Source: Acidobacteriota bacterium | GTDB lineage: Bacteria; Acidobacteriota; Terriglobia; Acidiferrales; UBA7541 | Assembly: GCA_013289955.1 (NCBI GenBank) | Contig: JABCYZ010000002.1 | Location: 372,001-436,000, forward strand | DNA length: 64,000 nt | Reading direction: 5' to 3' | Shown: in pieces, positions 1 to 64,000 of the stretch | Position numbering within the stretch: the stretch's first letter is position 1 | Layout of the letters: every line of letters begins with the position of its first letter | The notes under the pieces: model-generated | Database searches by the model: none | Told to the model about the DNA's origin: nothing | The model's input: only the letters and a program-made list of their open reading frames with translations | Made by a program: the position numbers and the translations under genes

Positions 1-748
1 GGTGGAACAGGCCAATGGCGTTCGAACCCCCTCCAACGCACGCAAAAAGATGCGTGGGCAAACGTTCTTCGGCGGCGAGAATCTGCTCGCGGGCTTCGCG
101 GCCGATGACGGACTGAAAATCGCGCACCATCGTGGGATAGGGATGGGCGCCGAGAACAGAGCCGAGAAGGTAGTGCGTGTTGCGGACGTTGGTGACCCAA
201 TCACGCATGGCTTCGTTGATGGCGTCTTTCAGGGTACGGCTACCGGAATCGACGCCGACCACCTGGGCGCCGAGCATGCGCATGCGCGAAACGTTGAGCG
301 CCTGGCGCGCCATGTCTTCCGTGCCCATGTAGACGACGCACTCGAGGCCTAGATGCGCGGCGATTGTGGCGGAGGCTACGCCGTGCTGGCCTGCGCCAGT
401 TTCCGCAATGATGCGGGGCTTGCCCATTTTTACGGCAAGCAGGCCCTGGCCGACGGCGTTATTGATCTTGTGCGCACCGGTGTGCAGCAAATCCTCGCGT
501 TTGATGTAAATGCGCGGGCCGCCGAGGTGCGAAGTGAGACGCGAGGCAAATTGCAAAGGGGTAGGACGCCCCACAAAATTTTTCAGCAAATCGGCGAACG
601 TGGCCTGGAACTTTGGGTCGGTTCTCGCGGCTTCATAGGCGCGCTCGAGTTCGAAGAGCGGCACCATCAGCGTTTCAGGAACGTAGCGTCCGCCGTAGGG
701 CCCGAAGCGTCCGGGAACAAATGTGGCCGAGTGAAGTGTGGAGCTCAT
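1..748 (-). CDS. trpB: Tryptophan synthase beta chain (partial, C-terminus off the left edge)
   Basis: TrpB condenses indole with serine using PLP and works in the cytoplasm in an alpha2beta2 complex. The minus-strand reading frame starts at 748 and is open to the window edge, giving about 249 residues of the usual ~400. Visible landmarks are the N-terminal [13 protein letters not shown] segment, the PLP-lysine motif [10 protein letters not shown] (Lys near residue 94), ETGAGQHG, and the GGGSNAIG phosphate loop at the very edge. Its ATG overlaps the trpF stop in an ATGA arrangement, which implies translational coupling. trpA would be expected next, outside the window. The identification is secure. 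Confidence 0.97.
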
Positions 749-1407
749 GGAGCGGGTTGTCCTGTCAGCGGCTCGTTCAACTGTTCTTCCGTACGGCGGA
801 CCTCGTCGATAAATTCCTTCAGGCGCGCGTGATCCTTCTTGCCCGGTTTCGACTCGACGCCGCTGGCAACGTCAACCGCATAAGGACGCACGCTGCGAAT
901 CGCGGCGCCGACGTTTTCTGGCGTGAGACCGCCCGCTAAAATAATACGGTGAGCTGCGACGGCGCGCCGGGCGACATTCCAATCGGCGCTGGCGCCAGTG
1001 CCGCCAAATTGGCCGGTGCGAGACCCATCGAGAAGAAATGCGAATGCGTCGTGAAATTTGTCGAGTGTCGAGAGCGTGAAATCGGCAGCGACTCGAAAGG
1101 CCTTGATGACGGGAACGGTGCGGGTCACCTCGGAAACGATGGGGGGAGTCTCGTCGCCGTGGAGTTGGGCGGCATTGAAGCGCACAAAGGCGTGGAGCGA
1201 ATTGATCTCAGAGGGCTTGGCGTTCACGAAAAGGCCGACGGCCTGTACACCCGAAGGAAGCTTGGCACGCATGGTGGCAGCTTCGACGGTCGAGACGCGG
1301 CGAAGGCTTTTCTCATAGAAGTTGAAGCCCAGCATGTCGGCTCCAGCTTCGCAGGCGGCTTTGGCGTCCGGCCAGTTGGTGATGCCGCAGATCTTGACGA
1401 GAATCAT
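745..1407 (-). CDS. trpF: Phosphoribosylanthranilate isomerase
   Basis: TrpF catalyses the Amadori rearrangement of phosphoribosylanthranilate in tryptophan synthesis. The 220-residue protein has the family's usual length and TIM-barrel landmarks: VKICGIT at residues 4-10 (with the general-base cysteine), an AAQLHGDE segment near the middle, LLDGS, and the phosphate-binding [10 protein letters not shown] near residues 157-166, followed by DVASGVE. It starts 7 nt after trpC and its stop overlaps the trpB start, so the three genes form one transcription unit. The start ATG gives the canonical N-terminus. Confidence 0.96.
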
Positions 1408-1414
1408 GGCGAGC

Positions 1415-2233
1415 CTAATCCGGAAGCGCCGTGCGGCCGAGAAAAGCTCCGAGGGCCGCCGCTGGATCGGGCGAGAGCATAAGACTCTCGCCGATCAGAA
1501 AGGCGTCGAAGCCGGCGGCCCGGAGTCTCAGGAGATCGTCGTGCGTGCGGAGTCCGGATTCGCTGACTACGATGCAAGTATCGGGGATGCGCTCGATGAG
1601 TTCGAAGGAGGTCTCGACACGCAAGCCGAGAGTTTTCAGGTCGCGGTTGTTGACGCCGATGATGTGCGCTCCGGCGGCGAGGGCGCGATCGAGCTCAGCG
1701 GCGGTGTGGACTTCCACGAGAGGCTCCATGCCGATCTCGCGGCCGAGCGCGATGAGATCGCGAAGAAGTTCATCGTGGAGCGCAGCAACAATGAGCAGGA
1801 AGCTGTCGGCGTCGTTGGCGCGCGTCTCCCAGACTTGCCAGGGATCGAAAATGAAGTCTTTGCGAAAGACGGGCACTTTTACAGCATGGCGCGCATCGCG
1901 AAGGTTTTTCAGGGAGCCGCGAAAGAATTCGCCTTCGGTCAGCACGGACAGCACGGCCGCGCCTGCTGCTTCCAGGGATTGTGCCAACTCGACGGGATGG
2001 AAGGGATCGCGGAGAATTCCTTTCGAGGGAGAAGCGGGCTTAAGCTCTGCGATAATATTCAGGGAATCGCGCGTAAGCGCAGCGCGAAAATCGCGCAGCG
2101 GCCTGGCCGCGTTGACGCCGTAGCGCAGCGCCGCTTCCGGAAGGACACGTTTGCGGTGGTCGACCTCCAGACGGCGTGCCTCAAGAATGCGATCGAGGAC
2201 GGTCCCGCTGTCAGCATGGGCGCTCATGGCCAT
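1415..2233 (-). CDS. trpC: Indole-3-glycerol phosphate synthase
   Basis: TrpC closes the indole ring in tryptophan synthesis. The 272-residue frame shows the TIM-barrel signature IAELKPASPSKG (about residues 60-71), VFRKDFIF, PLVEVHT, the phosphate-binding GVNNRDLKT and SESGL. It is the first gene of trpC-trpF-trpB. Two in-frame ATGs, at 2233 and 2227, are possible starts and neither has a Shine-Dalgarno sequence. A strong sigma-70-like promoter at 2242-2270 would place the transcript start only a few bases before these codons, so initiation may be leaderless. Confidence 0.96.
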   Translation of the reverse strand: MAMSAHADSGTVLDRILEARRLEVDHRKRVLPEAALRYGVNAARPLRDFRAALTRDSLNIIAELKPASPSKGILRDPFHPVELAQSLEAAGAAVLSVLTEGEFFRGSLKNLRDARHAVKVPVFRKDFIFDPWQVWETRANDADSFLLIVAALHDELLRDLIALGREIGMEPLVEVHTAAELDRALAAGAHIIGVNNRDLKTLGLRVETSFELIERIPDTCIVVSESGLRTHDDLLRLRAAGFDAFLIGESLMLSPDPAAALGAFLGRTALPD

Positions 2234-2241
2234 TGCTCTGT

Positions 2242-2270
2242 ATGCTAGAGGCGGGGGCTAGCAGTGTCAA
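2242..2270 (-). promoter_or_regulatory. Predicted sigma-70 promoter of the trp operon
   Basis: On the minus strand a perfect TTGACA (2265-2270) is separated by exactly 17 bp from TAGCAT (2242-2247), which matches 4 of 6 consensus -10 bases. The predicted start point near 2235 is only 2-8 nt from the two candidate trpC ATGs. No leader peptide or attenuator would fit downstream of it. Confidence 0.65.
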
Positions 2271-2374
2271 TCAGAGGGAGACAAGAAGCAAGTGGAAGGC
2301 TGAAACTTGAAAGCACCGAGCCTCGAGGCTCGAGAAAGCGGCTGGTGTGAGGAAATTGGCCGCCGGGAGAAGGA

Positions 2375-3157
2375 ATGGGATACCGGGATGAGTATGGGAC
2401 GCTCCTCGAAGAGCTGATCCAGCAGGCTGACGCGATCGCGACACGTTTTTTTCGCACCGGCGAAATCCGCATCGAGAAAAAAAACGATGGTTCGGCTGTG
2501 ACCCAAGCGGACCGCGGGGTGGAAGAGATGGCCCGCGCCAAAGTGGCGGCGAGCGGGATGGCTTTGGATGTACTGGGCGAAGAGATGGGCGGCGAGAATG
2601 CGAAGGGACCTGCCCTCACCGGGCAGGCTCGATTGATCATCGACCCTATCGACGGGACGGAAGAGTTCTCGCGGGGCATCGCCACTTTTGGGACGCTCCT
2701 GGGGATTGAGCGCGATGGCGAAATCGTGGCAGCGATGGTAAGCGCCCCGGCACTGAGCATGCGTTGGTGGGCGTATCGCGGCGAAGGCGCCTGGAGCAAC
2801 GGAAAAAAGCTGCATGTTTCAAATGTGGAGCGATTGAACAGCGGGATGGCCTTTACCGGAGGCACCGGGCCGAACAGCAACCGGGCAAACAGGGAAAAAG
2901 CGCGGCGTCTTCTGGATGCGGCGCGATATGGACGTTCGTTTGGCGGATTTTGGAAACATATGATGGTGGCCGAAGGCGCGATCGAGGCAGCTCTGGACCT
3001 GCATTCAAAGCCCTGGGACCTGGCGCCCGCGGCACTGATCGTGGAAGAGGCCGGCGGCCGGTCGACGGATTTGACAGGAAAGCGAACGATCTATAGTGGA
3101 AGTCTCGTCAGCACGAACGGGAAAATTCATGACGAGGTGCTCGCGCTTTTAAAGTGA
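2375..3157 (+). CDS. Inositol monophosphatase-family phosphatase (possible histidinol-phosphatase)
   Basis: This 260-residue protein belongs to the Mg-dependent IMPase family, whose members hydrolyse inositol, histidinol or sugar phosphates. The metal-binding signatures are clear: the acidic GEEMGGE segment (about residues 70-76), IIDPIDGTEEF (about 88-98) and the C-terminal WDLAPAALIVEEAGG. The context next to trp genes and the EEFSRG continuation of motif 1 suggest a HisN-type histidinol-phosphatase, but the substrate cannot be read from sequence. The ATG has GGGAG five bases upstream. The lysE-like gene follows 40 bp downstream on the same strand. Confidence 0.85.
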   Translation: MGYRDEYGTLLEELIQQADAIATRFFRTGEIRIEKKNDGSAVTQADRGVEEMARAKVAASGMALDVLGEEMGGENAKGPALTGQARLIIDPIDGTEEFSRGIATFGTLLGIERDGEIVAAMVSAPALSMRWWAYRGEGAWSNGKKLHVSNVERLNSGMAFTGGTGPNSNRANREKARRLLDAARYGRSFGGFWKHMMVAEGAIEAALDLHSKPWDLAPAALIVEEAGGRSTDLTGKRTIYSGSLVSTNGKIHDEVLALLK

Positions 3158-3197
3158 AGCGGACTCTTGAGGACAAGACTTTGCGAGGCGAAAGAAA

Positions 3198-3836
3198 ATG
3201 GACGCGAGGTATTTGGCGTTCGCGGGAATAGCCGCCGTACTGACCATCACGCCGGGCGCAGACATGGCGCTGGTGGCTAAGAATGTGTTTACACGAGGCC
3301 GGAAAGGATCGTTCGCCACGATTGCGGGAATCTGCTCGGGATTGTTCGTGCATGCAACGGCGTCCGCACTCGGGCTTTCGGCGATTTTGGCGGAGTCGGC
3401 CCGCGCGTTTGAAATTGTGAAGTGGGCCGGCGCCGCATATTTGTTCTATCTCGGAGTGCGCGCCTTGCTGCGTGCCTGGCGAAAGTCTTCCCCCGCGAGC
3501 TTGGATCTTGCAGAGGGTCCGGCAAAAGCAGGCGCCGGGTGGAGAGGAAGCTACCTGGAGGGGCTGTTCACAAATCTGCTGAATCCGAAGGTGGCCTTGT
3601 TTTATCTTACCTTCTTGCCGCAATTTATTGCGCCGGGCGATCCCGTTCTGCGCGTCTCTCTCCTGCTTGCGAGCTTGCACGTCGCGATGGGGCTTATCTG
3701 GCTGACGATTTACAGCGCGGCCTTGCATAAACTGAATGCCACCCTGACGCGCGGCGGAGTGCGACGGGGTATCGAAGCAGCAACGGGCGGGCTGCTCATG
3801 GCGCTGGGCGCGCGCCTGGCGTTTGTAAAGCGCTAA
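3198..3836 (+). CDS. LysE/RhtB-family amino-acid exporter
   Basis: The 212-residue hydrophobic protein has the layout of LysE/RhtB exporters: six likely membrane segments, an N-terminal ITPGADMALVAKN motif (family signature around PGP/PGAD), a GICSGLFVHATASALG segment, and the central NLLNPKVALFYLTFLPQF motif. These proteins expel amino acids or analogues such as homoserine through the inner membrane. It starts with ATG after a GGCGAAAG stretch, 40 bp after the phosphatase gene, and probably shares its transcript. The exported substrate is unknown. Confidence 0.9.
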   Translation: MDARYLAFAGIAAVLTITPGADMALVAKNVFTRGRKGSFATIAGICSGLFVHATASALGLSAILAESARAFEIVKWAGAAYLFYLGVRALLRAWRKSSPASLDLAEGPAKAGAGWRGSYLEGLFTNLLNPKVALFYLTFLPQFIAPGDPVLRVSLLLASLHVAMGLIWLTIYSAALHKLNATLTRGGVRRGIEAATGGLLMALGARLAFVKR

Positions 3837-4151
3837 GGCCACGCGCGAGGACAGGCAAGGGGACCAGCAATGATCAAGAGCAAGCGGGTCTATGCAAAAG
3901 CGGCTAAAGAGGATGGATGGACGGGATACCCACCCTTCTCTTTTGGAGCGAAGGACGAGGAACAAAATCAGGCTGTGGTGCCGGCTGGTGCGCTCGAGCC
4001 GCGATAAAACACACACTTTGAAACCCTCAGAAGGCCTGGCGTTTCCTCACCATGGCAAATGGCTTTCCAAATTGGATGTTTTGTCCTGAAGGCAGAATCC
4101 CTAACCTCTAGATGAAGAAGAGAGCTCGTATTATTCCTCGGAGGAATTGCG
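3837..4151 (+). other. Gene-poor stretch with a possible DUF488 remnant
   Basis: This 315-bp gap holds one short open frame (3870-4007) described separately. The remainder has no convincing coding signal on either strand. The last 20 bases carry a strong ribosome-binding site (CGGAGGAATTGCG) for the downstream PEP mutase-family gene. Confidence 0.5.
3870..4007 (+). pseudogene. Possible N-terminal fragment of a DUF488-family protein
   Basis: A 45-codon frame with AAGGGGACC upstream begins MIKSKRVYAKAAKEDG. This resembles the conserved N-terminus of DUF488 proteins (an MIxxKRVYxxxxxxDG pattern from family knowledge). After residue 16 the expected continuation (RVLVDRLWPRG) is absent, and unrelated residues run to a stop at 4005-4007. 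I read it as a decayed remnant, perhaps disrupted by insertion of short sequence. A genuine 45-residue protein or chance resemblance cannot be excluded. Confidence 0.3.
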
Positions 4152-5000
4152 ATGGACATCAAGACGAAAGCGGAAAAGGCCGAAAAGCTGAGAAAGCTGC
4201 ATCACGGCCCGCGAATTCTGGCCCTGCCGAATGCGTGGGACGCAGTCACCGCACGAATTCTGGAGCAAGTCGGCCATCCGGCAATCGCGACAAGTAGCGC
4301 GGCGGTGGCATTTTCGCTCGGATATCCTGACGGCCAGCGTATTTCTCGCGGCGAGATGTTGGATGCTGTGGCGCGGATTACGCGAGCGGTGCACCTACCT
4401 GCAACCGCCGACTTGGAGTCCGGTTACGGGAAGACGCCGGAAGAGATCGCCGACTTCACAAAAGCGATGATCACCGCGGGCGCTGTGGGACTGAATTTCG
4501 AGGACGTAATCGGAGATGACGAAAGCTCGCATGTCGAGTTGGGACTGCAAGTGAAGAAGATTCGCGCGATTCGAGAAACGGCGGCGGCTCTGGGTGTCCC
4601 TGTCGTGATCAACGCGCGCACGGACATCTATTTGATGCCGATTGGGGCCGCAGCCACGCGATTTGAGCGGACGGTCGAGCGGTTGCGCGCGTATCGCGAC
4701 GCCGGGGCGGATTGTCTCTTCGTGCCCGGTGTGAGCGATCGCGAAATCATCGCAGGACTGGTCAAGGCTGTGGATGCTCCTTTGAACATTCTGGCCGGAC
4801 AGGGTTGCCCTTCGCTGGACGAGCTGGAAAGAATGGGCGTGGCTCGTGTGAGCGCGGGGTCCTCGGCGATGCGGGCGGCAATGGGAGCGTTTCAGCGCGT
4901 CGCCAAGGATTGGCTGGCCCACGGATCGTACGATTCGCTGCTACAGGTCACGATTCCTTATACGGAACTGAACCGCCTGATGGCGCGCAAACCTTCTTAG
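4152..5000 (+). CDS. Isocitrate lyase/PEP mutase-family enzyme
   Basis: The 282-residue protein is a TIM-barrel member of the PEP mutase/isocitrate lyase superfamily, which makes or breaks C-C or C-P bonds of 2-oxo acids with Mg. Visible markers are LPNAWDAVTARILEQVG (residues 25-41), the metal-site ADLESGYG, GLNFEDV, and INARTDIYL. The KKCGH catalytic loop of true isocitrate lyases is absent. Oxaloacetate decarboxylase-like or carboxyphosphonoenolpyruvate-like activities are therefore more likely. The ATG is preceded by a very good ribosome-binding site (CGGAGGA, spacing 6). Confidence 0.85.
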   Translation: MDIKTKAEKAEKLRKLHHGPRILALPNAWDAVTARILEQVGHPAIATSSAAVAFSLGYPDGQRISRGEMLDAVARITRAVHLPATADLESGYGKTPEEIADFTKAMITAGAVGLNFEDVIGDDESSHVELGLQVKKIRAIRETAAALGVPVVINARTDIYLMPIGAAATRFERTVERLRAYRDAGADCLFVPGVSDREIIAGLVKAVDAPLNILAGQGCPSLDELERMGVARVSAGSSAMRAAMGAFQRVAKDWLAHGSYDSLLQVTIPYTELNRLMARKPS

Positions 5001-5030
5001 CAGATTTCCTTCGATTATTTACTTTTGACC

Positions 5031-5726
5031 ATGGCCGAAAAAAGCACGCTGCTCAAGATTCTGAATGAGGAAATTGTGGCCTGCCGCAAGTGCCCGCGCC
5101 TGGTCGAGTACCGCGAAAAAGTGGCGCGAGAAAAACGCCGCGCGTTCCGGGATTGGACGTACTGGGGCAAGCCGGTTCCAGGGTTCGGCGACGCGCGCGC
5201 ACAATTGCTGATTCTGGGGCTGGCCCCTGCCGCGCACGGGGCGAATCGAACAGGGCGCGTTTTCACAGGAGATCGCTCGGGAGATTTTCTCTATGCGGCT
5301 CTCCACAAAGTGGGCTTTGCCAACCAGCCCACTTCCGTGAGGAGCGACGATGGCTTGCAACTGAAGAATGCTTATATCGCGGCAACGATTCGCTGCGCGC
5401 CTCCCGGAAACAAACCCCTCCCCTCAGAGATAGCAAATTGCCGAGGTTATTTGGTGCGTGAGCTGGAGATTTTGCAGCCCCGTGCCGTATTGGCGCTCGG
5501 AAAAATTGCCTGGGATGCGTACCTGGAAATTCTAAAGCAGCGTGGTTCCGTGACGTCCAGAGCAGCCTTCCACTTTGCGCACGGAGCAGAAGCAGAATTG
5601 CCGGGCGATAATGCGCACCTCTTCGGCGTTTATCACCCCAGCCAACAGAACACGCAAACCGGGCGAGTGACGCCTGCAATGTACGGGCTGGTTTTGCGGC
5701 GGATTCGTCGGTTTCTCTCCCACTAG
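5031..5726 (+). CDS. Family 5 uracil-DNA glycosylase (UdgB-type)
   Basis: This 231-residue protein removes uracil and other deaminated bases from DNA. Four cysteines have the spacing of the [4Fe-4S] site of family 4/5 glycosylases: CRKC near the N-terminus, then RCAPPGNKP and a fourth Cys 15 residues further. Motif A reads GLAPAAHGANRTGR, the form typical of family 5, which lacks the usual catalytic Asp/Asn at that position. The motif B histidine lies in VYHPSQQNTQTGR. A TTG two codons upstream (5025) is possible, but the ATG at 5031 gives the expected N-terminus. Confidence 0.92.
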   Translation: MAEKSTLLKILNEEIVACRKCPRLVEYREKVAREKRRAFRDWTYWGKPVPGFGDARAQLLILGLAPAAHGANRTGRVFTGDRSGDFLYAALHKVGFANQPTSVRSDDGLQLKNAYIAATIRCAPPGNKPLPSEIANCRGYLVRELEILQPRAVLALGKIAWDAYLEILKQRGSVTSRAAFHFAHGAEAELPGDNAHLFGVYHPSQQNTQTGRVTPAMYGLVLRRIRRFLSH

Positions 5727-5953
5727 AGTTTCCAAGAGGCGCTTCTCGGGCGCGCATGCTTACCCCTCGACTGTCGGCCTTACCTTGCATCGCCCTGACG
5801 CAAATTCCTGACATTCCGCCGGTTCCCTGCCGCTAGTTGCCGTGCCTCGCCCTCAACTGCCTTCTCTTTCAGCCACTTACGGGAGCCTTGGAAAACTACG
5901 ATGGCAAATGGCCTGCAGACTGGATTGGTTCGGTGCGAATCTCGGAGGCAATC

Positions 5954-6727
5954 ATGAGGGCAAGAAATGTGGGGCGACTTTTATCGGGGATGGCGGTCCT
6001 GGCCATTTTTCTAGGGTACGGCATGGCATGCGCGGCTCAAGAATCTTCGGGAGATCAAAGATCACTGCCCTCTCAAGAGAAACCGATTGTCTCCGAGGAC
6101 AAAATCGGGGCCCCGGAAGACCAGCCCCTGAAGGCTGCGGACGGCAAGCGGCACGGCTTGCCCCTGGAGACCTACGGCGTTGTGCCAGGAACAAGGTTTC
6201 TCGTGGCACTTGAAGAGGACCTCGGCACCAAGGGCACGCCGGAAAGAGCAAAGTTCAAGGTGAAAACGCTCGAACCGCTGGAGGCAGGCAGCGGCATCTA
6301 CCTGCCGTCCGGAGCGGAAATCGAAGGGCATGTGAGCCATGTGGAATCGGCGGGCACGACGGGGCGCGCGCGAATCTGGCTGACGTTTGACGAGATTCAT
6401 ACCAAGTTTGGGCGTTTGCCGATCGTTGCGGAAGTCGTAAGCGTGCCCGGGGAACACAGCGTCAAAAGCAAACCGGGGCAGGAAGGCCTGATCGAGGGAA
6501 GGAGCAGTTCGCAGCAGGACGCGGCCGAAGCCGCCGCTGCGGGGGCGGCGCTGGGCGCGGTGAAGGGGGTCAAAGACAAGGACAAGAAGGAAGCCGCGGA
6601 GGGAGCGGCCATCGGAGCGCTTACGGCGTATCTGGTCGAATCAGGCCGAGGGCACGAGTTGGATCTGCAGAAAGGCGCGAAGCTCGAATTGGAGCTGGAA
6701 CGAGCGCTCTATCTGGTGAAAGAGTAG
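5954..6727 (+). CDS. Secreted protein with glycine-zipper segment, VirB10-like layout
   Basis: The 257-residue protein starts at an ATG with GGAGG six bases upstream and has a signal peptide (hydrophobic stretch around residues 8-26, AQE cleavage region). The core reads VPGTRFLVALEEDLGT, then LPSGAEIEGHV, the pattern seen in the C-terminal beta-domain of TrbI/VirB10-like proteins. An Ala/Gly-rich helix (AAEAAAAGAALGAVKG and EGAAIGALTAYL) follows, and the ending is KLELELERAL. The protein encoded at 12309-13100 has the same order of elements, so the two look like distant paralogues. Function is unknown; an envelope role is inferred. Confidence 0.7.
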   Translation: MRARNVGRLLSGMAVLAIFLGYGMACAAQESSGDQRSLPSQEKPIVSEDKIGAPEDQPLKAADGKRHGLPLETYGVVPGTRFLVALEEDLGTKGTPERAKFKVKTLEPLEAGSGIYLPSGAEIEGHVSHVESAGTTGRARIWLTFDEIHTKFGRLPIVAEVVSVPGEHSVKSKPGQEGLIEGRSSSQQDAAEAAAAGAALGAVKGVKDKDKKEAAEGAAIGALTAYLVESGRGHELDLQKGAKLELELERALYLVKE

Positions 6728-6823
6728 GGCGTCACTGGTCCAAGCGCGAAAATTCGAAGCCAGGAGAAAGAGACTGCGGCTTCGATCAGCAATGAGTGAC
6801 AGATTTGTTCGATGCCGGGGATG

Positions 6824-6862
6824 AGCCGGCGCAGCGGGGAGGCTGCGCCGGCTTTGTGTTTT
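6824..6862 (+). terminator. Intrinsic terminator after the secreted-protein gene
   Basis: A perfect 11-bp stem (AGCCGGCGCAG at 6824-6834, CTGCGCCGGCT at 6843-6853) with an 8-nt loop is followed by a T-rich tail TTGTGTTTTT. It lies about 100 bp after the stop of the preceding plus-strand gene and about 155 bp before the regulator gene, so it separates two transcription units. Confidence 0.8.
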
Positions 6863-7018
6863 TGGTACTTGCCCGCCTATGGATTTGCGCTGGCGCAAGC
6901 CGAGCGCAGAGGCAGCATACGCTTGGCAAGCGTGCCGGGAGCTTGTTACAGTCGAAGTGTCCAGCCTGCACCAGAATCTGCGAAAATTAGAGATACAGCG
7001 TGGGAGAGGCGTGACCGC

Positions 7019-8443
7019 ATGGGGGATGAGGCAAGGAGTGCAGTGCGCGCGATGGAGCCGCTCGAGCGCAAGGACCGTGTGCTGATTGTCGAGGACGAAG
7101 ACAATGCGCGCAAAGGCTACGAGCAGCTGCTGCAAAGATGGGGCTTTGATGTCCTTGGCGTGGCTACGGCGGAAGAGGCGCTCGCAAAATTCGGAAGCTA
7201 TCAACCGGACACGTTGATCGCCGACGTCGAGTTGCCCGGCATGAACGGCCTGGACCTGCTCAAACAGCTCGGCCCCGAGCTGCTGGATGTTCCCGCCGTA
7301 ATCATCACCGGAAAAGGAAGCGAAGAACGCGCCGTGGCGGCCATCGAGTCCGGAGCGTTCTGGTACATCGAAAAACCGCTGAAGGGGCCCGTGCTGAGGG
7401 CGTTGCTGGACCGCGCGCTGAGCAAGGCTCGCGATGCGCGACAGCTCGTCGTACTGCAACGCCAGTTGCGCGAGGCCGGTCGGCTGGGCGAGTTGGTGGG
7501 CGCCTCGAAGCCGATGCAGGAAGTCATGCGCATTGTAGAGATGGCTGCGCCTAGCTCGGCGTCCGTGCTCATCACGGGAGAGACAGGTTCCGGTAAAGAG
7601 ATTGTCGCGCGGACCATTCACAAACTTTCCCCGCGCGCCAACGGACCGTTTGTCCCTATCAACTGCTCCGCCATCCCCGAAACACTCATGGAGAGCGAGA
7701 TTTTCGGCCACGAAAGGGGCGCGTTCACGGGCGCGGCCGAGCGGCGCATCGGTTGCTTTGAACTTGCGGATGCCGGTACCTTGCTGCTCGACGAAATCGG
7801 AGAGATGCCCGCTCCGACACAAGCAAAACTTCTGCGCGTGCTCGAAGACCGCAAAGTGCGTCGGCTGGGAAGCAAGAGCGAGACGCCCGTGGATGTGCGC
7901 GTGCTGGCGGCGACAAACAAGGATCCCGAGAAAGCCGTGTCCGGCGGCGAGCTGCGCCAGGACTTGTATTTTCGCCTGAATGTATTCCATATCAATCTGC
8001 CGCCGCTGCGCGAACATAAGGACGATATTCCGCTGCTGGTCGAGCACATTTTGCGGGACGTGAACACCAAGCATGGGAAACATGTGCGGGGCATCGGCGC
8101 CGAAGTGCTGGATATCTTCATGAGCCACACCTGGCCGGGAAATATTCGAGAGCTGCGGAACATCCTCGAGCGCGCCGCGATCATGTGCGAGAAAGAACTG
8201 ATCACCCGAGCATGTCTGCCCGGGGAGTTTGGCAAGACCTCCGCGAAGAACCCCAGCGATCTGTCTTCGATCAAGTTTCCGGTTGGGACAACCGTCGACG
8301 CGATGGAGCGAGAGCTCATCCTGCAAACTCTGAACGCCACGGGAAACAACAAAACGCGCGCCGCCGAATTGCTCGCTATCAGCCTCAAGACTCTTCACAA
8401 TAAGCTAAAAGAATACGGCGGCGAACGCGCCGAGGCAGAGTAG
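7019..8443 (+). CDS. Sigma-54-dependent response regulator (NtrC family)
   Basis: The 474-residue protein has the full NtrC architecture. The receiver domain spans about residues 20-130 (VLIVEDED, phospho-acceptor Asp69 in IADVELPGMNG, conserved Lys in EKPL). The AAA+ domain carries Walker A GETGSGKE, an intact GAFTGA loop for sigma-54 contact, and Walker B LLLDEIGEMP. A Fis-type helix-turn-helix (TRAAELLAISLKTLHNKL) is at the C-terminus. The ATG at 7019 has GGGAGAGG upstream; an open frame extends 69 codons further upstream but lacks family similarity and overlaps the terminator. The histidine kinase gene follows after 9 nt, so the two are probably cognate. Confidence 0.93.
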   Translation: MGDEARSAVRAMEPLERKDRVLIVEDEDNARKGYEQLLQRWGFDVLGVATAEEALAKFGSYQPDTLIADVELPGMNGLDLLKQLGPELLDVPAVIITGKGSEERAVAAIESGAFWYIEKPLKGPVLRALLDRALSKARDARQLVVLQRQLREAGRLGELVGASKPMQEVMRIVEMAAPSSASVLITGETGSGKEIVARTIHKLSPRANGPFVPINCSAIPETLMESEIFGHERGAFTGAAERRIGCFELADAGTLLLDEIGEMPAPTQAKLLRVLEDRKVRRLGSKSETPVDVRVLAATNKDPEKAVSGGELRQDLYFRLNVFHINLPPLREHKDDIPLLVEHILRDVNTKHGKHVRGIGAEVLDIFMSHTWPGNIRELRNILERAAIMCEKELITRACLPGEFGKTSAKNPSDLSSIKFPVGTTVDAMERELILQTLNATGNNKTRAAELLAISLKTLHNKLKEYGGERAEAE

Positions 8444-8452
8444 GAATCCGCG

Positions 8453-10315
8453 ATGCAGCTACGGCTGCGAACAAAGCTCACGCTGGTGATGTCGGGTCTC
8501 GTGCTGCTCGTGGTCGCGGCCGTCTCTGGCGTCTACTTCGCGCTAGTCCTGCAGCAAGTTCTGGATCAGAGCGAAAGAAAGGCAACCGAGATCGCAAAAA
8601 GCACCTTTTACCAGGTAGCGGAAGCGGTGGATGAAGCGAAGGCGCAGGGATGGCGGCCGGAGTCAAACGCGCCTGAGGACATTCGCGACTATGTAGCTTA
8701 TGCGCTCGGCGCAAGCCAAGGGTTGCAGACTCAGCTGCAGGCAGAAATTGTCTCATCTGGCATTTATGAAGTTTCGATCACCGATCACGAGGGGAAGGTT
8801 CTGGCGTCAGCCCCGGACAAATCCATAGTCGGAAAATTTGCCATGCGCCGGCTCCCACTTTCGCAACTCACGCAGCGGGGTATTTTGCATCAATTGAAGG
8901 TTCTTGCCGGGACTCCGGGAATTTACGAATACCAATATCAATTCAGCGTTGTCGGCGGCGAACCTTACGAAGTGCGAGTGGCAGTTTCTACAGGGTTCTT
9001 GCTGCAGATGGAGATTTTGCCGATTGTCAGGCAACTCGGCACGATCGGCCTGCTGGCCCTGGTGATTTCCACTGTTCTCGCGGCCGTGGTCAGCCGGGCA
9101 GCGCTGGCGCCACTGGCTCGCATCTCCGAGCAATTGGATCGCATCTCCGCCGGACTGTACGACGCGCCCATACCGGAGGTGCGGGGATTTGTCGGAAGCA
9201 GCGATGAACTGGGCCAAGTCAGCCGAAAGATTACGCAGGTTGGCCAGCAACTCCGCGGCGTGCACGAAATTTTCAGCACCATGCGCGAAAACATGAACTC
9301 CGTCATGGCTGGTCTCGAAGACGGCTTGCTGCTTTTTACGCGAGACGCGCGCGCGGTGATGGTCAGCCCTGCCGCCGAAAAATTCCTCGGCGCGCCAGCG
9401 GGCCAGTTTCTTGGCAGGCGCGTGACCGAAATATTCCCGGCCGGCCACCCGCTGCGGGACGCGTTGAACCTTGAAGGCGACGAATTGCGGGAGGTCGCCG
9501 CCGAAATAGACTTGAAGACGACAGAGGGGGGGAAACGCGTCAGCGTAACCGTGCAGGCGATTCAAGAGGATGGCGAACGGATGGGCGCGCTGCTGACGTT
9601 GCGCGATCTCGATTCGATCGAGAGCATCAACACGCAGCTGCAAGTGAGCGAGCGGCTGGCCGCTCTCGGACGCATCACCGCAGGAGTCGCGCATGAAGTC
9701 AAGAATCCTCTCAACTCCATGCGGCTGTGGCTGGAGAATCTGAAGGAGTCCCTGCCGCCGGATTCGGACAGCAGCTCGAAACAAGCCGTGCAGGTACTGG
9801 ACAAGGAGATCGACCGACTCGATGCCGTCGTCAAGCGCTTTCTCGATTTTACGCGCCCCATGGACGTGCGGCTCGAACCCACTCAGCTTGCGGAATTACT
9901 CAGGGAGGTTCTCGAAATAGCGCAGCCGCAAATGCAAAAAGCCAACATTCAGGTAGCACAGCTTTTGCCGATCGATGTGCCCGAAGTGTACGTCGATCGC
10001 GCATTGCTCAAGCAGGCCGTGCTGAATCTTGTGCTGAACGCCGGGGAATCCATGCCGAGCGGCGGACAATTGCGGCTGGTGCTGAGCCGCCGCGGTGAAA
10101 TGGCTGAAATCAGCATTGCCGACACCGGGAAAGGGATTCCGCCCGAGCACCGCCAGAAAATTTTCCAGCTCTTTTTCACCACACGTCCGGGCGGAAGCGG
10201 CATCGGGCTGGCCAGCACGTTTCGCATTGTGCAGCTTCTCAACGGTTCGATAGACTTTACGACCGAAGTCGGCAAAGGTACGACGTTTCGAATCGAGCTG
10301 CCGCTCGCGGCCTGA
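8453..10315 (+). CDS. Membrane sensor histidine kinase (NtrB/ZraS-like)
   Basis: This 620-residue kinase has a first membrane helix at about residues 9-30, a periplasmic sensor region of about 150 residues, a second helix near 190-212, a HAMP linker, a PAS-like domain and the catalytic core. The H-box reads RITAGVAHEVKNPLNSMRL, the N-box NLVLNAGESMPSGG, and the G-boxes ADTGKGIPPEH and GGSGIGLAS. It should phosphorylate the regulator encoded 9 nt upstream. Its TGA overlaps the ATG of the downstream lipoprotein gene (TGATG), which points to coupled translation. The signal sensed is unknown. Confidence 0.93.
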   Translation: MQLRLRTKLTLVMSGLVLLVVAAVSGVYFALVLQQVLDQSERKATEIAKSTFYQVAEAVDEAKAQGWRPESNAPEDIRDYVAYALGASQGLQTQLQAEIVSSGIYEVSITDHEGKVLASAPDKSIVGKFAMRRLPLSQLTQRGILHQLKVLAGTPGIYEYQYQFSVVGGEPYEVRVAVSTGFLLQMEILPIVRQLGTIGLLALVISTVLAAVVSRAALAPLARISEQLDRISAGLYDAPIPEVRGFVGSSDELGQVSRKITQVGQQLRGVHEIFSTMRENMNSVMAGLEDGLLLFTRDARAVMVSPAAEKFLGAPAGQFLGRRVTEIFPAGHPLRDALNLEGDELREVAAEIDLKTTEGGKRVSVTVQAIQEDGERMGALLTLRDLDSIESINTQLQVSERLAALGRITAGVAHEVKNPLNSMRLWLENLKESLPPDSDSSSKQAVQVLDKEIDRLDAVVKRFLDFTRPMDVRLEPTQLAELLREVLEIAQPQMQKANIQVAQLLPIDVPEVYVDRALLKQAVLNLVLNAGESMPSGGQLRLVLSRRGEMAEISIADTGKGIPPEHRQKIFQLFFTTRPGGSGIGLASTFRIVQLLNGSIDFTTEVGKGTTFRIELPLAA

Positions 10316-10938
10316 TGCGGAGTGCTTTGCAGCCCCTATTGAACATGACGGAAACCTCGGCTCAACCCCAGTTTGCCGTGAAGCGAAATAGTTTCCGAGC
10401 CATCCTTGGCGTGCTGGGTTTCTCGGCAATTTTGCTGGGCGGCTGTGCCGCTCGAAAAAAGCCTTCCATCCCGTGGAGCACCGCAGTGCTCGTGCGTCCG
10501 ATCCTGCCGCAACAACCTTCGCCAAGAGCAGTCATCGAAGTCCCTCCGCCCGATCTTGGACGGGAAACCCCGCCTCCACCCGCGCCGCTGGTCACGCGAA
10601 CTCCCCCCGCTCCCGTGAGGCCGCGCAGCCTTGCGCCGCCTGCGAATCCAAGTGCGCCGGCGGGAAAGCCTAATACTCCGCAAATTGTTCCCGAATTGTC
10701 GACGCAGGAATCGGCCTCGTTGCGACGCGAAACGGATCAGAGTTTGACGGCGGCCGAACATAACCTTGCTGCGACTGCCGGGAAATCGCTGAACGCCGCG
10801 CAATCCGACCTTGCTTCGAAAGTGCGCAGCTTTATTTCGGATGCGCAAGAAGCCGGCCGGGCGGGCGACTGGGTGCGGGCTCGCGATTTGGCGAAAAAGG
10901 CTGAGGTTTTGTCCGAAGAGCTGGTCGGATCGAAGTAG
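10315..10938 (+). CDS. Proline-rich lipoprotein encoded with the two-component system
   Basis: The frame opens at an ATG overlapping the kinase stop; an in-frame ATG at 10345 is an alternative start. A hydrophobic stretch ending LLGGCAARK is a lipobox, so the mature protein is lipid-anchored at Cys. A Pro-rich linker (about residues 60-110) precedes an alpha-helical C-terminal region (SLRRETDQSLTAAEHNL to the end) that resembles a helical hairpin with a short TPR-like end (AGDWVRARDLAKKAEVL). No known domain is recognised. Being third in a regulator-kinase operon, it could be an envelope accessory sensor or simply a target gene. Confidence 0.75.
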   Translation: MRSALQPLLNMTETSAQPQFAVKRNSFRAILGVLGFSAILLGGCAARKKPSIPWSTAVLVRPILPQQPSPRAVIEVPPPDLGRETPPPPAPLVTRTPPAPVRPRSLAPPANPSAPAGKPNTPQIVPELSTQESASLRRETDQSLTAAEHNLAATAGKSLNAAQSDLASKVRSFISDAQEAGRAGDWVRARDLAKKAEVLSEELVGSK

Positions 10939-11085
10939 TCCCGATCAGCCTCGTCTCTCCGGCTCTTAGAAGATGCATGCCCCTCGATAAGCAAAAAACC
11001 ACATCAAACCGGCTGACAGTGTCGAGGATGGATGGGAGGTTGGTCTCAACATGAACCCGGCACACAGATGCGTTAAGATGGCCGC

Positions 11086-12213
11086 ATGAAGAAGTTTGAT
11101 GTGGCCATCGCGGGCGGAGGATTGATCGGCGGATCCATTGCGCTCGAACTCGCGCGCGCCGGCCTGCGCATCGGATTGTTCGACCGCCAGGAACCCGGAC
11201 AGGAAGCCTCCTGGGCGGGAGCGGGAATTCTCTCCCCGGCACCGGAAAGTGCGGCCATGATTTCGCTCGTGCCGCTGGCCAAGGCCAGTATGGCGATTTA
11301 TCCGGAATTCGTGCGCATGGTGGAAGAAATTTCGGGCCAAAACGTGGGTTACCGCCCGAAGGGCACGCTGCAAGCGATTTTCACGCCGGATGCGCGGGAG
11401 CTCAGCACCGTGATCGCTCTGCATCACGGACTGGGGCTGAAAGCGGAGCCGCTCCGTGCCGAGGACGCCCGCAAACTGGAACCGGCGCTCAGCGAGGAGC
11501 TCGAAGCAGCCGTGCTGCGCCCGGAGGAAGCCTCCGTCGATAATCGTGCTCTAACACAAGCCGTCCTCGAGGCAGCGCTGCGAACTGGCGTGCAGTTTTT
11601 TGCCGGATGCGGGGTGGAAGGCATCTCTCGTGCAGGCGGTCGATGCGTGGGCCTGAAATTGAATAATGAAAAGATCGAGGCAGAGTGGACGATCATCGCC
11701 GCTGGCTGTTTTTCCGCAAACATCGAAGGCGTAGCGGCGTATGCGCCGGTACGGCCAGCGAAGGGTCAAATGATTGCTCTTCGCGCGGATGATTTGAACA
11801 TCGAGAAGGTCCTCTGGTCAGAGAAAATTTATCTTGTTCCGCGGAATGACGGAAGAATTCTTGCCGGCGCAACCGTGGAGTACACCGGTTTCGAAAAAGG
11901 ATTGACCGCCGGGGGCCTCGAAAAAATTCTTGCCGGAACGCTCGAGTTGTCGCCAGGCCTAGCGAACGCTCGCGTCGAAGAAACTTGGGCCGGCCTCCGG
12001 CCAGATTCCCCCGATCATTTGCCGATTCTCGGACCAACAGAGCTCGACGGTTTGTTGATTGCGACAGGGCATTTTCGCGGCGGGATACTCCTAACACCCA
12101 TCACGGCGCAGCTCGTGCGCGAATGGGTGACGCAACAACGCGCCAGCGTGGATTGGGACCGCTTCAGCCCTATGCGCTTTCAGTCCGCCTCCGCGCACAG
12201 AGCGCCCGCCTAG
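11086..12213 (+). CDS. thiO: Glycine oxidase / FAD-dependent amine oxidoreductase ThiO
   Basis: The 375-residue flavoprotein starts with a dinucleotide-binding motif, VAIAGGGLIGGSIALELARAG, and has ASWAGAGILSP, EEASVDNRALTQA, an IIAAGCFS loop and a C-terminal ETWAGLRPDSPDHLPILGP segment followed by ATGHFRGGILLTP. This pattern is typical of ThiO, which oxidises glycine to iminoacetate for the thiazole ring of thiamine. No other thi gene and no TPP riboswitch is visible nearby, so a broader D-amino-acid or glycine oxidase role is possible. The length matches the family. Confidence 0.88.
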   Translation: MKKFDVAIAGGGLIGGSIALELARAGLRIGLFDRQEPGQEASWAGAGILSPAPESAAMISLVPLAKASMAIYPEFVRMVEEISGQNVGYRPKGTLQAIFTPDARELSTVIALHHGLGLKAEPLRAEDARKLEPALSEELEAAVLRPEEASVDNRALTQAVLEAALRTGVQFFAGCGVEGISRAGGRCVGLKLNNEKIEAEWTIIAAGCFSANIEGVAAYAPVRPAKGQMIALRADDLNIEKVLWSEKIYLVPRNDGRILAGATVEYTGFEKGLTAGGLEKILAGTLELSPGLANARVEETWAGLRPDSPDHLPILGPTELDGLLIATGHFRGGILLTPITAQLVREWVTQQRASVDWDRFSPMRFQSASAHRAPA

Positions 12214-12308
12214 AATTCCCGAAGATGGATTGCCGATCACGGCGAGAGAATTCAAGCGTGCCTCACAATAGTTCAAGATGCTTTTGAATTTCGGCTGGGT
12301 GGCACTTG

Positions 12309-13100
12309 CTATTGCTGCGAGGCGGGAGGCGGTGTGATAGGCATGGCCCGCCCGGTGTCACTGTACCGAATCTGACTCCGATCCAAGGTTAGCTCGTGTT
12401 CAAGAACCACGTCGAGCGCCGAGCCGCGTGGCAGACGCGCTTCCGGACCTCGCGTCAGGAGAACCGCGCCGAGTCCCGCGACGGCTCCGATACCCGCGCC
12501 GATGCCGAGACCCTTCGGCCCGTCGGCGATAGCGCCGATCCCTGCGCCCGTCGCTGTCGTTTCGGCGACGGTTTTTACGTCTTGCCCTTTGCCCCCGGCG
12601 CTCGTGACCTTTCCTTCGGAGTCCATGGTCTCTTTTCCCCCGGTATCCGCGCTGCGCGGCGTGGCATTCAGATCCACGGTGTAGCCATTCGGAAAAATCA
12701 GCGTATCCAAGCGCATGCGAAATTCTCCGCGACCCTTGACCTTGCCCGGCCGCTTGGATTCGATCAGCTCACCCCGCAGATAGGAACCGACGGGGATAAC
12801 GATGTGGTTGTCCTGCGTGATCGGAAAGGAGGTGTGAAAATAAACGGAATCGCCGGCCTTCGCGCTGCCCGTGGAGATGCCATTTTCGAGTACGACAGCC
12901 ACATGCGTACCCGCGGGGATGCGGATCAGCTGCGGGGACACCGGCGGCTGTGCAGCCGACTGCACGGGAGTTGCAGGCGGTGGCGGCGAAGCCTGCGGAC
13001 CAGGCGGCTCTTGCGCGCCGCCAAGCTGCGGAAGCAAAAATAGTAAGACGGCGACGTGAATGCAGTAGGAAGAAAAACTTCGGCGGGGCGATTTCCTCAT
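12309..13100 (-). CDS. Secreted protein with TrbI/VirB10-like C-terminal domain
   Basis: The 263-residue protein has a signal peptide (residues 1-29, cleavage near GGAQEP) and a Pro-rich linker. A domain beginning IRIPAGTHVAVVLENGISTGSAKAGD and continuing IPVGSYLRGEL resembles the beta-barrel end of VirB10/TrbI. It is followed by TGAGIGAIADG and GIGAGIGAVAGLGAVLLTRG, a glycine-zipper helix pair, and a C-terminal LDVVLEHELTLD. No other conjugation or secretion gene is near, so this is not a type IV system; a stand-alone envelope protein is likely. The layout matches the protein at 5954-6727. Confidence 0.72.
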   Translation of the reverse strand: MRKSPRRSFSSYCIHVAVLLFLLPQLGGAQEPPGPQASPPPPATPVQSAAQPPVSPQLIRIPAGTHVAVVLENGISTGSAKAGDSVYFHTSFPITQDNHIVIPVGSYLRGELIESKRPGKVKGRGEFRMRLDTLIFPNGYTVDLNATPRSADTGGKETMDSEGKVTSAGGKGQDVKTVAETTATGAGIGAIADGPKGLGIGAGIGAVAGLGAVLLTRGPEARLPRGSALDVVLEHELTLDRSQIRYSDTGRAMPITPPPASQQ

Positions 13101-13222
13101 GACATCCCTCCGTGATGCTTGGTGCGATGCTCCGAGATAGGTACTGGATGTCTGAGTATATCGCCAGAGTCTTCAGTCGAAGGCCTTAAATGGAATAGCC
13201 TACGGGGAAGGCCTGACCAGCG

Positions 13223-13834
13223 TCAGTCCTGGATTACCCCCGCCGCGATCAGCGGATAGACGACCAACGCCACGGGAAGGATCGCGATGCAAACGACGAC
13301 CATGCCGCCGATTTCCAAACCACGAATAGATTTTGTCCCAAGCGCCAGAACGGGCCGCGGTGGCTCTGCCAGTTGACGGTAGTGAACCAAGTGGCAACGG
13401 GATAGATCCGTCTGTATGAGAAATGCCTCGGCGCTCGTGAAATAGATCGTGCCCGTAAACACCCTTCCATCCACGAGCCGGACATGTACGAATTGCCTGT
13501 GACGAGCAGCCAGATCGGAAACAGATTCCCGGAACGAAACTTCACGGGGCGTTAGCGGGCGGTTGTAGGCCCCTCGATAAAAGCCAAACGGCTTGTGGGG
13601 AGTGTGCGGCGGGATGGGGAGCGCCGCGGGTGGGAGATCTTTGAGTGCCCGGGTTTGCGCATCCGTGAACTGAGGGGGAAGCGGACGGAATTCCGGAGAC
13701 TGTGCCTGCACCGCGTCGCTCTGCTCCGGTAGAAGGAAAAGTCCGTCTCGCTCTAGAGCAAAAGCCGGGCGGGACGAGGAAAGCAGCAGGAGCAGTACGG
13801 CCGGGCAAAAAGAGACGATGGATCCGGGTCGCAT
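13223..13834 (-). CDS. Secreted/membrane protein with an Sm-like fold candidate
   Basis: Starting at the ATG at 13834 (GGAGG six bases upstream), the 203-residue protein has a signal peptide (SFCPAVLLLLLSSSRPAFA), a Pro-rich stretch with PPHTPHKPFGFYRG, and a short domain FVHVRLVDGRVFTGTIYFTS. The last is reminiscent of an Sm/Hfq-like small beta barrel. A membrane helix (IGGMVVVCIAILPVALVVYPLIAAGVI) lies at the C-terminus. No known family is recognised. It lies upstream of the VirB10-like gene on the same strand with a 122-bp gap. Confidence 0.65.
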   Translation of the reverse strand: MRPGSIVSFCPAVLLLLLSSSRPAFALERDGLFLLPEQSDAVQAQSPEFRPLPPQFTDAQTRALKDLPPAALPIPPHTPHKPFGFYRGAYNRPLTPREVSFRESVSDLAARHRQFVHVRLVDGRVFTGTIYFTSAEAFLIQTDLSRCHLVHYRQLAEPPRPVLALGTKSIRGLEIGGMVVVCIAILPVALVVYPLIAAGVIQD

Positions 13835-14273
13835 CGAAGCCTCCAGATGGGAGTTTGGGGCCGGAAGACGTGATATGTGCAAGACCTCTGCCCTTCCTCG
13901 CGCAGGTCTAGCCCCCACAGAATGCTGTCCGAGTCCCGGATGCTCGCAACCCAACTCATTGTAAATAAAGCTCTTGACTCATACCTGGAGGGACGCCTCA
14001 ACGGTTCCGTTCAGGCCCGGACCAGACAGCAGCAACCCGAATGGCCGAAATTCACCGACAACTGCCAGCATCTCCCGGCAGGTTTCGCCGAATCCCGCGA
14101 CCACCGGAAAGCAATGCTCCACCAAGGGCGCGGCACAGCGCCATTCCAGTTTTTTCCCGTCATAGCCCCCAGTTCCCCCTCACAAACGAAAAACGATCTT
14201 CGGTTGACGCCGCGGGCGAAAACTGAGTAGCCTCTGTCAACTGAAGAAGCCGCTCAGAAAGAGGGAAGGATCT
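13835..14273. other. 439-bp stretch with no convincing gene
   Basis: Open frames here are short, overlap in several frames and lack ribosome-binding sites or recognisable motifs. An AT-richer patch at about 13957-13982 stands out from the GC-rich surroundings and could be part of a promoter for the minus-strand secreted protein, but I cannot define -35/-10 boxes. The right end carries GAGGGAAGG ahead of the small gene at 14274. Confidence 0.4.
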
Positions 14274-14474
14274 ATGGCGAAGCTGGCGCTGATCTACGCA
14301 ATGCGGTTGCTGCCCGAGGAAGAACTCGGCGAAGTGAAAGACGCTACAGTTGTTCTGAAAAATGGACGGACGGCGCGCATATCCATGCACTTGATTTCAG
14401 GCAGCAAAGAGGAGATCGAAGCGACATTCCATGAATCTGTCGCCGCTTTTTTTGAATTGTACCCGGAGATTTAA
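14274..14474 (+). CDS. Small conserved-looking protein of unknown function (66 aa)
   Basis: The ATG is preceded by AGAGGGAAGG at good spacing. The protein has alternating beta-like and helical segments (DATVVLKNGRTARISMHLISGSKEEIEATFHES) with no signal peptide or membrane helix. The VVLKNGRTARI segment could form a small beta sheet. It converges with the zinc-ribbon gene on the opposite strand, 43 bp away. No family is recognised, but the ribosome-binding site and composition favour a real gene. Confidence 0.5.
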   Translation: MAKLALIYAMRLLPEEELGEVKDATVVLKNGRTARISMHLISGSKEEIEATFHESVAAFFELYPEI

Positions 14475-14517
14475 ATGTCGGATGACCGACAGTCGTTGCC
14501 AGGGATTCACGAAAAAA

Positions 14518-14832
14518 TCAGCGGTTGCCGAAATTTTCAGGATCAGCGGTGGGGTCGCCGAGATTATCGCTGATGAGCACTGTGGATTGACCCGTAAGCT
14601 CAAATCGTTTGCGGCATTTGAAGCAAGCCACCAGATCGTCGAGCCGCACCATAAAAGAAGTCGCCTTGGCAAACTTTCTGCGGTCTTCTTCGCCGGCGCC
14701 GCGCGGCAATTCCCTCTTCTTCCGGGAAACCTTCCAGCGAACGGGAAATTCGAATTCGCCGCGGCAGCTCGGACAGACGAGCTTGATCTTCCTGGTTTCT
14801 TCTTTTTCCGTGTAGAAGGCGCGTTCGTCCAT
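14518..14832 (-). CDS. Zinc-ribbon protein (104 aa)
   Basis: The small cytoplasmic protein has two Cys pairs, CPSC near residue 20 and CFKC near residue 70, flanking a charged segment (RKKRELPRGAGEEDRRKF). This is a classic zinc-ribbon spacing. It starts 2 nt after the stop of the polysaccharide deacetylase gene, so it is very probably co-transcribed and translationally coupled with it. Partner and role are unknown; binding of nucleic acid or protein is the usual role of such ribbons. Confidence 0.65.
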   Translation of the reverse strand: MDERAFYTEKEETRKIKLVCPSCRGEFEFPVRWKVSRKKRELPRGAGEEDRRKFAKATSFMVRLDDLVACFKCRKRFELTGQSTVLISDNLGDPTADPENFGNR

Positions 14833-14834
14833 GG

Positions 14835-15614
14835 TTAGGTGGCGGGTGCACTCACCGCGTCATCGATTGTAACAAATTCCAGGCCGAGGTCACGCCAGCG
14901 CGGCAACCAATGTTCGAGTGCGGCCAAGGTAGGTAAACGGTCGGCATTCAGCTGGCGGTGGGAGCCGTCATGCAGGCAGAGGATATCTCCCGTAGACGCC
15001 GCCGCATTTGTCGTGCCTGCCGCCTTCAGATTGCGCTGCGCACGCTCTGCAATCGGCCCCATTCGCGGGATAAGCCATTCCGAGGACGTGGCGCGCCAAT
15101 CGCCGGGAATCAGGGTCCACATCACAACCCGCTGCTTCAGTTCCCGAGCGGTGGAAACAACCCACGGGTTTCGAAATCCAAAGGGAGGCCGAAACCAGCG
15201 GGACGGCGCCCCGGTGGCCGCAACGATCGAAAAATTGCAACAGCGCAGCTCAACCGTGATCTGATCGGGCTTGAGCCAAAAAAGATTGGGATGCGCGTCC
15301 GTGTGGTTGCCGATAAGGTGGCCCCGTGCAGCCGTTTCCTTCAGAAGGTCGGGGCATTCGCGGGCGTGTTTTCCGATGACGAAAAAAGTCGCGCGCGCTT
15401 TATACCGGTCGAGTAGATCGAGAAGTTTCGGGGTGATTGCGGGATTCGGCCCATCGTCAAAAGTGAGAGCCAGCTTGCGCGGCGAATTCGTGCGGCAAAC
15501 GGTCGCGCCGAAGAGCTGCGAGCGGGGATAGACCGCTGCGTAAGCCACAAGACCAGTAGCTGCGGCTGCCAAAGCAGGCGGCCCGGCAATCAACCAAGGA
15601 TTCATTGGCAACAT
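14835..15614 (-). CDS. Polysaccharide deacetylase (NodB homology domain)
   Basis: This 259-residue carbohydrate esterase family 4 protein removes N-acetyl groups from chitin-like or peptidoglycan sugars. Motif 1 is LALTFDDGPNP with the catalytic Asp pair, motif 2 is GNHTDAHPN with the metal-binding histidines, motif 3 is RWFRPPFGFRNP, and the late histidine is in LCLHDGSH. The N-terminus (LIAGPPALAAAATGLVAYAAVYP) is a membrane anchor or signal peptide, placing the enzyme in the periplasm. The start gives a normal family length. The zinc-ribbon gene follows immediately. Confidence 0.9.
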   Translation of the reverse strand: MLPMNPWLIAGPPALAAAATGLVAYAAVYPRSQLFGATVCRTNSPRKLALTFDDGPNPAITPKLLDLLDRYKARATFFVIGKHARECPDLLKETAARGHLIGNHTDAHPNLFWLKPDQITVELRCCNFSIVAATGAPSRWFRPPFGFRNPWVVSTARELKQRVVMWTLIPGDWRATSSEWLIPRMGPIAERAQRNLKAAGTTNAAASTGDILCLHDGSHRQLNADRLPTLAALEHWLPRWRDLGLEFVTIDDAVSAPAT

Positions 15615-15731
15615 TCTCGCACTTTAGGGCACACATCACCTATACGAACCTATCGGAGCGGATGTTTCCTTAAGGTGTAGACGCGGCAGGCATAATAAAG
15701 TCTGCAAACGATTCTTCCCGGAGGCACACCC

Positions 15732-16361
15732 TTGCGTTGCAGAGTCTGCGGGATTGACTACGGCGTTTCCCACGAGTGCTCGGGGCTTTCCCCATTCATG
15801 ACGCTGGAGGAGGTCGCGCCGCCTCCCTCGGAATTAAGGCCCTTCTACTACATCCGCATGGCTTTCAACATTGTACGCTGGGATGATATGGCCATCCGCA
15901 GGGCATCGCGGGACCCAAACGCCCTGGTTTACGGTGCCGCCCTTAGCGCCGTGAGCGCGGCCCTGATTTTCCTTGTGACCGCGCTCCCTGGCATGCTGGC
16001 ACACGAAGGAAGAACTACCGGCACGATCTTCTGGGGGCTGCTGTTGGGCCTAGTCTTCTTTTGGACTTACATGGCCATCATCGCCGTCGTCCAGATTGGC
16101 CTTTGTCACGCTATCGCAAAAATCTTTTTAGGCGCCACCGGGACTCTTGCCGGCGTGATGCGCCCGCTGTTTCTGGGCTGGTTTGTAAACGTCCTGATTC
16201 TGATCCCGGTCGTGGGCGTCTTTGCGGTCGGAATCGCCTGGACCGCCGTTCTCATGCTTGTGTTTGAAGAAATCGACGGTATTGGGCGGATGCAGGCGTT
16301 CCTTATCTCAGCAGGAATCAACGCGGCCTTCATCGCGATGGAGATCCTGGTCCCACACTAG
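15732..16361 (+). CDS. YIP1-family integral membrane protein
   Basis: The frame begins with TTG, supported by CGGAGG about nine bases upstream. Its N-terminus has a possible zinc-binding pair (CRVCGIDYGVSHEC), followed by five hydrophobic segments, for example ALIFLVTALPGMLA, IFWGLLLGLVFFWTYMAIIAVVQIG and NVLILIPVVGVFAVGIAWTAVLMLV. The FYYIRMAFNIVRWDDMAIRRAS entry and the overall five-helix layout match Yip1-domain proteins. Function in bacteria is unknown. It converges with pspA, 28 bp apart. Confidence 0.7.
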   Translation: MRCRVCGIDYGVSHECSGLSPFMTLEEVAPPPSELRPFYYIRMAFNIVRWDDMAIRRASRDPNALVYGAALSAVSAALIFLVTALPGMLAHEGRTTGTIFWGLLLGLVFFWTYMAIIAVVQIGLCHAIAKIFLGATGTLAGVMRPLFLGWFVNVLILIPVVGVFAVGIAWTAVLMLVFEEIDGIGRMQAFLISAGINAAFIAMEILVPH

Positions 16362-16389
16362 AAGCCCTTTCAAATATTTCTCCAGGGCG

Positions 16390-17055
16390 TCAACCCGGCA
16401 GGCCGCGGCGTGACTTCAGATCGTTGAGCAAGCGCTCGACCTCGTTGTCGCGGTCGAGGCGGATGAGTTTTTCACCCATGTCATCGGAGATCAATTCGAC
16501 CTCCGCGGTCGCGATGGCTTCGGTGAGATGCACGCGGTCTTTCAGCCGATCAAAGGTGGCGCTCTTCGAATTGTCGCCGAGAGCTGTTCCCGCGCGTGCC
16601 GCTTTGCCAAGAGCCACGCTGCGGCGATGGCGCGCCAGCAGCAAATCGCGCTTGGATTTCGCTTCATCGAGTTTCTGCTCGAGCTTCTGCAGCGCGCTCT
16701 TGAGAGCGTCGACCTGCGCTCTCTGGTCATCGACCTGCTCCTTGTAGCTCAACGCCAGCCGCTGCGCGGTGTGGAAACGATCCAGCGCAGCGCGAGCCAG
16801 ATCGTCCTGTGCTTTATCGACGGCAATTTCCGCCTTGCGCATCCAATCCTTTCCCGAATCCTCGTTTTCACGAAGCTTCTTTTCGAGCATGTGCTGGTCG
16901 GCGATCGAAACAGCGACCTGCGTTTTGACCTGGAGATACTGATTCTCCATGTCCATCATCACTTGTTTGATCATTTTCTCCGGGTCTTCCGCACGATCGA
17001 TCATGTCGTTCAGATTGGCCCGGATTAACGTGCTCACTCTTTCTAAAAGTCCCAT
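16390..17055 (-). CDS. pspA: Phage-shock/membrane-repair protein PspA/IM30
   Basis: The 221-residue, almost entirely alpha-helical coiled-coil protein starts MGLLERVSTLIRANLNDMIDRAEDPEKM, the diagnostic PspA/Vipp1 N-terminus, and contains the KAQDDLARAALDR region. These proteins form oligomeric scaffolds on damaged inner membrane. The ATG at 17055 has GAAAGGAGAAA directly upstream; the open frame runs further upstream but without family similarity. The gene lies downstream of flotillin and NfeD-like genes on the same strand, a combination recurrent in membrane-stress modules. Confidence 0.92.
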   Translation of the reverse strand: MGLLERVSTLIRANLNDMIDRAEDPEKMIKQVMMDMENQYLQVKTQVAVSIADQHMLEKKLRENEDSGKDWMRKAEIAVDKAQDDLARAALDRFHTAQRLALSYKEQVDDQRAQVDALKSALQKLEQKLDEAKSKRDLLLARHRRSVALGKAARAGTALGDNSKSATFDRLKDRVHLTEAIATAEVELISDDMGEKLIRLDRDNEVERLLNDLKSRRGLPG

Positions 17056-17159
17056 GACATTTCTCCTTTCAAACGGCCGAAAAAGATTACTGCCAGATGC
17101 AGAACAAGAAACTCCATACAAAAACCTGCCACAGAGCCTGATGCAAAAAAAGACCCAGG

Positions 17160-17330
17160 CTAACGCAAGTGTCCGGCGAGCAAATGCAGAAGGCCGGGCA
17201 GGTAGGCAAGGCTGGACACCGCCAACTGCTTTACCAGATAGACCGCTCCTCCAAGAAAGTGCCGAGCGGCAAACGCAATCACCACGGAGCAGAAGATCCA
17301 TAACACCAGGAGTTCGTCTTTCCACGTCAT
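17160..17330 (-). CDS. Small membrane protein between flotillin and pspA
   Basis: From the ATG at 17330 the frame encodes 56 residues, MTWKDELLVLWIFCSVVIAF followed by a second hydrophobic stretch (AVYLVKQLAVSSLAYLPGLLHLL). That suggests one or two short membrane helices. A GGGGGAC lies about six bases upstream. Position in the otherwise contiguous minus-strand island and the strongly hydrophobic composition support a real gene. No family is recognised. Confidence 0.45.
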   Translation of the reverse strand: MTWKDELLVLWIFCSVVIAFAARHFLGGAVYLVKQLAVSSLAYLPGLLHLLAGHLR

Positions 17331-17403
17331 GGCGGTCCCCCAACCTCCATCGAGCGTCCCGGCAAGCCCGCTGGCCTGCCGGGACGGAAGCAAACGTTAC
17401 GGT

Positions 17404-18849
17404 CTACGCCTTGGAAGCGGGCGCTGCAGGCTTTTCTGGTTTCGGCGCTTTATCGCCGATCAAACGCACCTTGCTGAGCAGATCCGACACTTGCATGCCA
17501 GAGAGCGCTTCGAAGAGCGCCGGCACTTGCGCGGCAATCTTCGTGATGTCGCCGGTGAGTTTGTAAGCGCCGGCGGCGTCACCATTTCCTGTCGAGACGA
17601 TGGTGACTTTGTCCACTTTGCTGAGCGGCTCCGCTAGAGCGCGCACAACTTCCGGCAGGCTGCTGATGAGTTTGTCGACCAGGGCGGCCTGGTTGTACTC
17701 CTGGAAGGCTTCCGCCTTGACGTTCATGGCCTTGGCTTCGGCTTCGCCCTTCTTGAAGATGATCTCGGCTTCGGCTTCGCCCTGCGCCCGAATGGCAGAG
17801 GCGCGGCCTTCGGCTTCGCTCATCAGGCGCTGGCGTTCCGCGTTCGCAAGAGCTTCGATGCGCTGACGCTCGATTTCCGCCGGCTTGAGCACGGTGGCAA
17901 TGAGTTCGCGTTCGCGGCGCGCGATTTCCGCCTCCTGCACCTTCACTTGAGACTCCCTCTCCACCTGCTGCACGCGCACGCCCTCGGTAACCACCTGCTG
18001 TTGCATCACGTTGGTCTCGATTTCGTACGCTTTATCGGCGGTAGCCTGGGCTTTCTTGGTCATCTCGAGGTAGCTGGCTCTTTTGATGTCGAGGTCGCGT
18101 TCGGCTTCGGCTTGCTTTGCAAGAGAAGCCGTTTCGGCGGCCACGCGTTCCTGATCGGCCTGGGCCTTCGCAACGGCCGCGGCGCGTGTTGCTTCCGCGC
18201 GCTTGATGGCGATATCGCGATCGGCTTCGGCGGCGGCTACTTCCGCATCGCGCTTGATACGCGCGACGTCGGGACGGCCCATGTTGGTGATGTAATCGCT
18301 TTTGTCGCGGACTTCCTTAATGGTGAAGCTCACCACGTCGAGTCCCATCTTGCTCAAGTCATCCGCGCAAGTGGAGCGCATGCGGTCGCCGACCATTTCC
18401 GGCTCCTTGACGATTTGTTCGACAGTGAGCTGGCCAATGATGCCGCGAAGATGGCCTTCCATCACGAGGCGGATCAGCGCTTCACGCTGTTCCGGACGCT
18501 TGGTGAGAAATTGCTCGGCGGAGGTGAGAATCGACTCCTTGTCGTTCTTCACCTTGATTTGTGCGACGGCTTCGACAGTTACGGCGACGCCCTGCCTGGT
18601 ATACAGATTTTGCTGCGGGGCGACGTCGAAAGACATCAGCTCCAAAGAGAGTTCGCGGGAAGTTTGCACCATCGGGAAGATCAGGGCTCCTCTTCCGGAA
18701 TACACCTCGGTGCCTCCCATTCCGTACCGGATCAAAGCCTCATTGGGCCCAACTTTTCTGTACATGCGGGCAATCACGATCATGATCATCAATAGCCCAA
18801 GAACGAGAAGCCCGGCGATGACCACCACTTCGTTTGGCAACCCGAACAT
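17404..18849 (-). CDS. Flotillin-like SPFH-domain protein
   Basis: The 481-residue protein has an N-terminal membrane hairpin (VVIAGLLVLGLLMIMIVIARM) and the SPFH domain (PNEALIRYGMGGTEVYSGRGALIFP onwards). A long Ala/Glu-rich coiled coil (about residues 195-400) and a C-terminal EVVRALAEPLSKVDKVTIVSTGNGDAAG segment are typical of FloT/flotillin. Flotillins organise membrane microdomains and are commonly paired with NfeD proteins, as here. The ATG is preceded by AAAGGAGGCTTT. Confidence 0.93.
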   Translation of the reverse strand: MFGLPNEVVVIAGLLVLGLLMIMIVIARMYRKVGPNEALIRYGMGGTEVYSGRGALIFPMVQTSRELSLELMSFDVAPQQNLYTRQGVAVTVEAVAQIKVKNDKESILTSAEQFLTKRPEQREALIRLVMEGHLRGIIGQLTVEQIVKEPEMVGDRMRSTCADDLSKMGLDVVSFTIKEVRDKSDYITNMGRPDVARIKRDAEVAAAEADRDIAIKRAEATRAAAVAKAQADQERVAAETASLAKQAEAERDLDIKRASYLEMTKKAQATADKAYEIETNVMQQQVVTEGVRVQQVERESQVKVQEAEIARRERELIATVLKPAEIERQRIEALANAERQRLMSEAEGRASAIRAQGEAEAEIIFKKGEAEAKAMNVKAEAFQEYNQAALVDKLISSLPEVVRALAEPLSKVDKVTIVSTGNGDAAGAYKLTGDITKIAAQVPALFEALSGMQVSDLLSKVRLIGDKAPKPEKPAAPASKA

Positions 18850-18912
18850 AAAGCCTCCTTTTCCTCCGACCGCTCCGGACTGCTCGTACTGAATGCCAGT
18901 CCGTGAAAACTT

Positions 18913-19503
18913 TTACCTCGTGAATTCTTCCCATCGCTTTACGTAGGCAATTCCCTTCTCGTAGCGCTCGATGACCACCTCGGTGCCTTTCTCGATCGCC
19001 TTGCCATCATCAGAACGCGCACCTGAACATCGACGAACTCCCGCCATCGAGAAAATAATTTCGCCGGTGCCGCTTTCGCGGATGGGCATGTTGACGGTTC
19101 CCACCACACCCTCGATCCGGTAGTCTTCACTTTTCATGGGCGTGTCGGTCGAACTCACCAGTTTCACCATGAAGCGAAACACCACCCATCCAGCGGCCAA
19201 GCCGACAAGCGTGGCAATCGCCAAGCTGACCACCGCTAGCAAGTGCGAATGACGCGCAAGCAGATAGCCAGTTCCGCCGAACCACGCCAGAAAAGCCATG
19301 GCCGACGAGGCGTTGAACCAGGAGATGTGCGTGCTGGCTTTTAGGCTGCCGTGAGAAGCGCCAGCTCCGCCATGGTGCGCGCTGTGGAACGGCAGGTGGA
19401 TCTTGAACGGCAGATGGATGTGGACCGCGCCCGCAAGAAACGAAAGAACGCTCAGCGAGAAGCCCACCAGGAAACAAAGCAGATAAAAATCGGACCAGGT
19501 CAT
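18913..19503 (-). CDS. NfeD-like membrane protein
   Basis: The 196-residue protein has three to four membrane helices (residues 5-28, about 63-82, about 87-112) and a C-terminal soluble OB-like domain (EDYRIEGVVGTVNMPIRESGTGEIIFSMAGVRR to VVIERYEKGIAYVKRWEEF), as in NfeD partners of flotillins. A His-rich loop (HIHLPFKIHLPFHSAHHGG) between the first helices is unusual and could bind metal. It is separated by 63 bp from both the XRE gene upstream and the flotillin gene downstream. Confidence 0.8.
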   Translation of the reverse strand: MTWSDFYLLCFLVGFSLSVLSFLAGAVHIHLPFKIHLPFHSAHHGGAGASHGSLKASTHISWFNASSAMAFLAWFGGTGYLLARHSHLLAVVSLAIATLVGLAAGWVVFRFMVKLVSSTDTPMKSEDYRIEGVVGTVNMPIRESGTGEIIFSMAGVRRCSGARSDDGKAIEKGTEVVIERYEKGIAYVKRWEEFTR

Positions 19504-19566
19504 AAGTCACCCCGAAACGCAGCACCCCGCTGCGCAGACTGGAATTCGAGACGCGGACCCTCTACC

Positions 19567-20082
19567 TCAGTTGTTCAGTGAACTCGCAGGCGGTGGATGT
19601 CCACTCGCTTGATGCTTGCCTGAATGCAAAACTTCTCCCAGGCGATCCGCCAAACCTGGCGTGCGAAGAATCTCCGCAAGGAGCAAAAGCGCCTGGCGCG
19701 AATCCTCATGTCCGGCGATGGCCAAAAGACCGCGGCGCAGTTCCGGATCGGCGGCAAATTGTTCGGCGCCGGCATAGAGCCACGAGTCGATCTTGGCGTC
19801 CACAGCACGGAGCGCGGACTGCAACTCCGGCGTGTAGCCTTCCGGGTCGTCCACCAGAAAACCTGGATAGACGCGGAAGAAGCGCGCCAGCAGCGTGCGC
19901 GTGCCATGCGTGAGATGCGGCCGTGTGCCGCTCTCGATTTGCGAGAGGTAGGCCTGGCTAAGGCCGCGGCCTACTTCCTTCTTCATGGCCTTCGCCAGCT
20001 CCTGTTGCGTCATCGGACGCCCCAGGCCGCGCAGGGAACCTTCCACGGAGCGGAGAGAACGGAGTTTGTTGCCGAGAGTCAT
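19567..20082 (-). CDS. XRE-family transcriptional regulator
   Basis: The protein (171 residues from the ATG at 20082) has an N-terminal helix-turn-helix: LGNKLRSLR, then MTQQELAKAMKKE, then LSQAYLSQIESGTRPHLT, the classical Cro/XRE layout. A helical C-terminal domain of about 90 residues follows. A GTG four codons earlier (20094) is an alternative start. As the promoter-proximal gene of the NfeD-flotillin-PspA island it is the likely local regulator, possibly autoregulating through the inverted repeat overlapping its -10 box. This role is inferred from position. Confidence 0.82.
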   Translation of the reverse strand: MTLGNKLRSLRSVEGSLRGLGRPMTQQELAKAMKKEVGRGLSQAYLSQIESGTRPHLTHGTRTLLARFFRVYPGFLVDDPEGYTPELQSALRAVDAKIDSWLYAGAEQFAADPELRRGLLAIAGHEDSRQALLLLAEILRTPGLADRLGEVLHSGKHQASGHPPPASSLNN

Positions 20083-20112
20083 CGAAGAACCCACTTATTG
20101 CAATCTGCAAAT

Positions 20113-20141
20113 ACGATATTATTTATCGCTATTTCTGTCAA
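20113..20141 (-). promoter_or_regulatory. Promoter and putative operator of the XRE-NfeD-flotillin-PspA island
   Basis: On the minus strand a perfect TTGACA (20136-20141) is spaced exactly 17 bp from TATCGT (20113-20118). An inverted repeat with arms CGATA/TATCG (20114-20128) covers the -10 box and part of the spacer, a usual position for a repressor site. The region is strikingly AT-rich for this genome. Confidence 0.7.
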
Positions 20142-20265
20142 GAACTATATTCGGTCTGTTTTCAATACCTTACGGGAATTATTGCTGCCGGATGGACTCG
20201 GGGCGCAGGAGCGCAAAAGGCAAACCGTTGGGGGGAAATGCGCGGTGCTGCGCTTCTTGAGGCGC

Positions 20266-21660
20266 TCAGTCGGGCTTGCGCAGCGACTGCAGATCAATTC
20301 CGAGTTGCTGGCATTTCTTATAGAGGTGGCTGCGCTCAAGACCCATCGCCCGCGCCACGTTGGTCATGTGAAAATTGTGCCGCCTAATCTCTCCGAGCAG
20401 CACTTCTTTCTCAAATGCTTCCGTACGCTCTGCAAGTGTTCCGCTCGCGACAGCTCCGGCTGCGGCAGAAGCTGGGGAACCGGCAGCGGAGTCTTCCGCA
20501 GGAAGCACCAGCCGCACGTCGGCGGCAGCGATGGAATCCTCCGAGCTAAGCAATACCAGTCGCTCCACAACATTGCGCAACTCGCGCACGTTTCCCGGCC
20601 AAGCGTAGCGGCGGAGTTCAGCAATGGCATCCGGCGCAAAGAGCTTCTCTTTCCAGCCATTCTGCGCGGCGACCTGGCGCGCAAAGTGAGAGACCAGCTC
20701 CGCAAAATCATCGGGCCGCTCGCGCAACGGCGGCAGAACCAATGGGAAAACGTAAATCCGGTGAAAAAGGTCGCGGCGAAATGTGTTCAGCTTCACCAGG
20801 TCCTCAAGGTTCCGGTGCGTGGCGACAAGAACACGCACGTTCACTCGAATCGGCTTGTCGCCGCCGACGCGCTCGACTTCGCCTTCTTCCAGCACGCGCA
20901 GCAATTTCGCCTGCATGGAAACAGGCATATCGCCGATTTCGTCAAGAAAAAGCGTGCCGCCCTCGGCCTGTTCGAATTTGCCGACATGTTTAGCTGCGGC
21001 GCCCGTGAAGGCACCCTTTTCATGGCCGAACAGTTCCGATTCGATCAGCTCGGCCGGAACCGCCGCGCAATTCAGGGTAATGAATGCGTTCTCATGCCGG
21101 GGCGATTTCTCATGAATCGCCCGCGCCACAAGCTCTTTGCCGGTTCCCGTTTCGCCGAGGATGCAAACTCGCGTTTCGCTGGCGGCGACTCGATCGATCT
21201 GGGCGAGTAGCTTCTTCATTGCCGGACCCGATCCGACCAGCTCGTGTTTTCCCAGCCGGTGTCGCAGCTCGCGGTTCTCGTCCTCGAGCCGCGCAAGCCG
21301 CAGCGCGTTTTCCACCGTGACCAGCAGCTTGTCCGTCGAGAGCGGTTTTTCCAAAAAATCCAGCGCGCCCAGCTTGGTGGCTTTCACCGCCATTTCGACA
21401 TTCGCCTGGCCGGAGATAAGGACGATCGGCGTCTTCACGCCGGCATGTTTCAGGTCTTCGAGCAACTCGATGCCACTTTTCCCGGGCATAACCACGTCGG
21501 AGAGAATCAGGTCGAAGGCTTCGGTGCGCAGAAGCTCCAGGGCGCGAGGGGCGTTGTCGCAAACCGTGGCTTCATGGCCGGCGAGTCGAAACGCCCGCGA
21601 GAGTGAAGCCAGGGTATTGGGATCGTCATCGACGAGCAGGAGGTGAGCTTTTCGTGGCAA
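20266..21660 (-). CDS. Sigma-54-dependent response regulator (NtrX-like)
   Basis: The 464-residue regulator has a receiver domain (LLLVDDDP, Asp in LILSDVVMPGKSG, Lys in LEKPL), an AAA+ domain (Walker A GETGTGKE, GAFTGA, Walker B FLDEIGDMP) and a Fis-type helix-turn-helix (HMTNVARAMGLERSHLYKK). The start is a TTG at 21660 with AAGGA upstream at proper spacing; it gives a full receiver domain. It follows the NtrY-like kinase gene by 24 bp and is the last gene of a four-gene operon. The HTH form ERSHLYKKCQQLGI is typical of NtrX-type regulators. Confidence 0.92.
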   Translation of the reverse strand: MPRKAHLLLVDDDPNTLASLSRAFRLAGHEATVCDNAPRALELLRTEAFDLILSDVVMPGKSGIELLEDLKHAGVKTPIVLISGQANVEMAVKATKLGALDFLEKPLSTDKLLVTVENALRLARLEDENRELRHRLGKHELVGSGPAMKKLLAQIDRVAASETRVCILGETGTGKELVARAIHEKSPRHENAFITLNCAAVPAELIESELFGHEKGAFTGAAAKHVGKFEQAEGGTLFLDEIGDMPVSMQAKLLRVLEEGEVERVGGDKPIRVNVRVLVATHRNLEDLVKLNTFRRDLFHRIYVFPLVLPPLRERPDDFAELVSHFARQVAAQNGWKEKLFAPDAIAELRRYAWPGNVRELRNVVERLVLLSSEDSIAAADVRLVLPAEDSAAGSPASAAAGAVASGTLAERTEAFEKEVLLGEIRRHNFHMTNVARAMGLERSHLYKKCQQLGIDLQSLRKPD

Positions 21661-21684
21661 AAAGGTGTCCTTTGCGGCGGCGCG

Positions 21685-23550
21685 TCAGTCGGAAGCGGCT
21701 ACAGTAAAGCTCTGCGGCGGTTTTTTCTCCGGGGCTGGTTCCTCCGCTGGGGCGACCCGTTGCACGGACTGGCGCTGCGGCAGCTCGATGCGAAACGTCG
21801 TCCCGTGTCCCTCGTCGCTTGAAACAGAAATGGTCCCGTGGTGATCGCTTATCACCGATTGTACGATCGCAAGACCCAGGCCCGTTCCCTGGACCTTTGT
21901 CGTGTAGTAAGGAGTGAAGAGCCGCGAGCACTCTTCGGGCGTGAGACCTTTCCCCGTGTCCGAGACCTCGATGCGAACGTTGCCTTCGTGCTCCGTGGTG
22001 CGCATCGTAAGCGTGCCGCCAGCGGGCATGGCGTCCAGCGCGTTCAGCACAAGATTCTGAAAGGCACGATGCAGCAGATCGGCGTCCGCGTCGATTTCCG
22101 GCAACGGCTCGGTGAGAAAGTATTCCGGAATAACTGGCGGCTTGCCCACGGCGTTGAATTGCGGTTCGAACAAGCGAACCGCATTGCGTAGGGCTTCATT
22201 CACATTGACGAGGGCGAACTGCGGCGCGGGCATTTTCGAAAAGTCGCTGAAGCGCCCGACAATCGTATTCAGATTCGCGAGCTCCGCTTTCAATGTCGCC
22301 GTGGATTCGTTGAACACTTCCAGAAATTGTTTCGCGTCCAACTGCCGCGCTTTCTGCAAGTTTTCGACGGTAATTTGCAGCGGAAAAAGCGGATTGCGCA
22401 GTTCGTGCGCCAGGCGCCGCGCCAGTTCGCGCCATGCCGCCACGCGTTCGGTCTGCACAAGCTGCTCGCGCTGCGCCGCGAGGGTCTGTGTCATCTCGTT
22501 GAACGCGGAGGCAAGCTGCCCGATCTCATCTTTGCCGCGCAAATCGATGACGGTATCCCACCGGCCGGAGGCGACTTCGCGCGCGCCTTCGGCCAGTTCT
22601 TCGAGCGGCCGCGTGATTCTTGCCGATACCCACAAACTGATCAGCAAACCGATCATAAGGGCCGCACCGGCAACCGCCGCCGCAATCTGCAGAATATGGC
22701 GGGTCAACAGTACGAGTTCCTTGCGCGAACTTCCGAGCAACAGCACCGCGAGCAATTCGTTGTTCCGGCCCATCAGCGGAATGGCATGAAAGGACTCCGC
22801 GTCCCCGGCGTTTTCTGTCCAATCTATAGTCCGCACGGTTGGCCTTGGCTGTTTCTGAATCTGCTCAATCAGCGGCTCGAGCCGGTCTGCCTGTTCGAAC
22901 GGCCCATTTACATCGGTCAGCGCCGAGGCCACAAAGCCCGCCTCCAGATTGCGATAAAGAAGCACCCGCGTCCCCGCGGGAGGGACCAGGGAAGCCAGAA
23001 AATTCTGGTCGAGCCGCCGCCCGCCGACGACGTACATGTTCTTGTCGTTACCTCCGGAAAGTACGCGGACGACGGTCAGCGAAAGCGCCACGCCGTCAGG
23101 CAATTCCTCTTTTCGCAGGAAAAATCCCGAGTCGTTCCAGTTCTTGTTCGCCGTCACCCAATCATTCTTGTAGCCGACACGCGCGGGATACTGCGCGGAA
23201 GAGATCAAGGTGCCGTCCCAGTTCACAAATTCCACAAAGTCCAGCCCATGATCTTGCGCCGCTCCCACCGCGTCCCGCACATAGAGCGAAAGGTCGGGAT
23301 TGGGTCTTGCCAAGTCGATGGCTACTTTCAGTGTGACGTCGGCATCCGTAATGTCTTTCACCTGCCGGGTAATCTCGTCGCCTCGCTGCGCGTACTCTTT
23401 GTTGAACTGCGAAACGAGCGCCTCGCTGCGCTGAGCGTCCGATTCTTCGAATGCGGCCTGCGTATAGTGCGTCACGCCATAAGCGACCAGCGAAACCGAG
23501 GCAAGCACAGTCACCAGAAAAATCAGAAACAATTTTGTGCGAAAGCTCAT
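21685..23550 (-). CDS. NtrY-like membrane histidine kinase
   Basis: This 621-residue kinase has a first membrane helix (residues 7-29), a large periplasmic region of about 270 residues (double-Cache-like by length), a second helix (IAAAVAGAALMIGLLISLWV) and a HAMP domain. The H-box AWRELARRLAHELRNPLFPLQ is diagnostic of NtrY-type kinases. N-box NLVLNALDAMPAGG and G-box SDTGKGLTPEE are intact. The ATG overlaps the stop of the upstream substrate-binding protein gene (ATGA), so the two are translationally coupled. The ligand is unknown. Confidence 0.92.
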   Translation of the reverse strand: MSFRTKLFLIFLVTVLASVSLVAYGVTHYTQAAFEESDAQRSEALVSQFNKEYAQRGDEITRQVKDITDADVTLKVAIDLARPNPDLSLYVRDAVGAAQDHGLDFVEFVNWDGTLISSAQYPARVGYKNDWVTANKNWNDSGFFLRKEELPDGVALSLTVVRVLSGGNDKNMYVVGGRRLDQNFLASLVPPAGTRVLLYRNLEAGFVASALTDVNGPFEQADRLEPLIEQIQKQPRPTVRTIDWTENAGDAESFHAIPLMGRNNELLAVLLLGSSRKELVLLTRHILQIAAAVAGAALMIGLLISLWVSARITRPLEELAEGAREVASGRWDTVIDLRGKDEIGQLASAFNEMTQTLAAQREQLVQTERVAAWRELARRLAHELRNPLFPLQITVENLQKARQLDAKQFLEVFNESTATLKAELANLNTIVGRFSDFSKMPAPQFALVNVNEALRNAVRLFEPQFNAVGKPPVIPEYFLTEPLPEIDADADLLHRAFQNLVLNALDAMPAGGTLTMRTTEHEGNVRIEVSDTGKGLTPEECSRLFTPYYTTKVQGTGLGLAIVQSVISDHHGTISVSSDEGHGTTFRIELPQRQSVQRVAPAEEPAPEKKPPQSFTVAASD

Positions 23551-25094
23551 GGCTTTGCTCCGGGGGCAGTGGCCCGCGGTTGCGGGGAAGATTGGACCGC
23601 AGGATTTGCGGTGCTTGCAGGATCGGTCAGAGCAGGGCTCGCGGTCTCCAGCCAAACGTCGGCGAGATGCCATTCGCCCCAGCGCGCGGGCATCCAATCG
23701 CGCACGCCAGCCCCGAGTCCCACAGACTCCGCCTGCACGATGAGCGGCAAAACACGGCGGTCTTCCAGAATGCGCCGCTCGCGCGCATACAGCTGTTCGT
23801 GATCGGTGCTCGTGGCATTCACCTCCTGCGCCTCCGTCAGATTATATGCCGCAAACAGGGAATCGAGTTCGGCGCGCGGCGAAAGAGATGAGTAGTGCCA
23901 TGCGAAAAGGTGAACACCGGAAGGCGGGTCGGAAGGCGCCGTCGACGCCGCGCCCGGGCGCGAAACGGGCCTGGCGATGACTTGCACAAGAATCGATGCC
24001 TGCCGCGCATTGACGGCCACACGCTCTCCCAAAAGCTTTGCCAGGTCGCCTGCAGGATCGACGCGCAGGCGCAACGGCTCCGCGCCGGCAGCTTCATTCG
24101 CAGTAAGTCCGCGGCGCAATTCCTTCGCGCGTTCGAGATTGGTGTCCACGTTGAAGAGGAAAGCATATCCCGAGAGCCACTCGGGCAAAAGGGCCGCTGC
24201 AGGTTCGGCTTGCTTCTGCAGCAACACGTTGGCCATGCTGCCGCGGTCGAGCGAGAGAGAAAGAGCTTCGCGCAGGCGAACATCCGATGCGGCGCTCTGC
24301 GCGTCGTCAAATCGCAAGCCATACAGTGTGAGCGGCTCCGAAATCCAGACCCGCACATTGGCTTGCCTCGCGCGAGGCACCAGATCGGGCGATAGTTCGA
24401 TCAAATCCGCTTTTCCGAGCTGCAAATCAAACAGGGCTCGCAGCGGTGGCACTCCAAGCGTCACCTCAATGCCATCCAGAAACGGCCGGCCGGACCAGGT
24501 TTCTTCGTTCGCGCGAAAGTAGAGATGTCCAACTGGGGCATCTGCCAGTACAAACGGCCCTGTTCCGGCGAGCGCTCCGCCTGCCAGCACCCGGTAGACA
24601 AGGTAGCGCCCCGAAGCAAGCTGCTCGAGCAAATCGGGCACGGCCACGCTCGACTGAATCACCACCACATTGCCCGACGCAGATATTTGCTCTGTTGCCG
24701 GAAGCAGCGGCTGGAGCGCCGAAACCACGTCCTCTGCGCTCAGGGCCGCGCCGTCGGAAAACTTCACGCCCGCCCGAATCACAAATCGCCAGCGTTTGTT
24801 CGAACCGTCGTGCGACCACTCGATAGCAAGCGCCGGCTGAAACCGTCCGTAATTATCGAGCGCCACGAGCCGTTCGAACACCAGTTGCGCCATCTTTTCA
24901 TCCGCAGCGGCATCCAGCGAGCCAACGCGCCACTGCTCGGGATTGAGCGACACACTTGCCGCATGCATGTCGATGCGCAGCGTCCCGCCATACCTCGGGT
25001 GTGCGGCCGCTGGAGCGGGCGAGGGCAGAAAAAATTGTGCAGCAAAGGATAGGCAGCTAATTGCTGCAAACAGCCGTAATTCGATAAACCTCAT
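23547..25094 (-). CDS. Family 5 extracellular solute-binding protein (DppA/OppA-like)
   Basis: The 515-residue protein starts with a signal peptide (LRLFAAISCLSFAAQFFLPSPAPAAA) and the family 5 opening PRYGGTLRIDMHAASVSLNPEQW. Further matches are a FVIRAGVKFSDGAALSAEDVVSAL segment and ADLIELSPDL. Such proteins bind peptides, nickel or opines for ABC import. No permease or ATPase gene is adjacent; the gene is instead fused by overlap to an NtrY-like kinase gene. The start may also be the ATG five codons upstream (25109). A ligand-presenting sensor role is inferred from context. Confidence 0.87.
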   Translation of the reverse strand: MRFIELRLFAAISCLSFAAQFFLPSPAPAAAHPRYGGTLRIDMHAASVSLNPEQWRVGSLDAAADEKMAQLVFERLVALDNYGRFQPALAIEWSHDGSNKRWRFVIRAGVKFSDGAALSAEDVVSALQPLLPATEQISASGNVVVIQSSVAVPDLLEQLASGRYLVYRVLAGGALAGTGPFVLADAPVGHLYFRANEETWSGRPFLDGIEVTLGVPPLRALFDLQLGKADLIELSPDLVPRARQANVRVWISEPLTLYGLRFDDAQSAASDVRLREALSLSLDRGSMANVLLQKQAEPAAALLPEWLSGYAFLFNVDTNLERAKELRRGLTANEAAGAEPLRLRVDPAGDLAKLLGERVAVNARQASILVQVIARPVSRPGAASTAPSDPPSGVHLFAWHYSSLSPRAELDSLFAAYNLTEAQEVNATSTDHEQLYARERRILEDRRVLPLIVQAESVGLGAGVRDWMPARWGEWHLADVWLETASPALTDPASTANPAVQSSPQPRATAPGAKP

Positions 25095-26118
25095 AGTTCC
25101 CTGTCGCAAGATTCTTCACCACCGCGAAGGCTGCTTTCGCATTTTCCGCAACGCTGATGCCAAGAACCGGTCCGGGCACCTCAACCGAACTCGCTACGTC
25201 GTCACTCGGGGGCCGGGCGGCCTGATTCAGGACCGGACCTCGCAAGATGATCCGGTCGGTTTCTGTATAGTCCCGAGTGTCGGTAGCAAGATATCTTGGC
25301 CCTTCTTCACACGTGGACAAAATCTGCAGAGCCTTTCCCTCTAGATGGATAGCGCTGCAGGTGAACGATACACGCTCATCCAGTTTGAGATCGCAGATCT
25401 TTCCGTCGAAAAGAATACCGAGCGGCCTGTCGGGATAAGGGTAAAGGAACGCACCGTCGCCAGAGCGGGAGTGCCGGCGAACCGCGGGCAGTTCCGTCGA
25501 ATCCGTTATTTTCCACGCGCCGTTCTCCGAGTGATAGCGGAGGAAAAGACCGCCACTCAGCAAGAAGAGAAAATGCTCTCGTGAAGACGGATCGACCCAC
25601 CCCATGGCACTCTGAATCGGCTTTTCCTGTTGCCAGACGAGTTCCCGCTGAAGCTGCGGCACAGGCGGGGTCTCCTGCGCGACAAACAACGAAGCCCGCG
25701 AAATTCCCACCATATAAGTTTGGCGGCCTCCCTGCGTGTCCGTCCAGTTCGCAATCAGCAGGGCCTCAGAAGCCGTGACCTGCATCGTAACGGTCAGCAC
25801 TGGAGCGTCCGAACTCTCTGCCGCGGTCATCCCGCAAGCGGAAAGCTGTTCGAGAAATACCTTCTTGTGCGCGTCTGACAAAAACCCGGGAAACTGGGGA
25901 GATTCCTGCCAGGCAACTTTGACAGGTTGCTTGTGCGCCGCCAGGCATACCTTCATCGCCAGCTCGTGCGCCGCATCTCCGGGCGATTCGCCGTATAATA
26001 GCCGTGGTAAAAAAAGAAGAGCAAATCCCAATAGTTGGCAGAAAATGCTGAGGCCGCGCGGGCGCGGCAAGAACAGATTTTGCTTGGCGGACACTGGCTT
26101 GCCGGATGATGATATCAC
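25057..26118 (-). CDS. Secreted protein of unknown function heading the SBP-NtrYX operon
   Basis: The 353-residue frame starts with GTG and has a hydrophobic signal (LSIFCQLLGFALLFLPRLLYG). The mature part alternates beta strands (VLTVTMQVTASEALLIANWTDTQGGRQTYMVGIS; HFLFLLSGGLFLRYHSENGAWKI), suggesting a propeller-like or beta-rich periplasmic domain. No known family is recognised. Its 3' end overlaps the start of the solute-binding gene by 38 bp, a strong sign of one operon. The start codon lacks a clear Shine-Dalgarno sequence. Confidence 0.65.
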   Translation of the reverse strand: MISSSGKPVSAKQNLFLPRPRGLSIFCQLLGFALLFLPRLLYGESPGDAAHELAMKVCLAAHKQPVKVAWQESPQFPGFLSDAHKKVFLEQLSACGMTAAESSDAPVLTVTMQVTASEALLIANWTDTQGGRQTYMVGISRASLFVAQETPPVPQLQRELVWQQEKPIQSAMGWVDPSSREHFLFLLSGGLFLRYHSENGAWKITDSTELPAVRRHSRSGDGAFLYPYPDRPLGILFDGKICDLKLDERVSFTCSAIHLEGKALQILSTCEEGPRYLATDTRDYTETDRIILRGPVLNQAARPPSDDVASSVEVPGPVLGISVAENAKAAFAVVKNLATGNYEVYRITAVCSN

Positions 26119-26315
26119 GGCTGCAAGTCAGGGCGCGGGACACCAAAACGCTCTTGTGCCGCGCCAAGTTCGAAATCTTCCGGCGTATACATGCGAAGGC
26201 AGAACTGGCCAAGCAGACCGGAAAATGCGTGCTCCCGGCGAAACGATTTGCGGCGAGGCACGTCCATCTAAGTGGCCGGACAACGGGTAAATCTCTGTCT
26301 TCAAGGACGCCGAAA

Positions 26316-29300
26316 ATGACTCGAGTTGTTAATCGCCTGAACGTACTGCTGTGGCTGGCCCTCGCAGCCATCGCCAGCCTTACCGCTCTCCAAGCCAGAG
26401 CTCAATCCGCCGCGGACCAGGCACCCGGCGGACCTACGCGCCTTCTGCGATTCGCGGACATCTCGAAAGACAAAGTGGTCTTTGCCTATGCCGGCGACCT
26501 GTGGATCGCCTCGCGCGAAGGCGGTGCTGCACGCCGCCTCACCTCCCACGTGGGCGACGAGCTCTACCCGAAATTTTCGCCCGACGGCAAGTGGATCGCC
26601 TTTACCGGGGAATACGACGGCAATCCGGACGTCTACGTCATCTCTGCGGATGGTGGCGAGCCCAAGCGCCTCACGTTTCATCCTTCGAACGACATCGTCC
26701 TCGGATGGACGCCCGACGGCAAGAACATCCTCTTCCGCTCCGACCGCCTGAGCACCTCTCTCGGCCGCAACACGCGCCTCTATCTCGTCTCTCCACAAGG
26801 AGGATCCGCTCACCCGCTGCCCGTCCCGCGCGGCGAGCTCACTTCCTTCTCCCCGGATGGCACCAAGATCGCGTATCTCGAAACCTCGCAGGAATTTCGC
26901 ACCTGGAAACGTTATCGCGGCGGCTGGAGCCTGCCGATCGCCATCTACGATCTGAAAAAGAACTCGTATGAAGAGCTGCCCAAGACTGCCGGCATGGACA
27001 TGTTCCCCATGTGGCACGGCAACTCCATCTATTTCATAAGCGACCGCGACGGCGTCATGAACCTCTACAGCTACGACCTCGCTTCGAAGCAGACCAAAAA
27101 ACTGACCGACTATCAGGACTTCGACATCAAGTGGCCGAGCCTCGGCCCCGACGCCATCGTCTACGAAAATGGCGGCTTGCTCTATGAATACAATCTCGAC
27201 AGTGGCAAAACGCGCAGTCTCCCCATCGTCGTTCGCGCCGAGGACCTCGAGACCCGCCGGGAATTCAAAAGCGTCGCCCAGGCCATTGGCAGCGCCGCAA
27301 TCTCGCCTTCCGGCGCGCGCGCCGTCGTTGAAGCTCGCGGCAACGTCTTCACCGTCCCCGCCGAGCACGGCAGCGTTCGCACGCTGACAACGGAGCACTC
27401 GAGCGTCCATGAACTCGGCCCCGCGTGGTCCCCGGACGGCAAGTGGATCGCCTATCTCTCCGACAAATCCGGAGAATACGAGGTTTACACGCGCCCGCAA
27501 ATGGGCGGCGACGAAACGCGCATCACTGCCGATGGCAAGATTTATCGTTTTGGCCCAACGTGGTCGCCCGACAGCAAAAAACTCGTCTACTGGGACAAGT
27601 CCAATCAACTTTGGTACGTGAGCATCGACGACAAGAAACCCGTCCTGGTCGACACCTCCGACTACGGCCTCATCAGCGACGCTTCGTGGTCTCCCGACAG
27701 CCTCTGGCTTACCTATTCGAAGCCCCATCGCCGCGGCTCCAGCGATGTTTTTCTCTATTCGCTCGGCACGAAGAAGATCACGCTGGCCTCCTCGGGCTTC
27801 TACAATGACAACAGCCCCAGCTTCGACGACAACGGCAAATATCTCTACTTCATCTCCACGCGCTACTTCTATCCCAGCATCGGCCAGCTCGATCAGCGCT
27901 TTAACTACTACTCCACCGATGGCGTTTTCGCCGTCACGCTGAAGGCCGATGAAGCCTCGCCCTTCAAACCCGAAAGCGACGAGGAAAAAACTGCCGAAGA
28001 TAAAAAGAAAGACGACAAGAAAGCTGACGCCGTCAAACCCGGCGATCAGAAATCCGACGAACAAAAAGAAGAAAAGAAAACGGAAGCCGTCAAACCCATT
28101 CAGATCGATCTCGATGGCATCAGCAATCGCGTCACGCCTGTTCCCATCGGGGCTGGCATTCTGAGCAACCTTGCGGCTCGCAAAGACAAATTCTTCTACG
28201 TCTCGACGCCGCTCGAAGCCCGCCAATTCGGGGCCCCTGATCAACAAGGTCCGAAGAACGTCCTGCACGTCTATGACGTTACCAAGCGCGAAGACAAAGT
28301 TTTGCTCGAAGGCATCGACGGCTACGACATCAACAAGGATGGCTCGAAGGTGCTTTACAAGGCCGGACCCGTCGTCGGCATCACCGATGCCGTCCCCGGC
28401 AAAGCCAAAGTCGGGGCTGGCAAACTCGATCTTGGCGGAATGCAAGTGCAGATCGATCCCCGCGCAGAGTGGCGCCAGATTTATCACGAAGCCTGGCGCC
28501 TCGAGCGCGATTTTTACTGGGACCCCAACATGACCGGCCACGACTGGAACAAAATCGGCGCGCGCTATGAAGCGCTCCTCCCCTGGGTGGCCCATCGCAG
28601 CGATTTGAATTATCTGATCGGCGAACTCATCGCCGAACTGAGCACCTCGCATACCTATGTCGGCGGCGGGGACCAGCCAACGAAGCCGCATGTAAGCGTG
28701 GGAATGCTCGGCGCTGATTTTGAGCCAGACGGCGGCTTCTATCGCATTGCCAAGATCTATCGTGGTGAAAACTGGAACGACGCCACTCGGTCTCCGTTAA
28801 CCGACCCAGGTCTCAAGGTGAAAGCCGGCGATTACCTGATTTCCGTGAACGGCCAGGAAGCCCGCGACACGCAGGACGTCTATTCCTACTTCCAGGATCT
28901 CGCGGGAAAACTGGTCACGCTGAAAATCAACAGCAAGCCGAGTGCTGATGGCGCGTGGGAAGTCCCCGTAAAGCCCGTTGGCACCGAAACTACGCTCCGC
29001 TATCTCGATTGGGTTGAGTCCAACCGCCGCAAAGTGGCCGAAGCGACCGGCGGCCGCGTCGGTTACATGCACGTCCCCGACACAAGCATTCCCGGCATCA
29101 TCGAGTTCGACAAAGCGCTCACTGGGCAGCTCGACAAGGACGGCATGATCGTCGACGAGCGCTTCAACGCCGGCGGCCAGATCCCCGACTTCTACACCGA
29201 AAAACTCAAGCGCTCGCTTCTCGCGGTCATCTCCACGCGCGATGGCAAGGATGTCCCCTATCCTCCCGTCGCCATTTACGGACCCAAGGTCATGCTCGTC

Positions 29301-29657
29301 AATGAGCTCTCGGGCTCGGGCGGCGACCTCTTCCCCTGGCTCTTCCGCTTCGAAAAAATCGGTCCGATCGTCGGCACGCGAACCTGGGGCGGCCTTGTCG
29401 GCATCAACCGCGGCGCGCCATTGCGCGACGGCGGTTTCGTCACCGCCCCGTCCGCCGGATTCTATTCCTGGGCGGACAAGGACGGCTGGGTTGTCGAAAA
29501 TCACGGCGTCGATCCAGACTACGTCGTGCCCCAGCGCCCCGATCTCGTCGTCGAAGGCCACGACCCGCAACTCGAAAAGGCCATCGAACTAGCTAAAGAA
29601 GGTCTAAAAGATTACAAAGGTCTTCCGCCGCGACCGAAATTCCCCGGCTCCAAATAG
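26316..29657 (+). CDS. Tricorn protease homologue (secreted)
   Basis: The 1113-residue protein has a signal peptide (VLLWLALAAIASLTALQARAQ). Residues about 40-530 form TolB/tricorn-type beta-propeller repeats with many PKFSPDGKWIAFTG-like motifs, and a highly charged Lys/Glu/Asp linker spans about residues 550-600. The tricorn core follows, then a PDZ domain around GLKVKAGDYLISVNGQEARD and the S41-type catalytic region with NELSGSGGDLFPW, whose Ser is the likely nucleophile. Tricorn enzymes degrade oligopeptides; here it would act in the periplasm. The ATG at 26316 is chosen because it directly precedes the signal peptide. Confidence 0.93.
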   Translation: MTRVVNRLNVLLWLALAAIASLTALQARAQSAADQAPGGPTRLLRFADISKDKVVFAYAGDLWIASREGGAARRLTSHVGDELYPKFSPDGKWIAFTGEYDGNPDVYVISADGGEPKRLTFHPSNDIVLGWTPDGKNILFRSDRLSTSLGRNTRLYLVSPQGGSAHPLPVPRGELTSFSPDGTKIAYLETSQEFRTWKRYRGGWSLPIAIYDLKKNSYEELPKTAGMDMFPMWHGNSIYFISDRDGVMNLYSYDLASKQTKKLTDYQDFDIKWPSLGPDAIVYENGGLLYEYNLDSGKTRSLPIVVRAEDLETRREFKSVAQAIGSAAISPSGARAVVEARGNVFTVPAEHGSVRTLTTEHSSVHELGPAWSPDGKWIAYLSDKSGEYEVYTRPQMGGDETRITADGKIYRFGPTWSPDSKKLVYWDKSNQLWYVSIDDKKPVLVDTSDYGLISDASWSPDSLWLTYSKPHRRGSSDVFLYSLGTKKITLASSGFYNDNSPSFDDNGKYLYFISTRYFYPSIGQLDQRFNYYSTDGVFAVTLKADEASPFKPESDEEKTAEDKKKDDKKADAVKPGDQKSDEQKEEKKTEAVKPIQIDLDGISNRVTPVPIGAGILSNLAARKDKFFYVSTPLEARQFGAPDQQGPKNVLHVYDVTKREDKVLLEGIDGYDINKDGSKVLYKAGPVVGITDAVPGKAKVGAGKLDLGGMQVQIDPRAEWRQIYHEAWRLERDFYWDPNMTGHDWNKIGARYEALLPWVAHRSDLNYLIGELIAELSTSHTYVGGGDQPTKPHVSVGMLGADFEPDGGFYRIAKIYRGENWNDATRSPLTDPGLKVKAGDYLISVNGQEARDTQDVYSYFQDLAGKLVTLKINSKPSADGAWEVPVKPVGTETTLRYLDWVESNRRKVAEATGGRVGYMHVPDTSIPGIIEFDKALTGQLDKDGMIVDERFNAGGQIPDFYTEKLKRSLLAVISTRDGKDVPYPPVAIYGPKVMLVNELSGSGGDLFPWLFRFEKIGPIVGTRTWGGLVGINRGAPLRDGGFVTAPSAGFYSWADKDGWVVENHGVDPDYVVPQRPDLVVEGHDPQLEKAIELAKEGLKDYKGLPPRPKFPGSK

Positions 29658-29842
29658 CAAACGGATTTCCACAAAGCGTGACACGAGCTACCTTCTGCTC
29701 TGGGGAAGAGCAAAAACGCAACCCAGGGCCCCGGTCAGAATGGCGCGCAGAATCTTCGATCAACAAACGAAGAGCGAAACTTGTGCTGCTATTCCTGTGC
29801 GCGCATTGCGAGCATCGACCAGAGCAGGAAACTCGTTCAAAT
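29658..29842. other. Gap after the tricorn gene, no gene seen
   Basis: The first part of the 370-bp interval before the tiny membrane-protein genes shows no plausible coding frame with a start signal. I see no clear intrinsic terminator for the tricorn gene. Confidence 0.4.
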
Positions 29843-29935
29843 TCAACCGCTAGCCGAGCGGCCGAGCCGCATCCCTGGCGGAGGAATCTCCTGGCAAATT
29901 GGGCGAAGCGCGGCGGTGCTTGCCGGAATGCTCAT
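29843..29935 (-). CDS. Candidate 30-residue ORF with a strong ribosome-binding site
   Basis: The ATG at 29935 is preceded by AAAGGAGGAAAGATC, an ideal Shine-Dalgarno with 7-nt spacing. The peptide begins MSIPASTAALRPICQEIPPP and ends with basic residues; it has no membrane helix. It lies downstream of two other tiny genes on the same strand. The ribosome-binding site is the only real evidence, so expression is uncertain. Confidence 0.3.
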   Translation of the reverse strand: MSIPASTAALRPICQEIPPPGMRLGRSASG

Positions 29936-30000
29936 GATCTTTCCTCCTTTCCAGTAACGCGTCCCGTGCCACCCACAGGGGTGTTGGCTAGCGGAACCGG

Positions 30001-30022
30001 TAGCACAGACTTCCGTCTGTGC
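30001..30022. repeat. Short REP-like palindrome
   Basis: A perfect 8-bp inverted repeat (GCACAGAC at 30003-30010, GTCTGTGC at 30015-30022) with loop TTCC is preceded by GGTAG. Its form resembles short palindromes I recall as dispersed in several acidobacterial genomes. Only this copy is evident in the window. It has no T-tract, so it is a poor terminator for the upstream minus-strand gene. Confidence 0.4.
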
Positions 30023-30026
30023 GATC

Positions 30027-30236
30027 TCAACTAAGAACAATCTCAAAGCGTTCCGTCACGGACCTCTTGGCTGGCATTATTCCCGTGCCCGCCGCTCTGC
30101 CCGCTTCACTCCTCTTGTTGCGCGCCAGGAGACGGCGCAGTTGCTCGGAAATAAATATGTCGTAGACCACCAACGACCCGGCGCTGCCAAACAGTCCAAC
30201 CCCGAGAATCATCAGCAAATACCTCAAAGCCAGCAT
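30027..30236 (-). CDS. Small membrane protein, possibly a truncated SPFH-protein N-terminus
   Basis: From the ATG at 30236 (AAGGAAGGGAG upstream) the frame encodes 69 residues: one membrane helix (MLALRYLLMILGVGLFGSAG) then an amphipathic basic tail (ISEQLRRLLARNKRSEAGR). The RYLLMILGVGLFGSAG...YDIF start resembles, from memory, the N-terminus of acidobacterial prohibitin-like SPFH proteins. The SPFH domain itself is absent downstream. It is either a genuine small protein or the remnant of a longer one. Confidence 0.5.
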   Translation of the reverse strand: MLALRYLLMILGVGLFGSAGSLVVYDIFISEQLRRLLARNKRSEAGRAAGTGIMPAKRSVTERFEIVLS

Positions 30237-30372
30237 GGTGTTGCTCCCTTCTTTCCTAGCCCCGGGCGCTCCGGCGTAGCAGTCTCTGCCGCTCACCTTG
30301 GGCCGTGGCCTCGCTGCTTCACTGCCGCTACCTGAAGGGGGCTTGCCCCCCAGGGAGGCTCAGTCAAGACAA

Positions 30373-30570
30373 TCAACGGTGGGACGCGTACACCCGCGTC
30401 AGCTGCGTCGTCCCACGCACAAGTTGCGTCGGCGAACTCCTGCGCCCGGCCGTCGCCGGCCGCATCAAGGCGAACATCGCGCGCAAAAGCATCCCGTTAA
30501 ACACTACGGCGGCAGCAGCGGCCAAAAGAGTGGTAACGACGAGGGTCATGAAGTGCAGCATGGCGATCAA
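30373..30570 (-). CDS. Small single-helix membrane protein (65 aa)
   Basis: A TTG start at 30570 has GGGAGG six bases upstream. The protein has one membrane helix (MLHFMTLVVTTLLAAAAAVVFNGMLL) followed by a basic tail (RPATAGRRSSPTQLVRGTTQLTRVYASHR). It lies 136 bp upstream of another small membrane-protein gene on the same strand. No family is recognised; helix plus basic tail suggests a small inner-membrane regulator or toxin-like peptide, but that is only a possibility. Confidence 0.5.
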   Translation of the reverse strand: MIAMLHFMTLVVTTLLAAAAAVVFNGMLLRAMFALMRPATAGRRSSPTQLVRGTTQLTRVYASHR

Positions 30571-30868
30571 GGCGTGCCTCCCGGTTCTGAAATGTCCTGC
30601 GACAAAGGGAATGGCACGTCGAGCGCCGGCACGAATGCATTGAAAATAAAAGACTTACTCGACCAGAAAACGGACGCTCTTGTGTGGCAAGGCACACGCC
30701 GTGGCCAATCAGACGCGCATCCCTCGCCCCCGTTTGGCCGCGCGGGCAATCGGAGCTATTGTAGTAGTGTTAGAAAAAGGACCGTGCGGAAGCACGACAG
30801 GAATACGGACAGGAACCCGCCTCGCTCTCCTTTACCGGCAGGCCGGCGCGCCCGACAGACCACTCGAT
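30571..30868. other. Divergent intergenic region before the M50 protease
   Basis: This 298-bp stretch separates the minus-strand small-protein gene from the plus-strand site-2 protease gene. It must hold both promoters, but I could not define convincing -35/-10 pairs. Open frames that extend across it in the protease frame lack family similarity. Confidence 0.4.
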
Positions 30869-32023
30869 ATGCCTCAAAGCCACGGAATGCGCATCGGCAA
30901 AATCCTGGGGATACCCATTTATCTTCATTCCACTTGGGTCATCATTTTCGCTGCCATTACCTATTCCCTCGCCATGCAGTTCGAACAGCAGTATCCCGGC
31001 TGGACTCCTGCTGAGCAATGGAGCGTCAGCGTTTTCACCAGCGTTCTTTTCTTTGCCTCTCTGCTCTTCCACGAACTTGCACACAGCGTGGTCGCGCAAC
31101 ACTATAAAATCCGCGTTCTCTCCATCACTCTATTCATCTTCGGCGGCGTCGCCAGCATCGAGCGCGACCCTTCCAAAGCCATCCAAGAATTCAACATCGC
31201 CGTCGCCGGACCCGCCGCCAGCGGGTTCCTCTTTCTACTCTTCTGGGGTTTGACAAAAATCTTTCCAAGTAACGCCGTCGTTTCCTCCTCGGCCCTTTGG
31301 CTGGGGACCATGAATGGGTGGCTTGCCGTTTTCAACCTCCTGCCGGGCTTTCCCCTCGATGGCGGCAGAATCTTCCGCGCCATCGTCTGGGGCGGAACAA
31401 AAAATTTCGCACGCGCAACCCGCATTGCCGGTACGACAGGGCGCCTGATTGCCTATGCGATGATTCTTCTGGGTGGTTTCGCGGTCTTTAAAAGTGTCGT
31501 CGTCCTCGGCTTGTGGAGCGTGTTCGTCGGTTTCTTCCTCTTGAACGCGGCCCAGGAAACTGTCGCTCAAGCCGCCATCCGCGAAACTCTTTCCGGCCTC
31601 CGTGCGGCCGACGTGATGAGCAACGAAGTCCCGACGGTCGGCCGCGCCATCTCTCTCGAAGACTATGGCGCCGAAGTCCTGCGCACTGGCCGGCGCTGCC
31701 ACCTCGTCATCACCGACGACCGCCTGGTCGGAATGATGAACGTCCACACGCTCAATTCCGTCCCCCGCGACGAATGGGCCCACAACTCCGTCCAGGCCGT
31801 AATGATTCCTCGCGAACGCATTCTCTGGGCTACCCCGGACGAACCACTCCTCGGCCTTCTCGAGCGCCTCCTGAGCGCCGATATCAACCAAATGCCCATC
31901 GTCTCCGGCTCCGATGACGGCGCCGCCCAAATCATCGGCATGGTCTCCCGCGATTCCATCCTCCGCGTCATGCAAACCCGCAGCGAACTCGGCCCGCTCT
32001 CCTTCGGCGCCGCGGGAAAATAA
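30869..32023 (+). CDS. Site-2 protease (M50) with C-terminal CBS domains
   Basis: The 384-residue protein has about six membrane helices with the zinc-metalloprotease motif FHELAHS (HExxH) in an early helix and NLLPGFPLDGGR (third zinc ligand Asp) further on. After the membrane part, roughly residues 245-375 form two CBS repeats (AADVMSNEVPTVGRAISLED; VQAVMIPRERILWATPDEPLLGLLERL) that usually bind adenosyl ligands. M50 proteases cut within membranes, for example in anti-sigma factor cascades. The start at 30869 is the first ATG near the hydrophobic region; 30887 is an alternative. Neither has a strong ribosome-binding site. Confidence 0.9.
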   Translation: MPQSHGMRIGKILGIPIYLHSTWVIIFAAITYSLAMQFEQQYPGWTPAEQWSVSVFTSVLFFASLLFHELAHSVVAQHYKIRVLSITLFIFGGVASIERDPSKAIQEFNIAVAGPAASGFLFLLFWGLTKIFPSNAVVSSSALWLGTMNGWLAVFNLLPGFPLDGGRIFRAIVWGGTKNFARATRIAGTTGRLIAYAMILLGGFAVFKSVVVLGLWSVFVGFFLLNAAQETVAQAAIRETLSGLRAADVMSNEVPTVGRAISLEDYGAEVLRTGRRCHLVITDDRLVGMMNVHTLNSVPRDEWAHNSVQAVMIPRERILWATPDEPLLGLLERLLSADINQMPIVSGSDDGAAQIIGMVSRDSILRVMQTRSELGPLSFGAAGK

Positions 32024-32347
32024 TTCATCCTTATTCATCGTTCGGGAAGCGCGGTCTTCTAAACCTTGCCTTTTATCCGTGGGGCCGTAGTCTCTTGGTG
32101 AGCGTGTGCATCCATGCGAACAGAGACTAACCCTGCATCGCGAGCACGCTGCGGAATTCCTGCTTCCAGGGCGGGACTGCGCCTTCATGCGGAAACGAAG
32201 CCTGAGGTAAGGGCAGGCGTTGCATGAGAAGCCCCTGCCTTCTGGCGGGGGAGTATGTCACTCCGTATCTTCTTCGCCGTGGATTATATCTTGGCTATAG
32301 GTATACGATGACTGTGGACCCAGGTTATGCAATCGAGGAGGCCGCCA
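32024..32347. other. Intergenic stretch with a hairpin
   Basis: No gene is seen in this 324-bp gap. At about 32232-32253 CCCCTGCC and GGCGGGGG form an 8-bp stem (one G-T pair) around TTCT. The upstream GGCAGG (near 32213) could alternatively pair with CCTGCC, giving two exclusive structures. There is no T-tract. The end of the gap carries GAGGAGG for the small basic protein gene. Confidence 0.4.
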
Positions 32348-32545
32348 ATGGCTAAGAAGAGCAAGCTCAATCAGGTCGCCGCAAGAATCGGTGGCGCGTT
32401 AGGCAAAGCGGACCGCAAAGCGCATCAGGTTGTGAGGGCTGGAACGATGGCCAAGAAAGAGCTTCACGACATCTCCAAACAAGTCGACGCACTGAAGCGG
32501 CAGTTGGCAAAGACCACCAAGCGTCTCAAGAACGCCCTCAGCTAG
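32348..32545 (+). CDS. Small Lys-rich helical protein (65 aa)
   Basis: The ATG at 32348 has CGAGGAGGCC about six bases upstream. The protein is basic (MAKKSKLNQVAARIGGALGK at the start) and predicted to be largely helical, with a short heptad-like region (ISKQVDALKRQLAKTTKRLKNAL) consistent with a coiled coil. It could be a nucleoid- or RNA-associated protein by charge, but no family is recognised. It stands alone between the protease genes. Confidence 0.6.
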   Translation: MAKKSKLNQVAARIGGALGKADRKAHQVVRAGTMAKKELHDISKQVDALKRQLAKTTKRLKNALS

Positions 32546-32682
32546 ATTCGAAAGTCCCAGCCCGATATCTAAACCACGAAGAGCAGTTGCATTCTAAGCG
32601 CGTCAGTATTTGCCTGCCCGCTCCCGTTCGAATCCGCCGAAACGCCTTCCGACTCCTTCACGTCCTTCCATTAACAGGAATC

Positions 32683-32711
32683 AAGAATGTCTCCGGCATT
32701 TGGTTTATAAT
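32683..32711 (+). promoter_or_regulatory. Candidate promoter for the S9 peptidase gene
   Basis: A perfect TATAAT hexamer at 32706-32711 lies 64 bp before the ATG of the peptidase gene. The matching -35 region is weak (AAGAAT at 17-bp spacing, or TCAAGA at 19). The -10 alone is unusual in this GC-rich DNA. Confidence 0.4.
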
Positions 32712-32774
32712 GCGCCGCCCGTGGGGTAGATAGCCTGAGCACGAATCACCAAACAAAATGGAGGAAGCGCAGCC

Positions 32775-35576
32775 ATGAAATCGGCGACTGCTAGGAAAGA
32801 TTTGTCGTCAAACTATCCACGTTGGTTCCCTTGGATCGCGCCGGCTTTCCTCATTCCTTCCGCGCTCTTCGTGGCCAGCCTCGCCGCGCAATCGCCAACC
32901 CACTCTGATAGCGCCGCATTGGCTTCCGCTGCGTCCTCCGACGCCGGATCGCCCGCGTCCCCAGTGCCCGTCGTCACTGCCAACTATGCGCTGGAGGCCC
33001 GCTTCCTCCCTGCCGCCGTGAATCAGCTTGTCTTCGATCTTTCCATCACTCCTCACTGGTTCATGCTCTCTGACAGGTTCTGGTACAGCTACCGCACTAC
33101 CGATGGCACGCGCTACTACATCGCCGACCCCCTCAAGAAATCCAAGTCGCTTCTCTGGGACAACGCCAAAGTCGCCGCCGCGCTTTCCTCTCTCACCAAT
33201 TTCCCCTACGACGCGCAGCACCTCCCCGTCAAACGCCTGAAACTGGTCGACAAAGACACCCACATGCGCTTCGAAGTCGAAATTCGCAAAAACGGCGTCG
33301 TCCCCAATGAGCCGGAGAAAAAAGCAGTGGACGACGGCAGCCAGCAAGGCAACGAAAGCGAAATCAAGCAGACCGACGAAAAGCAAAAAGAAGACAAGCA
33401 AACCGAACAGGGCCAACGCACCGCCCGTTCCGGACAGCCCCCGGAAGTTCCTGAAGAACCGCGCATCCTCGTTTTCGAATACGATCTTGCCACCGCCAAA
33501 ATCACGCGCCTTGACAACGCCGAGCCCACGCGTAAAAAGCCCATGTGGGCTGCGGTTTCGCCTGACGAAAAAACCGTCGTATTCGCCCGCGGCCAAAATC
33601 TCTACATGATGGACGCCGCCAACTATGCCAAAGCCCAGAAAAAAGCCGGCGACACCACCGTCATCGAGACCCAGCTCACCACCGACGGCGTCGACAGATT
33701 CGGCTACGCCCGCCGCATCCTCCCCGAGCAGGAAGACGAGCTCAAAAAAGAAGACAAAGGCGACACCAACAAAGCCGGCATTCGCGCTCCCGCCATCACC
33801 GTCCATTGGTCCAAAGACTCGAAAAAATTCGCCGTCACCCGCGACGACTTTCGGAAAGTCCCCGACTTCTGGGTCATCCACTCGCTCGCGAGTCCCCGCC
33901 CCACGCTCGAAGCCTACCCGTACCCACTCCCCGGCGAGGACATAATGCCCGGCTCGCAGCTGGAAATTCTCGACGTCGCCACAAAACAGCTCGTCGTCGT
34001 TCAAGCGAAAAACTTCCAGGAACAGCAACTCCGCATCGCCGACGCCCCGCTTGTCGAGCGCGATCGCGAAGAACAGCGCCAGGAACAAGAAGGCCTACAA
34101 GAAGGCGGCCAGATGCCCGTCACTCGCGTGAGCCCCCGCTGGCTATCCGACACTTCCGACAAACTATACTTCACCAGCACCTATCGCGATTTTCGCAGAA
34201 TCGACGTCTGCGTGGCCGACACCGCTACCGGCGTCTCAAAAACGCTCATCGAAGAGCGCTCCAACGTCTGGCTCAGCGCGAAACCCCTCCGCCTCACCGG
34301 CAACGGCCAGGAGCTCGTCTGGTGGTCCGAACGCGACGGCTGGGCCCACTACTATCTCTTCGACGCCGCCGGCAAACTCAAAAATCAGATCACTTCCGGC
34401 GAATTCGTCACCGATCAAATCGTCTACCTCGATGAAAAATCCCGCACCCTCTATTTCACAGCCAATGGCCGCGAGCACGGCGAAGATCCCTACTACACCC
34501 ATCTTTATCGCATCGGCCTGGATGGCGCAGGATTGCAATCGCTTACTCCCGGCAATTTTTCTCACGCTTTCAGTTCGCCGGACTCCGGCAAATATATTGT
34601 GGACACGTACTCGCGCGTAGACGCCGCTCCAAAATCCGTTCTCGTGGACGCCCAAGGCGCCCAGCTTCTCGATCTCGAAACAACGGATATCTCTCAATTG
34701 CTCGAAGCCGGCTTCAAATTCCCCGAAGTCTTCAAGGTGAAAGCCGAAGACGGCGTCACCGATCTCTACGGCGTCATGTACAAGCCCTTCGACTTCGATC
34801 CCGCCCGCAAATATCCGCTGATCGAATTCGTCTACCCCGGCCCGCAAACCGAAGAAGTCAACAAAACCTTCTCCCCCAAGAGTCCCAACGTCCCTTTGTC
34901 CCAACTCGGATTCATCGTCATCGAGGTCGGCGCCCGCGGCGGCAGCCCCCAGCGCAACAAGTGGTATGACGCCTTCGGCTACGGCAGTCTCCGCGACTAT
35001 GGCCTCGCCGACAAAAAAGTTGCCGCCGAACGCCTGGCCGCCATCCATCCCTACATCGATCTCTCTCGCGTAGGCATGTGGGGCCATTCCGGCGGCGGCT
35101 TCATGACCGCTGCCGCGCTCATGCAATATCCCGATTTCTACAAAGCCGGCTGGTCTGAATCCGGCAATCACGACAACAACGTCTACAACCGCGACTGGAG
35201 CGAAAAATATCACGGCGTCCGCGAAGAAGCCCAAAAAGACGGTACCGAAAAATTCATCTACGAGATCGACAAAAATTCCGACCTCGCCCGCAACCTAAAG
35301 GGCCACCTCATGCTCACGACCGGCGACATGGATAACAACGTGAGCATGGTCAACACCATGCGCGTCGCCAACGCCCTCATCAAAGCCGACAAGCGCTTCG
35401 AAATCCAGATCTACCCCGGCATGCGCCATTCCTATATGCCCATCGCCAGTTATGTCGACATGGCGCGCGGCGATTTCTTCGCCCACTGGCTCCTGGGCTC
35501 TTATGACACCGGCGCCGACATCCTCGAACTCCAAAACCAAAAACAAGCCACCCCCAGCAAAAAATTCAAGGAATAG
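32775..35576 (+). CDS. Prolyl oligopeptidase-family (S9, DPP-IV-like) secreted peptidase
   Basis: The 933-residue protein has a signal or anchor segment (WIAPAFLIPSALFVASLAAQ), an N-terminal DPP-IV-type beta propeller (about residues 60-670) and a C-terminal alpha/beta hydrolase. The catalytic Ser is in GMWGHSGGGFMTAAA, the Asp in TTGDMDNNVSM, and the His in YPGMRHSYMP. S9B enzymes release dipeptides from peptide N-termini. A charged Lys/Glu/Gln-rich insert (about residues 178-222) interrupts the propeller, like the linker in the tricorn protein. The ATG has GGAGGAAG upstream. Confidence 0.92.
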   Translation: MKSATARKDLSSNYPRWFPWIAPAFLIPSALFVASLAAQSPTHSDSAALASAASSDAGSPASPVPVVTANYALEARFLPAAVNQLVFDLSITPHWFMLSDRFWYSYRTTDGTRYYIADPLKKSKSLLWDNAKVAAALSSLTNFPYDAQHLPVKRLKLVDKDTHMRFEVEIRKNGVVPNEPEKKAVDDGSQQGNESEIKQTDEKQKEDKQTEQGQRTARSGQPPEVPEEPRILVFEYDLATAKITRLDNAEPTRKKPMWAAVSPDEKTVVFARGQNLYMMDAANYAKAQKKAGDTTVIETQLTTDGVDRFGYARRILPEQEDELKKEDKGDTNKAGIRAPAITVHWSKDSKKFAVTRDDFRKVPDFWVIHSLASPRPTLEAYPYPLPGEDIMPGSQLEILDVATKQLVVVQAKNFQEQQLRIADAPLVERDREEQRQEQEGLQEGGQMPVTRVSPRWLSDTSDKLYFTSTYRDFRRIDVCVADTATGVSKTLIEERSNVWLSAKPLRLTGNGQELVWWSERDGWAHYYLFDAAGKLKNQITSGEFVTDQIVYLDEKSRTLYFTANGREHGEDPYYTHLYRIGLDGAGLQSLTPGNFSHAFSSPDSGKYIVDTYSRVDAAPKSVLVDAQGAQLLDLETTDISQLLEAGFKFPEVFKVKAEDGVTDLYGVMYKPFDFDPARKYPLIEFVYPGPQTEEVNKTFSPKSPNVPLSQLGFIVIEVGARGGSPQRNKWYDAFGYGSLRDYGLADKKVAAERLAAIHPYIDLSRVGMWGHSGGGFMTAAALMQYPDFYKAGWSESGNHDNNVYNRDWSEKYHGVREEAQKDGTEKFIYEIDKNSDLARNLKGHLMLTTGDMDNNVSMVNTMRVANALIKADKRFEIQIYPGMRHSYMPIASYVDMARGDFFAHWLLGSYDTGADILELQNQKQATPSKKFKE

Positions 35577-35811
35577 CCGTCGGTCCTCCCAGCGCCGGCT
35601 TTCCGGCAGGGATTTCCCTTGGCGGTCGGCTGTCCGGCCGTCGGCGCACCTTGCTTCTCTCTCTCGTTGGTTCCCGTTTTGATTTTTCAGAGGGTTTGGT
35701 GGGAACCACTTCCCCTCCCGCTCGTCTAATTCTGTAGCTCCGAAAAAGTACGGAACATTTTCGGCAGGTCGCGAGTATAAACAGGGAGAAGTGCCGGGGA
35801 GGGGTGCAGCT

Positions 35812-38262
35812 ATGACCGAACTTTGGCGAGATATCCGCTACGGCTTGCGGTTGCTCTGGAAGAGCCCGGGATTCACCTCCGTCTCCCTGCTTGCCCTGGC
35901 CTTGGGCATTGGCGCCACAACGGCGATTTTCAGCCTGCTCTATTCGGTCCTCCTTGCGCCGCTCCCTTACATCGATAGCGACCGGATCGTCATGGTCTGG
36001 TCCCACCAGAGAGGCGAGCGCAACGGGACCTCCCCGAGCGACTACCTCGACTGGCAAAAGCAAGCCACCGTCTTCGAGTCACTCAACGCCTGGACCGGCG
36101 AAGGGTTCACCATCTCTACCCCCGATTGGACGGAACAAGTCCAGGCCAGCCGCGTAGCCCCCGGCTTTTTCGACCTCCTCTTTAGCCCAAAAGTGAGTCT
36201 TGGCAGGCATTTTGTTGCAGAAGACTCCGAACCCGGCAACGATCACGTCGTCATCCTCAACAACAAATACTGGCGCGAGCGCTTCGGCAGCGACCCCCAC
36301 ATCGTGGGCACAAAGCTCCGCATGAGCGGCGAACTCTACACCGTCCTCGGCGTTGCCGCCCCCAGTCCCTCCGATGTTGGCGACTCCGAAATGAACGTCC
36401 CGCTGGCCTTTAAGCCCGAAGAGATCCACCGCGAGAATCATTTCCTCCTGGTGATGGGCAAACTCAGGCGTGGCGTCACAATGGAAGCCGCAAATGCCGA
36501 AATGGCCGTCATCGCCAAGCAGCTGTCGCAAACCTACCCAAAAACGAACACCGATCTCACCGTCACCGTCGAACCGCTCAAGGATGACTTTCTCCCCAAA
36601 CAAACCCGCCTGGGCCTGTGGCTGATGATGGGAGCCGTCGCCTTCGTCCTCCTGATCGCCTGCGTCAACATCGCCAATTTGCTCCTCGCGTGGGGCACCG
36701 CCCGGCAAAAAGAAATCGCCGTCCGCGCCTCGCAAGGCGCCAGTCGCGCGCGCATCTTCCGGCAATTCTTGATCGAGAGCCTTTCCCTAGCATTGATGGG
36801 AGGGCTCCTGGGCGCGCTGCTCTCTGTAGCCCTCCTGCGCGGCGTCATGAGCCTGATGCCGCGCAACCAACTTGGCATCCCCTACGAAGCTGATCCACAC
36901 CTCAATATCCCCGTTTTGCTCTTTACACTCGCCGCCACGCTCCTCAGCGGAGTCCTTTTCGGATGTTTTCCCGCTTGGCATGCCGCTCGCCAAAACATCA
37001 GCGACATGTTAAAGGAAGGCGGCAGGTCCACTTCCGCGGGCGCCCGCCACAACCGGCTGCGCCGCGTCCTGGTCGTCGCGGAGTTCGCCCTCGCCTTGAT
37101 CCTGGTCGCCGGCGCCGGCCTAATCCTCCGCAGCTTCTGGAACGTCACGCAAGTCGACCTGGGGATTCGGCGGGACCACGTTCTCACCTTCAACGTACCT
37201 ATCCAGCACGAGCGCACCTCAAGCGCCGCCCAGATTCGCTCCGTCTACCAGCAGCTCCAGGAAAGAATCGCCGCAGTCCCCGGCGTCTTGAAAGTGGCCA
37301 TCGCTCCCGGCTTGCCCGCAGAAGGCGCTGGTCGCCTGCATTTCACCATTGCCGGCCAGCCTTCCGATGGGTCCGATGACGACATCAACAAGCAGCCGCA
37401 AACCATTTTCATGCCCGTCACGCCCGGCTTTTACGCAACCTACGGCATACGCCTCACCCGCGGCCGCTTTCTAGACGCACGCGATCTCGCCGGCGCTCCG
37501 CGGGTCGCAGTAGTCAGCGAAGGCTTTGCCCGCCAGTACCTACCGGGCCTCGACCCGCTCACCCAACGCGTCAAAATCGCGGAATTGCTCCCCGATAAAA
37601 TTCCCCCCTTCGGCGCGCCTGTCGAATGGCAGATTGTGGGCGTTTTTCATGATGTCCAGTACGACAGCCATCCCACCACCGGCTCCGCCGAGGTTGATGT
37701 GCCTTTTGATCAGAGCCCCTGGCCCTACACCACCATCGGCGTCCGCACCAATGGAAACCCCAGCTCGGTAACCACGGGCATCGCCGCCGCCATTCGCTCG
37801 GTAAATCCCGATTACCCCATGACGCACGTCCGCACCATGGATCAGGTCGTAAGCGATTCCCTCGTAAGCGACCGCTTTACCGTCCTCGTCTTCGGAACTT
37901 TTGCCGCACTGGCTCTGCTCTTGGCCGCCATCGGCATTTACGGCGTCATGACCTTCTCTGTCGCTCAACGAAATCACGAGTTGGGCATTCGCATTGCCCT
38001 CGGCGCTGGCAGCCCACAGGTCCTCAAATTGGTCGTCGGCGAAGGCATGCGCGCCGCCCTGATCGGCATGGCCATCGGGCTTCCCGGCGTTTACCTCGTT
38101 GGGAAAACGCTGAAGGGCCTGCTGTACAACGTCGGCGCCATGGACGTCCGAGCGCTGATCGGCGTGGCGCTCGTTCTTCTCGCTGCGGCTCTTGTGGCCT
38201 GCTATGTCCCGGCCCGCCGCGCCACAAGGATCGACCCGCTGGCCGCGCTTCGACAGGAATAA
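35812..38262 (+). CDS. ADOP-type ABC permease (MacB/FtsX fold, duplicated)
   Basis: From the ATG at 35812 the 816-residue protein has four principal membrane helices per half pattern: an N-terminal helix (FTSVSLLALALGIGATTAIFSLLYSVLL), a MacB-type periplasmic domain, an FtsX core (MMGAVAFVLLIACVNIANLLLAWGTARQKEIAVRASQGAS), then a repeat of this plan at the C-terminus (LLLAAIGIYGVMTFSVAQRNHELGIRIALGAG). A short DIRYGLRLLWKSPGF N-terminus and no neighbouring ATPase gene match acidobacterial duplicated orphan permeases. Substrate and ATPase partner are unknown; export or lipoprotein-related envelope functions are usual for the fold. Confidence 0.9.
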   Translation: MTELWRDIRYGLRLLWKSPGFTSVSLLALALGIGATTAIFSLLYSVLLAPLPYIDSDRIVMVWSHQRGERNGTSPSDYLDWQKQATVFESLNAWTGEGFTISTPDWTEQVQASRVAPGFFDLLFSPKVSLGRHFVAEDSEPGNDHVVILNNKYWRERFGSDPHIVGTKLRMSGELYTVLGVAAPSPSDVGDSEMNVPLAFKPEEIHRENHFLLVMGKLRRGVTMEAANAEMAVIAKQLSQTYPKTNTDLTVTVEPLKDDFLPKQTRLGLWLMMGAVAFVLLIACVNIANLLLAWGTARQKEIAVRASQGASRARIFRQFLIESLSLALMGGLLGALLSVALLRGVMSLMPRNQLGIPYEADPHLNIPVLLFTLAATLLSGVLFGCFPAWHAARQNISDMLKEGGRSTSAGARHNRLRRVLVVAEFALALILVAGAGLILRSFWNVTQVDLGIRRDHVLTFNVPIQHERTSSAAQIRSVYQQLQERIAAVPGVLKVAIAPGLPAEGAGRLHFTIAGQPSDGSDDDINKQPQTIFMPVTPGFYATYGIRLTRGRFLDARDLAGAPRVAVVSEGFARQYLPGLDPLTQRVKIAELLPDKIPPFGAPVEWQIVGVFHDVQYDSHPTTGSAEVDVPFDQSPWPYTTIGVRTNGNPSSVTTGIAAAIRSVNPDYPMTHVRTMDQVVSDSLVSDRFTVLVFGTFAALALLLAAIGIYGVMTFSVAQRNHELGIRIALGAGSPQVLKLVVGEGMRAALIGMAIGLPGVYLVGKTLKGLLYNVGAMDVRALIGVALVLLAAALVACYVPARRATRIDPLAALRQE

Positions 38263-38422
38263 CCTCGCGCTTCTGACTCCTTCCAGGCGGGAGGCGAGGA
38301 TGATCATGCAAGACGATCTGAGGGGAAGCTCGCAAGGATTTTTGACCTAGACGATTGCGAGGATCGGCTCGCTGACTCGAAATCTGTGCAACCCCTGGGG
38401 TTTTCGCATATCATCGCGTGCC

Positions 38423-38983
38423 ATGAGGAAATGGATTATCGCAACGCTGCTTGTTGCCACTGCCGCAGTGGCGCAGCAAACCCACAATCAATATGAGCCG
38501 CCGAACATGGCCGGCGCCGGTCAGAAGCTCCTCGCGCAATTTGCGGGGGACTGGGACGTCGTCAAGACGTTCTTCCCGATGAACGGGAAGCCGATCGCGA
38601 CGAACGGCATGTGTAAGCAGTACATGATCCAGGATGGCAAGTTTTTGCAGTCGGATTTTACCTTCTTCAATTCCGACGGAACGAAGACCACCGGCACCGG
38701 AATCTCCGGTTTCGATTCCAAAACGAATCGCTTCACCACCGTGTGGTACGACTCGCACCAGACCACAATGTCGATTCGCCAAAGCGACGGCACCTTCGAC
38801 GGCAGGAACATCGTCCTGTGGACCACGGCCCTCGATACCGAGCATCCCGGGCGCAAGACCGTCGCGCGTGCGCACCTTGAGGAAGACGGCCGCGTCCTCC
38901 TCCATCGCCATTTCCTGATCAATGACCAGGGCGAGGAGCGGTTGATGATCGAGTTCCGGATGACGCGGAAGCAGGTGCCCTAA
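38423..38983 (+). CDS. Secreted DUF1579-family protein
   Basis: The 186-residue protein has a signal peptide (WIIATLLVATAAVAQQ) and the DUF1579 pattern: LLAQFAGDWDVVKTFF, then GMCKQYMIQDGKFLQSDF, GTGISGFDSKTNRFTTVWYDS and the C-terminal EERLMIEFRMTRK. Members are lipocalin-like beta proteins of unknown function. The start ATG directly precedes the signal peptide. It stands alone between the ADOP permease and the convergent mtgA. Confidence 0.85.
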   Translation: MRKWIIATLLVATAAVAQQTHNQYEPPNMAGAGQKLLAQFAGDWDVVKTFFPMNGKPIATNGMCKQYMIQDGKFLQSDFTFFNSDGTKTTGTGISGFDSKTNRFTTVWYDSHQTTMSIRQSDGTFDGRNIVLWTTALDTEHPGRKTVARAHLEEDGRVLLHRHFLINDQGEERLMIEFRMTRKQVP

Positions 38984-39115
38984 CTCGTCCAGTTTTTTCC
39001 TAAACAAGTACCTAAAAGGCTCGCGGAGAGCCCCGGTGCTGCGAAGCATCGCGGCGAATTTTCATCGGGCGCGCCGTCTGCGCCGACCGGTTGCTTTCAA
39101 CAGTGTGATGCGCGA

Positions 39116-39823
39116 TTACCAACCCATTTGGCGCATTCGCTCCAGGATGAGTCCGCTATAGTGACTCATGTGATCGGGCCGCCGCTTCAGGGGCAATGGC
39201 AGAATTGCGGCGAGTTGGGCCGCTTGTTGCCGGTCGACACTCCGGGCTGGGGTCCGATAGTAGTAACGGGACGCCGACTCCGCGCCATAAACACCGGGGC
39301 CCCACTCGACCACATTGAGGTAGAGTTCAAGAATACGCCGCTTGCCAAGGACCAATTCGGCCACCGGGACAAGTGTGAACTCAGCACCCTTGCGGAGGAT
39401 GGAGCGGCCGGTTCCGAAGAACAGGTTTTTTACCAGTTGCTGCGTAAGGGTGGACCCACCGCGAATGCGGCCGCCTTCCATATCGTCTTCCGCGGCGATT
39501 TGCATCGCGTGCCAATCAAATCCGTGATGCTGGTAGAAGCGCGCGTCTTCCGCGGCGATAACAGCATGCTGGAAATCGGTCGAGATTTCACTCAGCGGAA
39601 TGAATTCGTACCGCTCATGATACGGCGTGTGGTGAATCCATGCCTGCAAGCGGCGCTCCATGTGCACCGCGGTGGTCGGCGGGTCGATCCACCGGGCAGC
39701 CACCAGGATCAGCACTGCAAGCGACCAAAGAAGCGCCACTCCGATGAGAAACCATCGAACGAAGGATCGGAGAGAGCCTTTCCGATAGGGGGGCTTCGGG
39801 GGAAGGTCTGGGTTTTCAGTCAC
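39116..39823 (-). CDS. mtgA: Monofunctional peptidoglycan glycosyltransferase
   Basis: The 235-residue protein has one N-terminal membrane helix (WFLIGVALLWSLAVLILVAARW) and a GT51 domain. It carries the catalytic Glu in AAEDARFYQHHGFD, the RGGSTLTQQLVKNLFF motif, RKGAEFTLVPVAELVLGKRRILELYLNVVEWG, and a late GAESASRYYYRTPA segment. It polymerises lipid II into glycan strands at the inner membrane and lacks the transpeptidase domain of bifunctional PBPs. The length is normal for MtgA. Confidence 0.95.
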   Translation of the reverse strand: MTENPDLPPKPPYRKGSLRSFVRWFLIGVALLWSLAVLILVAARWIDPPTTAVHMERRLQAWIHHTPYHERYEFIPLSEISTDFQHAVIAAEDARFYQHHGFDWHAMQIAAEDDMEGGRIRGGSTLTQQLVKNLFFGTGRSILRKGAEFTLVPVAELVLGKRRILELYLNVVEWGPGVYGAESASRYYYRTPARSVDRQQAAQLAAILPLPLKRRPDHMSHYSGLILERMRQMGW

Positions 39824-40013
39824 CCTTCAGAATAATCGTTTGGGCTCGATAGACATAGCGCCTCATTCGTGCCGGGGTTGGTTTCTCTACCCGCTGTCCG
39901 CGGCCCACCATTCACTACTCGCTGCCTTTGCCCGCTTTTCCACATTTCCGCCCTATCGCATCGTCCGCTCGCAGCCGGCGACGTTTTCTCTGCTCTATCT
40001 TTTTCTGTGTCCG

Positions 40014-41387
40014 TCAGGGGTCGCTCGCGACTCGGCTCCTGGCGGGACGCGCCTCCAGCACGGCGCGAATCCCGTGCCGCGGGCGCAGCGTGATCGACGC
40101 CAGCGGCACCACCAGATGGCCCTCGACCAGCCGAAACCGGTACTGCTGCGCGATCGTCGCCAAAACAAGTGCCGCTTCCATGAGCGCGAAGGAATTCCCG
40201 ATGCACTGGCGCGGCCCGCCGCCAAATGGAAAATACGCGAACCGTGGAATCCGCTTCAGCAGGTCGCCTTCCCATCGCTCAGGACGAAACTCGCCCGGCG
40301 CGTCGTACCACCGCGCGTCGCGATGCACCGTCCACTGCGCAAACGATACGCCCGAGCCTTTCGGCACCGAGTAGCCCGCGATTTCATGGTCCTCGATCGC
40401 CGTGCGCGCCGTTCCCCAGGCGGGCGGATAGAGTCGCAGCGATTCTGTGATGACCTGATTCGTATAGACGAGCTTGGGCAAATCGTCGAGCGAAGGAGTC
40501 TGGCCGCCAAGCACGCTTCTCAGTTCAGCGTGCAGCCTTGCTTCCACTGCGGGATTCTGGGCCAGCAGCCACCAGGTCCACGAGAGCGTATTCGCCGTGG
40601 TTTCGTGCCCCGCCAGAAAAAGCGTGATCGCTTCGTCACGAAGCTGCTTGTCGGTCATGCGCGAGCCGTCCTCGTCTTGCGCAGCCAGCAGCATCGAGAG
40701 CAGGTCGCCAGCATCCCTGCCGGAAGCTCGTTTCTCCGCAATGATTCGGTAGAGCACTTTTTCGATTTTCCGGATCGCTCGTTCCAGCCTGAAGTTCGCC
40801 GGCGTCGGCAGCCAGTGCGGAACCAGAACCGTGCGGCGGAAATCCGCGCCGAGTTCGAGCAACAATTCCATCGATTTGCCCACGTCTTGCGCGTCACCTT
40901 CCACGTCCGCGTCAAACAGAGTTTTGCCAACGATTTGCAGGGTGAGCCGCATCATCTCTTTGTGGAGGTCGCGCTCTTCGCCGTCCTGCCACCCGTGCAG
41001 CAGCCGTTCCGTATATTCCACCATCGTCGAAGCGTAGCCCGCGATGCGGGCGCGGTGAAACGCGGGCTGGGCCAGCCGACGCTGACGAAGCCAGAAGTCT
41101 CCTTCGCTCGTCAGCAAGCCGCTTCCAAAAACGCGCTTGTTGGCCTTCAGCACGCGACCCTTGATGAATTTTCTTGGATGATTGACCAGCACGTCTTCGA
41201 TGTGATCCGGATGATTGATCAACAGAATCCGGAAATTCAGAATCCGCAGCCCGATCAAATCGCCGTACTCACGCACCAGGCCCGCAAAGTAGCCCAGCGG
41301 ATCGCCATTGTTGAGAGGCCCTAGCGACCAACGCCTCAGCCCTGAGGAAGGACCGGGAGGAAATTTGAGCTTCGCCCGAGAGCTCAT
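40014..41387 (-). CDS. Cytochrome P450
   Basis: The 457-residue monooxygenase has the I-helix oxygen-binding motif FLAGHETTANTLSW, the K-helix ExxR in ESLRLYPPAW, and the heme-ligand loop FPFGGGPRQCIG with the proximal Cys. Bacterial P450s of this type oxidise lipids, terpenes or aromatic compounds using ferredoxin partners, none of which is adjacent. The SAM methyltransferase gene lies upstream on the same strand, 71 bp away, and might act with it. Substrate is unknown. Confidence 0.93.
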   Translation of the reverse strand: MSSRAKLKFPPGPSSGLRRWSLGPLNNGDPLGYFAGLVREYGDLIGLRILNFRILLINHPDHIEDVLVNHPRKFIKGRVLKANKRVFGSGLLTSEGDFWLRQRRLAQPAFHRARIAGYASTMVEYTERLLHGWQDGEERDLHKEMMRLTLQIVGKTLFDADVEGDAQDVGKSMELLLELGADFRRTVLVPHWLPTPANFRLERAIRKIEKVLYRIIAEKRASGRDAGDLLSMLLAAQDEDGSRMTDKQLRDEAITLFLAGHETTANTLSWTWWLLAQNPAVEARLHAELRSVLGGQTPSLDDLPKLVYTNQVITESLRLYPPAWGTARTAIEDHEIAGYSVPKGSGVSFAQWTVHRDARWYDAPGEFRPERWEGDLLKRIPRFAYFPFGGGPRQCIGNSFALMEAALVLATIAQQYRFRLVEGHLVVPLASITLRPRHGIRAVLEARPARSRVASDP

Positions 41388-41458
41388 CGTTTCATGCTAC
41401 GGACGAGCCGCGCGCCCGTCAACGTGCTGCCCTCGACGGGGGCGAGGGCAGCCTGCGT

Positions 41459-42025
41459 TCAAAAAGGCCGCAGTGCCCGCAAACGGTACGCGGCGCCCGT
41501 ATACGCCACAGAGACACTCGAGAAGCCAGCCGCCGAAAGCCGTTCTGGTGCCGTTGCCGGGGCCACAGGCACGAACGTGCTGCGGATATGCCCGATGCGG
41601 TTCAGCCAGCCATCCTGAATCTCGACCGCAAGAAACGCGCCGCCGGGCCGCAATACACGAACGATTTCTCTAAATGCGCGTTCTTGCAATTCTTGCGATT
41701 TCAAATGATGAAGCACCAACACAGCAATCGCCGCGGAAAATGTTTCTTGTGAAAATGGCAGCGCGGACGCGTCTCCCACTAAGACCGCGCCATTTGTGCC
41801 AAGATTCCGCCGCGCAATTCCGGCGGCAAACGCGTGGCTGTACTCGAGACTCGTCACGCGCGTCACGCGTTTTCGCAGCTCTTCTGTCGCCGCGCCCGGC
41901 CCTGCACCAATTTCCAGAACGTGCTCTCCCAATTCCGTGCCGGACAAGATCCACGGAAGCAAATGCTTCGTCGTTATCCTGCGCCAGATGGACGAAGCGC
42001 AAAACCAGTTCTCGAACCGATTCAC
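41459..42025 (-). CDS. Class I SAM-dependent methyltransferase
   Basis: The 188-residue protein carries SAM motif I VLEIGAGPGAATEELRKR (about residues 37-54), an acidic motif II after SLEYSHAF, the ALPFSQETFSAAIAVLVLHHL motif III/post region, and VLRPGGAFLAVEI. This is the small-molecule methyltransferase pattern (Methyltransf_11-like). The N-terminal NRFENWFCASSIWRRIT precedes the domain. It is upstream of the P450 gene on the same strand and may be co-transcribed. The substrate is unknown. Confidence 0.85.
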   Translation of the reverse strand: MNRFENWFCASSIWRRITTKHLLPWILSGTELGEHVLEIGAGPGAATEELRKRVTRVTSLEYSHAFAAGIARRNLGTNGAVLVGDASALPFSQETFSAAIAVLVLHHLKSQELQERAFREIVRVLRPGGAFLAVEIQDGWLNRIGHIRSTFVPVAPATAPERLSAAGFSSVSVAYTGAAYRLRALRPF

Positions 42026-42142
42026 AAAAACGGGTCCATTCCGCCGCGCAAAACAATTCGCGGCCGCACGCTTCTAAATAGGCTCGCGATTTTCCTGAAT
42101 GGGATTATCGCAGGACAGCGCAGAGTTTAACCTGCATGAACG

Positions 42143-43558
42143 CTATCGCAGCATCGGGCCGATCCGCTGCAGCGAAGCGGCAAAGTGGTCGGCGTTGTAC
42201 GCCGAAGGGTTTTCGAGCTGCCGGAAAAGCTCGTTGATACCGGCGCGAACCTCGTCGGCGTTTCCAGGTTTCGCGTCCTTGCTGTAGGCGATATACAACG
42301 AATCCATGGCCATCGCCGCTTGCTCCGCGGCGCGCTCATCGGCAAGCGATATATTCTCGGCATCGTCCGAGATCCATTGCAACGTGCGCAGCACGGTAGC
42401 TCGGTCGTATGGCATCGCCGCGAGCCTCTCGGCAAAACGCTGCGCCACCGGCGCGGCAGCGGAAGCCGACGACGCGACGACACCGCGGTCCGGACTTAGC
42501 TTGGACATTTCGCCCGACACCTCGAGCAGTCTGCGATCGAGTTCTTCGGCGCCGGCGGAATCGATTTGTTTGGCGAGCAAGCGAAACACGATATAGCGCG
42601 AACTGTTCCATGCAGGATCGCCAGGACGCCGTCCGGCGAATCCATGCTCCTGCCGCCAGCTGTCTTTGGCGGGCGCGAGCGCGTGGTGGCACGCAAAACA
42701 GGAAAGCTCAGAGTATTCGGGCCACACTTCCTTTTTGTCGAAGCGCTCGCCCTTTGCGCGCCACGTCAGCCGCTCCATCTCGGCACGAAGCTGCACCGCT
42801 TGGCCCGTGCTCCAATCGCGCACGCCGGCCCACGACGCGTCTTCCACCGGTTTGCCGGGCGTCGATTCGCGCGGCGATTTCCAGTGGCGCGGCATCACCG
42901 CGGAAAATGAATCCAACTCGAAAAATAGATCCGGATGGCCGGCGGCGATCATTTCGTGATCGACGAATTTTTCTTTCGTGCCGAGATGGCACTCGAGACA
43001 TTTTTCGGTTCGGTGAATCACGTCGCGCGTATCGCGCATGCCCAGCGCGACCGATTTTTCGTGCGGCCAGTCGCGGGTAGTGTGCGGTCCCAGCCAGGCA
43101 GACGCGGGTCCGTGGCAATTTTCGCAGGAGACGCCTTCGGACAATTCGAACGGACGGCCGCGCTGCTCCGGCGTCGTATAGAGGGCATGACAAGCCAAAC
43201 ATTTCGGCGCTTCTTCGGCTTTCGCATTGAGTTTGAGGATACGGGCGATGCGTTCCCCGATGTCTCCGGTCAGATCTTGATACGCGCGGCTGTGCCTGTC
43301 TTTGACAATCCAGGTGGAGTATTCGTTTTGGAGAATGCGGCTGCCGGCTACGGGTTTGACGCTGCCGTGGCAGCTCGTGGCGGCGCAGGAGCCGGGCCCA
43401 ATGTATTTCACGGGTTCGCCGTTCGAATCGCCCTTTGACTCGGCAGACCTGGAGGCACCGCCTTCGGTCGCGGATAGCCGAAGGGCGGGCGCAAAAGGCA
43501 GAAGAAGCGCAGCGCACAGCGCCGCGTGCAGCCAATGGGGTTTGGGGGCAATTCGCAT
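42143..43558 (-). CDS. Secreted multiheme cytochrome c (cytochrome c554-like)
   Basis: From the ATG at 43558 the 471-residue protein has a signal peptide (WLHAALCAALLLPFAPALRLSA). Its heme sites are four CxxCH motifs (CLACH, CENCH, CLECH, CFACH) plus one CxxxxCH (CAATSCH), and further His residues (DRHSRAY, DHEMIAAGHPD) could be distal ligands. The layout matches multiheme cytochrome c554-related proteins; the C-terminal 150 residues are helical and heme-free. It is transcribed away from the NADH-FeS gene, sharing a 202-bp divergent regulatory region with it, so a functional link to that operon is likely. Confidence 0.85.
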   Translation of the reverse strand: MRIAPKPHWLHAALCAALLLPFAPALRLSATEGGASRSAESKGDSNGEPVKYIGPGSCAATSCHGSVKPVAGSRILQNEYSTWIVKDRHSRAYQDLTGDIGERIARILKLNAKAEEAPKCLACHALYTTPEQRGRPFELSEGVSCENCHGPASAWLGPHTTRDWPHEKSVALGMRDTRDVIHRTEKCLECHLGTKEKFVDHEMIAAGHPDLFFELDSFSAVMPRHWKSPRESTPGKPVEDASWAGVRDWSTGQAVQLRAEMERLTWRAKGERFDKKEVWPEYSELSCFACHHALAPAKDSWRQEHGFAGRRPGDPAWNSSRYIVFRLLAKQIDSAGAEELDRRLLEVSGEMSKLSPDRGVVASSASAAAPVAQRFAERLAAMPYDRATVLRTLQWISDDAENISLADERAAEQAAMAMDSLYIAYSKDAKPGNADEVRAGINELFRQLENPSAYNADHFAASLQRIGPMLR

Positions 43559-43610
43559 TCGCGATGACGGATTCGTTCGCCCAATTATCGGGTGGAAGCT
43601 GCGTCGGATG

Positions 43611-43647
43611 CGTTGTCTTTTTCGCGGCGTGGCGCGAAAAGGCAACG
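43611..43647. promoter_or_regulatory. Long imperfect dyad in the divergent region of the redox locus
   Basis: Left arm CGTTGTCTTTTTCGCG (43611-43626) and right arm CGCGAAAAGGCAACG (43633-43647) are inverted with one mismatch and one bulged base around GCGTGG. The dyad is centred about 63 bp before the predicted start of the NuoF-type gene, a position typical of upstream activator sites. It could instead form an RNA hairpin in the leader of the divergent cytochrome gene. Confidence 0.5.
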
Positions 43648-43656
43648 GGGCTTCTA

Positions 43657-43685
43657 TTTACAGGGCGGTTGGGCGTCAGTAGTAT
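43657..43685 (+). promoter_or_regulatory. Predicted promoter of the NADH-FeS-cytochrome operon
   Basis: TTTACA (43657-43662; five of six consensus bases) is spaced exactly 17 bp from TAGTAT (43680-43685; four of six). The predicted start near 43692 leaves a leader of about 70 nt before the GTG start codon at 43761. It abuts the dyad at 43611-43647. Confidence 0.6.
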
Positions 43686-43760
43686 GCAGGAGAATCCGTA
43701 CTACACTCCACGCCGGGTGGCACGACCTGACCGGCGCCTTTCGATGCGAGATGCCGCGCC

Positions 43761-45479
43761 GTGATCTTCGACGACCTGCGAGCTATTCAGCTTCGCTATG
43801 GCTTCTTGCCCAAGGCCGAACTCGAGGCGTTTTCCCAACGTTCGAACACGCCTCTGTATCAAATTCACAGCGTCGCAAGTTTCTATCCACATTTTCAGCT
43901 TGTCCCGCCGCCCAAGGCGGATGTTCGCGTTTGCGCGGATATGAGCTGCCACTTAAACGGGGCTTGCGAACTGCGCGCGGAATTGGAGCAGCGCCTTGGG
44001 AAAAGCAGTCCTGCTGATCTACTGATACGGGACGTTTCCTGCCTCGGCCGGTGCGATCACGCGCCGGCGGTTTCCATCAACGATGAGATTTTCACGGGCG
44101 TGACGGCCGCCTCGGCGGAGGCGATTGCGCGAAAGGCAATCCTTGGCGAAGCGATTCCCGAGCCTCATCCAGGGCACGCGCGAGTGCAGTGTGCATCCGA
44201 TCCCTACAACAGCGAGGAAAAGTACGGCGTCATTCGGAAGCTGGCGGCGACCAAAGACTGGGACGCGGTGTTGGCGGAGCTGAAATTGTCGGAACTGCGG
44301 GGAATGGGCGGTGCCGGATTTCCGACGAGCATGAAGTGGGATTTGGTCCGCAAGCAGCCTGGCGCGGAGAAATACATCGTTTGCAACGCGGACGAGAGCG
44401 AGCCGGGGACGATCAAAGACCGCTTCATCATGACGCATCTTCCGCACCTCGTGATGGAGGGCATGATCGTCGCCGGACTGGTGACGGGAGCACAAAAAGG
44501 AATCCTCTACATCCGGCATGAGTATCACCTGCAGAAAGAAATTCTCGGCGAAGAGTTGCGGCGCTGCTATCGCGATGGTTTGCTCGGAAAGAACATTTTG
44601 AAGAGCGGCCTTACCTTTGATCTGGAAATTTTTGTCAGCCCCGGCGGATACATTTGCGGTGAAGAAACCGCGCTGATTGAGGCGATCGAAGGCAAGCGCG
44701 CGGAGCCGCGAAACAAACCGCCATTCCCCGTGCAGGCTGGATTATGGCAGAAGCCGACGGTTCTGAATAACGTGGAGACGTTCGCGAATGTGCCGCAGAT
44801 TTTGGCGCGCGGCGTGGAGTGGTTTGCCGCGCAAGGAGAATCGGGATCGCGCGGTTTGAAATTTGTCGGAGTCAGCGGGCATGCGGCGAAACCGGGAATT
44901 TACGAAGTGGCGATGGGAATCCCGATGCGCAAAGTTTTGTTCGAGTACGCGGGAGGAATTCGCGGCGGGCGGCAATTGAAGGCGTTCGCGCCTTCGGGGC
45001 CTTCTTCGGGGTATTTGCCGGCGTCGATGGTGGACGTGCGGCTGGATTTCAAGGCGCTGGCGGAGGCAGGGTCGATGCTGGGGTCAGGCGCCATTGTGGT
45101 TTGCGACGATAGGACCTGCATGCTGGATATGGCCTTGAACGCAGTGCGATTTTATCGCAATGAATCGTGCGGAAAGTGCGTACCGTGCCGGGTGGGGTCG
45201 CAGAAGATGACGGATTTGCTGGTACGGTGGACGCATGGGGGCGTGGCGGAAAAGCAGTACCAGGCGGATCTGGCCTTGGTCGATGAGCTTTGCCAGGCCA
45301 TGAGTCTGACTTCGATCTGCGGTTTGGGACAAATTGTGCCCGCACCGGTACAGTCGGTTTTGAAGCATTTTCGGGAAGAGATTGATGCGCATGTTTTGAA
45401 GGGCCAGTGTCCCAGCGGGATTTGTTTCACGGCGGCGGCGAAGGCGGGAGAGGCGTCGCGCGTGGGGATACGGCCGTAG
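43761..45479 (+). CDS. NADH-oxidising NuoE/NuoF-type fusion subunit
   Basis: The 572-residue cytoplasmic protein should pass electrons between NAD(H), FMN and FeS clusters. Residues 1-110 are a NuoE-like thioredoxin-fold domain with [2Fe-2S] ligands Cys58, Cys63, Cys94 and Cys98. The NuoF domain follows: NADH/FMN loop RGMGGAGFPTSMKW (180-193), NADESEPGT, and GGYICGEETALIEAIEG (295-311). The [4Fe-4S] ligands are Cys470, Cys473, Cys476 and Cys520. The start is GTG with a weak ribosome-binding site. It resembles HoxF and the beta subunit of NAD-dependent formate dehydrogenase, but no hydrogenase, formate dehydrogenase or complex I gene accompanies it. Confidence 0.92.
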   Translation: MIFDDLRAIQLRYGFLPKAELEAFSQRSNTPLYQIHSVASFYPHFQLVPPPKADVRVCADMSCHLNGACELRAELEQRLGKSSPADLLIRDVSCLGRCDHAPAVSINDEIFTGVTAASAEAIARKAILGEAIPEPHPGHARVQCASDPYNSEEKYGVIRKLAATKDWDAVLAELKLSELRGMGGAGFPTSMKWDLVRKQPGAEKYIVCNADESEPGTIKDRFIMTHLPHLVMEGMIVAGLVTGAQKGILYIRHEYHLQKEILGEELRRCYRDGLLGKNILKSGLTFDLEIFVSPGGYICGEETALIEAIEGKRAEPRNKPPFPVQAGLWQKPTVLNNVETFANVPQILARGVEWFAAQGESGSRGLKFVGVSGHAAKPGIYEVAMGIPMRKVLFEYAGGIRGGRQLKAFAPSGPSSGYLPASMVDVRLDFKALAEAGSMLGSGAIVVCDDRTCMLDMALNAVRFYRNESCGKCVPCRVGSQKMTDLLVRWTHGGVAEKQYQADLALVDELCQAMSLTSICGLGQIVPAPVQSVLKHFREEIDAHVLKGQCPSGICFTAAAKAGEASRVGIRP

Positions 45480-45615
45480 AAAAAGTGAAGTAAAGAAGCA
45501 ATGACGCAAGGAGAGAAGGAAAAAAGAAGGGAAAGACTCGTCGCCGAGACTCAGAGGAAGCCGAGAAGAGAAAGAAAAAGCAGGAAGAGCAGGAAGAAAA
45601 GACAAAGCGAGGATT
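45480..45615 (+). other. Purine-rich spacer between the NuoF-type and FeS/CNB genes
   Basis: This 136-bp spacer is almost purely A and G on the plus strand apart from a short CTCGTCGCCGAGACTC island, in sharp contrast with its surroundings. It encodes no recognisable protein; a Lys/Arg-rich frame at 45502-45630 is probably a by-product of composition. The 3' end supplies GCGAGGA for the next gene. Confidence 0.5.
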
Positions 45616-47787
45616 GTGAGCACGATTAGCCGATTGCCGGAGTTGGTGGAGATCACGATCGATGGACGACCGGTCCGGGTGGCCGCGGGGACGAGTGTGT
45701 TTGATGCGGCGCGGATGAATGGGACGGCGATTCCTACGCTTTGCCATCTGCAGAATGAGACGCCGGTGGGGGTGTGCCGGCTTTGCGTGGTAGACACCGG
45801 TGCGCGAGTGCTCGCGGCGTCGTGCGTGCGGCCCGTCGAGCCGGGTATGAAGGTGGTGACGAATTCCGAAAAAGTGTTGTCCGCGCGAAAGACTTTGCTG
45901 GAACTTTTGATGGCCGATCATCCTTCGCCTTGCGCGCGGCAGGAAAAATCCGGGGATTGCGAGCTGGAGACCTTGGCGCAGGCGGCGGGTGTTACGCAGC
46001 CGCGTTTTCTGAAGCGCACGGTTTCGCGTGGGATCGATGATTCTTCGCTGGCCATTGCCGTGGATCACGACGCGTGCATTTTGTGCGACCGGTGCATCCG
46101 CGGCTGCAACGAAATCAAAAACAATTTTGTGCTTGGCCGGATGGGGAAGGGCTATTCGGCGGGAATTGCCTTCGATTTGAACGCAGCGATGGGGGATTCG
46201 ACATGTATTTCGTGCGGGGAGTGCATGGTTTCCTGCCCCACCGGCGCGTTGACCAACAAGACCGTTGTGGGCACATCCATTGCAGCGGGGTCAGACGCAG
46301 AGGGGTTCGAAGCGGAAGAGCTTTTGCAGCTGCCGGTGTTCAAGGGCGTTTCGGGGACATTTCTTGAGCTGAATCGCGGGGCAATCGTCAAACGGAGATT
46401 TCGTCCAGGCGAGATTATTTGCCGCGAGGGCGAATTCGGTTCGACGGCCTTTTATATTCTGGAAGGCAAAGCGCGCGTTTCGCTTTCTGCGCCGATTGCG
46501 CACGTAAAAACACAGGGCGGCGCGAAAGGGCTTTTCAAGAAGCTTACCAGTACGCTCGCGGCACGGGACGCGGACGTCCGCTCCGAGGAGACTCGCGACA
46601 GAACGATCCCTATCGATGCGTCCGTGGACCTCGCCTATGGAAATCCGGTAGCGGAACTCGGTTCCGGCGATTTGTTCGGCGAGATGACATGCATGAATTT
46701 CTACCCGCGGTCGGCGACGGTGATTGCGGAGACGGATGTCGTGGCATTCGAGATGTTGAGAAACGTGCTCGACATCATGATGAAGAACAAATCGTTCCGC
46801 GCCCAGATCGACCAGAACTACCGCAAGCGGGCGCTGGAAAACCACTTGCGCGGCGTGCCCATGTTTGCGGATCTTTCGCCGGATTTTATCGAGCATTTGA
46901 AGGGCAGCGTGGAACTGCAGCGATTCGCACCTGGACAAATCATCGCCCGGCAGGGCGATGCGGCGGGGAGTTTTTATCTGGTGCGCATCGGGTTTGTGAA
47001 GATTTCGGAAACATATCCTGGTGGAGAGCTGGTGCTAGCGTATCTATCGCGCGGAGATTATTTCGGAGAAATTGGCTTGCTGGGAGGCGGCGTGCGGACC
47101 GCGACTTGCACGGCGCTGGATCATGTGGAATTGGTGCGCATCTCCGGCGGCGATTTCCGCGACATGGTGGAGCGCTTCCCGAGCGTGCGCCAAGGGCTGG
47201 AAGCTGTGGCTGCAGAGCGCGCCACCCAGAATCAGCAACGCATGCAGACGGTTCGCAGCGTGCCCATCGACCAGTTTCTTTCGCAAGGTTTGATGGAAGC
47301 GCAGAGCCTGCTGATTCTCGATTTGAACAGTTGCACCCGCTGCGACGCTTGTGTGAACGCCTGCGCCGACGCGCACGACGGAGTCACGCGGCTGGTGCGC
47401 GAGGGTTTGCGCTTCGAACAGTATCTGGTGGCGACTTCTTGCCGGCAGTGCCGCGATCCGCTGTGCATGGTGGGTTGTCCGGTGGGATCGATCCGGCGGC
47501 GAAATTCGCTGGAAGTGATCATCGAAGATTGGTGCATCGGTTGCGGTTTGTGCGCGCGGAATTGTCCTTATGGAAATATTAATCTGCATCCTTTTGACGT
47601 GATGGTGGACGACCTGGAACGGCCGGGGCGGAAGAAAGCCGTCGTTAAGCAGAAGGCCACTTCGTGCGATTTGTGCACGCATTTGAAGGAGCCGAGCTGC
47701 GTCTATGCTTGTCCGCACGATGCAGCGCATCGCGTGGATCCGCGGACGTTTTTTTCGGAGATGCTGGGCGGAGGCAGTTCGAAGTGA
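45616..47787 (+). CDS. Ferredoxin-type electron-transfer protein with two cyclic-nucleotide-binding domains
   Basis: The 723-residue protein joins three modules. Residues 1-215 are NuoG/HoxU-like: [2Fe-2S] ligands Cys43, 54, 57 and 70; a remnant His/Cys cluster site (His102, Cys106, Gln109 where Cys is expected, Cys115); and two [4Fe-4S] motifs (Cys154-164, Cys197-207). Residues about 237-395 and 416-525 are CNB domains with the phosphate-binding Glu and Arg retained (GDLFGEM...PRSATV; GDYFGEI...VRTATC). Residues 565-710 are a HybA/DmsB-like ferredoxin with four [4Fe-4S] motifs. There is no helix-turn-helix, so it is not a Crp-type regulator. GTG start with GCGAGGA. I infer a ligand-modulated electron wire. 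Confidence 0.9.
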   Translation: MSTISRLPELVEITIDGRPVRVAAGTSVFDAARMNGTAIPTLCHLQNETPVGVCRLCVVDTGARVLAASCVRPVEPGMKVVTNSEKVLSARKTLLELLMADHPSPCARQEKSGDCELETLAQAAGVTQPRFLKRTVSRGIDDSSLAIAVDHDACILCDRCIRGCNEIKNNFVLGRMGKGYSAGIAFDLNAAMGDSTCISCGECMVSCPTGALTNKTVVGTSIAAGSDAEGFEAEELLQLPVFKGVSGTFLELNRGAIVKRRFRPGEIICREGEFGSTAFYILEGKARVSLSAPIAHVKTQGGAKGLFKKLTSTLAARDADVRSEETRDRTIPIDASVDLAYGNPVAELGSGDLFGEMTCMNFYPRSATVIAETDVVAFEMLRNVLDIMMKNKSFRAQIDQNYRKRALENHLRGVPMFADLSPDFIEHLKGSVELQRFAPGQIIARQGDAAGSFYLVRIGFVKISETYPGGELVLAYLSRGDYFGEIGLLGGGVRTATCTALDHVELVRISGGDFRDMVERFPSVRQGLEAVAAERATQNQQRMQTVRSVPIDQFLSQGLMEAQSLLILDLNSCTRCDACVNACADAHDGVTRLVREGLRFEQYLVATSCRQCRDPLCMVGCPVGSIRRRNSLEVIIEDWCIGCGLCARNCPYGNINLHPFDVMVDDLERPGRKKAVVKQKATSCDLCTHLKEPSCVYACPHDAAHRVDPRTFFSEMLGGGSSK

Positions 47788-47805
47788 CGGCGCGAGGATT
47801 CTTGC

Positions 47806-48753
47806 TTGCGAATTGACAGGACACAACGCGGGTGGGCAATCGCATCGCTGATTATGATTGCGGTGTTCACGGCCGTCTACGTGGCGTATGCGGCGCGCGC
47901 ACCGCAAGGACCGCGTGGCGGCAGCGCATTCGGTTTGACGTTCGGAGTGATTGGATTCGGCTTCATGATTGTCGCGGCGCTGCTGGGCGCGCGAAAGCGC
48001 GTGCCGACCTGGCGCATCGGCCGCGCGCAGGCGTGGATGCGCGGTCATTTGTGGCTGGGTCTACTGAGCTTGCCGGTGATTCTATTTCATGGGGGATTTC
48101 ATTTCGGCGGGACGCTGACGAGCGTGTTGATGTGGCTGTTGATCATTACGGTGGTGAGCGGACTCTTTGGCGCGGAGCTGCAACACTACGTGCCGCGCGT
48201 GATGACCTCGGACGTGAAGCTGGAAACGATTTATGACGAAATCGGGAATGTGCGGAAGCTGTTGCGCGAGGAGGCGGACCGCGCGGTCGAAACGGTTTGT
48301 GGGCCGATCGGGGTCGGTAAATCGGCGAGCGAGGAAGTCTTGCGCGCGGGCGGGCTCAGCGCGGCACGGCCCATGTCTCTGACGGGCAGCCTAGGAGCGG
48401 TGGCCGCTGCCGCGGAGACGGCGGTACTGACCGAAGAGGAGTGCGCGCCGCTGCGGCAGTTCTATCTGAGCGAGATGCGGCCGTTTCTCGAGCAGCCGCG
48501 GGTCCGCGGATCGCGGCTGGGCGATGCGGATAAAGCGCACGGAGCGTTCAGCGGATTGCGGACGTTGCTGCCGCCGCCGGCGCAAGCTACGGTAGAGGAC
48601 TTGGAAGATATTTGCGATGAGGCGCGGCAACTTGTGCGGCAGGAGCGGCTTCATCATTTGTTACACGGGTGGCTGCTCGTGCACATTCCGCTCTCGCTGG
48701 CGCTGATTATCTTGGGTGCGGTGCATGCGGTGATGGCTTTACGCTATTCATGA
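47806..48753 (+). CDS. Cytochrome-b-like membrane protein of the redox operon
   Basis: The 315-residue protein (TTG start, GCGAGGA upstream, 18 bp after the previous stop) has four N-terminal membrane helices (about residues 10-30, 42-62, 80-99, 104-125), a cytoplasmic or periplasmic domain of about 155 residues, and a fifth helix near 287-311. Histidines in or next to helices (His81, His95, His99, His127; His283, 284, 287, 293, 307) are placed as in heme-b membrane subunits. It would carry electrons across the membrane between the FeS protein and the periplasmic decaheme cytochrome. No exact family is recognised. Confidence 0.75.
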   Translation: MRIDRTQRGWAIASLIMIAVFTAVYVAYAARAPQGPRGGSAFGLTFGVIGFGFMIVAALLGARKRVPTWRIGRAQAWMRGHLWLGLLSLPVILFHGGFHFGGTLTSVLMWLLIITVVSGLFGAELQHYVPRVMTSDVKLETIYDEIGNVRKLLREEADRAVETVCGPIGVGKSASEEVLRAGGLSAARPMSLTGSLGAVAAAAETAVLTEEECAPLRQFYLSEMRPFLEQPRVRGSRLGDADKAHGAFSGLRTLLPPPAQATVEDLEDICDEARQLVRQERLHHLLHGWLLVHIPLSLALIILGAVHAVMALRYS

Positions 48754-48768
48754 AGCGGTGAGTGACGG

Positions 48769-50214
48769 GTGGCGAGAACACGAACAACTAAGAAATTGGC
48801 CCAGCGGATCGACCTGAATTATTTCAAGAGGCCGACGTCGCTGAAGCGCGCGAAGTTTTGGCTAAGCGCGGGATTGCCGGCCATCGCGCTGGTTTGGATT
48901 GCATGGCACGGATTCGCTCGAGACTCGCGCGTATATTCCAGCGGGCGGATGAGCGAGGCGCACGCGGTATTGGAGGCGCAGTGCACGGCGTGCCATTTGC
49001 AAACGGCGGGGGCGTTTTCGGCGAAGGCCAGCGATGCCGCTTGTTCAGCGTGCCATGACGGGCCGCTGCACCATGCGGCGCTAACGAACACGGCTGGCTG
49101 CGCGACATGTCACACCGAGCACCGCGGGCGCGTGGATATTGTTGCGGCGAAGAACGAAAGCTGCGCGCAGTGCCACGGGGATTTAAAGACAAGCAACGGC
49201 GTGAGGAGCCGCTATGCCGCGCACATTGAGAGTCTTCAGAATGGGCATCCGGAGTTTGCGCCGCTGCGCCGGGAAGCAAACAGGGTGCGGCTTCCCACGA
49301 CAGTTCGGCTGAACCACGCGATTCACATGAAGCCAATCCGGCGAGGCCCGAATGGACCCAATGTGCAGCTCGAGTGCGGGAATTGCCATCGTCCAAGCGC
49401 GGCAAGCCCGGACCTGACGTATTCAGATGGACGTTACGTAACCGCAACCGTCAGCTATGGAAACCGGTCCGCGTTATTACCGAACACTGGAATCCTGCAA
49501 CCCGCAAAACCAGCTACCGGGCGCGAGTTGATGGCGCCGGTGAAATTCGCGACAGCGTGCGCAGGGTGTCATTTGCTGACGTTCGACAGGAGGCTCGATC
49601 TTGGTGTACCACATGACGAGCCAAAAGTGGTCCACGCATTTTTGATCGCGGCGTTTTCCGAGTATATCCGCGCCCATCCAGCCGAACTGCGGGAAGCCGT
49701 TGAACCCGGACGCGATTTAACAGGCAGGCCAATGGCCGCAAACACGCGTGTTTACACGCCGAACCAGTGGGTAGCCTCACGCGTATACGATGCGGAGCAG
49801 TTGTTGTGGCGGAAGACCTGCGCTCAGTGTCATGAGCTGAGTATCCGGCTCGCGGGCGCCGCACCGCCGGTTGCTCCTTGGCTTACGGTGAGTCCGGAGC
49901 AGATTTTGACCGCGCCGATTTTTCCCGAGATCCAGTTGGCCGCAGATCCCGGGCCGCGAATGCCGCACGCGAAATTCGATCATGATGCGCACCGGGGATT
50001 TGCCTGCGAGGGCTGTCATCTGAAAGCGCTGAGCAGCACTGAGACGAGCGACGTGCTTTTGCCGGGGATCGCCGCCTGCAAGACTTGCCACGCGCCTGGG
50101 CCTGAACACGCAGAATCGCGCTGCTTTGAATGCCACACGTACCACGATTGGTCGAAGCGAAAAGAAGTGAAGCCGACGTTTATGCTGCCGGCCCTTCGAA
50201 CTGGCGGCCGTTAA
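48769..50214 (+). CDS. Membrane-anchored decaheme cytochrome c
   Basis: The 481-residue protein starts with GTG, has a membrane anchor (FWLSAGLPAIALVWIAWHGFA, about residues 30-50) and ten CxxCH heme sites: CTACH, CSACH, CATCH, CAQCH, CGNCH, CAGCH, CAQCH, CEGCH, CKTCH and CFECH. Additional histidines (LNHAIHMK, FDHDAHRGF) are suitable distal ligands, a pattern of c3/c7-like clusters. It follows the membrane subunit by 15 bp and is the last gene of the operon. A role as periplasmic electron donor or acceptor module is inferred. Confidence 0.9.
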   Translation: MARTRTTKKLAQRIDLNYFKRPTSLKRAKFWLSAGLPAIALVWIAWHGFARDSRVYSSGRMSEAHAVLEAQCTACHLQTAGAFSAKASDAACSACHDGPLHHAALTNTAGCATCHTEHRGRVDIVAAKNESCAQCHGDLKTSNGVRSRYAAHIESLQNGHPEFAPLRREANRVRLPTTVRLNHAIHMKPIRRGPNGPNVQLECGNCHRPSAASPDLTYSDGRYVTATVSYGNRSALLPNTGILQPAKPATGRELMAPVKFATACAGCHLLTFDRRLDLGVPHDEPKVVHAFLIAAFSEYIRAHPAELREAVEPGRDLTGRPMAANTRVYTPNQWVASRVYDAEQLLWRKTCAQCHELSIRLAGAAPPVAPWLTVSPEQILTAPIFPEIQLAADPGPRMPHAKFDHDAHRGFACEGCHLKALSSTETSDVLLPGIAACKTCHAPGPEHAESRCFECHTYHDWSKRKEVKPTFMLPALRTGGR

Positions 50215-50332
50215 ACGGTTAGCGTCTCTCCTGGATTAGGTCCGAACAACTTGCGCGCCTTGCTGGGAGCAGAGTGTGCCGTGCCACCACAAATTACGGC
50301 TAGGCAGCGGCGCTGCGGAGGGCGAGTTGGTA

Positions 50333-52624
50333 ATGAGGCTCGTGAGTGGCGGCGGGTATCCGCTGACACGCGAGTCGATTATTCTAGAGCGCATAGTGCC
50401 GTCAGAGACCAACACTGTCGTTCAGGCTCCCCGCGCAAGCGCCAGTGTGCAGATTCCCGCGCACGAAGGGGCAGCGAAGAACTTCTGGCGAATCCTCACG
50501 CGATTCGATTCCTCGAAATTGCAACCTTATCTGGCGTTGCGAAACACAGCTGGAGTTGTGCTTCCCCTGATTGTCGGGTACGCGCTGGGCGAACCGCGCG
50601 GCGGGTTGTCCGTAGCGATCGGCGCGTTGAACGTATCGTACTCAGACGGGAGCGATCGCTACGCGGCGCGCGCCCGACGCATGCTGTTGTCGAGCGTGTT
50701 GTGCGCGGTAGCAGTGTTCGTAGGAGCAATCTCCGGAAGAAGTCATCTGATGGCCGCGGCGAGTGCGAGCGGCTGGGCGTTCGTGGCGGGACTGGTGATT
50801 TCCATCAGCACCACGGCCGGCGACCTGGGCGTGATCAGCACAGTATCGTTACTTGTGTACGCGGCGCAGCCCTTGACGCCGCCGCAGGCGGCGCTTTCCG
50901 GATTGCTGGCGCTCGGAGGCGGGCTGTTTCAGACGGGGCTCTCGATCGCGATGTGGCCGGTGCGGCGGTACGAACCGGAACGGCGGGCGCTGGCGAGTTT
51001 TTATCAAGAGCTGGCGCAGAGCACGGAGGTGCCGGCCGAGACGGCGACGGCGCTGCCGGCCTCGCTGCGCAGCACGCAGGCAGAGGCCGCTCTGTCTGGG
51101 CTGGCGCGCGACGCAACGCTCGAAGGAGTACGGTATCGCGCGCTGTTGAGTCAGGCGGAACGCATGCAGCTCGGGCTGCTCACACTTTCGCGGTTGCGCG
51201 TGCGTGTCGAGAGAGAAAATCCGTCGCATCCCGGTGCGGCCATTCTCACTCGGTATTTTCAGGCAACCGGTGGCGTCCTGCGATTGATCAGCCATTCGCT
51301 GGTGTCCGGAAAGCCCGTCGAAACGGCCGAAGCGCCCTTGGCGGCGCTCGAAGCAATCACGAAAGAATTGCGCGAAGCGGGGGCGAGCGCGGGCGCTTCT
51401 TTTCTTTCGGCCGTGCTGCGGGAGGCGCGGCATCAACTGGCGGCGCTCAACGGGCAACTGCGGGCGGCCATGGAGTTAGCAAACCGTGCCACGCCGGTGG
51501 GAGAAGCCGCGTTTAGAAAACAGGAGGCGGAGCAGCCGTGGTGGTTGCGGTTCCGCGGAAGCCTCGCGACGTTGCGCGCAAATCTGAATTTGCAATCTTC
51601 AGCGTGCCGGCATGCCATCCGGCTTGCGATTTGTGTCGCGGTGGGCGATTTTGTGGGGCGCAGCTCAGACTGGCACAGATCGTATTGGCTGCCGATGACC
51701 GTTGTGATCGTTCTGAAGCCGGATTTTACTTCGACGTTTAGCCGGGGAGTGCTGCGCATTGCGGGCACCATAGTGGGTTTATTTCTGGCCACGGCGCTGT
51801 TTTATTTTCTGCCGCACACGACGAGTATCCTGATCGTGCAAATTCTCGTGTTTACTTTCCTGCTGCGTTGGGTCGGGCCGGCGAACTACGGAATTTTCGC
51901 AATCGCCGTAAGCGGCGTTATCGTGGGATTGATCACGATTCTCGGCGTAGATCCCAGCGACGTGATCTGGGCGCGCGGAGTCAACACGGCGGCCGGCGGA
52001 TGTCTCGCGTTGCTCGCCTACTGGATCTGGCCCACGTGGGAGCGCACCGGCGTTCCCGAACAAATCGCGCAACTGTTCGACGCTTATCGAGAGTACTTCC
52101 ACGCGCTGACGCAGGATTATGTGAACTCCGCGAGCACGGCCGGGGTACCAGCCAGGCTGCAAGAATCGCCTGAGTTGGACCAAAAGCGGCTGGCCACGCG
52201 GCGTGCGCGGTCAAATCTGGAAGCGTCGATAGATCGCGTGAGCGCGGAGCCTGGCACTGCCGCCGAGCAGATGAACCAGCTGAATGCGATGCTGGCGAGT
52301 TCGCACCGGTTCGTGAATGCGGTGATGGCCCTCGAAGCGGGCTGGCGGCACATGCCGCCCTCGAGGTCGCGCGCGGAGTTCGGCGTGTTTGCCGAGGACG
52401 TCGAGAAAACACTGTTTTTTCTGGCCAAGATGCTGCGGGGAACGCGGGTTCGGACAAAGGACTTCCCCGATTTGCGCGAAGACCAGCAGCGACTGGTCCA
52501 ATCCGCAGTTGCGCCGACACAGCAGTATGCGCTCGTCGATGTGGAGGCAGATCGCATTACGAATAGCTTGAATACTCTGAGGGAACAAGTGACAGAATGG
52601 GTGCGAGCCGAGAGGGGCGGGTAA
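50333..52624 (+). CDS. FUSC-family membrane transporter (aromatic-acid exporter-like)
   Basis: The 763-residue protein has two hydrophobic blocks, each of about five to six helices (residues about 55-220, for example VVLPLIVGYALGEP and FVAGLVISISTT; and about 420-560, for example YWLPMTVVIVLKPDFTSTFSRG, a FUSC signature). They are separated and followed by soluble helical domains. This duplicated plan matches the YccS/AaeB/FUSC superfamily, thought to export aromatic acids or siderophores. The ATG at 50333 has GGAGGGCGAG upstream; a GTG at 50276 also opens the frame. It begins about 120 bp after the cytochrome gene. Confidence 0.87.
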   Translation: MRLVSGGGYPLTRESIILERIVPSETNTVVQAPRASASVQIPAHEGAAKNFWRILTRFDSSKLQPYLALRNTAGVVLPLIVGYALGEPRGGLSVAIGALNVSYSDGSDRYAARARRMLLSSVLCAVAVFVGAISGRSHLMAAASASGWAFVAGLVISISTTAGDLGVISTVSLLVYAAQPLTPPQAALSGLLALGGGLFQTGLSIAMWPVRRYEPERRALASFYQELAQSTEVPAETATALPASLRSTQAEAALSGLARDATLEGVRYRALLSQAERMQLGLLTLSRLRVRVERENPSHPGAAILTRYFQATGGVLRLISHSLVSGKPVETAEAPLAALEAITKELREAGASAGASFLSAVLREARHQLAALNGQLRAAMELANRATPVGEAAFRKQEAEQPWWLRFRGSLATLRANLNLQSSACRHAIRLAICVAVGDFVGRSSDWHRSYWLPMTVVIVLKPDFTSTFSRGVLRIAGTIVGLFLATALFYFLPHTTSILIVQILVFTFLLRWVGPANYGIFAIAVSGVIVGLITILGVDPSDVIWARGVNTAAGGCLALLAYWIWPTWERTGVPEQIAQLFDAYREYFHALTQDYVNSASTAGVPARLQESPELDQKRLATRRARSNLEASIDRVSAEPGTAAEQMNQLNAMLASSHRFVNAVMALEAGWRHMPPSRSRAEFGVFAEDVEKTLFFLAKMLRGTRVRTKDFPDLREDQQRLVQSAVAPTQQYALVDVEADRITNSLNTLREQVTEWVRAERGG

Positions 52625-52634
52625 GGAGGAGGCC

Positions 52635-53009
52635 ATGTGGGAAACTAGGCGCAGGTTCTTGATGACACTCGCTGCGGCGGCGAGTTGTTCTGTCGCCGCG
52701 GATGGATCAGCATTTGCACAAACGCGAAAGAGTAATCCCTTTCCGACTCCGCCAGAGTCGGCGGAGACACAGAATCCCGCCGAGGTAGCCGCGGCAAAAT
52801 CAGACCCGCAGTCTGCGAAAAGAGCGGCACTACAGCAAAACGAAAAAGAATTTCGCGCCGAGGTCGATAAGTTGTATCAGTTGGCGATCGAATTAAAGCA
52901 AGAGGTCGATAAGACGGTGACGACGGAAGTTTTCTCGGTGCAGATGTATAAGAGAGCCGAGGAAATTGAAAAAGTTGCGAAGATCTTGAAAGGCAAAGCG
53001 AAGGGATAA
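52635..53009 (+). CDS. Small secreted helical protein (124 aa)
   Basis: The protein has an Arg-rich signal peptide (RRRFLMTLAAAASCSVAADGSAFAQ), possibly a Tat-type signal given the RRRFL sequence. A mature helical domain follows (ALQQNEKEFRAEVDKLYQLAIELKQEVDKT). It starts 10 bp after the FUSC gene with AAGGAGGAGGCC upstream, so it is co-transcribed. No known family is recognised; a periplasmic partner of the transporter is one possibility. Confidence 0.7.
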   Translation: MWETRRRFLMTLAAAASCSVAADGSAFAQTRKSNPFPTPPESAETQNPAEVAAAKSDPQSAKRAALQQNEKEFRAEVDKLYQLAIELKQEVDKTVTTEVFSVQMYKRAEEIEKVAKILKGKAKG

Positions 53010-53069
53010 GCGCTGACGATTCGTCGTGGGTGGCAGGTAACGGATGCAGCAAGACCCGGGGCGCACCGC

Positions 53070-53672
53070 ATGGATGCTGTGAATATTCGGATCAGAAAAG
53101 CCATCGCGGAAGATGCGCCGGTGCTGCGGCGACTGATTGAGACGTCCGTGCGAGAGCTGCAGGCCGGGGACTACACGCCGGCGCAAATGGAAGGAGCGCT
53201 GGAATCGGTGTTTGGCGTGGATACCCAATTGATCGTCGACGGGAGCTATCTCGTGGCCGAAGCCAAGATCACTGACCCTCTGCCTGGGGCGAAGAGCGGC
53301 CCCGAAGAAGAGAATCCGGCCTCGGAATGGGCCATCGTGGGGTGCGGCGGCTGGAGCAAACGTAAAACGCTTTATGGCGGCGATCGCTGGACGGCGCGGG
53401 AGGACACGCTGCTCGACCCCAAGCACGACGCGGCGAAAATTCGGGCATTCTTTATTCATCCAGACTGGGCGCGTCGCGGCGTGGGAAGCAAAATTCTGGA
53501 AGCTTGCGAAGTTGCGGCTAGCGAGGCGGGTTTTACACGTTACGAGATGGGCGCGACCTTGACGGGCGCCAAACTTTTCGGCCGGAAGGGCTACGTTGCG
53601 GTGGAGAAAATCGAGGTTCCTTTGAAAAACGGGCTATCGCTCCCCGTGATTCGCATGGCAAAGCGGGCCTAG
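53070..53672 (+). CDS. GNAT-family N-acetyltransferase
   Basis: The 200-residue protein opens with IRIRKAIAEDAPVLRRLIETSVREL, the typical GNAT beta1-alpha1. Its acetyl-CoA-binding motif A is AFFIHPDWARRGVGSKILEACEVAA (the RRGVGS pyrophosphate loop), and motif B follows with FTRYEMGATLTGAKLFGRKGY. Such enzymes acetylate amines, amino acids or protein N-termini; the substrate is unknown. It follows the small secreted protein gene by 60 bp. Confidence 0.9.
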   Translation: MDAVNIRIRKAIAEDAPVLRRLIETSVRELQAGDYTPAQMEGALESVFGVDTQLIVDGSYLVAEAKITDPLPGAKSGPEEENPASEWAIVGCGGWSKRKTLYGGDRWTAREDTLLDPKHDAAKIRAFFIHPDWARRGVGSKILEACEVAASEAGFTRYEMGATLTGAKLFGRKGYVAVEKIEVPLKNGLSLPVIRMAKRA

Positions 53673-53812
53673 AGCCAGCCGTTCCAGAAGCGCCGTGGAT
53701 AGTCCGCCGTTCCCGGCGTCCCAGTAGTTTCCAGCCTCTCAAGGAACCTTTTCTGTTTCAGAACGTCTCCTAACTGTCCACCAGCGCCATCGTCCAATGA
53801 TGCGAGGCCCCT

Positions 53813-56245
53813 ATGCATTCCTTCCTCTTTGACTTGCGTTTTACATTGCGCGAACTTCGGCGCCGCCCCACCTTCACGCTAACTGCCATTCTCTCGCTGG
53901 CCCTGGGCATCGCCGCCACAAGTGCCGTCTTCAGCGTCATTTACGCCGTTCTGATCGATCCCTTTCCGTACCCCGGCTCCGATCGCCTCATGGAGCTCAG
54001 CATGCTCGATGCCGCGGGCCACGATCGTTATGCCGGCCTGAACGGTCCACAATTGGAACAGCTCCGCCAGGCCAAGTCGGTCGAAAGCATTGCGGGGATG
54101 GACTACTGGAATCTCACCACTACCGACGGCGATTTGCCCGAAGATGTCAAGACCTCCTATCTCTCCCCAGATGACCCGAATCACTGGGGCACAAAAGCTC
54201 TGATGGGCCGCTGGCTGATGCCCTCCGACGCGCCTTTCGGCCAGGACGCTCAGCCCGTCGTCGTCCTCGGCTACAAGTTCTGGCAGCGCTACTACCTGGG
54301 CGACCCCAACGTCATCGGGCGCACCATCCAACTCGTCCATAAGCCGTACGCGATCGTCGGCGTCATGCCTCCGCGCTTCAAATGGGCTGACGTCGACATG
54401 TATCTTCCGCTCAAGGTTACGCGCGACCCGCACATCTATTTCGGCGCTTCCATCAAACTTCGCCCGGGCGTCACCACGGCTCAAGCCAACGCCGAGCTCC
54501 TACCCTATCTCGAACAATTCGCCAAGGAATCGCCCGAGCGTTACCCCGACAAATTTCGCGCCAATCTGCGCAGCATCACGGAACTCTACGCCAAACCTCT
54601 TGGCCCCACTCTCTACCTCCTCCTCGGCGCCGTCGCGTCTCTGCTGCTCATCGGCTGCGGCAATGTCTCGATCCTGCTTCTCGCGCGCGGCGCGGAACGC
54701 CAGCAAGAGCTCGCCGTCCGCGCTGCCGTTGGCGCAGACCGCTCTCGCATGATCCGCCAACTGCTCACCGAATCTCTCGCCATCGCGCTGGCGGGGACTT
54801 CGCTCGGCGTAATTCTCGCCTGGAAGAGCCTCGCTCTCATTACCGCCTGGCTGCCGCAAAACTCTTTTCCGGCCGAGTCTGTCGTCAAAATGAACCTGCC
54901 CGTGCTCCTCTTCAGCGCTGGCCTTGCGTTTGCCACTGCCATTCTCTTCGGTCTTTCGCCGGCGCTTCAGCTTTCTCGCCCCGATATCGGCCGGCTCATG
55001 CAGAGCAGCGGCCGCCGCGTCCTGGGCAGCTCGCACGCAAAACGCGCCCACCGAGTAATGGTCGCCGCGCAAGTCGCCTTGACGCTTCTCTTGCTCTCTG
55101 CCGCCAGTGCCGCAGGCAAAGGGTTCCTCCGCCTGCTGAAGGCCGACCTGGGCTACGACCCTCATGCCGCTATGTCCGTGCCCATCCCCATTCATGAAAA
55201 CACGCATGTTTCATGGAAGGATCGCTCCGAATATTTCGAACAAATTCGCGCTGCCATCGCCCGCATGCCCGAAGTTGTTTCCGCAGGAATTTCCACCAAC
55301 GCCACTCCGCCCGACAACGGCTGGGACACGCGCTTCGAAATTTTCGGCAGCGCCGCCTCCGAAAAACCCGAAGCGCTAGTCAACTACATCAGCCCCGAAT
55401 ATCTCGAGGTGCTGCATATCCCGCTCTCGCAGGGCCGCATTTGGGATCACACCGAAACGATGCGCGCCGCCCCGCTTGCCGTCATCAACCAAACAATGGC
55501 CCGCCAATACTGGCCCAACGGAGACGCCATCGGACATCAAGTCAGAATCCCGGCCATTAAAGATGGGCCGCCTTATTCACCCGCCGCGACAGGAGCCGAC
55601 GGCTGGCTGCAGATCGTCGGCGTGGTCGCCGACGTTCGCGATGACGGCCTGCGCAATCCCATCAAGCCCGGCATCTACGTGCCTTACACGCTCCAGTTGC
55701 GCATGTTCACGCAAATCCTGGTGCGCACGCGCGTCCCTCCGCTTTCGATCCTTCACGATATTCGCGCCCGTCTCGTTACGCTCGATCGCGAGCAGCAAGT
55801 CATGCAAGTTCGCGATCTCGACGCCTGGATCACCGGCCTGCAGGAATACTCCCAGCAGAAATTCATCGCCACTCTCTTTGCTCTTTTTTCGGTTCTTGCT
55901 TTGGCGCTTGCCGCGGTTGGTCTTTACAGCGTGGTTTCCTACGGTGTCGCCACGCGCACGAATGAATTCGGCATTCGCATGGCGCTCGGCGCCCGCAGCT
56001 CGGATGTCTTCCGCATCGTCTTCTCGTCCACCGCGATCAACGTCGGCGCCGGCCTAATCGCCGGTCTCGTCCTAAGCGTCGCGTTCGACAAAATCTCTAC
56101 GCGCTGGGTCATGGAAAGTTCCCGCAACCCGTGGATCCTCGTAGGCGTAACCCTCATTCTCATCGCCGCCGCAGCCTTGGCCTGTTTCCTCCCGGCGCGC
56201 CGCGCCGCTTCGATCGACCCCATGGAAGCCCTGCGTTATGAATAA
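53813..56245 (+). CDS. Second ADOP-type ABC permease
   Basis: The 810-residue protein repeats the plan of the permease at 35.8-38.3 kb: FLFDLRFTLRELRRRPTFTLTAILSLALGIAATSAVFSVIYAVL at the N-terminus, a MacB-type periplasmic domain, an FtsX core with LLLIGCGNVSILLLARGAERQQELAVRAAVGA, and a C-terminal copy (LALAAVGLYSVVSYGVATRTNEFGIRMALGAR) ending at PARRAASIDPMEALRYE. No ATPase gene adjoins. With its relative it marks the genome as acidobacterial. The start ATG precedes the first helix directly. Confidence 0.9.
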   Translation: MHSFLFDLRFTLRELRRRPTFTLTAILSLALGIAATSAVFSVIYAVLIDPFPYPGSDRLMELSMLDAAGHDRYAGLNGPQLEQLRQAKSVESIAGMDYWNLTTTDGDLPEDVKTSYLSPDDPNHWGTKALMGRWLMPSDAPFGQDAQPVVVLGYKFWQRYYLGDPNVIGRTIQLVHKPYAIVGVMPPRFKWADVDMYLPLKVTRDPHIYFGASIKLRPGVTTAQANAELLPYLEQFAKESPERYPDKFRANLRSITELYAKPLGPTLYLLLGAVASLLLIGCGNVSILLLARGAERQQELAVRAAVGADRSRMIRQLLTESLAIALAGTSLGVILAWKSLALITAWLPQNSFPAESVVKMNLPVLLFSAGLAFATAILFGLSPALQLSRPDIGRLMQSSGRRVLGSSHAKRAHRVMVAAQVALTLLLLSAASAAGKGFLRLLKADLGYDPHAAMSVPIPIHENTHVSWKDRSEYFEQIRAAIARMPEVVSAGISTNATPPDNGWDTRFEIFGSAASEKPEALVNYISPEYLEVLHIPLSQGRIWDHTETMRAAPLAVINQTMARQYWPNGDAIGHQVRIPAIKDGPPYSPAATGADGWLQIVGVVADVRDDGLRNPIKPGIYVPYTLQLRMFTQILVRTRVPPLSILHDIRARLVTLDREQQVMQVRDLDAWITGLQEYSQQKFIATLFALFSVLALALAAVGLYSVVSYGVATRTNEFGIRMALGARSSDVFRIVFSSTAINVGAGLIAGLVLSVAFDKISTRWVMESSRNPWILVGVTLILIAAAALACFLPARRAASIDPMEALRYE

Positions 56246-56483
56246 TCGGATTCTCTGGCAATCTCCTCCGTCTTCGTTACCGGGCATCTGCCGGGTGACG
56301 GCCTTCTGAAACTGGCCAGGGACGGGTAGGCTGCCGGACGTACCGTCAATCTAAACGTTTGGATCATCGCTCGGCCAAACGGCGAGGGAGGTCTATTTCC
56401 TTTTCCTTACTTCGTCACATCATTGCTTCTTTACTTCTTCCTCCGCCTGCTAAAATCGTGGCCTACCCTTTCCAGGAGCCAAC

Positions 56484-57899
56484 ATGTCTGATGCCAGCCA
56501 GCTCGACGCCAACATCCCGACCCGCACTGAGTCCGACTCCATGGGCAAGATCGACGTCCCCGCGGACCGCTACTACGGCGCGCAGACCGCCCGCTCGCTC
56601 ATCCATTTCGCCATTGGCAAGGACACCATGCCTCCCGAGCTGATCCGCGCCTTCGGCATCCTCAAAAAGGCGGCGGCGCTCGTCAATCAAGACCTAGGCA
56701 AGCTGCCGGCCGACAAGACCGCATTGATCACCGAAGCCGCCGATGAAGTCATCGCCGGAAAGCTCAACGGGCATTTCCCTTTGCGCATCTGGCAAACCGG
56801 CAGCGGTACGCAAACCAACATGAACGTCAATGAAGTCATCTCGAATCGCGCCATCGAAATCGCCGGCGGCGCAATGGGCAGCAAAAAACCCATCCATCCG
56901 AATGACGACGTAAACATGTCGCAATCCTCGAACGACACTTTTCCCGCCGCCATGCACATCGCCGCCGCCACGGAAACACGGCAGCGTCTGCTGCCCGCGG
57001 TGAAAAACCTTCGCGACGCGCTCGATGCCAAGGCCCGGGAATTCGCCGGGATCGTAAAAATCGGGCGCACTCATTTGCAGGACGCCACTCCTCTGACCGT
57101 CGGCCAGGAATTTTCCGGCTACGTCAATCTCCTCGACCGCGACGGCGGCCGCATCGCCATGGCTCTCGATGGCCTCTATGATCTGGCCATCGGCGGCACT
57201 GCCGTCGGCACCGGCCTCAACGCTCATCCCGAATTCGCCGAGCGCGCCGCGAAAAAAATCGCCGAGCTCACCGGCCTCCCCTTTCGCTCGCATCCCAACA
57301 AATTCGCCGCGCTCAGCGCGCATGACGAACTCGTCTTCGCGAGCGGCGCGCTGAAAACGCTCGCCGCCTCGCTCATGAAAATCGCCAACGACATTCGTTG
57401 GCTCGCTTCCGGCCCTCGCTGCGGCCTCGGCGAACTTATTCTTCCGGAAAACGAGCCCGGCTCCAGCATCATGCCCGGCAAGGTGAATCCCACGCAGTCC
57501 GAGGCACTCACCATGGTCGCCGTACAGGTGATGGGCAACGACGCCGCCATCGGTTTTGCCGGCTCGCAAGGCAATTTCGAGCTCAACGTTTTCAAGCCCG
57601 TCATCATCTTCAACTATCTCCACTCCGTCGAGCTCCTCGCCGGCGCCATGAACAGCTTCGTGGGGCATTGCGTCCAGGGCATCGAAGTCAACCGCACACA
57701 AATCGAACACTACGTCCACAATTCGCTGATGCTGGTCACTGCCCTCGCTCCAAAAATCGGCTACGACGCCGCTGCCCAGGTCGCCAAAGCCGCCCATCAC
57801 TCCCGCATCAGCCTCCGCGAAGCCGCCATCAAATTGGGATTCGTCAGCGCCGAAGAATTCGACGCCCTCGTCAAACCCGAGGACATGACACATCCATGA
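56484..57899 (+). CDS. fumC: Fumarate hydratase class II
   Basis: FumC interconverts fumarate and malate in the TCA cycle without an FeS cluster. The 471-residue protein has the N-terminal [24 protein letters not shown], the [26 protein letters not shown] segment, the [22 protein letters not shown] catalytic His region, and the fumarase/aspartase superfamily signature [11 protein letters not shown]. The length is normal. An internal ATG at 56541 could also initiate. No neighbouring TCA genes are seen. Confidence 0.96.
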
Positions 57900-58315
57900 G
57901 AGAGCGCCAAATGACTGAATGGGACGATGCCAACCTGCTGGTCGAGCCCGGGAACCGCCGCTTGACTGCCCCGGCTCGCTCGGCAAACGCGGCTGAGTGG
58001 AGCAATGGTGAGGAAACTTAAGATCGGGACAGACGGCGCAGTCCTCGCCCGGAGACTCGAGAACACTGGGGTATGGCATTCCGAGGGACGATGCGGAAAA
58101 GGTCCTCAAAGCCTGGTCGTCCGGTTGTGTCGCATGTCCACCGGACGCAACTTTCGAGTACACTCTTGGATTTCACGACGCTATGGATGACCAGAACGTC
58201 GTGAAGGATAACCGCGTGATAATGAATCTGCCCGACAAACTGACAATCTATACCCCGGCTGTTGTGATTGATCACGGGCCGGACGTCAAAATTTCGAAGA
58301 AGAGGAGTAACTGAA
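57900..58315. other. 416-bp interval between fumC and the formamidase gene
   Basis: No convincing gene is present. A 36-codon frame beginning at 57911 (MTEWDDANLLVEPGNRRL...) has no ribosome-binding site and no recognisable family. The last 15 bases carry AGAGGAG for the TTG-started downstream gene. I could not define a promoter. Confidence 0.4.
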
Positions 58316-59353
58316 TTGCGCCCAAAACTGCTCGGCCTCGGAATCCTAGTCTTCGCAGGCTCGCTGTATGCGCAGAATGCGCCGTCACAGGCGACATACA
58401 CGCTGAAGGCGACACCGAAGACGGTGGCGTGGGGTTACTACGACGCGAAGGCAGCGCCGGTTTTGCGCATCAAGTCGGGCGACACGGTGACGATCGAGAC
58501 GCTGATTACGAATAGCCCCAAGCGGCTGGAGGATGCGGGGTTGCCGCCGGAGCAGGTGGAGCAATCGTTGCGCGATATAACCGACCAGGTGAAAGACAAA
58601 GGTCCAGGCGGGCACATTTTGACGGGGCCGATTTATATTGAAGACGCGCAGCCGGGCGACGTGCTCGAAGTAAAAATTCTCGCTATAAATCTGGCAATTC
58701 CGTATGCCTACAACGCCTTCGGCCCGGGACGCGGCTACATCCCCGACGACTATCCTTATGCGAAAATGAAAATCATTCCACTGGATGAGAAGCGCATGAC
58801 GGCGAAATTCGCGCCGGGCATCGAGATTCCGCTGCATCCTTTTTTCGGCAGCATGGGCGACGCGCCGCCGGAAAGCGCGGGCCGCTTCAACAGCGCTCCC
58901 CCGTGGATCATGGCGGGGAATCTCGATAACAAGGACCTCGTCGCCGGCACGACGCTCTATATTCCCGTGCACGCGCCCGGCGCGCTCTTTGAAGTCGGCG
59001 ACGGCCACGCCGGGCAGGGCGACGGCGAAGTGGACATCACCGCGCTTGAAACCTCCCTGGTCGGCACGTTTCAATTCATCGTGCGCAAGGACATGCACCT
59101 GAAGTGGCCGCGCGCCGAAACTCCCACGCACTACATAACCATGGGCTTCAACGACGACCTCAACGCCTGCGCCACCCTGGCCGTGCGCGAGATGATTGAT
59201 TTTTTGGTCACCGAAAAGCATCTTTCACGCGATGACGCCTACATGCTCGCCAGCGTCTCCGCCGACCTCCACATCACCGAACTGGTCGACGGCAACAAGG
59301 GCGTGCACATGATGATTCCCAAATCCATCTTCGTAAGCGGGGCCGCGAAATGA
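58316..59353 (+). CDS. Secreted acetamidase/formamidase-family protein
   Basis: The 345-residue protein starts at a TTG supported by AGAGGAG upstream, which places a signal peptide (LLGLGILVFAGSLYAQ) at the N-terminus; the open frame extends upstream but that start would bury the signal. Family features are LRIKSGDTVTIETL, GHILTGPIYIEDAQPGDVLEVKIL, and the middle HAPGALFEVGDGHAGQGDGEVD segment. Members hydrolyse small amides. Its stop overlaps the start of the MBL-fold gene (ATGA), so the two are translationally coupled and may act on the same metabolite. Confidence 0.88.
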   Translation: MRPKLLGLGILVFAGSLYAQNAPSQATYTLKATPKTVAWGYYDAKAAPVLRIKSGDTVTIETLITNSPKRLEDAGLPPEQVEQSLRDITDQVKDKGPGGHILTGPIYIEDAQPGDVLEVKILAINLAIPYAYNAFGPGRGYIPDDYPYAKMKIIPLDEKRMTAKFAPGIEIPLHPFFGSMGDAPPESAGRFNSAPPWIMAGNLDNKDLVAGTTLYIPVHAPGALFEVGDGHAGQGDGEVDITALETSLVGTFQFIVRKDMHLKWPRAETPTHYITMGFNDDLNACATLAVREMIDFLVTEKHLSRDDAYMLASVSADLHITELVDGNKGVHMMIPKSIFVSGAAK

Positions 59354-60348
59354 AGGTCGTCTCTCTCCTGCTCGCCGCTCTCTTCTCTGTGAACTCTGTG
59401 CCCCTGCGGCCCTTTCTCTTAGGTCCTATTCCTTCTTTTTCTTGCTCATTTCTTCCTCCCGCGCCGCAGACCATCAGCCCGGATTGGTGCAAAGCTCTCC
59501 CTCGCCCGGAATACAAAACTCTCGAACGCGTCCTGCCGAACGACCCGTGGTTTGAAGTCTACAAAGTCGCCCCCGGTGTCTTTGCGATTTACGAGCCGCA
59601 CCAAGCCGAAGAAGTCATCTCCTATCTCATCGTCGGCACCAAGCAAGCCCTGCTCTTCGACACCGGCATGGGCATCGCCAATATCCACAAAGTCGTCACG
59701 CAACTGACAAGCCGTCCGGTTGTTGTCCTGAACTCGCACACGCACAACGACCACGTCGGCGGCAATTCCCTGTTCACCTTTATCTTCGGCATGGACACGG
59801 ACTTCACGCGCCAAAACGCGAAAGGCTCGCGGGATGCCGCCCAGGAAGAAATTGCTCCCGGGATGATCTGCGGCAGTCTGCCAAGGGGTTTTGACCCGAA
59901 AACCTACGCCACCAAGCCCTGGCATGTCTCGCTCTACATCCATAACGGCTTCAAAATCAATCTCGGCGGCGGCCGCGTCCTCGAAGTCATCTCGACTCCC
60001 GGACACACACCAGACGCCGTCTCGCTCCTCGACCGCGCCAACGGCCTGCTCTTCACCGGCGACACTTACTACCCCGGCCCCATCTGGCTTTTCCGCCCCG
60101 AGACAAATCTCGACGCCTACGTCGCATCGGTGAAATGGCTCGCCGATCTCGCGCCGCAGATAAAACTCGTTCTCGGCGCGCACAACGTGCCCGTCGCCGA
60201 TCCGAGCGTTTTACCCAGGCTCGTCACTGCCATCGACGCCGTCCGCGCCGGAACAGTCGAAGCCAAGCCCCTCGAAGGCGGCCAAGCCTCCTACACGACG
60301 GACGGCATAACCTTTCTTCTCGCCGCCAAGCCTGCTGGAGTAAAATAG
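59350..60348 (+). CDS. MBL-fold metallo-hydrolase (secreted)
   Basis: The 332-residue protein has a hydrophobic N-terminus (LLLAALFSVNSVPLRPFLL) and the metallo-beta-lactamase fold: VLNSHTHNDHVGG with the zinc-binding HxHxDH set, a later VISTPGHTPDAVSLL, GLLFTGDTYYPGPIW with the bridging Asp, and a final VLGAHNVPVADPS histidine. This is the layout of hydrolases acting on thioesters, lactones or phosphodiesters. It begins inside the stop of the formamidase-like gene, so a shared pathway is likely, but the substrate is unknown. Confidence 0.88.
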   Translation: MKVVSLLLAALFSVNSVPLRPFLLGPIPSFSCSFLPPAPQTISPDWCKALPRPEYKTLERVLPNDPWFEVYKVAPGVFAIYEPHQAEEVISYLIVGTKQALLFDTGMGIANIHKVVTQLTSRPVVVLNSHTHNDHVGGNSLFTFIFGMDTDFTRQNAKGSRDAAQEEIAPGMICGSLPRGFDPKTYATKPWHVSLYIHNGFKINLGGGRVLEVISTPGHTPDAVSLLDRANGLLFTGDTYYPGPIWLFRPETNLDAYVASVKWLADLAPQIKLVLGAHNVPVADPSVLPRLVTAIDAVRAGTVEAKPLEGGQASYTTDGITFLLAAKPAGVK

Positions 60349-60366
60349 CCGCGTTGGACGACTGCT

Positions 60367-61035
60367 ATGGCCGCACACCTTCGACGAACCTGCTGCCTCG
60401 CCAGCTTATTTTTGTGTCTTGCCGCCGCTGCCCAATCGCAATCTCCGGCGCCGCCAGCCACAAAATCTCAAAAAAAGTCCAAGCATCCCAAACCGGTGGA
60501 AACCAGCATTCAGAATTACTACGGCGGCGTCTTTCTCGTCGGCGACGGTGGCATCCCCAACGGCCCGTGCTTCCGCATCAACGGCCGCGTCACTTCCTCG
60601 GGATTCTTCAATGAGCTGAAGTCCTACGACAACGATGATGGAACAATCTTTCGGCTCGGCGCGGCGGAAGTCACGCAGTTCCCCGACAAGCTTCTGCTCT
60701 CGATGACGATCCGCGATCAGCCGTGCGGGTTTGGCCTTCAGCCGGTTGGCACCGGCGTCTATCTCACCCAGGAAGCCATGCACTCGATGAAGCTTACGCT
60801 GTATTGGAAACACGGCGTGGATCTGCGCCCGGCAGAAAAGGTGGCCGTTGTGCGCGTTTCCGTGGATCCCATCGAGCCATACGCAACAAATCTCGCGGCG
60901 GAATTGCCCAAGCGTTATCTGTGGTCCTATGAATTCGGTATTCCGGCGGGGGGCGTTCCCTTGACGGACAGCCTTGTGCTGGTCTTTCGCACCGCCGACG
61001 GCCGCATCGCGGCGCGCGTCGCGGCGCGTTTGTAG
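60367..61035 (+). CDS. Secreted protein of unknown function (222 aa)
   Basis: The protein has a signal peptide (TCCLASLFLCLAAAAQSQS; a Cys pair makes a lipoprotein possible) and a basic Lys/Pro-rich linker. A beta-rich domain (GGVFLVGDGGIPNGPCFRINGRV; KLLLSMTIRDQPCGFGLQPVGTG) follows. It lies 18 bp after the MBL-fold gene and is probably part of the same operon. No family is recognised. Confidence 0.7.
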   Translation: MAAHLRRTCCLASLFLCLAAAAQSQSPAPPATKSQKKSKHPKPVETSIQNYYGGVFLVGDGGIPNGPCFRINGRVTSSGFFNELKSYDNDDGTIFRLGAAEVTQFPDKLLLSMTIRDQPCGFGLQPVGTGVYLTQEAMHSMKLTLYWKHGVDLRPAEKVAVVRVSVDPIEPYATNLAAELPKRYLWSYEFGIPAGGVPLTDSLVLVFRTADGRIAARVAARL

Positions 61036-61086
61036 GGCTTCACTTCTGCATTCCCGAGCCAGGAAACAAACGAGATCAGCTTCTCT

Positions 61087-61485
61087 TCAACCCATCGAGC
61101 TGACTTTATCTGGTTCGATCTTGTAGAGGACGCGCACTTCGCCGGGCTGGCGGAACGGGTAGACAGGCTTGCCCAGATATTTCTGTGAAAGTTTGTTGAT
61201 GTGATCGTCCGCGCCCGTTTCGGTGATCTCAACGACGCGGCCGCGAATCTCCAGGTAGCGATAGGGATTCGCGGGATCCTGGAGCGAGACCGAAACGCGG
61301 GGATCGCGGCGGACGTTCTTATCTTTCACGCGCCCGAGCGCGGAATTAAACCGGACATACTTTCCGTCATAATCGACCCAGATCGGCGTGACTTGCGGGC
61401 TGCCGTCCTTCATGATTGTGCCGAGATTACCGAACGCAGGTTTTTCCAACAGGTCGGCGTATTTTTCTGGAATATTTTCAGCCAT
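61087..61485 (-). CDS. PPOX-class (F420/FMN-dependent) oxidoreductase
   Basis: The 132-residue protein has the split-barrel PPOX fold signature: KPAFGNLGTIMKDGSPQVTPIWVDYDGKYVRFNS at the N-terminus, then KDKNVRRDPRVSVSLQDPANPYRYLEIRGRVVEI. This length and pattern match the family that uses F420 or FMN to reduce small molecules. The ATG is preceded by CAGGAGGAAGCC. The cofactor cannot be decided from sequence alone. Confidence 0.88.
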   Translation of the reverse strand: MAENIPEKYADLLEKPAFGNLGTIMKDGSPQVTPIWVDYDGKYVRFNSALGRVKDKNVRRDPRVSVSLQDPANPYRYLEIRGRVVEITETGADDHINKLSQKYLGKPVYPFRQPGEVRVLYKIEPDKVSSMG

Positions 61486-61600
61486 GGCTTCCTCCTGGCG
61501 ATTCTATGCAATCGAGCTGAACACCCAAACTGTAACACGCGCGAAGCGCACTGTGCAGCATTGACCCGCAATTGCGAATGGCGGAGCACCGCGCGAGCGC

Positions 61601-62275
61601 TCAGAGAAATTTTATTTCCGGCGCGCGGCCCAACGACATGAGGGGCGCTCCGGTGAGTTTCTGCAATCCTTCGATATCCCATCCCGACGCGATTTCCCGC
61701 AGTATCAAGCCTTCCGGTTTTACGTCGATGACGGCCAGGTCGGTGACGAGAGTATCGACGCAAGCGAGACCCGTCAGCGGATAGGTGCACTGGCGAACGA
61801 TCTTTGGCGAGCCCTCCCTGGTGGTGTGTTCCATGCAGACGATGAGCTTTTTCGCGCCCGCGGCAATGTCCATCGCGCCGCCGATCCCTCCAGAGCCTTT
61901 GGCGCCGGGAATTTTCCAGTTCGCGAGATCACCTTTTTCAGAGACTTGAAATCCGCCGAGGACGGCGACATCCAGATGGCCGCCGCGCGACATGAGATGG
62001 GCGTCGGCTTGATGGAAAAAAGACGCGCCCGGTATCAGCGTCACCGGAACTTTCATGGCATCGACCAGGTCGTAGTCTTCTTCGCCGGGTCTGGCGCGCC
62101 GGCCCATGCCGAGAATGCCGTTCTCGCTGTGAAAATAAACCTCGACATTTTTGGGCAGATAGTCCGCGATGAGATTGGGGATGCCCCACCCAAGATTTAC
62201 GTATGCGCCGTCGGGCAATTCCATGGCGGCCCGGTGCGCGATCTGTTCGCGAGTCAGCCGCGGCTTATCCGGCAT
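61601..62275 (-). CDS. 3-oxoacid CoA-transferase, subunit B
   Basis: The 224-residue protein has the beta-subunit pattern: LPDGAYVNLGWGIPNLIADYLP at the N-terminus and HSENGILGMG, the S-E-N-G motif whose Glu forms the CoA thioester. The middle has AKGSGGIGGAMDIAAGAKKLIVCMEHT and the end IVRQCTYPLTGLACVD. The enzyme moves CoA from succinyl-CoA to acetoacetate or 3-oxoadipate. The ATG at 62275 overlaps the A-subunit gene by 11 bp; upstream in-frame codons lack similarity. Confidence 0.93.
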   Translation of the reverse strand: MPDKPRLTREQIAHRAAMELPDGAYVNLGWGIPNLIADYLPKNVEVYFHSENGILGMGRRARPGEEDYDLVDAMKVPVTLIPGASFFHQADAHLMSRGGHLDVAVLGGFQVSEKGDLANWKIPGAKGSGGIGGAMDIAAGAKKLIVCMEHTTREGSPKIVRQCTYPLTGLACVDTLVTDLAVIDVKPEGLILREIASGWDIEGLQKLTGAPLMSLGRAPEIKFL

Positions 62276-62942
62276 AGCGCACTCCTTTGGCTTGCACGAT
62301 GCGATGCACAAAGATCGCGGGGGTCACGACATGCTCCGGTTTGATCGCGCCGACCGGCACGATCTCGTCGACTTCCACAATGGTTGTGGTCGCAGCCATA
62401 GCCATAATCGGATTGAAATTTCTCGCCGCCAGACGATACGTGAGATTGCCGAGTTCGTCGGCTGTTTCTGCCTTGATGAGGGCATAGTCCGCGTGAATGG
62501 GCATTTCGAGGATGCAGCGCTTCCCTTCGATGGTGCGCTCTTCTTTGCCAGCCGCGACTTCCGTGCCGACGCCGACGGTTGTATAAAAGGCGCACAGACC
62601 TGCGGCAGCGGCGCGCATGCGTTCACAAAGAATCCCCTGCGGCACGAGCTCAAGCGTCACCTTTTTTGCCGCGAGCTTCTCCTGAAAATAATTCGAATGC
62701 GGACCAGGAAACGATGCGATTACGTGGCGGATCTGGCCGTTTTTGAACATCAATCCGAGTTCGCCGTCGCGCGTTCCGCAATTGTTGCTGATGGCGGTGA
62801 TATCCTTGGTGCCCTTTCGGGCCAATGCCTGGATCAAGTTGTTGGGAAATCCAGCGCCGCCGAATCCGCCGAACATGATTCGAGCGCCGTCTCGAATATC
62901 GCCCACGGCCGAATCCAGGGTCGGATGGATTTTGTTTCGCAT
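62265..62942 (-). CDS. 3-oxoacid CoA-transferase, subunit A
   Basis: The 225-residue alpha subunit shows GARIMFGGFGGAGFPNNLIQAL, then TAISNNCGTRDGELGLMFKNGQIRHVIASFPG and the C-terminal ARNFNPIMAMAATTTIVEVDEIVP. The ATG at 62942 is chosen because the family N-terminus begins there. It pairs with the overlapping B-subunit gene as a heterodimeric transferase (ScoAB/PcaIJ type). No aromatic-degradation genes adjoin, so ketone-body or short-chain acid use is as likely as the 3-oxoadipate pathway. Confidence 0.93.
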   Translation of the reverse strand: MRNKIHPTLDSAVGDIRDGARIMFGGFGGAGFPNNLIQALARKGTKDITAISNNCGTRDGELGLMFKNGQIRHVIASFPGPHSNYFQEKLAAKKVTLELVPQGILCERMRAAAAGLCAFYTTVGVGTEVAAGKEERTIEGKRCILEMPIHADYALIKAETADELGNLTYRLAARNFNPIMAMAATTTIVEVDEIVPVGAIKPEHVVTPAIFVHRIVQAKGVRYAG

Positions 62943-63062
62943 GGCTCGGCGTATCCTACCAGAGGCGGTAGAAGTCTGCAGGCGCGAGTGGGCGGATCGG
63001 CGGGGGCCAATAATCGGGGCTGGCACCGCATGGCTCGCGTCGTCTAACATGGATGCCCGACC

Positions 63063-63668
63063 ATGAAGCGCGGAACTCCCCTATTGATTTTGCTGATCGC
63101 TGCGGTGCTTGCGGTCGGGTTCGTGGCGTATTCGCTTCTGCATAATGGCGTGAGCGCAAAGGCCACGCCCACGGCACTCGAGGTGATGATGGCACGGAAA
63201 GCCAGGCACATGGCGCTTCCGAGCGCCGCGCGATCGCTGGTTAATCCGGTGGCGGCCACCGAGGAAAACTTGCGCGGCGGCAGGCTGCACTTCGCCGACC
63301 ATTGCGCCATCTGCCATGGTAACGACGGCAGCTGCGACACGTTGATGGGCAGCGGACTTTATCCGAAGCCGCCCGACATGCGGCTCGCGGAAACGCAAAA
63401 GCTCTCGGATGGCGAACTCTTCTGGATTATCGAGAATGGCGTGCGGTTCACGGGAATGCCTGCGTTTTCCACTCGCCACAGTTCGCCGGAAGACAGCTGG
63501 AAGCTCGTGCTGTTCATCCGCCACCTGCCGAAACTGACGGCCGAGGAGCGCATTGAGATGGAGCGCAATAACCCGAAGAGCCCCGCCGACCTCCTCGAAG
63601 AGCAGCAAGAGAATGATTTCCTGAATGGAAAGACACCGGCGCCTCCTGCGGAACCGCATCACCATTAG
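63063..63668 (+). CDS. Monoheme cytochrome c
   Basis: The 201-residue protein has an N-terminal membrane anchor or signal (TPLLILLIAAVLAVGFVAYSLLH) and a class I c-type domain with one heme site, CAICHGNDG. It is followed by LYPKPPDMR and GMPAFS with the axial Met, and a C-terminal helix (SWKLVLFIRHLPKL). The C-terminus ends in a Glu/Pro/His tail. It transfers single electrons in the periplasm. It is divergent from the CoA-transferase operon. Confidence 0.9.
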   Translation: MKRGTPLLILLIAAVLAVGFVAYSLLHNGVSAKATPTALEVMMARKARHMALPSAARSLVNPVAATEENLRGGRLHFADHCAICHGNDGSCDTLMGSGLYPKPPDMRLAETQKLSDGELFWIIENGVRFTGMPAFSTRHSSPEDSWKLVLFIRHLPKLTAEERIEMERNNPKSPADLLEEQQENDFLNGKTPAPPAEPHHH

Positions 63669-63768
63669 CGGGCGGAAAAGGCCCCGATCCTGCCGGGCCG
63701 CGCGGCGGGTTGCGTTTCCTGCCGTCGTGGAATACTGTTTGTAGAGGCTCGAGCCCGAGGAGATGGCC

Positions 63769-64000
63769 ATGAAAGTTCGCTTCGCGGCATTCCTTTTGTC
63801 GCTCGCCGTTGTCTGCGGCGCCGCTTTTGCCCACGGCGATCTGAAACACGTCAGCGGAACGGTGGAGAAAATCACTGCGGCTTCTATCTTTGTGAAGACG
63901 GCTGACGGAAAGTCGGTCGAGGTGAAGCTTGTTTCCTCGACCGTGTATGTCTTTCATACTCTAAGCCAGACTGGGACGCCATCCGACGCCAGTCAGGACA
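63769..64000 (+). CDS. Secreted protein, 3' end beyond the window
   Basis: From the ATG at 63769 (GAGGAG at good spacing; an ATG two codons earlier is too close to it) the frame encodes a signal peptide (RFAAFLLSLAVVCGAAFAHG). A beta-rich segment (HVSGTVEKITAASIFVKTADGKSVEVKLV) then runs to the window edge. The pattern V-x-G-x-V-x(n)-V-x-T-x-DGK is typical of small periplasmic OB-like or DUF5666-like domains. The family assignment is tentative because the gene is cut. Confidence 0.6.
   Translation, partial: MKVRFAAFLLSLAVVCGAAFAHGDLKHVSGTVEKITAASIFVKTADGKSVEVKLVSSTVYVFHTLSQTGTPSDASQD

Follow-up and report, generated by a model that had tools for sequence, protein, structure and literature searches.

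Several described systems resemble parts of the locus reported here. In the N-module of complex I (NuoEFG) and in the HoxEFU diaphorase, NADH enters at subunits whose NuoE/NuoF fold and ligands we also find, together with a NuoG/HoxU-type N-terminal ferredoxin. In the DmsB/NarH/FdnH-HydN plus cytochrome b modules a four-cluster ferredoxin feeds a multi-His membrane cytochrome, a plan that the locus appears to repeat and that is quinone-reactive in formate dehydrogenase-N, NarGHI and hydrogenases. NOX, STEAP and MsrPQ are alike in that NAD(P)H on the inner side supplies b hemes spanning the membrane, with reduction outside, and NOX is controlled by regulators. The MtrCAB and Geobacter OmcB/Ext conduits share with relatives of the locus an inner-membrane supply, periplasmic multihemes, a probable barrel and a large multiheme protein, and multiheme conduits of similar kind serve electron uptake in iron oxidisers. 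Finally, the Glu and Arg of the cyclic-nucleotide cassettes are as in CRP, PKG, CNG channels and the Mycobacterium Pat acetyltransferase, with a tandem arrangement of CNB domains that resembles PKG.

The locus lies in a 64,000-nucleotide stretch of DNA from an Acidobacteriota bacterium (the window, by which we mean that whole stretch) and comprises five genes at 42143-50214, all of them confirmed there, with the following features.

42143..43645, minus strand: secreted tetraheme c-type cytochrome, divergent (four CxxCH; Cytochrome_C554, PF13435, 45.3 bits)
43761..45479, plus strand: NuoE-NuoF fusion (NuoEF), predicted NADH-oxidising FMN subunit (PF01257, 2Fe-2S_thioredx; PF01512, Complex1_51K; PF10589, NADH_4Fe-4S)
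45616..47787, plus strand: CNB-ferredoxin, central iron-sulfur wire protein with two CNB domains (from domain and NCBIfam matches and conserved residues)
45646..46266, plus strand: HoxU/NuoG/HydA-type N-terminal ferredoxin region of the CNB-ferredoxin, with a 2Fe2S, a degenerate N5-like and two 4Fe4S sites
46333..46800, plus strand: CNB domain 1 (PF00027; cassette FGEMTC[ML]x3PRSAT at 46675-46719), interrupted by a variable insertion
46873..47205, plus strand: CNB domain 2 (PF00027, best stretch 435-520; cassette FGE(x)8RTAT at 47062-47106)
47308..47730, plus strand: C-terminal DmsB/HydN-like ferredoxin module with four 4Fe4S motifs (HydN 62.3 bits and DmsB 53.3 bits, both under cut-off; Cys invariant)
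47806..48753, plus strand: probable diheme cytochrome b, five predicted TM helices plus a helical domain on the cytoplasmic side (one HX13H pair each in TM3 and TM5)
48769..50214, plus strand: decaheme c-type cytochrome with an N-terminal TM anchor (ten CxxCH; PF14522, PF14537)

Across 80 loci that carry the CNB-ferredoxin, mostly in Acidobacteriota, NuoEF is a partner in 77, the membrane protein in 76 and the decaheme cytochrome in 73, with the divergent tetraheme cytochrome adjoining in 66; identity among loci is roughly 55-90% for NuoEF and the CNB-ferredoxin. Most complete loci repeat the window's gene order, and the heme motif counts (ten in the decaheme, four in the tetraheme cytochrome) hold in nearly every complete copy. 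Because the order recurs and these counts are almost always kept, the cluster is not a product of chance, and the five genes form a conserved unit. A preliminary description of this DNA had named five clustered genes, among them an iron-sulfur protein with two CNB domains, a decaheme cytochrome and a divergent multiheme cytochrome c, and this is borne out by the coordinates, the domains (including PF00027 twice and four 4Cys motifs), the recurring order and the heme counts; homologues of the CNB-ferredoxin, for which it had raised the possibility of unrelated contexts, share the same context instead. The membrane protein is present in each of the six CNB-ferredoxin genomes tested; in Planctomycetota its gene is unlinked. 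A glycoside-hydrolase-like gene (F901) is another recurrent neighbour, occurring at several positions, so synteny alone may carry passengers. No RNA families or tRNAs were found in the window, and a literature search of open-access papers returned none on this gene combination.

NuoEF scores 464.8 bits against the NuoF model, under the complex I cut-off of 558.65, and its NuoE 2Fe2S ligands, N3 4Fe4S ligands and NADH/FMN motifs are conserved in 76 sequences; we infer that NADH would be its substrate and NADH oxidation its activity. Input to the core comes in three variants: NuoEF with a HoxU-like domain, as in the window; a fused flavoprotein (Pyr_redox); and a separate flavoprotein, encoded by a Pyr_redox-FHA-Fer2 gene that adjoins the core. 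The CNB2-4x[4Fe4S] part, the cytochrome b and the decaheme are constant across these variants; sequence comparison shows that the part oxidising NAD(P)H can be exchanged on this constant core. The window genome also has a NuoF/NuoG pair apart from the cluster, which is probably that of complex I.

The N-terminal ferredoxin region of the CNB-ferredoxin (residues 11-217) matches the NCBIfam models of HoxU and FeFe hydrogenase A6, and in the PDB it matches HydA1 and NuoG. At its N5-like site His102, Cys106 and Cys115 are invariant, and position 109 is Gln, Glu or His, not Cys, in all aligned sequences that cover it. PF00027 is matched twice (129.3 bits against a cut-off of 27.5), and among 84 aligned sequences of the NuoEF type Glu356 and Arg365 of CNB domain 1 are kept in every one, with Glu485 and Arg494 of CNB domain 2 kept in 83 and 82, respectively; PDB profiles of cGMP-dependent protein kinases match residues 400-534, in CNB domain 2. 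The C-terminal four-cluster module is the probable electron donor to the membrane cytochrome, and the cluster content given here for both ferredoxin parts is that predicted from their motifs. The structure model of the whole protein is too poor (pLDDT 60.7) for use in judging the gating geometry. In one relative, L129, a single CNB2-4Fe4S-5TM chain fuses the CNB-ferredoxin to the membrane protein.

In the membrane protein itself, His81, 95, 293 and 307 are invariant in 49 sequences and form two pairs with HX13H spacing, which would hold the two predicted hemes. The earlier label 'His-rich' is too simple for this cytochrome-b-like protein, as only these four His are invariant. Its structure model has a pLDDT of 87.8, its PF01292 match is weak (17.6 bits against a cut-off of 30.1), and Foldseek returned helical-bundle noise only; among the hits of a second look, STEAP1 and cytochrome b561 are at Z ~7, likewise within such noise. 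The decaheme cytochrome is a probable periplasmic electron acceptor, and the tetraheme cytochrome a probable periplasmic shuttle or partner.

In 22 of the 80 loci, against an expected 0.2-0.4, the cluster has a class III nucleotide cyclase nearby, usually one linked to CHASE2; PF00211 is present in 23 of 24 scanned cyclase proteins and the metal-binding Asp motif in most. The Sphingobium version of the cluster carries a SpdA/CpdA-like phosphodiesterase gene. Within the flanks covered, none of the 19 loci of the window's own close clade has a cyclase, and the two cyclase genes of the window genome lie ~78 kb off and on another contig.

Relatives also place the core beside candidate outer-membrane components. 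In L130-L132 it shares one operon with a candidate outer-membrane barrel and a 9-10-heme propeller cytochrome, and co-occurrence of core and barrel/propeller is 7/9 versus 20/199 (P ~1e-6, with no phylogenetic correction). A separate protein, an NDH2-CNB fusion, is also encoded next to this outer module. The barrel assignment is probable and comes from a C-terminal Phe/Tyr in 20 of 20 candidates and from strand periodicity (z 2.3), not from a fold; PDB profile searches with the barrel and the propeller cytochrome yielded nothing more than the small carboxypeptidase-regulatory-like domain at the N-terminus and one octaheme match, which was very weak. A lipobox is absent from the 14 large propeller cytochromes checked, and the large cytochrome matches the Geobacter ExtM model NF040943 in two short stretches (73.1 bits against a cut-off of 800). 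In the window genome the candidate barrel and propeller cytochrome are on another contig (C44), where a SthA-type transhydrogenase gene adjoins them. Since core, barrel and propeller share an operon in relatives, the path probably carries electrons as far as the outer membrane or past it, and the conduit does not seem to be 'stand-alone', as had been proposed.

We favour, with a little better than even confidence, the reading that the cluster makes an electron conduit in the inner membrane which oxidises NADH, is controlled by cyclic nucleotides, and reaches from NADH to the periplasm and probably to the outside. NADH would reduce FMN on NuoEF, from which electrons would enter the CNB-ferredoxin, move along its HoxU-like clusters to the four-cluster module at its C-terminus, cross the membrane via the two b hemes of the five-TM protein, and reach the periplasm-anchored decaheme and then the tetraheme cytochrome. 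The two CNB domains would sit mid-wire and are most likely the binding sites for a cyclic nucleotide that class III cyclases produce; once bound, it would change how the NADH module is coupled to the membrane module. Such a gate would be useful because a wire from NADH to the periplasm that stayed open would deplete NADH and, as the electrons would be leaving the negative side, run down the membrane potential too. The preliminary description had likewise drawn a path from cytoplasm through membrane to periplasm, of which the parts and the conserved gene set stand while NADH oxidation and direction are predictions from sequence; its ligand gating now has canonical cNMP cassettes and nearby cyclases in its favour, though binding and gating are themselves predicted. 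A more specific version, which we advance tentatively as possible, has CHASE2-cyclases sensing an external signal and the nucleotide on the tandem CNB domains opening or closing NADH-to-surface electron flow, in several phyla and with interchangeable NAD(P)H modules; the wire would then be an analogue, for electrons, of cyclic-nucleotide-gated ion channels.

The same conduit could instead lack ligand gating, its CNB domains acting as structural spacers or docking domains or binding another ligand, and it would then export electrons constitutively from NADH to the periplasm or surface. This somewhat unlikely arrangement would suit the separate-flavoprotein group L097-L101, in which the cassette Arg is lost from both CNB domains and the core is kept, so that gating cannot be universal, as well as the majority of loci, the window's clade included, that have no nearby cyclase. 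It sits poorly, however, with a Glu and an Arg that are near-invariant in the 84 NuoEF-type sequences and also in the fused-flavoprotein type (L152, L153), with the enrichment of cyclases near the cluster and with the existence of a separate NDH2-CNB fusion next to the outer module. The membrane protein might also trade electrons with the quinone pool, making the cluster an alternative NADH:quinone (or quinol:decaheme) oxidoreductase, as its likeness to the quinone-reactive modules named above and its weak PF01292 match would allow; we consider this unlikely, given that the decaheme, needless for a plain NADH:quinone reductase, is the next gene in nearly all sub-families seen, and that the genome has its separate NuoF/NuoG pair.

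Inward flow, in which electrons from outside or from the periplasm reduce NAD+, draws on the reversibility in principle of flavin/FeS NADH modules and on the similar conduits that iron oxidisers use for uptake, but with typical c hemes it would have to climb in redox potential and also work against the membrane potential, in a cluster with no visible ion pump; an unsystematic look saw no Calvin-cycle or iron-oxidation genes alongside the cluster, and we regard this direction as improbable. That the cluster is a piece of some known NAD-linked dehydrogenase (complex I, a bidirectional hydrogenase or an NAD-dependent formate dehydrogenase) whose catalytic part is encoded elsewhere is highly improbable, even though the best named models of its N-terminal parts are HoxU, FeFe hydrogenase A6 and NuoF and, of the solved structures, HydA1 and formate dehydrogenase alpha come closest: scores fall under all equivalog cut-offs, the cytochrome b and decaheme partner set is constant across the 80 loci, and the N5-like site is without a Cys that those enzymes have. 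The latter two points led us to reject a complex I fragment, and the cluster proteins include no NuoH/J/K/L/M/N and no NuoG C-terminal domain. A hydrogenase fragment was rejected on the absence of a NiFe hydrogenase, PF00374 (its large subunit) having no match at E 0.001 across the ~94% complete genome. Neither the CNB-ferredoxin nor the other cluster proteins contain a molybdopterin catalytic domain of the FdsABG type. As initially noted, no catalytic subunit is present in the cluster; its annotated flanks contain none either.

If the preferred reading of a conduit under cyclic-nucleotide control is true, a second messenger would switch trans-envelope electron export on the carrier itself and not by gene regulation, and messenger-binding (cAMP-type) domains within the wire would be a new on/off switch for such current. 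Soil Acidobacteriota (Granulicella aggregans M8UP14 included) and plasmid-bearing Sphingobium would thereby possess an NAD(P)H-fed pathway dedicated to reduction in the periplasm or outside the cell, and the swappable NAD(P)H module would offer a natural test bed for the evolution of electron wires.

The locus also differs from the described systems. Compared with complex I and HoxEFU, the CNB-ferredoxin is without the molybdopterin-like domain of NuoG and the cluster without a membrane arm or hydrogenase, one N5 Cys is missing, CNB domains are inserted, and output would go to cytochrome b and decaheme. Unlike DmsB-type modules, the cluster has no molybdenum or hydrogenase catalytic subunit, its next carrier would be a decaheme, and its CNB domains precede the ferredoxin. 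Whereas NOX, STEAP and MsrPQ have an unrelated electron input, here a flavin-FeS module would supply the electrons and c-type multihemes would accept them. Relative to porin-cytochrome conduits, a dedicated NAD(P)H complex, not a quinol oxidase, is the predicted donor in the inner membrane, the large cytochrome lacks a lipobox and carries an LVIVD propeller, and the barrel matches no named porin family. To our knowledge there is no characterised CNB protein with an iron-sulfur carrier as its effector, and it is here that the locus departs from known CNB proteins, since its effector domain is an iron-sulfur electron carrier.

The window (contig C2, 372001-436000) belongs to a genome that its relatives place in the Acidobacteriota. 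The five clustered genes reported in the preliminary description are real and lie at the coordinates claimed for them; they are listed here together with the related features discussed below.

Features of the cluster (positions refer to the window unless a locus of a relative or of the window genome is named)
42143-43645, transcribed away from the other four cluster genes: divergent secreted four-heme cytochrome (tetraheme)
43761-45479, + strand: NuoE-NuoF fusion (NuoEF)
45616-47787, + strand: iron-sulfur protein of 723 residues with two cyclic-nucleotide-binding (CNB) domains (CNB-ferredoxin)
45919-45960: N5-like cluster site, CNB-ferredoxin residues 102-115, one Cys ligand absent in 81 of 81 covering members
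47806-48753, + strand: five-TM membrane protein
48769-50214, + strand: decaheme cytochrome
L111:8213-18531, contig C44 of the window genome: propeller cytochrome, barrel candidate, HbpS-like protein and SthA-like transhydrogenase
L129:2804-5260, - strand: CNB2-ferredoxin/five-TM fusion, one 818-residue chain with the 4Fe4S module
L135:2360-3994, + strand, genome G132: NDH-2-type NADH dehydrogenase with a C-terminal CNB domain

As judged from ORFs, a P450 and a methyltransferase lie upstream of the cluster, and a FUSC transporter gene follows downstream; these flanking genes look unrelated to it, and their relatives recur only in the close clade of the window. The spacer between NuoEF and the CNB-ferredoxin (45480-45615) has an unusually high purine content.

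NuoEF retains the NuoE Cys ligands, the glycine-rich motif, the NADEsEP motif and the N3 ligands, while residues 1-217 of the CNB-ferredoxin resemble HoxU, FeFe hydrogenase and NuoG. Within the N5 motif of this region (H-x3-C-x2-C-x5-C), the second Cys is replaced by Gln, Glu or His in all aligned sequences covering the site, with the His and the remaining two Cys invariant, so that the site would hold a three-ligand cluster or be empty. The cassettes of the two CNB domains read FGE..PRSAT and FGE..RTAT; their Glu and Arg are each conserved in 84/84 aligned sequences in the first domain, and in 83/84 and 82/84, respectively, in the second. The C-terminal module, which has four 4Cys motifs, resembles DmsB and HydN. 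In the membrane protein, His81/95 (TM3) and His293/307 (TM5) are invariant across 49 sequences, and the long helices of the structural model (pLDDT 87.8) coincide with the five predicted TM segments; TM4 and TM5 are separated by a helical domain. Loop charges suggest that this domain is cytoplasmic and that each His pair has one member close to the cytoplasmic side and one close to the periplasmic side.

When 84,980 species genomes were scanned with the CNB-ferredoxin, 80 loci were recovered, a set biased to proteins of the window type because the peptide patterns came from the window protein. By profile search, 77 of these 80 loci have NuoEF, 76 the membrane protein, 73 the decaheme and 66 the tetraheme, many of the missing partners being accounted for by contig ends. 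Nearly all complete copies have ten CxxCH motifs in the decaheme and four in the tetraheme, the few deviating copies coming from Planctomycetota and other distant members. In Planctomycetota the NuoEF-CNB pair is unlinked from the membrane protein-decaheme-cytochrome set, with all of them encoded; the membrane protein was found in all six genomes tested. Since the CNB-ferredoxin occurs at E < 1e-60 in 9 of 199 genomes sampled across the phylum, the trait is patchy. Two loci carrying the acidobacterial cluster (L092, L094) belong to public records titled Betaproteobacteria bacterium and Bordetella parapertussis, which look like mislabelled metagenome bins.

Across relatives, a core of CNB2-4Fe4S protein, membrane protein and decaheme is constant, and the NAD(P)H-oxidising part varies. 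The window type uses NuoEF with the HoxU-like domain. In three Acidobacteriota genomes (L151-L153) and on a Sphingobium plasmid, a pyridine-nucleotide-disulfide-type flavoprotein is instead fused to the CNB-ferredoxin (Pfam domains were determined for L151 and the plasmid), and in L098-L101 the flavoprotein is a separate gene adjoining the core, bearing FHA and 2Fe2S domains in L100. We take this replacement of the input module as the best sequence evidence for electron exchange of NAD(P)H with periplasmic hemes. The single chain in L129 is strong evidence that the CNB2-ferredoxin and the five-TM protein touch. The same locus contains a single open frame (L129:2-2674, - strand) in which FHA, Fer4 and pyridine-nucleotide oxidoreductase domains are combined with eight CxxCH, unusually mixing cytoplasmic and periplasmic parts. 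FHA-like domains also occur on decahemes of the fused-flavoprotein type (L151:11660-13984, with two FHA stretches, and L106:14111-15910), hinting at control by phosphorylation.

In the mechanism we propose, electrons from NADH would enter NuoEF, travel through its FMN and clusters and reach the CNB-ferredoxin at the N-terminal clusters. They would leave the CNB-ferredoxin from the four-cluster end, pass over two b hemes of the membrane protein, and continue via the decaheme and tetraheme to an outer module where present. A quinone side reaction may occur at the membrane protein. Outward flow would be favoured by redox potential and membrane voltage and would therefore need a brake, for which the tandem CNB domains, lying between two cluster groups, appear well placed. 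Should such gating be demonstrated, the system would be a new kind of respiratory control.

A second-messenger link is suggested by the recurrent neighbours of the cluster, which include a CHASE2-class III cyclase. Cyclases fall within the fetched flanks of 22 of 80 loci versus 0.2-0.4 expected from background densities per Mb of about 0.45 for the phylum as a whole and about 0.2 for the class of the window. Collapsing loci at 80%, 75% and 70% identity leaves cyclases in 10/32, 4/19 and 2/7 groups, with Poisson values of 7e-4 or less that are approximate because any group member with a cyclase was counted. The genes are placed or oriented in at least six different ways, evidence against a single inherited accident. 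As a caution, a glycoside-hydrolase-like gene is likewise found in several positions near the cluster. Among 24 cyclase proteins scanned, 23 have the catalytic domain, 18 CHASE2 and three FHA-GAF. The sole cyclase of one genome (G023) lies about 9 kb from its CNB-ferredoxin; flanks of loci in the window's own clade contain no adjacent cyclase. In the Sphingobium cluster a CpdA/SpdA-like phosphodiesterase directly follows the decaheme; its scores of 132.6 and 78 bits fall short of the cut-offs. The NDH-2-CNB protein of L135 is a second combination of NADH dehydrogenase and CNB domain, and its gene neighbours tetraheme, propeller cytochrome, barrel, HbpS-like protein and cyclase genes.

Clustering of neighbours identified three further recurrent genes. 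They encode a propeller cytochrome of 1200-1300 residues, in which a C-terminal LVIVD propeller is combined with 9-10 CxxCH; a protein of 700 residues that carries a carboxypeptidase-regulatory-like domain at its N-terminus and whose Phe/Tyr C-terminal end and strand periodicity make it a probable outer-membrane barrel; and an HbpS-like haem-binding protein. All three form one same-strand run with the core and tetraheme in L131 and L132, an order repeated in L130. The propeller cytochrome is present in 7/9 genomes with the CNB-ferredoxin versus 20/199 genomes (without phylogenetic correction, P about 1e-6). In L128, L137 and L139, propeller cytochrome and barrel adjoin 9-heme cytochromes without the CNB core; the outer module is thus an independent partner.

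No report of CNB domains within a respiratory iron-sulfur wire, or of the five-gene set, was found in the open-access papers searched. The outer-membrane conduits of Geobacter have been defined (PMC6148476), and the propeller cytochrome shows weak and partial similarity to Geobacter ExtM, whose cluster is tied to selenite and tellurite reduction (PMC5877670). Every component of the gene set has known relatives, and we regard the five-gene system as a new variant among the conduits that carry electrons across the envelope.

Follow-up and report, generated by a model that had tools for sequence, protein, structure and literature searches.

The window is a stretch of 64,000 nucleotides from contig JABCYZ010000002.1 of a soil Acidobacteriota bacterium. 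An open reading frame on its forward strand (45616-47787), starting with a GTG codon, encodes a protein of 723 residues in which a HoxU/NuoG-N ferredoxin is followed by two CNB domains and a 16-Cys ferredoxin of the HybA/DmsB type. The first-pass annotation had described a three-part fusion here, and matches to Pfam, NCBIfam and PDB entries bear out both its coordinates and its domain order. The gene is the second of a conserved operon that runs from a NuoE-NuoF fusion through the CNB fusion to a membrane cytochrome b and a decahaem c7 cytochrome, with spacings of 19 bases to the cytochrome b gene and 16 more to the decahaem gene (Table 1). This operon context, absent from the earlier annotation, tells the purpose of the electron chain.

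Table 1. Genes, domains and motifs of the CNB-fusion operon, in positions of the window, with the evidence or the occurrence among the 81 loci compared.
Feature	Position	Strand	Evidence or occurrence
Divergent c554-like multihaem cytochrome	42143..43645	-	4 CXXCH + one CX4CH; 65/81 loci
NuoE-NuoF fusion (NADH/FMN module), 572 aa	43761..45479	+	adjoins CNB fusion gene in 78/81 loci
HoxU/NuoG-N domain, residues 11-217	45646..46266	+	Pfam, NCBIfam, PDB match, Cys alignment
CNB1, residues 248-412	46357..46851	+	Pfam, alignment, model
CNB1 phosphate-binding cassette FGEMTCMNFYPRSAT, residues 354-368	46675..46719	+	canonical; alignment
CNB2, residues 414-546, C-helix at end, no HTH	46855..47253	+	Pfam, model
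CNB2 phosphate-binding cassette FGEIGLLGGGVRTAT, residues 483-497	47062..47106	+	canonical; alignment
HybA/DmsB/HydN-like ferredoxin, residues 562-712	47299..47751	+	16 Cys, four [4Fe-4S] clusters
Membrane cytochrome b (b561-like)	47806..48753	+	conserved His pairs; weak Pfam match; 77/81 loci
Decahaem c7-type cytochrome, N-terminal hydrophobic helix	48769..50214	+	10 CXXCH; 74/81 loci

The N-terminal module is HoxU/HydA1/NuoG-like (NCBIfam PRK07569, 8.5e-50; residues 13-218 against HydA1 of PDB 7q4v, 2.6e-48), with Pfam families Fer2_4 at residues 11-84 and NADH-G_4Fe-4S_3 at 91-130; the HoxU model itself gives 169 bits, below its cut-off of 333. The module holds the ligands of a [2Fe-2S] cluster (C43, C54, C57 and C70) and of two [4Fe-4S] clusters (C154/157/160/164 and C197/200/203/207), all of them nearly invariant in the 79 aligned members. 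Its HisCys3 site, of a kind known from NuoG and HydA, is short of one Cys. Here (residues 102-115, window 45919-45960) H102, C106 and C115 are invariant among the 79 aligned full-length members from which all residue conservation was counted, and Q, E or H replaces the Cys at position 109 in 79/79, so that this cluster is altered or lost throughout the family. Fer4 families match the fusion at residues 197-216 and 609-703. The HybA-type part keeps 16/16 Cys in nearly all members, with its four cluster motifs present, and scores sub-threshold against the HydN, DmsB and AegA equivalogs of NCBIfam. The "up to seven" iron-sulfur sites annotated earlier thus correspond to seven full Cys sets (one 2Fe-2S and two 4Fe-4S, then four 4Fe-4S), the eighth, HisCys3, being incomplete.

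Like the NADH modules of HoxEFU, HydABC and NuoEFG, the operon combines a NuoE-NuoF fusion with HoxU/NuoG-N clusters; unlike them, it lacks one Cys of the HisCys3 site, and its chain leads through CNB-CNB-HybA to a terminal cytochrome b rather than to a hydrogenase, a formate dehydrogenase or a quinone site. The C-terminal part has four 4Fe-4S motifs in the same order as 16-Cys ferredoxins of the HybA/DmsB/HydN type. It differs from these in lying behind two CNB domains, in having a b561-like cytochrome rather than an NrfD-type protein as its partner, and in that no export signal was seen at the start of the fusion sequence.

Among the neighbours, the NuoE-NuoF fusion reaches 464.8 of the 558.65 bits required by the NuoF equivalog, and its Pfam domains Complex1_51K, NADH_4Fe-4S and 2Fe-2S_thioredx are all above cut-off. 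In the cytochrome b, two His pairs (H81/H95 and H293/H307) stand 14 residues apart on two helices, the first pair invariant and the second near-invariant; judged from the alignment, this pattern is of the di-haem, bis-histidine type. The Pfam Ni_hydr_CYTB match attains only 17.6 of 30.1 bits, so that the fold family is not established. Genes for an LVIVD-repeat protein with 9-10 haems (about 31/81 loci) and for a CarboxypepD_reg-domain protein, a putative barrel (about 24/81), are less constant companions; the host genome carries its own LVIVD protein on another contig, with 68% identity (L113, about 8215-12064, minus strand). LVIVD proteins, the putative barrel and an HbpS-like protein recur together near the operon, for example at L040 (12462-16220, minus strand), and could possibly form an uncharacterised outer-membrane electron conduit. 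A gene for a flavoprotein resembling dihydrolipoamide dehydrogenase and SthA adjoins the c554 gene in five loci (L024, L025, L028, L033 and L049) and perhaps links NADPH balance to the CNB-fusion system. No phage matches were found.

A scan of GTDB genome contigs returned 134 stretches encoding relatives, and 80 loci together with the window's own were analysed. All 81 encode a homologous open reading frame with 55-100% identity, most of them at full length, and their hosts are mostly Acidobacteriota, with Planctomycetota and Rokubacteria-labelled bins besides. A fusion by chance or through an assembly artefact is ruled out by the homologous frame shared by the 81 loci, and confinement to one lineage by the Planctomycetota members and the wider CNB-CNB-HybA relatives. 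Carriers make up 27/81 genomes among relatives of the host and 3/149 in a sample spread evenly over the phylum. Note that three loci are titled Bordetella parapertussis (L084), Betaproteobacteria (L082) and Rhodanobacteraceae (L074); their operons are 61-91% identical to acidobacterial ones, and the sequences are probably mislabelled or misbinned.

Both CNB domains carry the G-E...R-S/T-A pattern of the phosphate-binding cassette. The fusion scores 129 bits against PF00027 (cut-off 27.5), with the cNMP_binding match (5e-38) split over three stretches. In CNB1, E356, R365, S366 and A367 are each present in 79/79 full-length homologues; in CNB2, E485 is kept in 78/79, R494 in 77/79 and A496 in 79/79. 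Conservation is higher in the cassettes than elsewhere in the same domains (p = 6e-6 for CNB1 and 0.008 for CNB2). The pattern annotated from the single sequence is canonical and nearly invariant across the family, and the degenerate pockets that would make the domains structural only are not seen at the sequence level in the window's subfamily, which retains both cassettes, unlike some relatives. The CNB1 arginine is missing in L140, L151, L153, L155 and L158, and CNB2 is without a canonical cassette in L098-L102 and L127-L137, which means that the architecture does not require both pockets to function. The earlier remark that neither domain is followed by a helix-turn-helix also stands, there being no HTH match and the C-helix of CNB2 continuing into the HybA ferredoxin; a transcription regulator of the Crp/Fnr type is ruled out on this ground.

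Modelled on its own, the CNB pair has a pLDDT of 74.5. CNB2 superposes on cGMP- and cAMP-bound CNB domains, matching the cGMP-bound CNB-B of PKG II with Z 20.3 and an rmsd of 2.0 A over 145 residues. The pair also matches the PKA/PKG regulatory tandems, but the two-domain superpositions have a large rmsd, which leaves the relative placing of CNB1 and CNB2 unsupported. These are the closest solved tandems and share two consecutive CNB domains with canonical cassettes; the fusion differs from them in its CNB1, which has an insertion, and in having an iron-sulfur protein of electron transfer as its effector. This insertion of some 50 residues (about 291-343, window 46486-46644) is variable, holds the conserved motifs HVKT and IPID, and has no confident model. 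Mycobacterial Pat (Rv0998; PDB 4avb/4avc) and the family 2B encapsulin, both recovered through NCBIfam matches, likewise place a CNB domain on an effector that does not bind DNA. The AlphaFold model of the whole protein (pLDDT 62.5, mostly below 50 in the iron-sulfur parts) is too poor for placing the CNB domains relative to the clusters.

Within the CNB1 cassette, C359 (window 46690-46692) is invariant (79/79) and could be a redox-sensitive spot. Crp-fold proteins such as CooA and CprK sense something other than a cyclic nucleotide, and the CNB domains might in the same way respond to redox through C359 or to another small ligand. The invariance of this Cys and the loss of the CNB1 arginine in some relatives fit such a cue, which we nevertheless regard as quite improbable, given that the ribose- and phosphate-holding Glu and Arg are retained and that C359 is missing from relatives with intact cassettes (e.g., L092, L093 and L109).

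A source of ligand is suggested by the neighbourhood. At 15/81 loci there is a class III cyclase gene no more than 8 kb away from the fusion, against 0.8 expected from 45 cyclase matches in the 69.6 Mb of 12 carrier genomes, although these are not 15 independent events because the carriers are related, the effective number being nearer four to seven. At least four arrangements occur: a CHASE2-cyclase after the decahaem gene (the L024 group), a cyclase directly before the EF gene (L041), a cyclase upstream beyond the HbpS-like gene (L067-L069, L071, L074 and L083), and an FHA-GAF-cyclase upstream (L037 and L045). An FHA-cyclase frame ends 34 bases before the fusion in one planctomycete, and a TPR-cyclase gene lies nearby at another locus. 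No cyclase is found within the flanks examined in the other 66/81 loci. At the level of genomes, a class III cyclase is present in 14/14 carriers examined, against a baseline of 66/99 Acidobacteriota. A search for CpdA-like genes in the acidobacterial and planctomycete flanks gave one weak match only, in L022. It could be argued that the CNB domains bind no ligand and serve as structural spacers or for dimerisation, since several relatives keep the fold of CNB2 without its cassette; we find this improbable, as both cassettes rank with the best-conserved stretches of the window's family and genes for cyclases and phosphodiesterases lie clustered around the system.

From the parts, their conservation, the operon, its modularity and the cyclase linkage, we infer a route for the electrons, a direction, a ligand and a gate. 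With slightly better than even confidence, we propose a cyclic-nucleotide-controlled conduit from NADH to the periplasm, in which the fusion would be the cytoplasmic hub of an inner-membrane NADH:periplasmic-cytochrome oxidoreductase. NADH would reduce FMN in the NuoE-NuoF subunit, and electrons would pass through the HoxU-like clusters and the four HybA-type clusters to the two-haem cytochrome b in the membrane, then to the periplasmic decahaem cytochrome c and probably to an outer relay of c554 and LVIVD multihaem proteins. The class III cyclases would supply cAMP or cGMP, and the CNB domains, on binding the cyclic nucleotide, would permit or block the flow, so that a respiratory electron path may be under the direct on/off control of a second messenger. 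A switch would have its reason in energetics: electrons moving outward from NADH cross from the negative to the positive face of the membrane and run downhill in both redox and membrane potential, and a path left open would be a wasteful leak of NADH as well as of membrane potential.

In layout, the arrangement recalls the inner-membrane proteins CbcL, MtoC and MtrH, which take part in extracellular electron transfer and in which a di-haem b membrane part is joined to a multihaem c part (PMC6295460); the operon differs from these in having two genes, in the presence of CNB domains, and in entry through a cytoplasmic ferredoxin where theirs is proposed to be through quinol. Electron flow in either direction has been proposed for CbcL, MtoC and cytochrome-b/multihaem proteins like them (PMC6295460), and the complex could by this analogy run inward, with periplasmic or extracellular donors reducing NAD+. 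We judge inward working to be improbable as well, as transfer from a c-type cytochrome to NAD+ would be opposed by the redox and membrane potentials and no lithotrophic genes are among the recurrent neighbours of the 81 loci.

The fusion belongs to a wider family, present in Acidobacteriota, Planctomycetota and Sphingobium, that is built on a modular core of CNB-CNB-HybA, a cytochrome b and a multihaem c. The module for electron entry varies, being NuoEF/G at the window, a pyridine-nucleotide flavoprotein in Sphingobium, and none or FHA elsewhere. When 149 Planctomycetota genomes were searched with a profile, both the complete fusion and CNB-CNB-HybA proteins without NuoG were recovered; two of the latter bear an FHA domain, and at several of their loci the neighbours are again the genes for the cytochrome b, the decahaem c and the 4-haem protein. 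Planctomycete G149 has a NuoG-less CNB-CNB-HybA gene that an apparent frameshift interrupts within CNB2 (L107, 7135-9218), besides a full fusion elsewhere in the genome. A corresponding search of Planctomycetota and Acidobacteriota, made with a profile of the cytochrome b, gave matches that mostly adjoin CNB-CNB-HybA when they exceed 150 bits; strong matches with no CNB within 1.5 kb are L118, L122, L124, L125, L126 and L144, and the CNB-less distant relatives have proteins of 11-18 haems or a ferredoxin-flavoprotein as partners. HybA and cytochrome b are joined in one polypeptide of about 780-916 residues in nine acidobacterial loci (L152, L154, L156-L159, L162, L165 and L166), most of which include the CNB domains as well.

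In the CNB-HybA tree, rooted by midpoint only, complete fusions group in a single clade (100/99) that also includes some NuoG-less members and is nested within outgroups lacking NuoG, and the presence or absence of NuoG requires two changes. Tree and NuoG-less loci together indicate that the NuoG module was probably attached to a pre-existing CNB-CNB-HybA core. The first-pass annotation had placed the CNB domains inside the electron-transfer chain; their fusion to it is conserved, but an insertion between two halves of the chain is not the best reading, given the NuoG-less proteins and the apparently later addition of NuoG. The domains thus probably belong to the HybA/cytochrome b side and not merely to the gap between NuoG and HybA, and their occurrence without NuoG beside the same cytochromes makes a regulated step at HybA, or from HybA to cytochrome b, likelier than one in that gap only. 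The same retention with HybA and cytochrome b would also make sense if cyclic nucleotides, once bound, controlled how the cytoplasmic subunits assemble, oligomerise or dock to the membrane cytochrome instead of the flow in the finished complex, and the cassette conservation and cyclase linkage fit equally. We consider this unlikely, though a reading to be taken seriously; CNB-CNB-HybA-cytochrome b chains in a single polypeptide (L152, L157 and L158) need no control of docking and argue somewhat against its pure form.

Overall, the proposed NADH-to-periplasm conduit has in its favour the cluster Cys, the operon, the His pairs, the conserved cassettes, the CNB2 superposition, the cyclase linkage, the CNB-CNB-HybA core kept while the entry module changes, and the CpdA-like gene of the Sphingobium operon. 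Against it stand the cyclase-free loci, the cassette losses in relatives, the CNB-less operons of distant cytochromes b, the poor whole-protein model and the absent third HisCys3 ligand. More tentatively, and at somewhat less than even chances, we suggest that the family is an undescribed and widespread class, in which a core of CNB-CNB-ferredoxin and cytochrome b has interchangeable entry modules and cAMP or cGMP directly gates the flow from NAD(P)H to periplasmic and extracellular multihaem cytochromes.

Each part of the fusion has known relatives. Fusions of CNB domains with enzymes are known as such, but we know of none in bacteria with an electron-transfer effector, and we found no published description of CNB domains within a respiratory ferredoxin in the open-access literature. 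Second messengers are known to control bacterial respiration mainly via transcription; if the proposed mechanism is true, a cyclic nucleotide would act on the electron carrier itself and so switch NADH oxidation and a membrane-crossing electron path rapidly, and a demonstration of gating would establish a new class of regulated respiratory complex. The carriers are abundant soil Acidobacteriota and Planctomycetota, in which electron export is little understood, and the family offers a concrete test object through natural variants in which each module is retained, missing or exchanged. A workable relative is found in named Sphingobium strains, such as S. herbicidovorans MH. On Sphingobium megaplasmids (L112, AP027315.1 358353-377570; L114, NZ_CP020539.1), a Pyr_redox-CNB-CNB-HybA fusion gene is followed by genes for a cytochrome b, an FHA-decahaem cytochrome and a CpdA/SpdA-like phosphodiesterase, the last matching below curated cut-offs, and a 10-haem LVIVD protein adjoins the operon.
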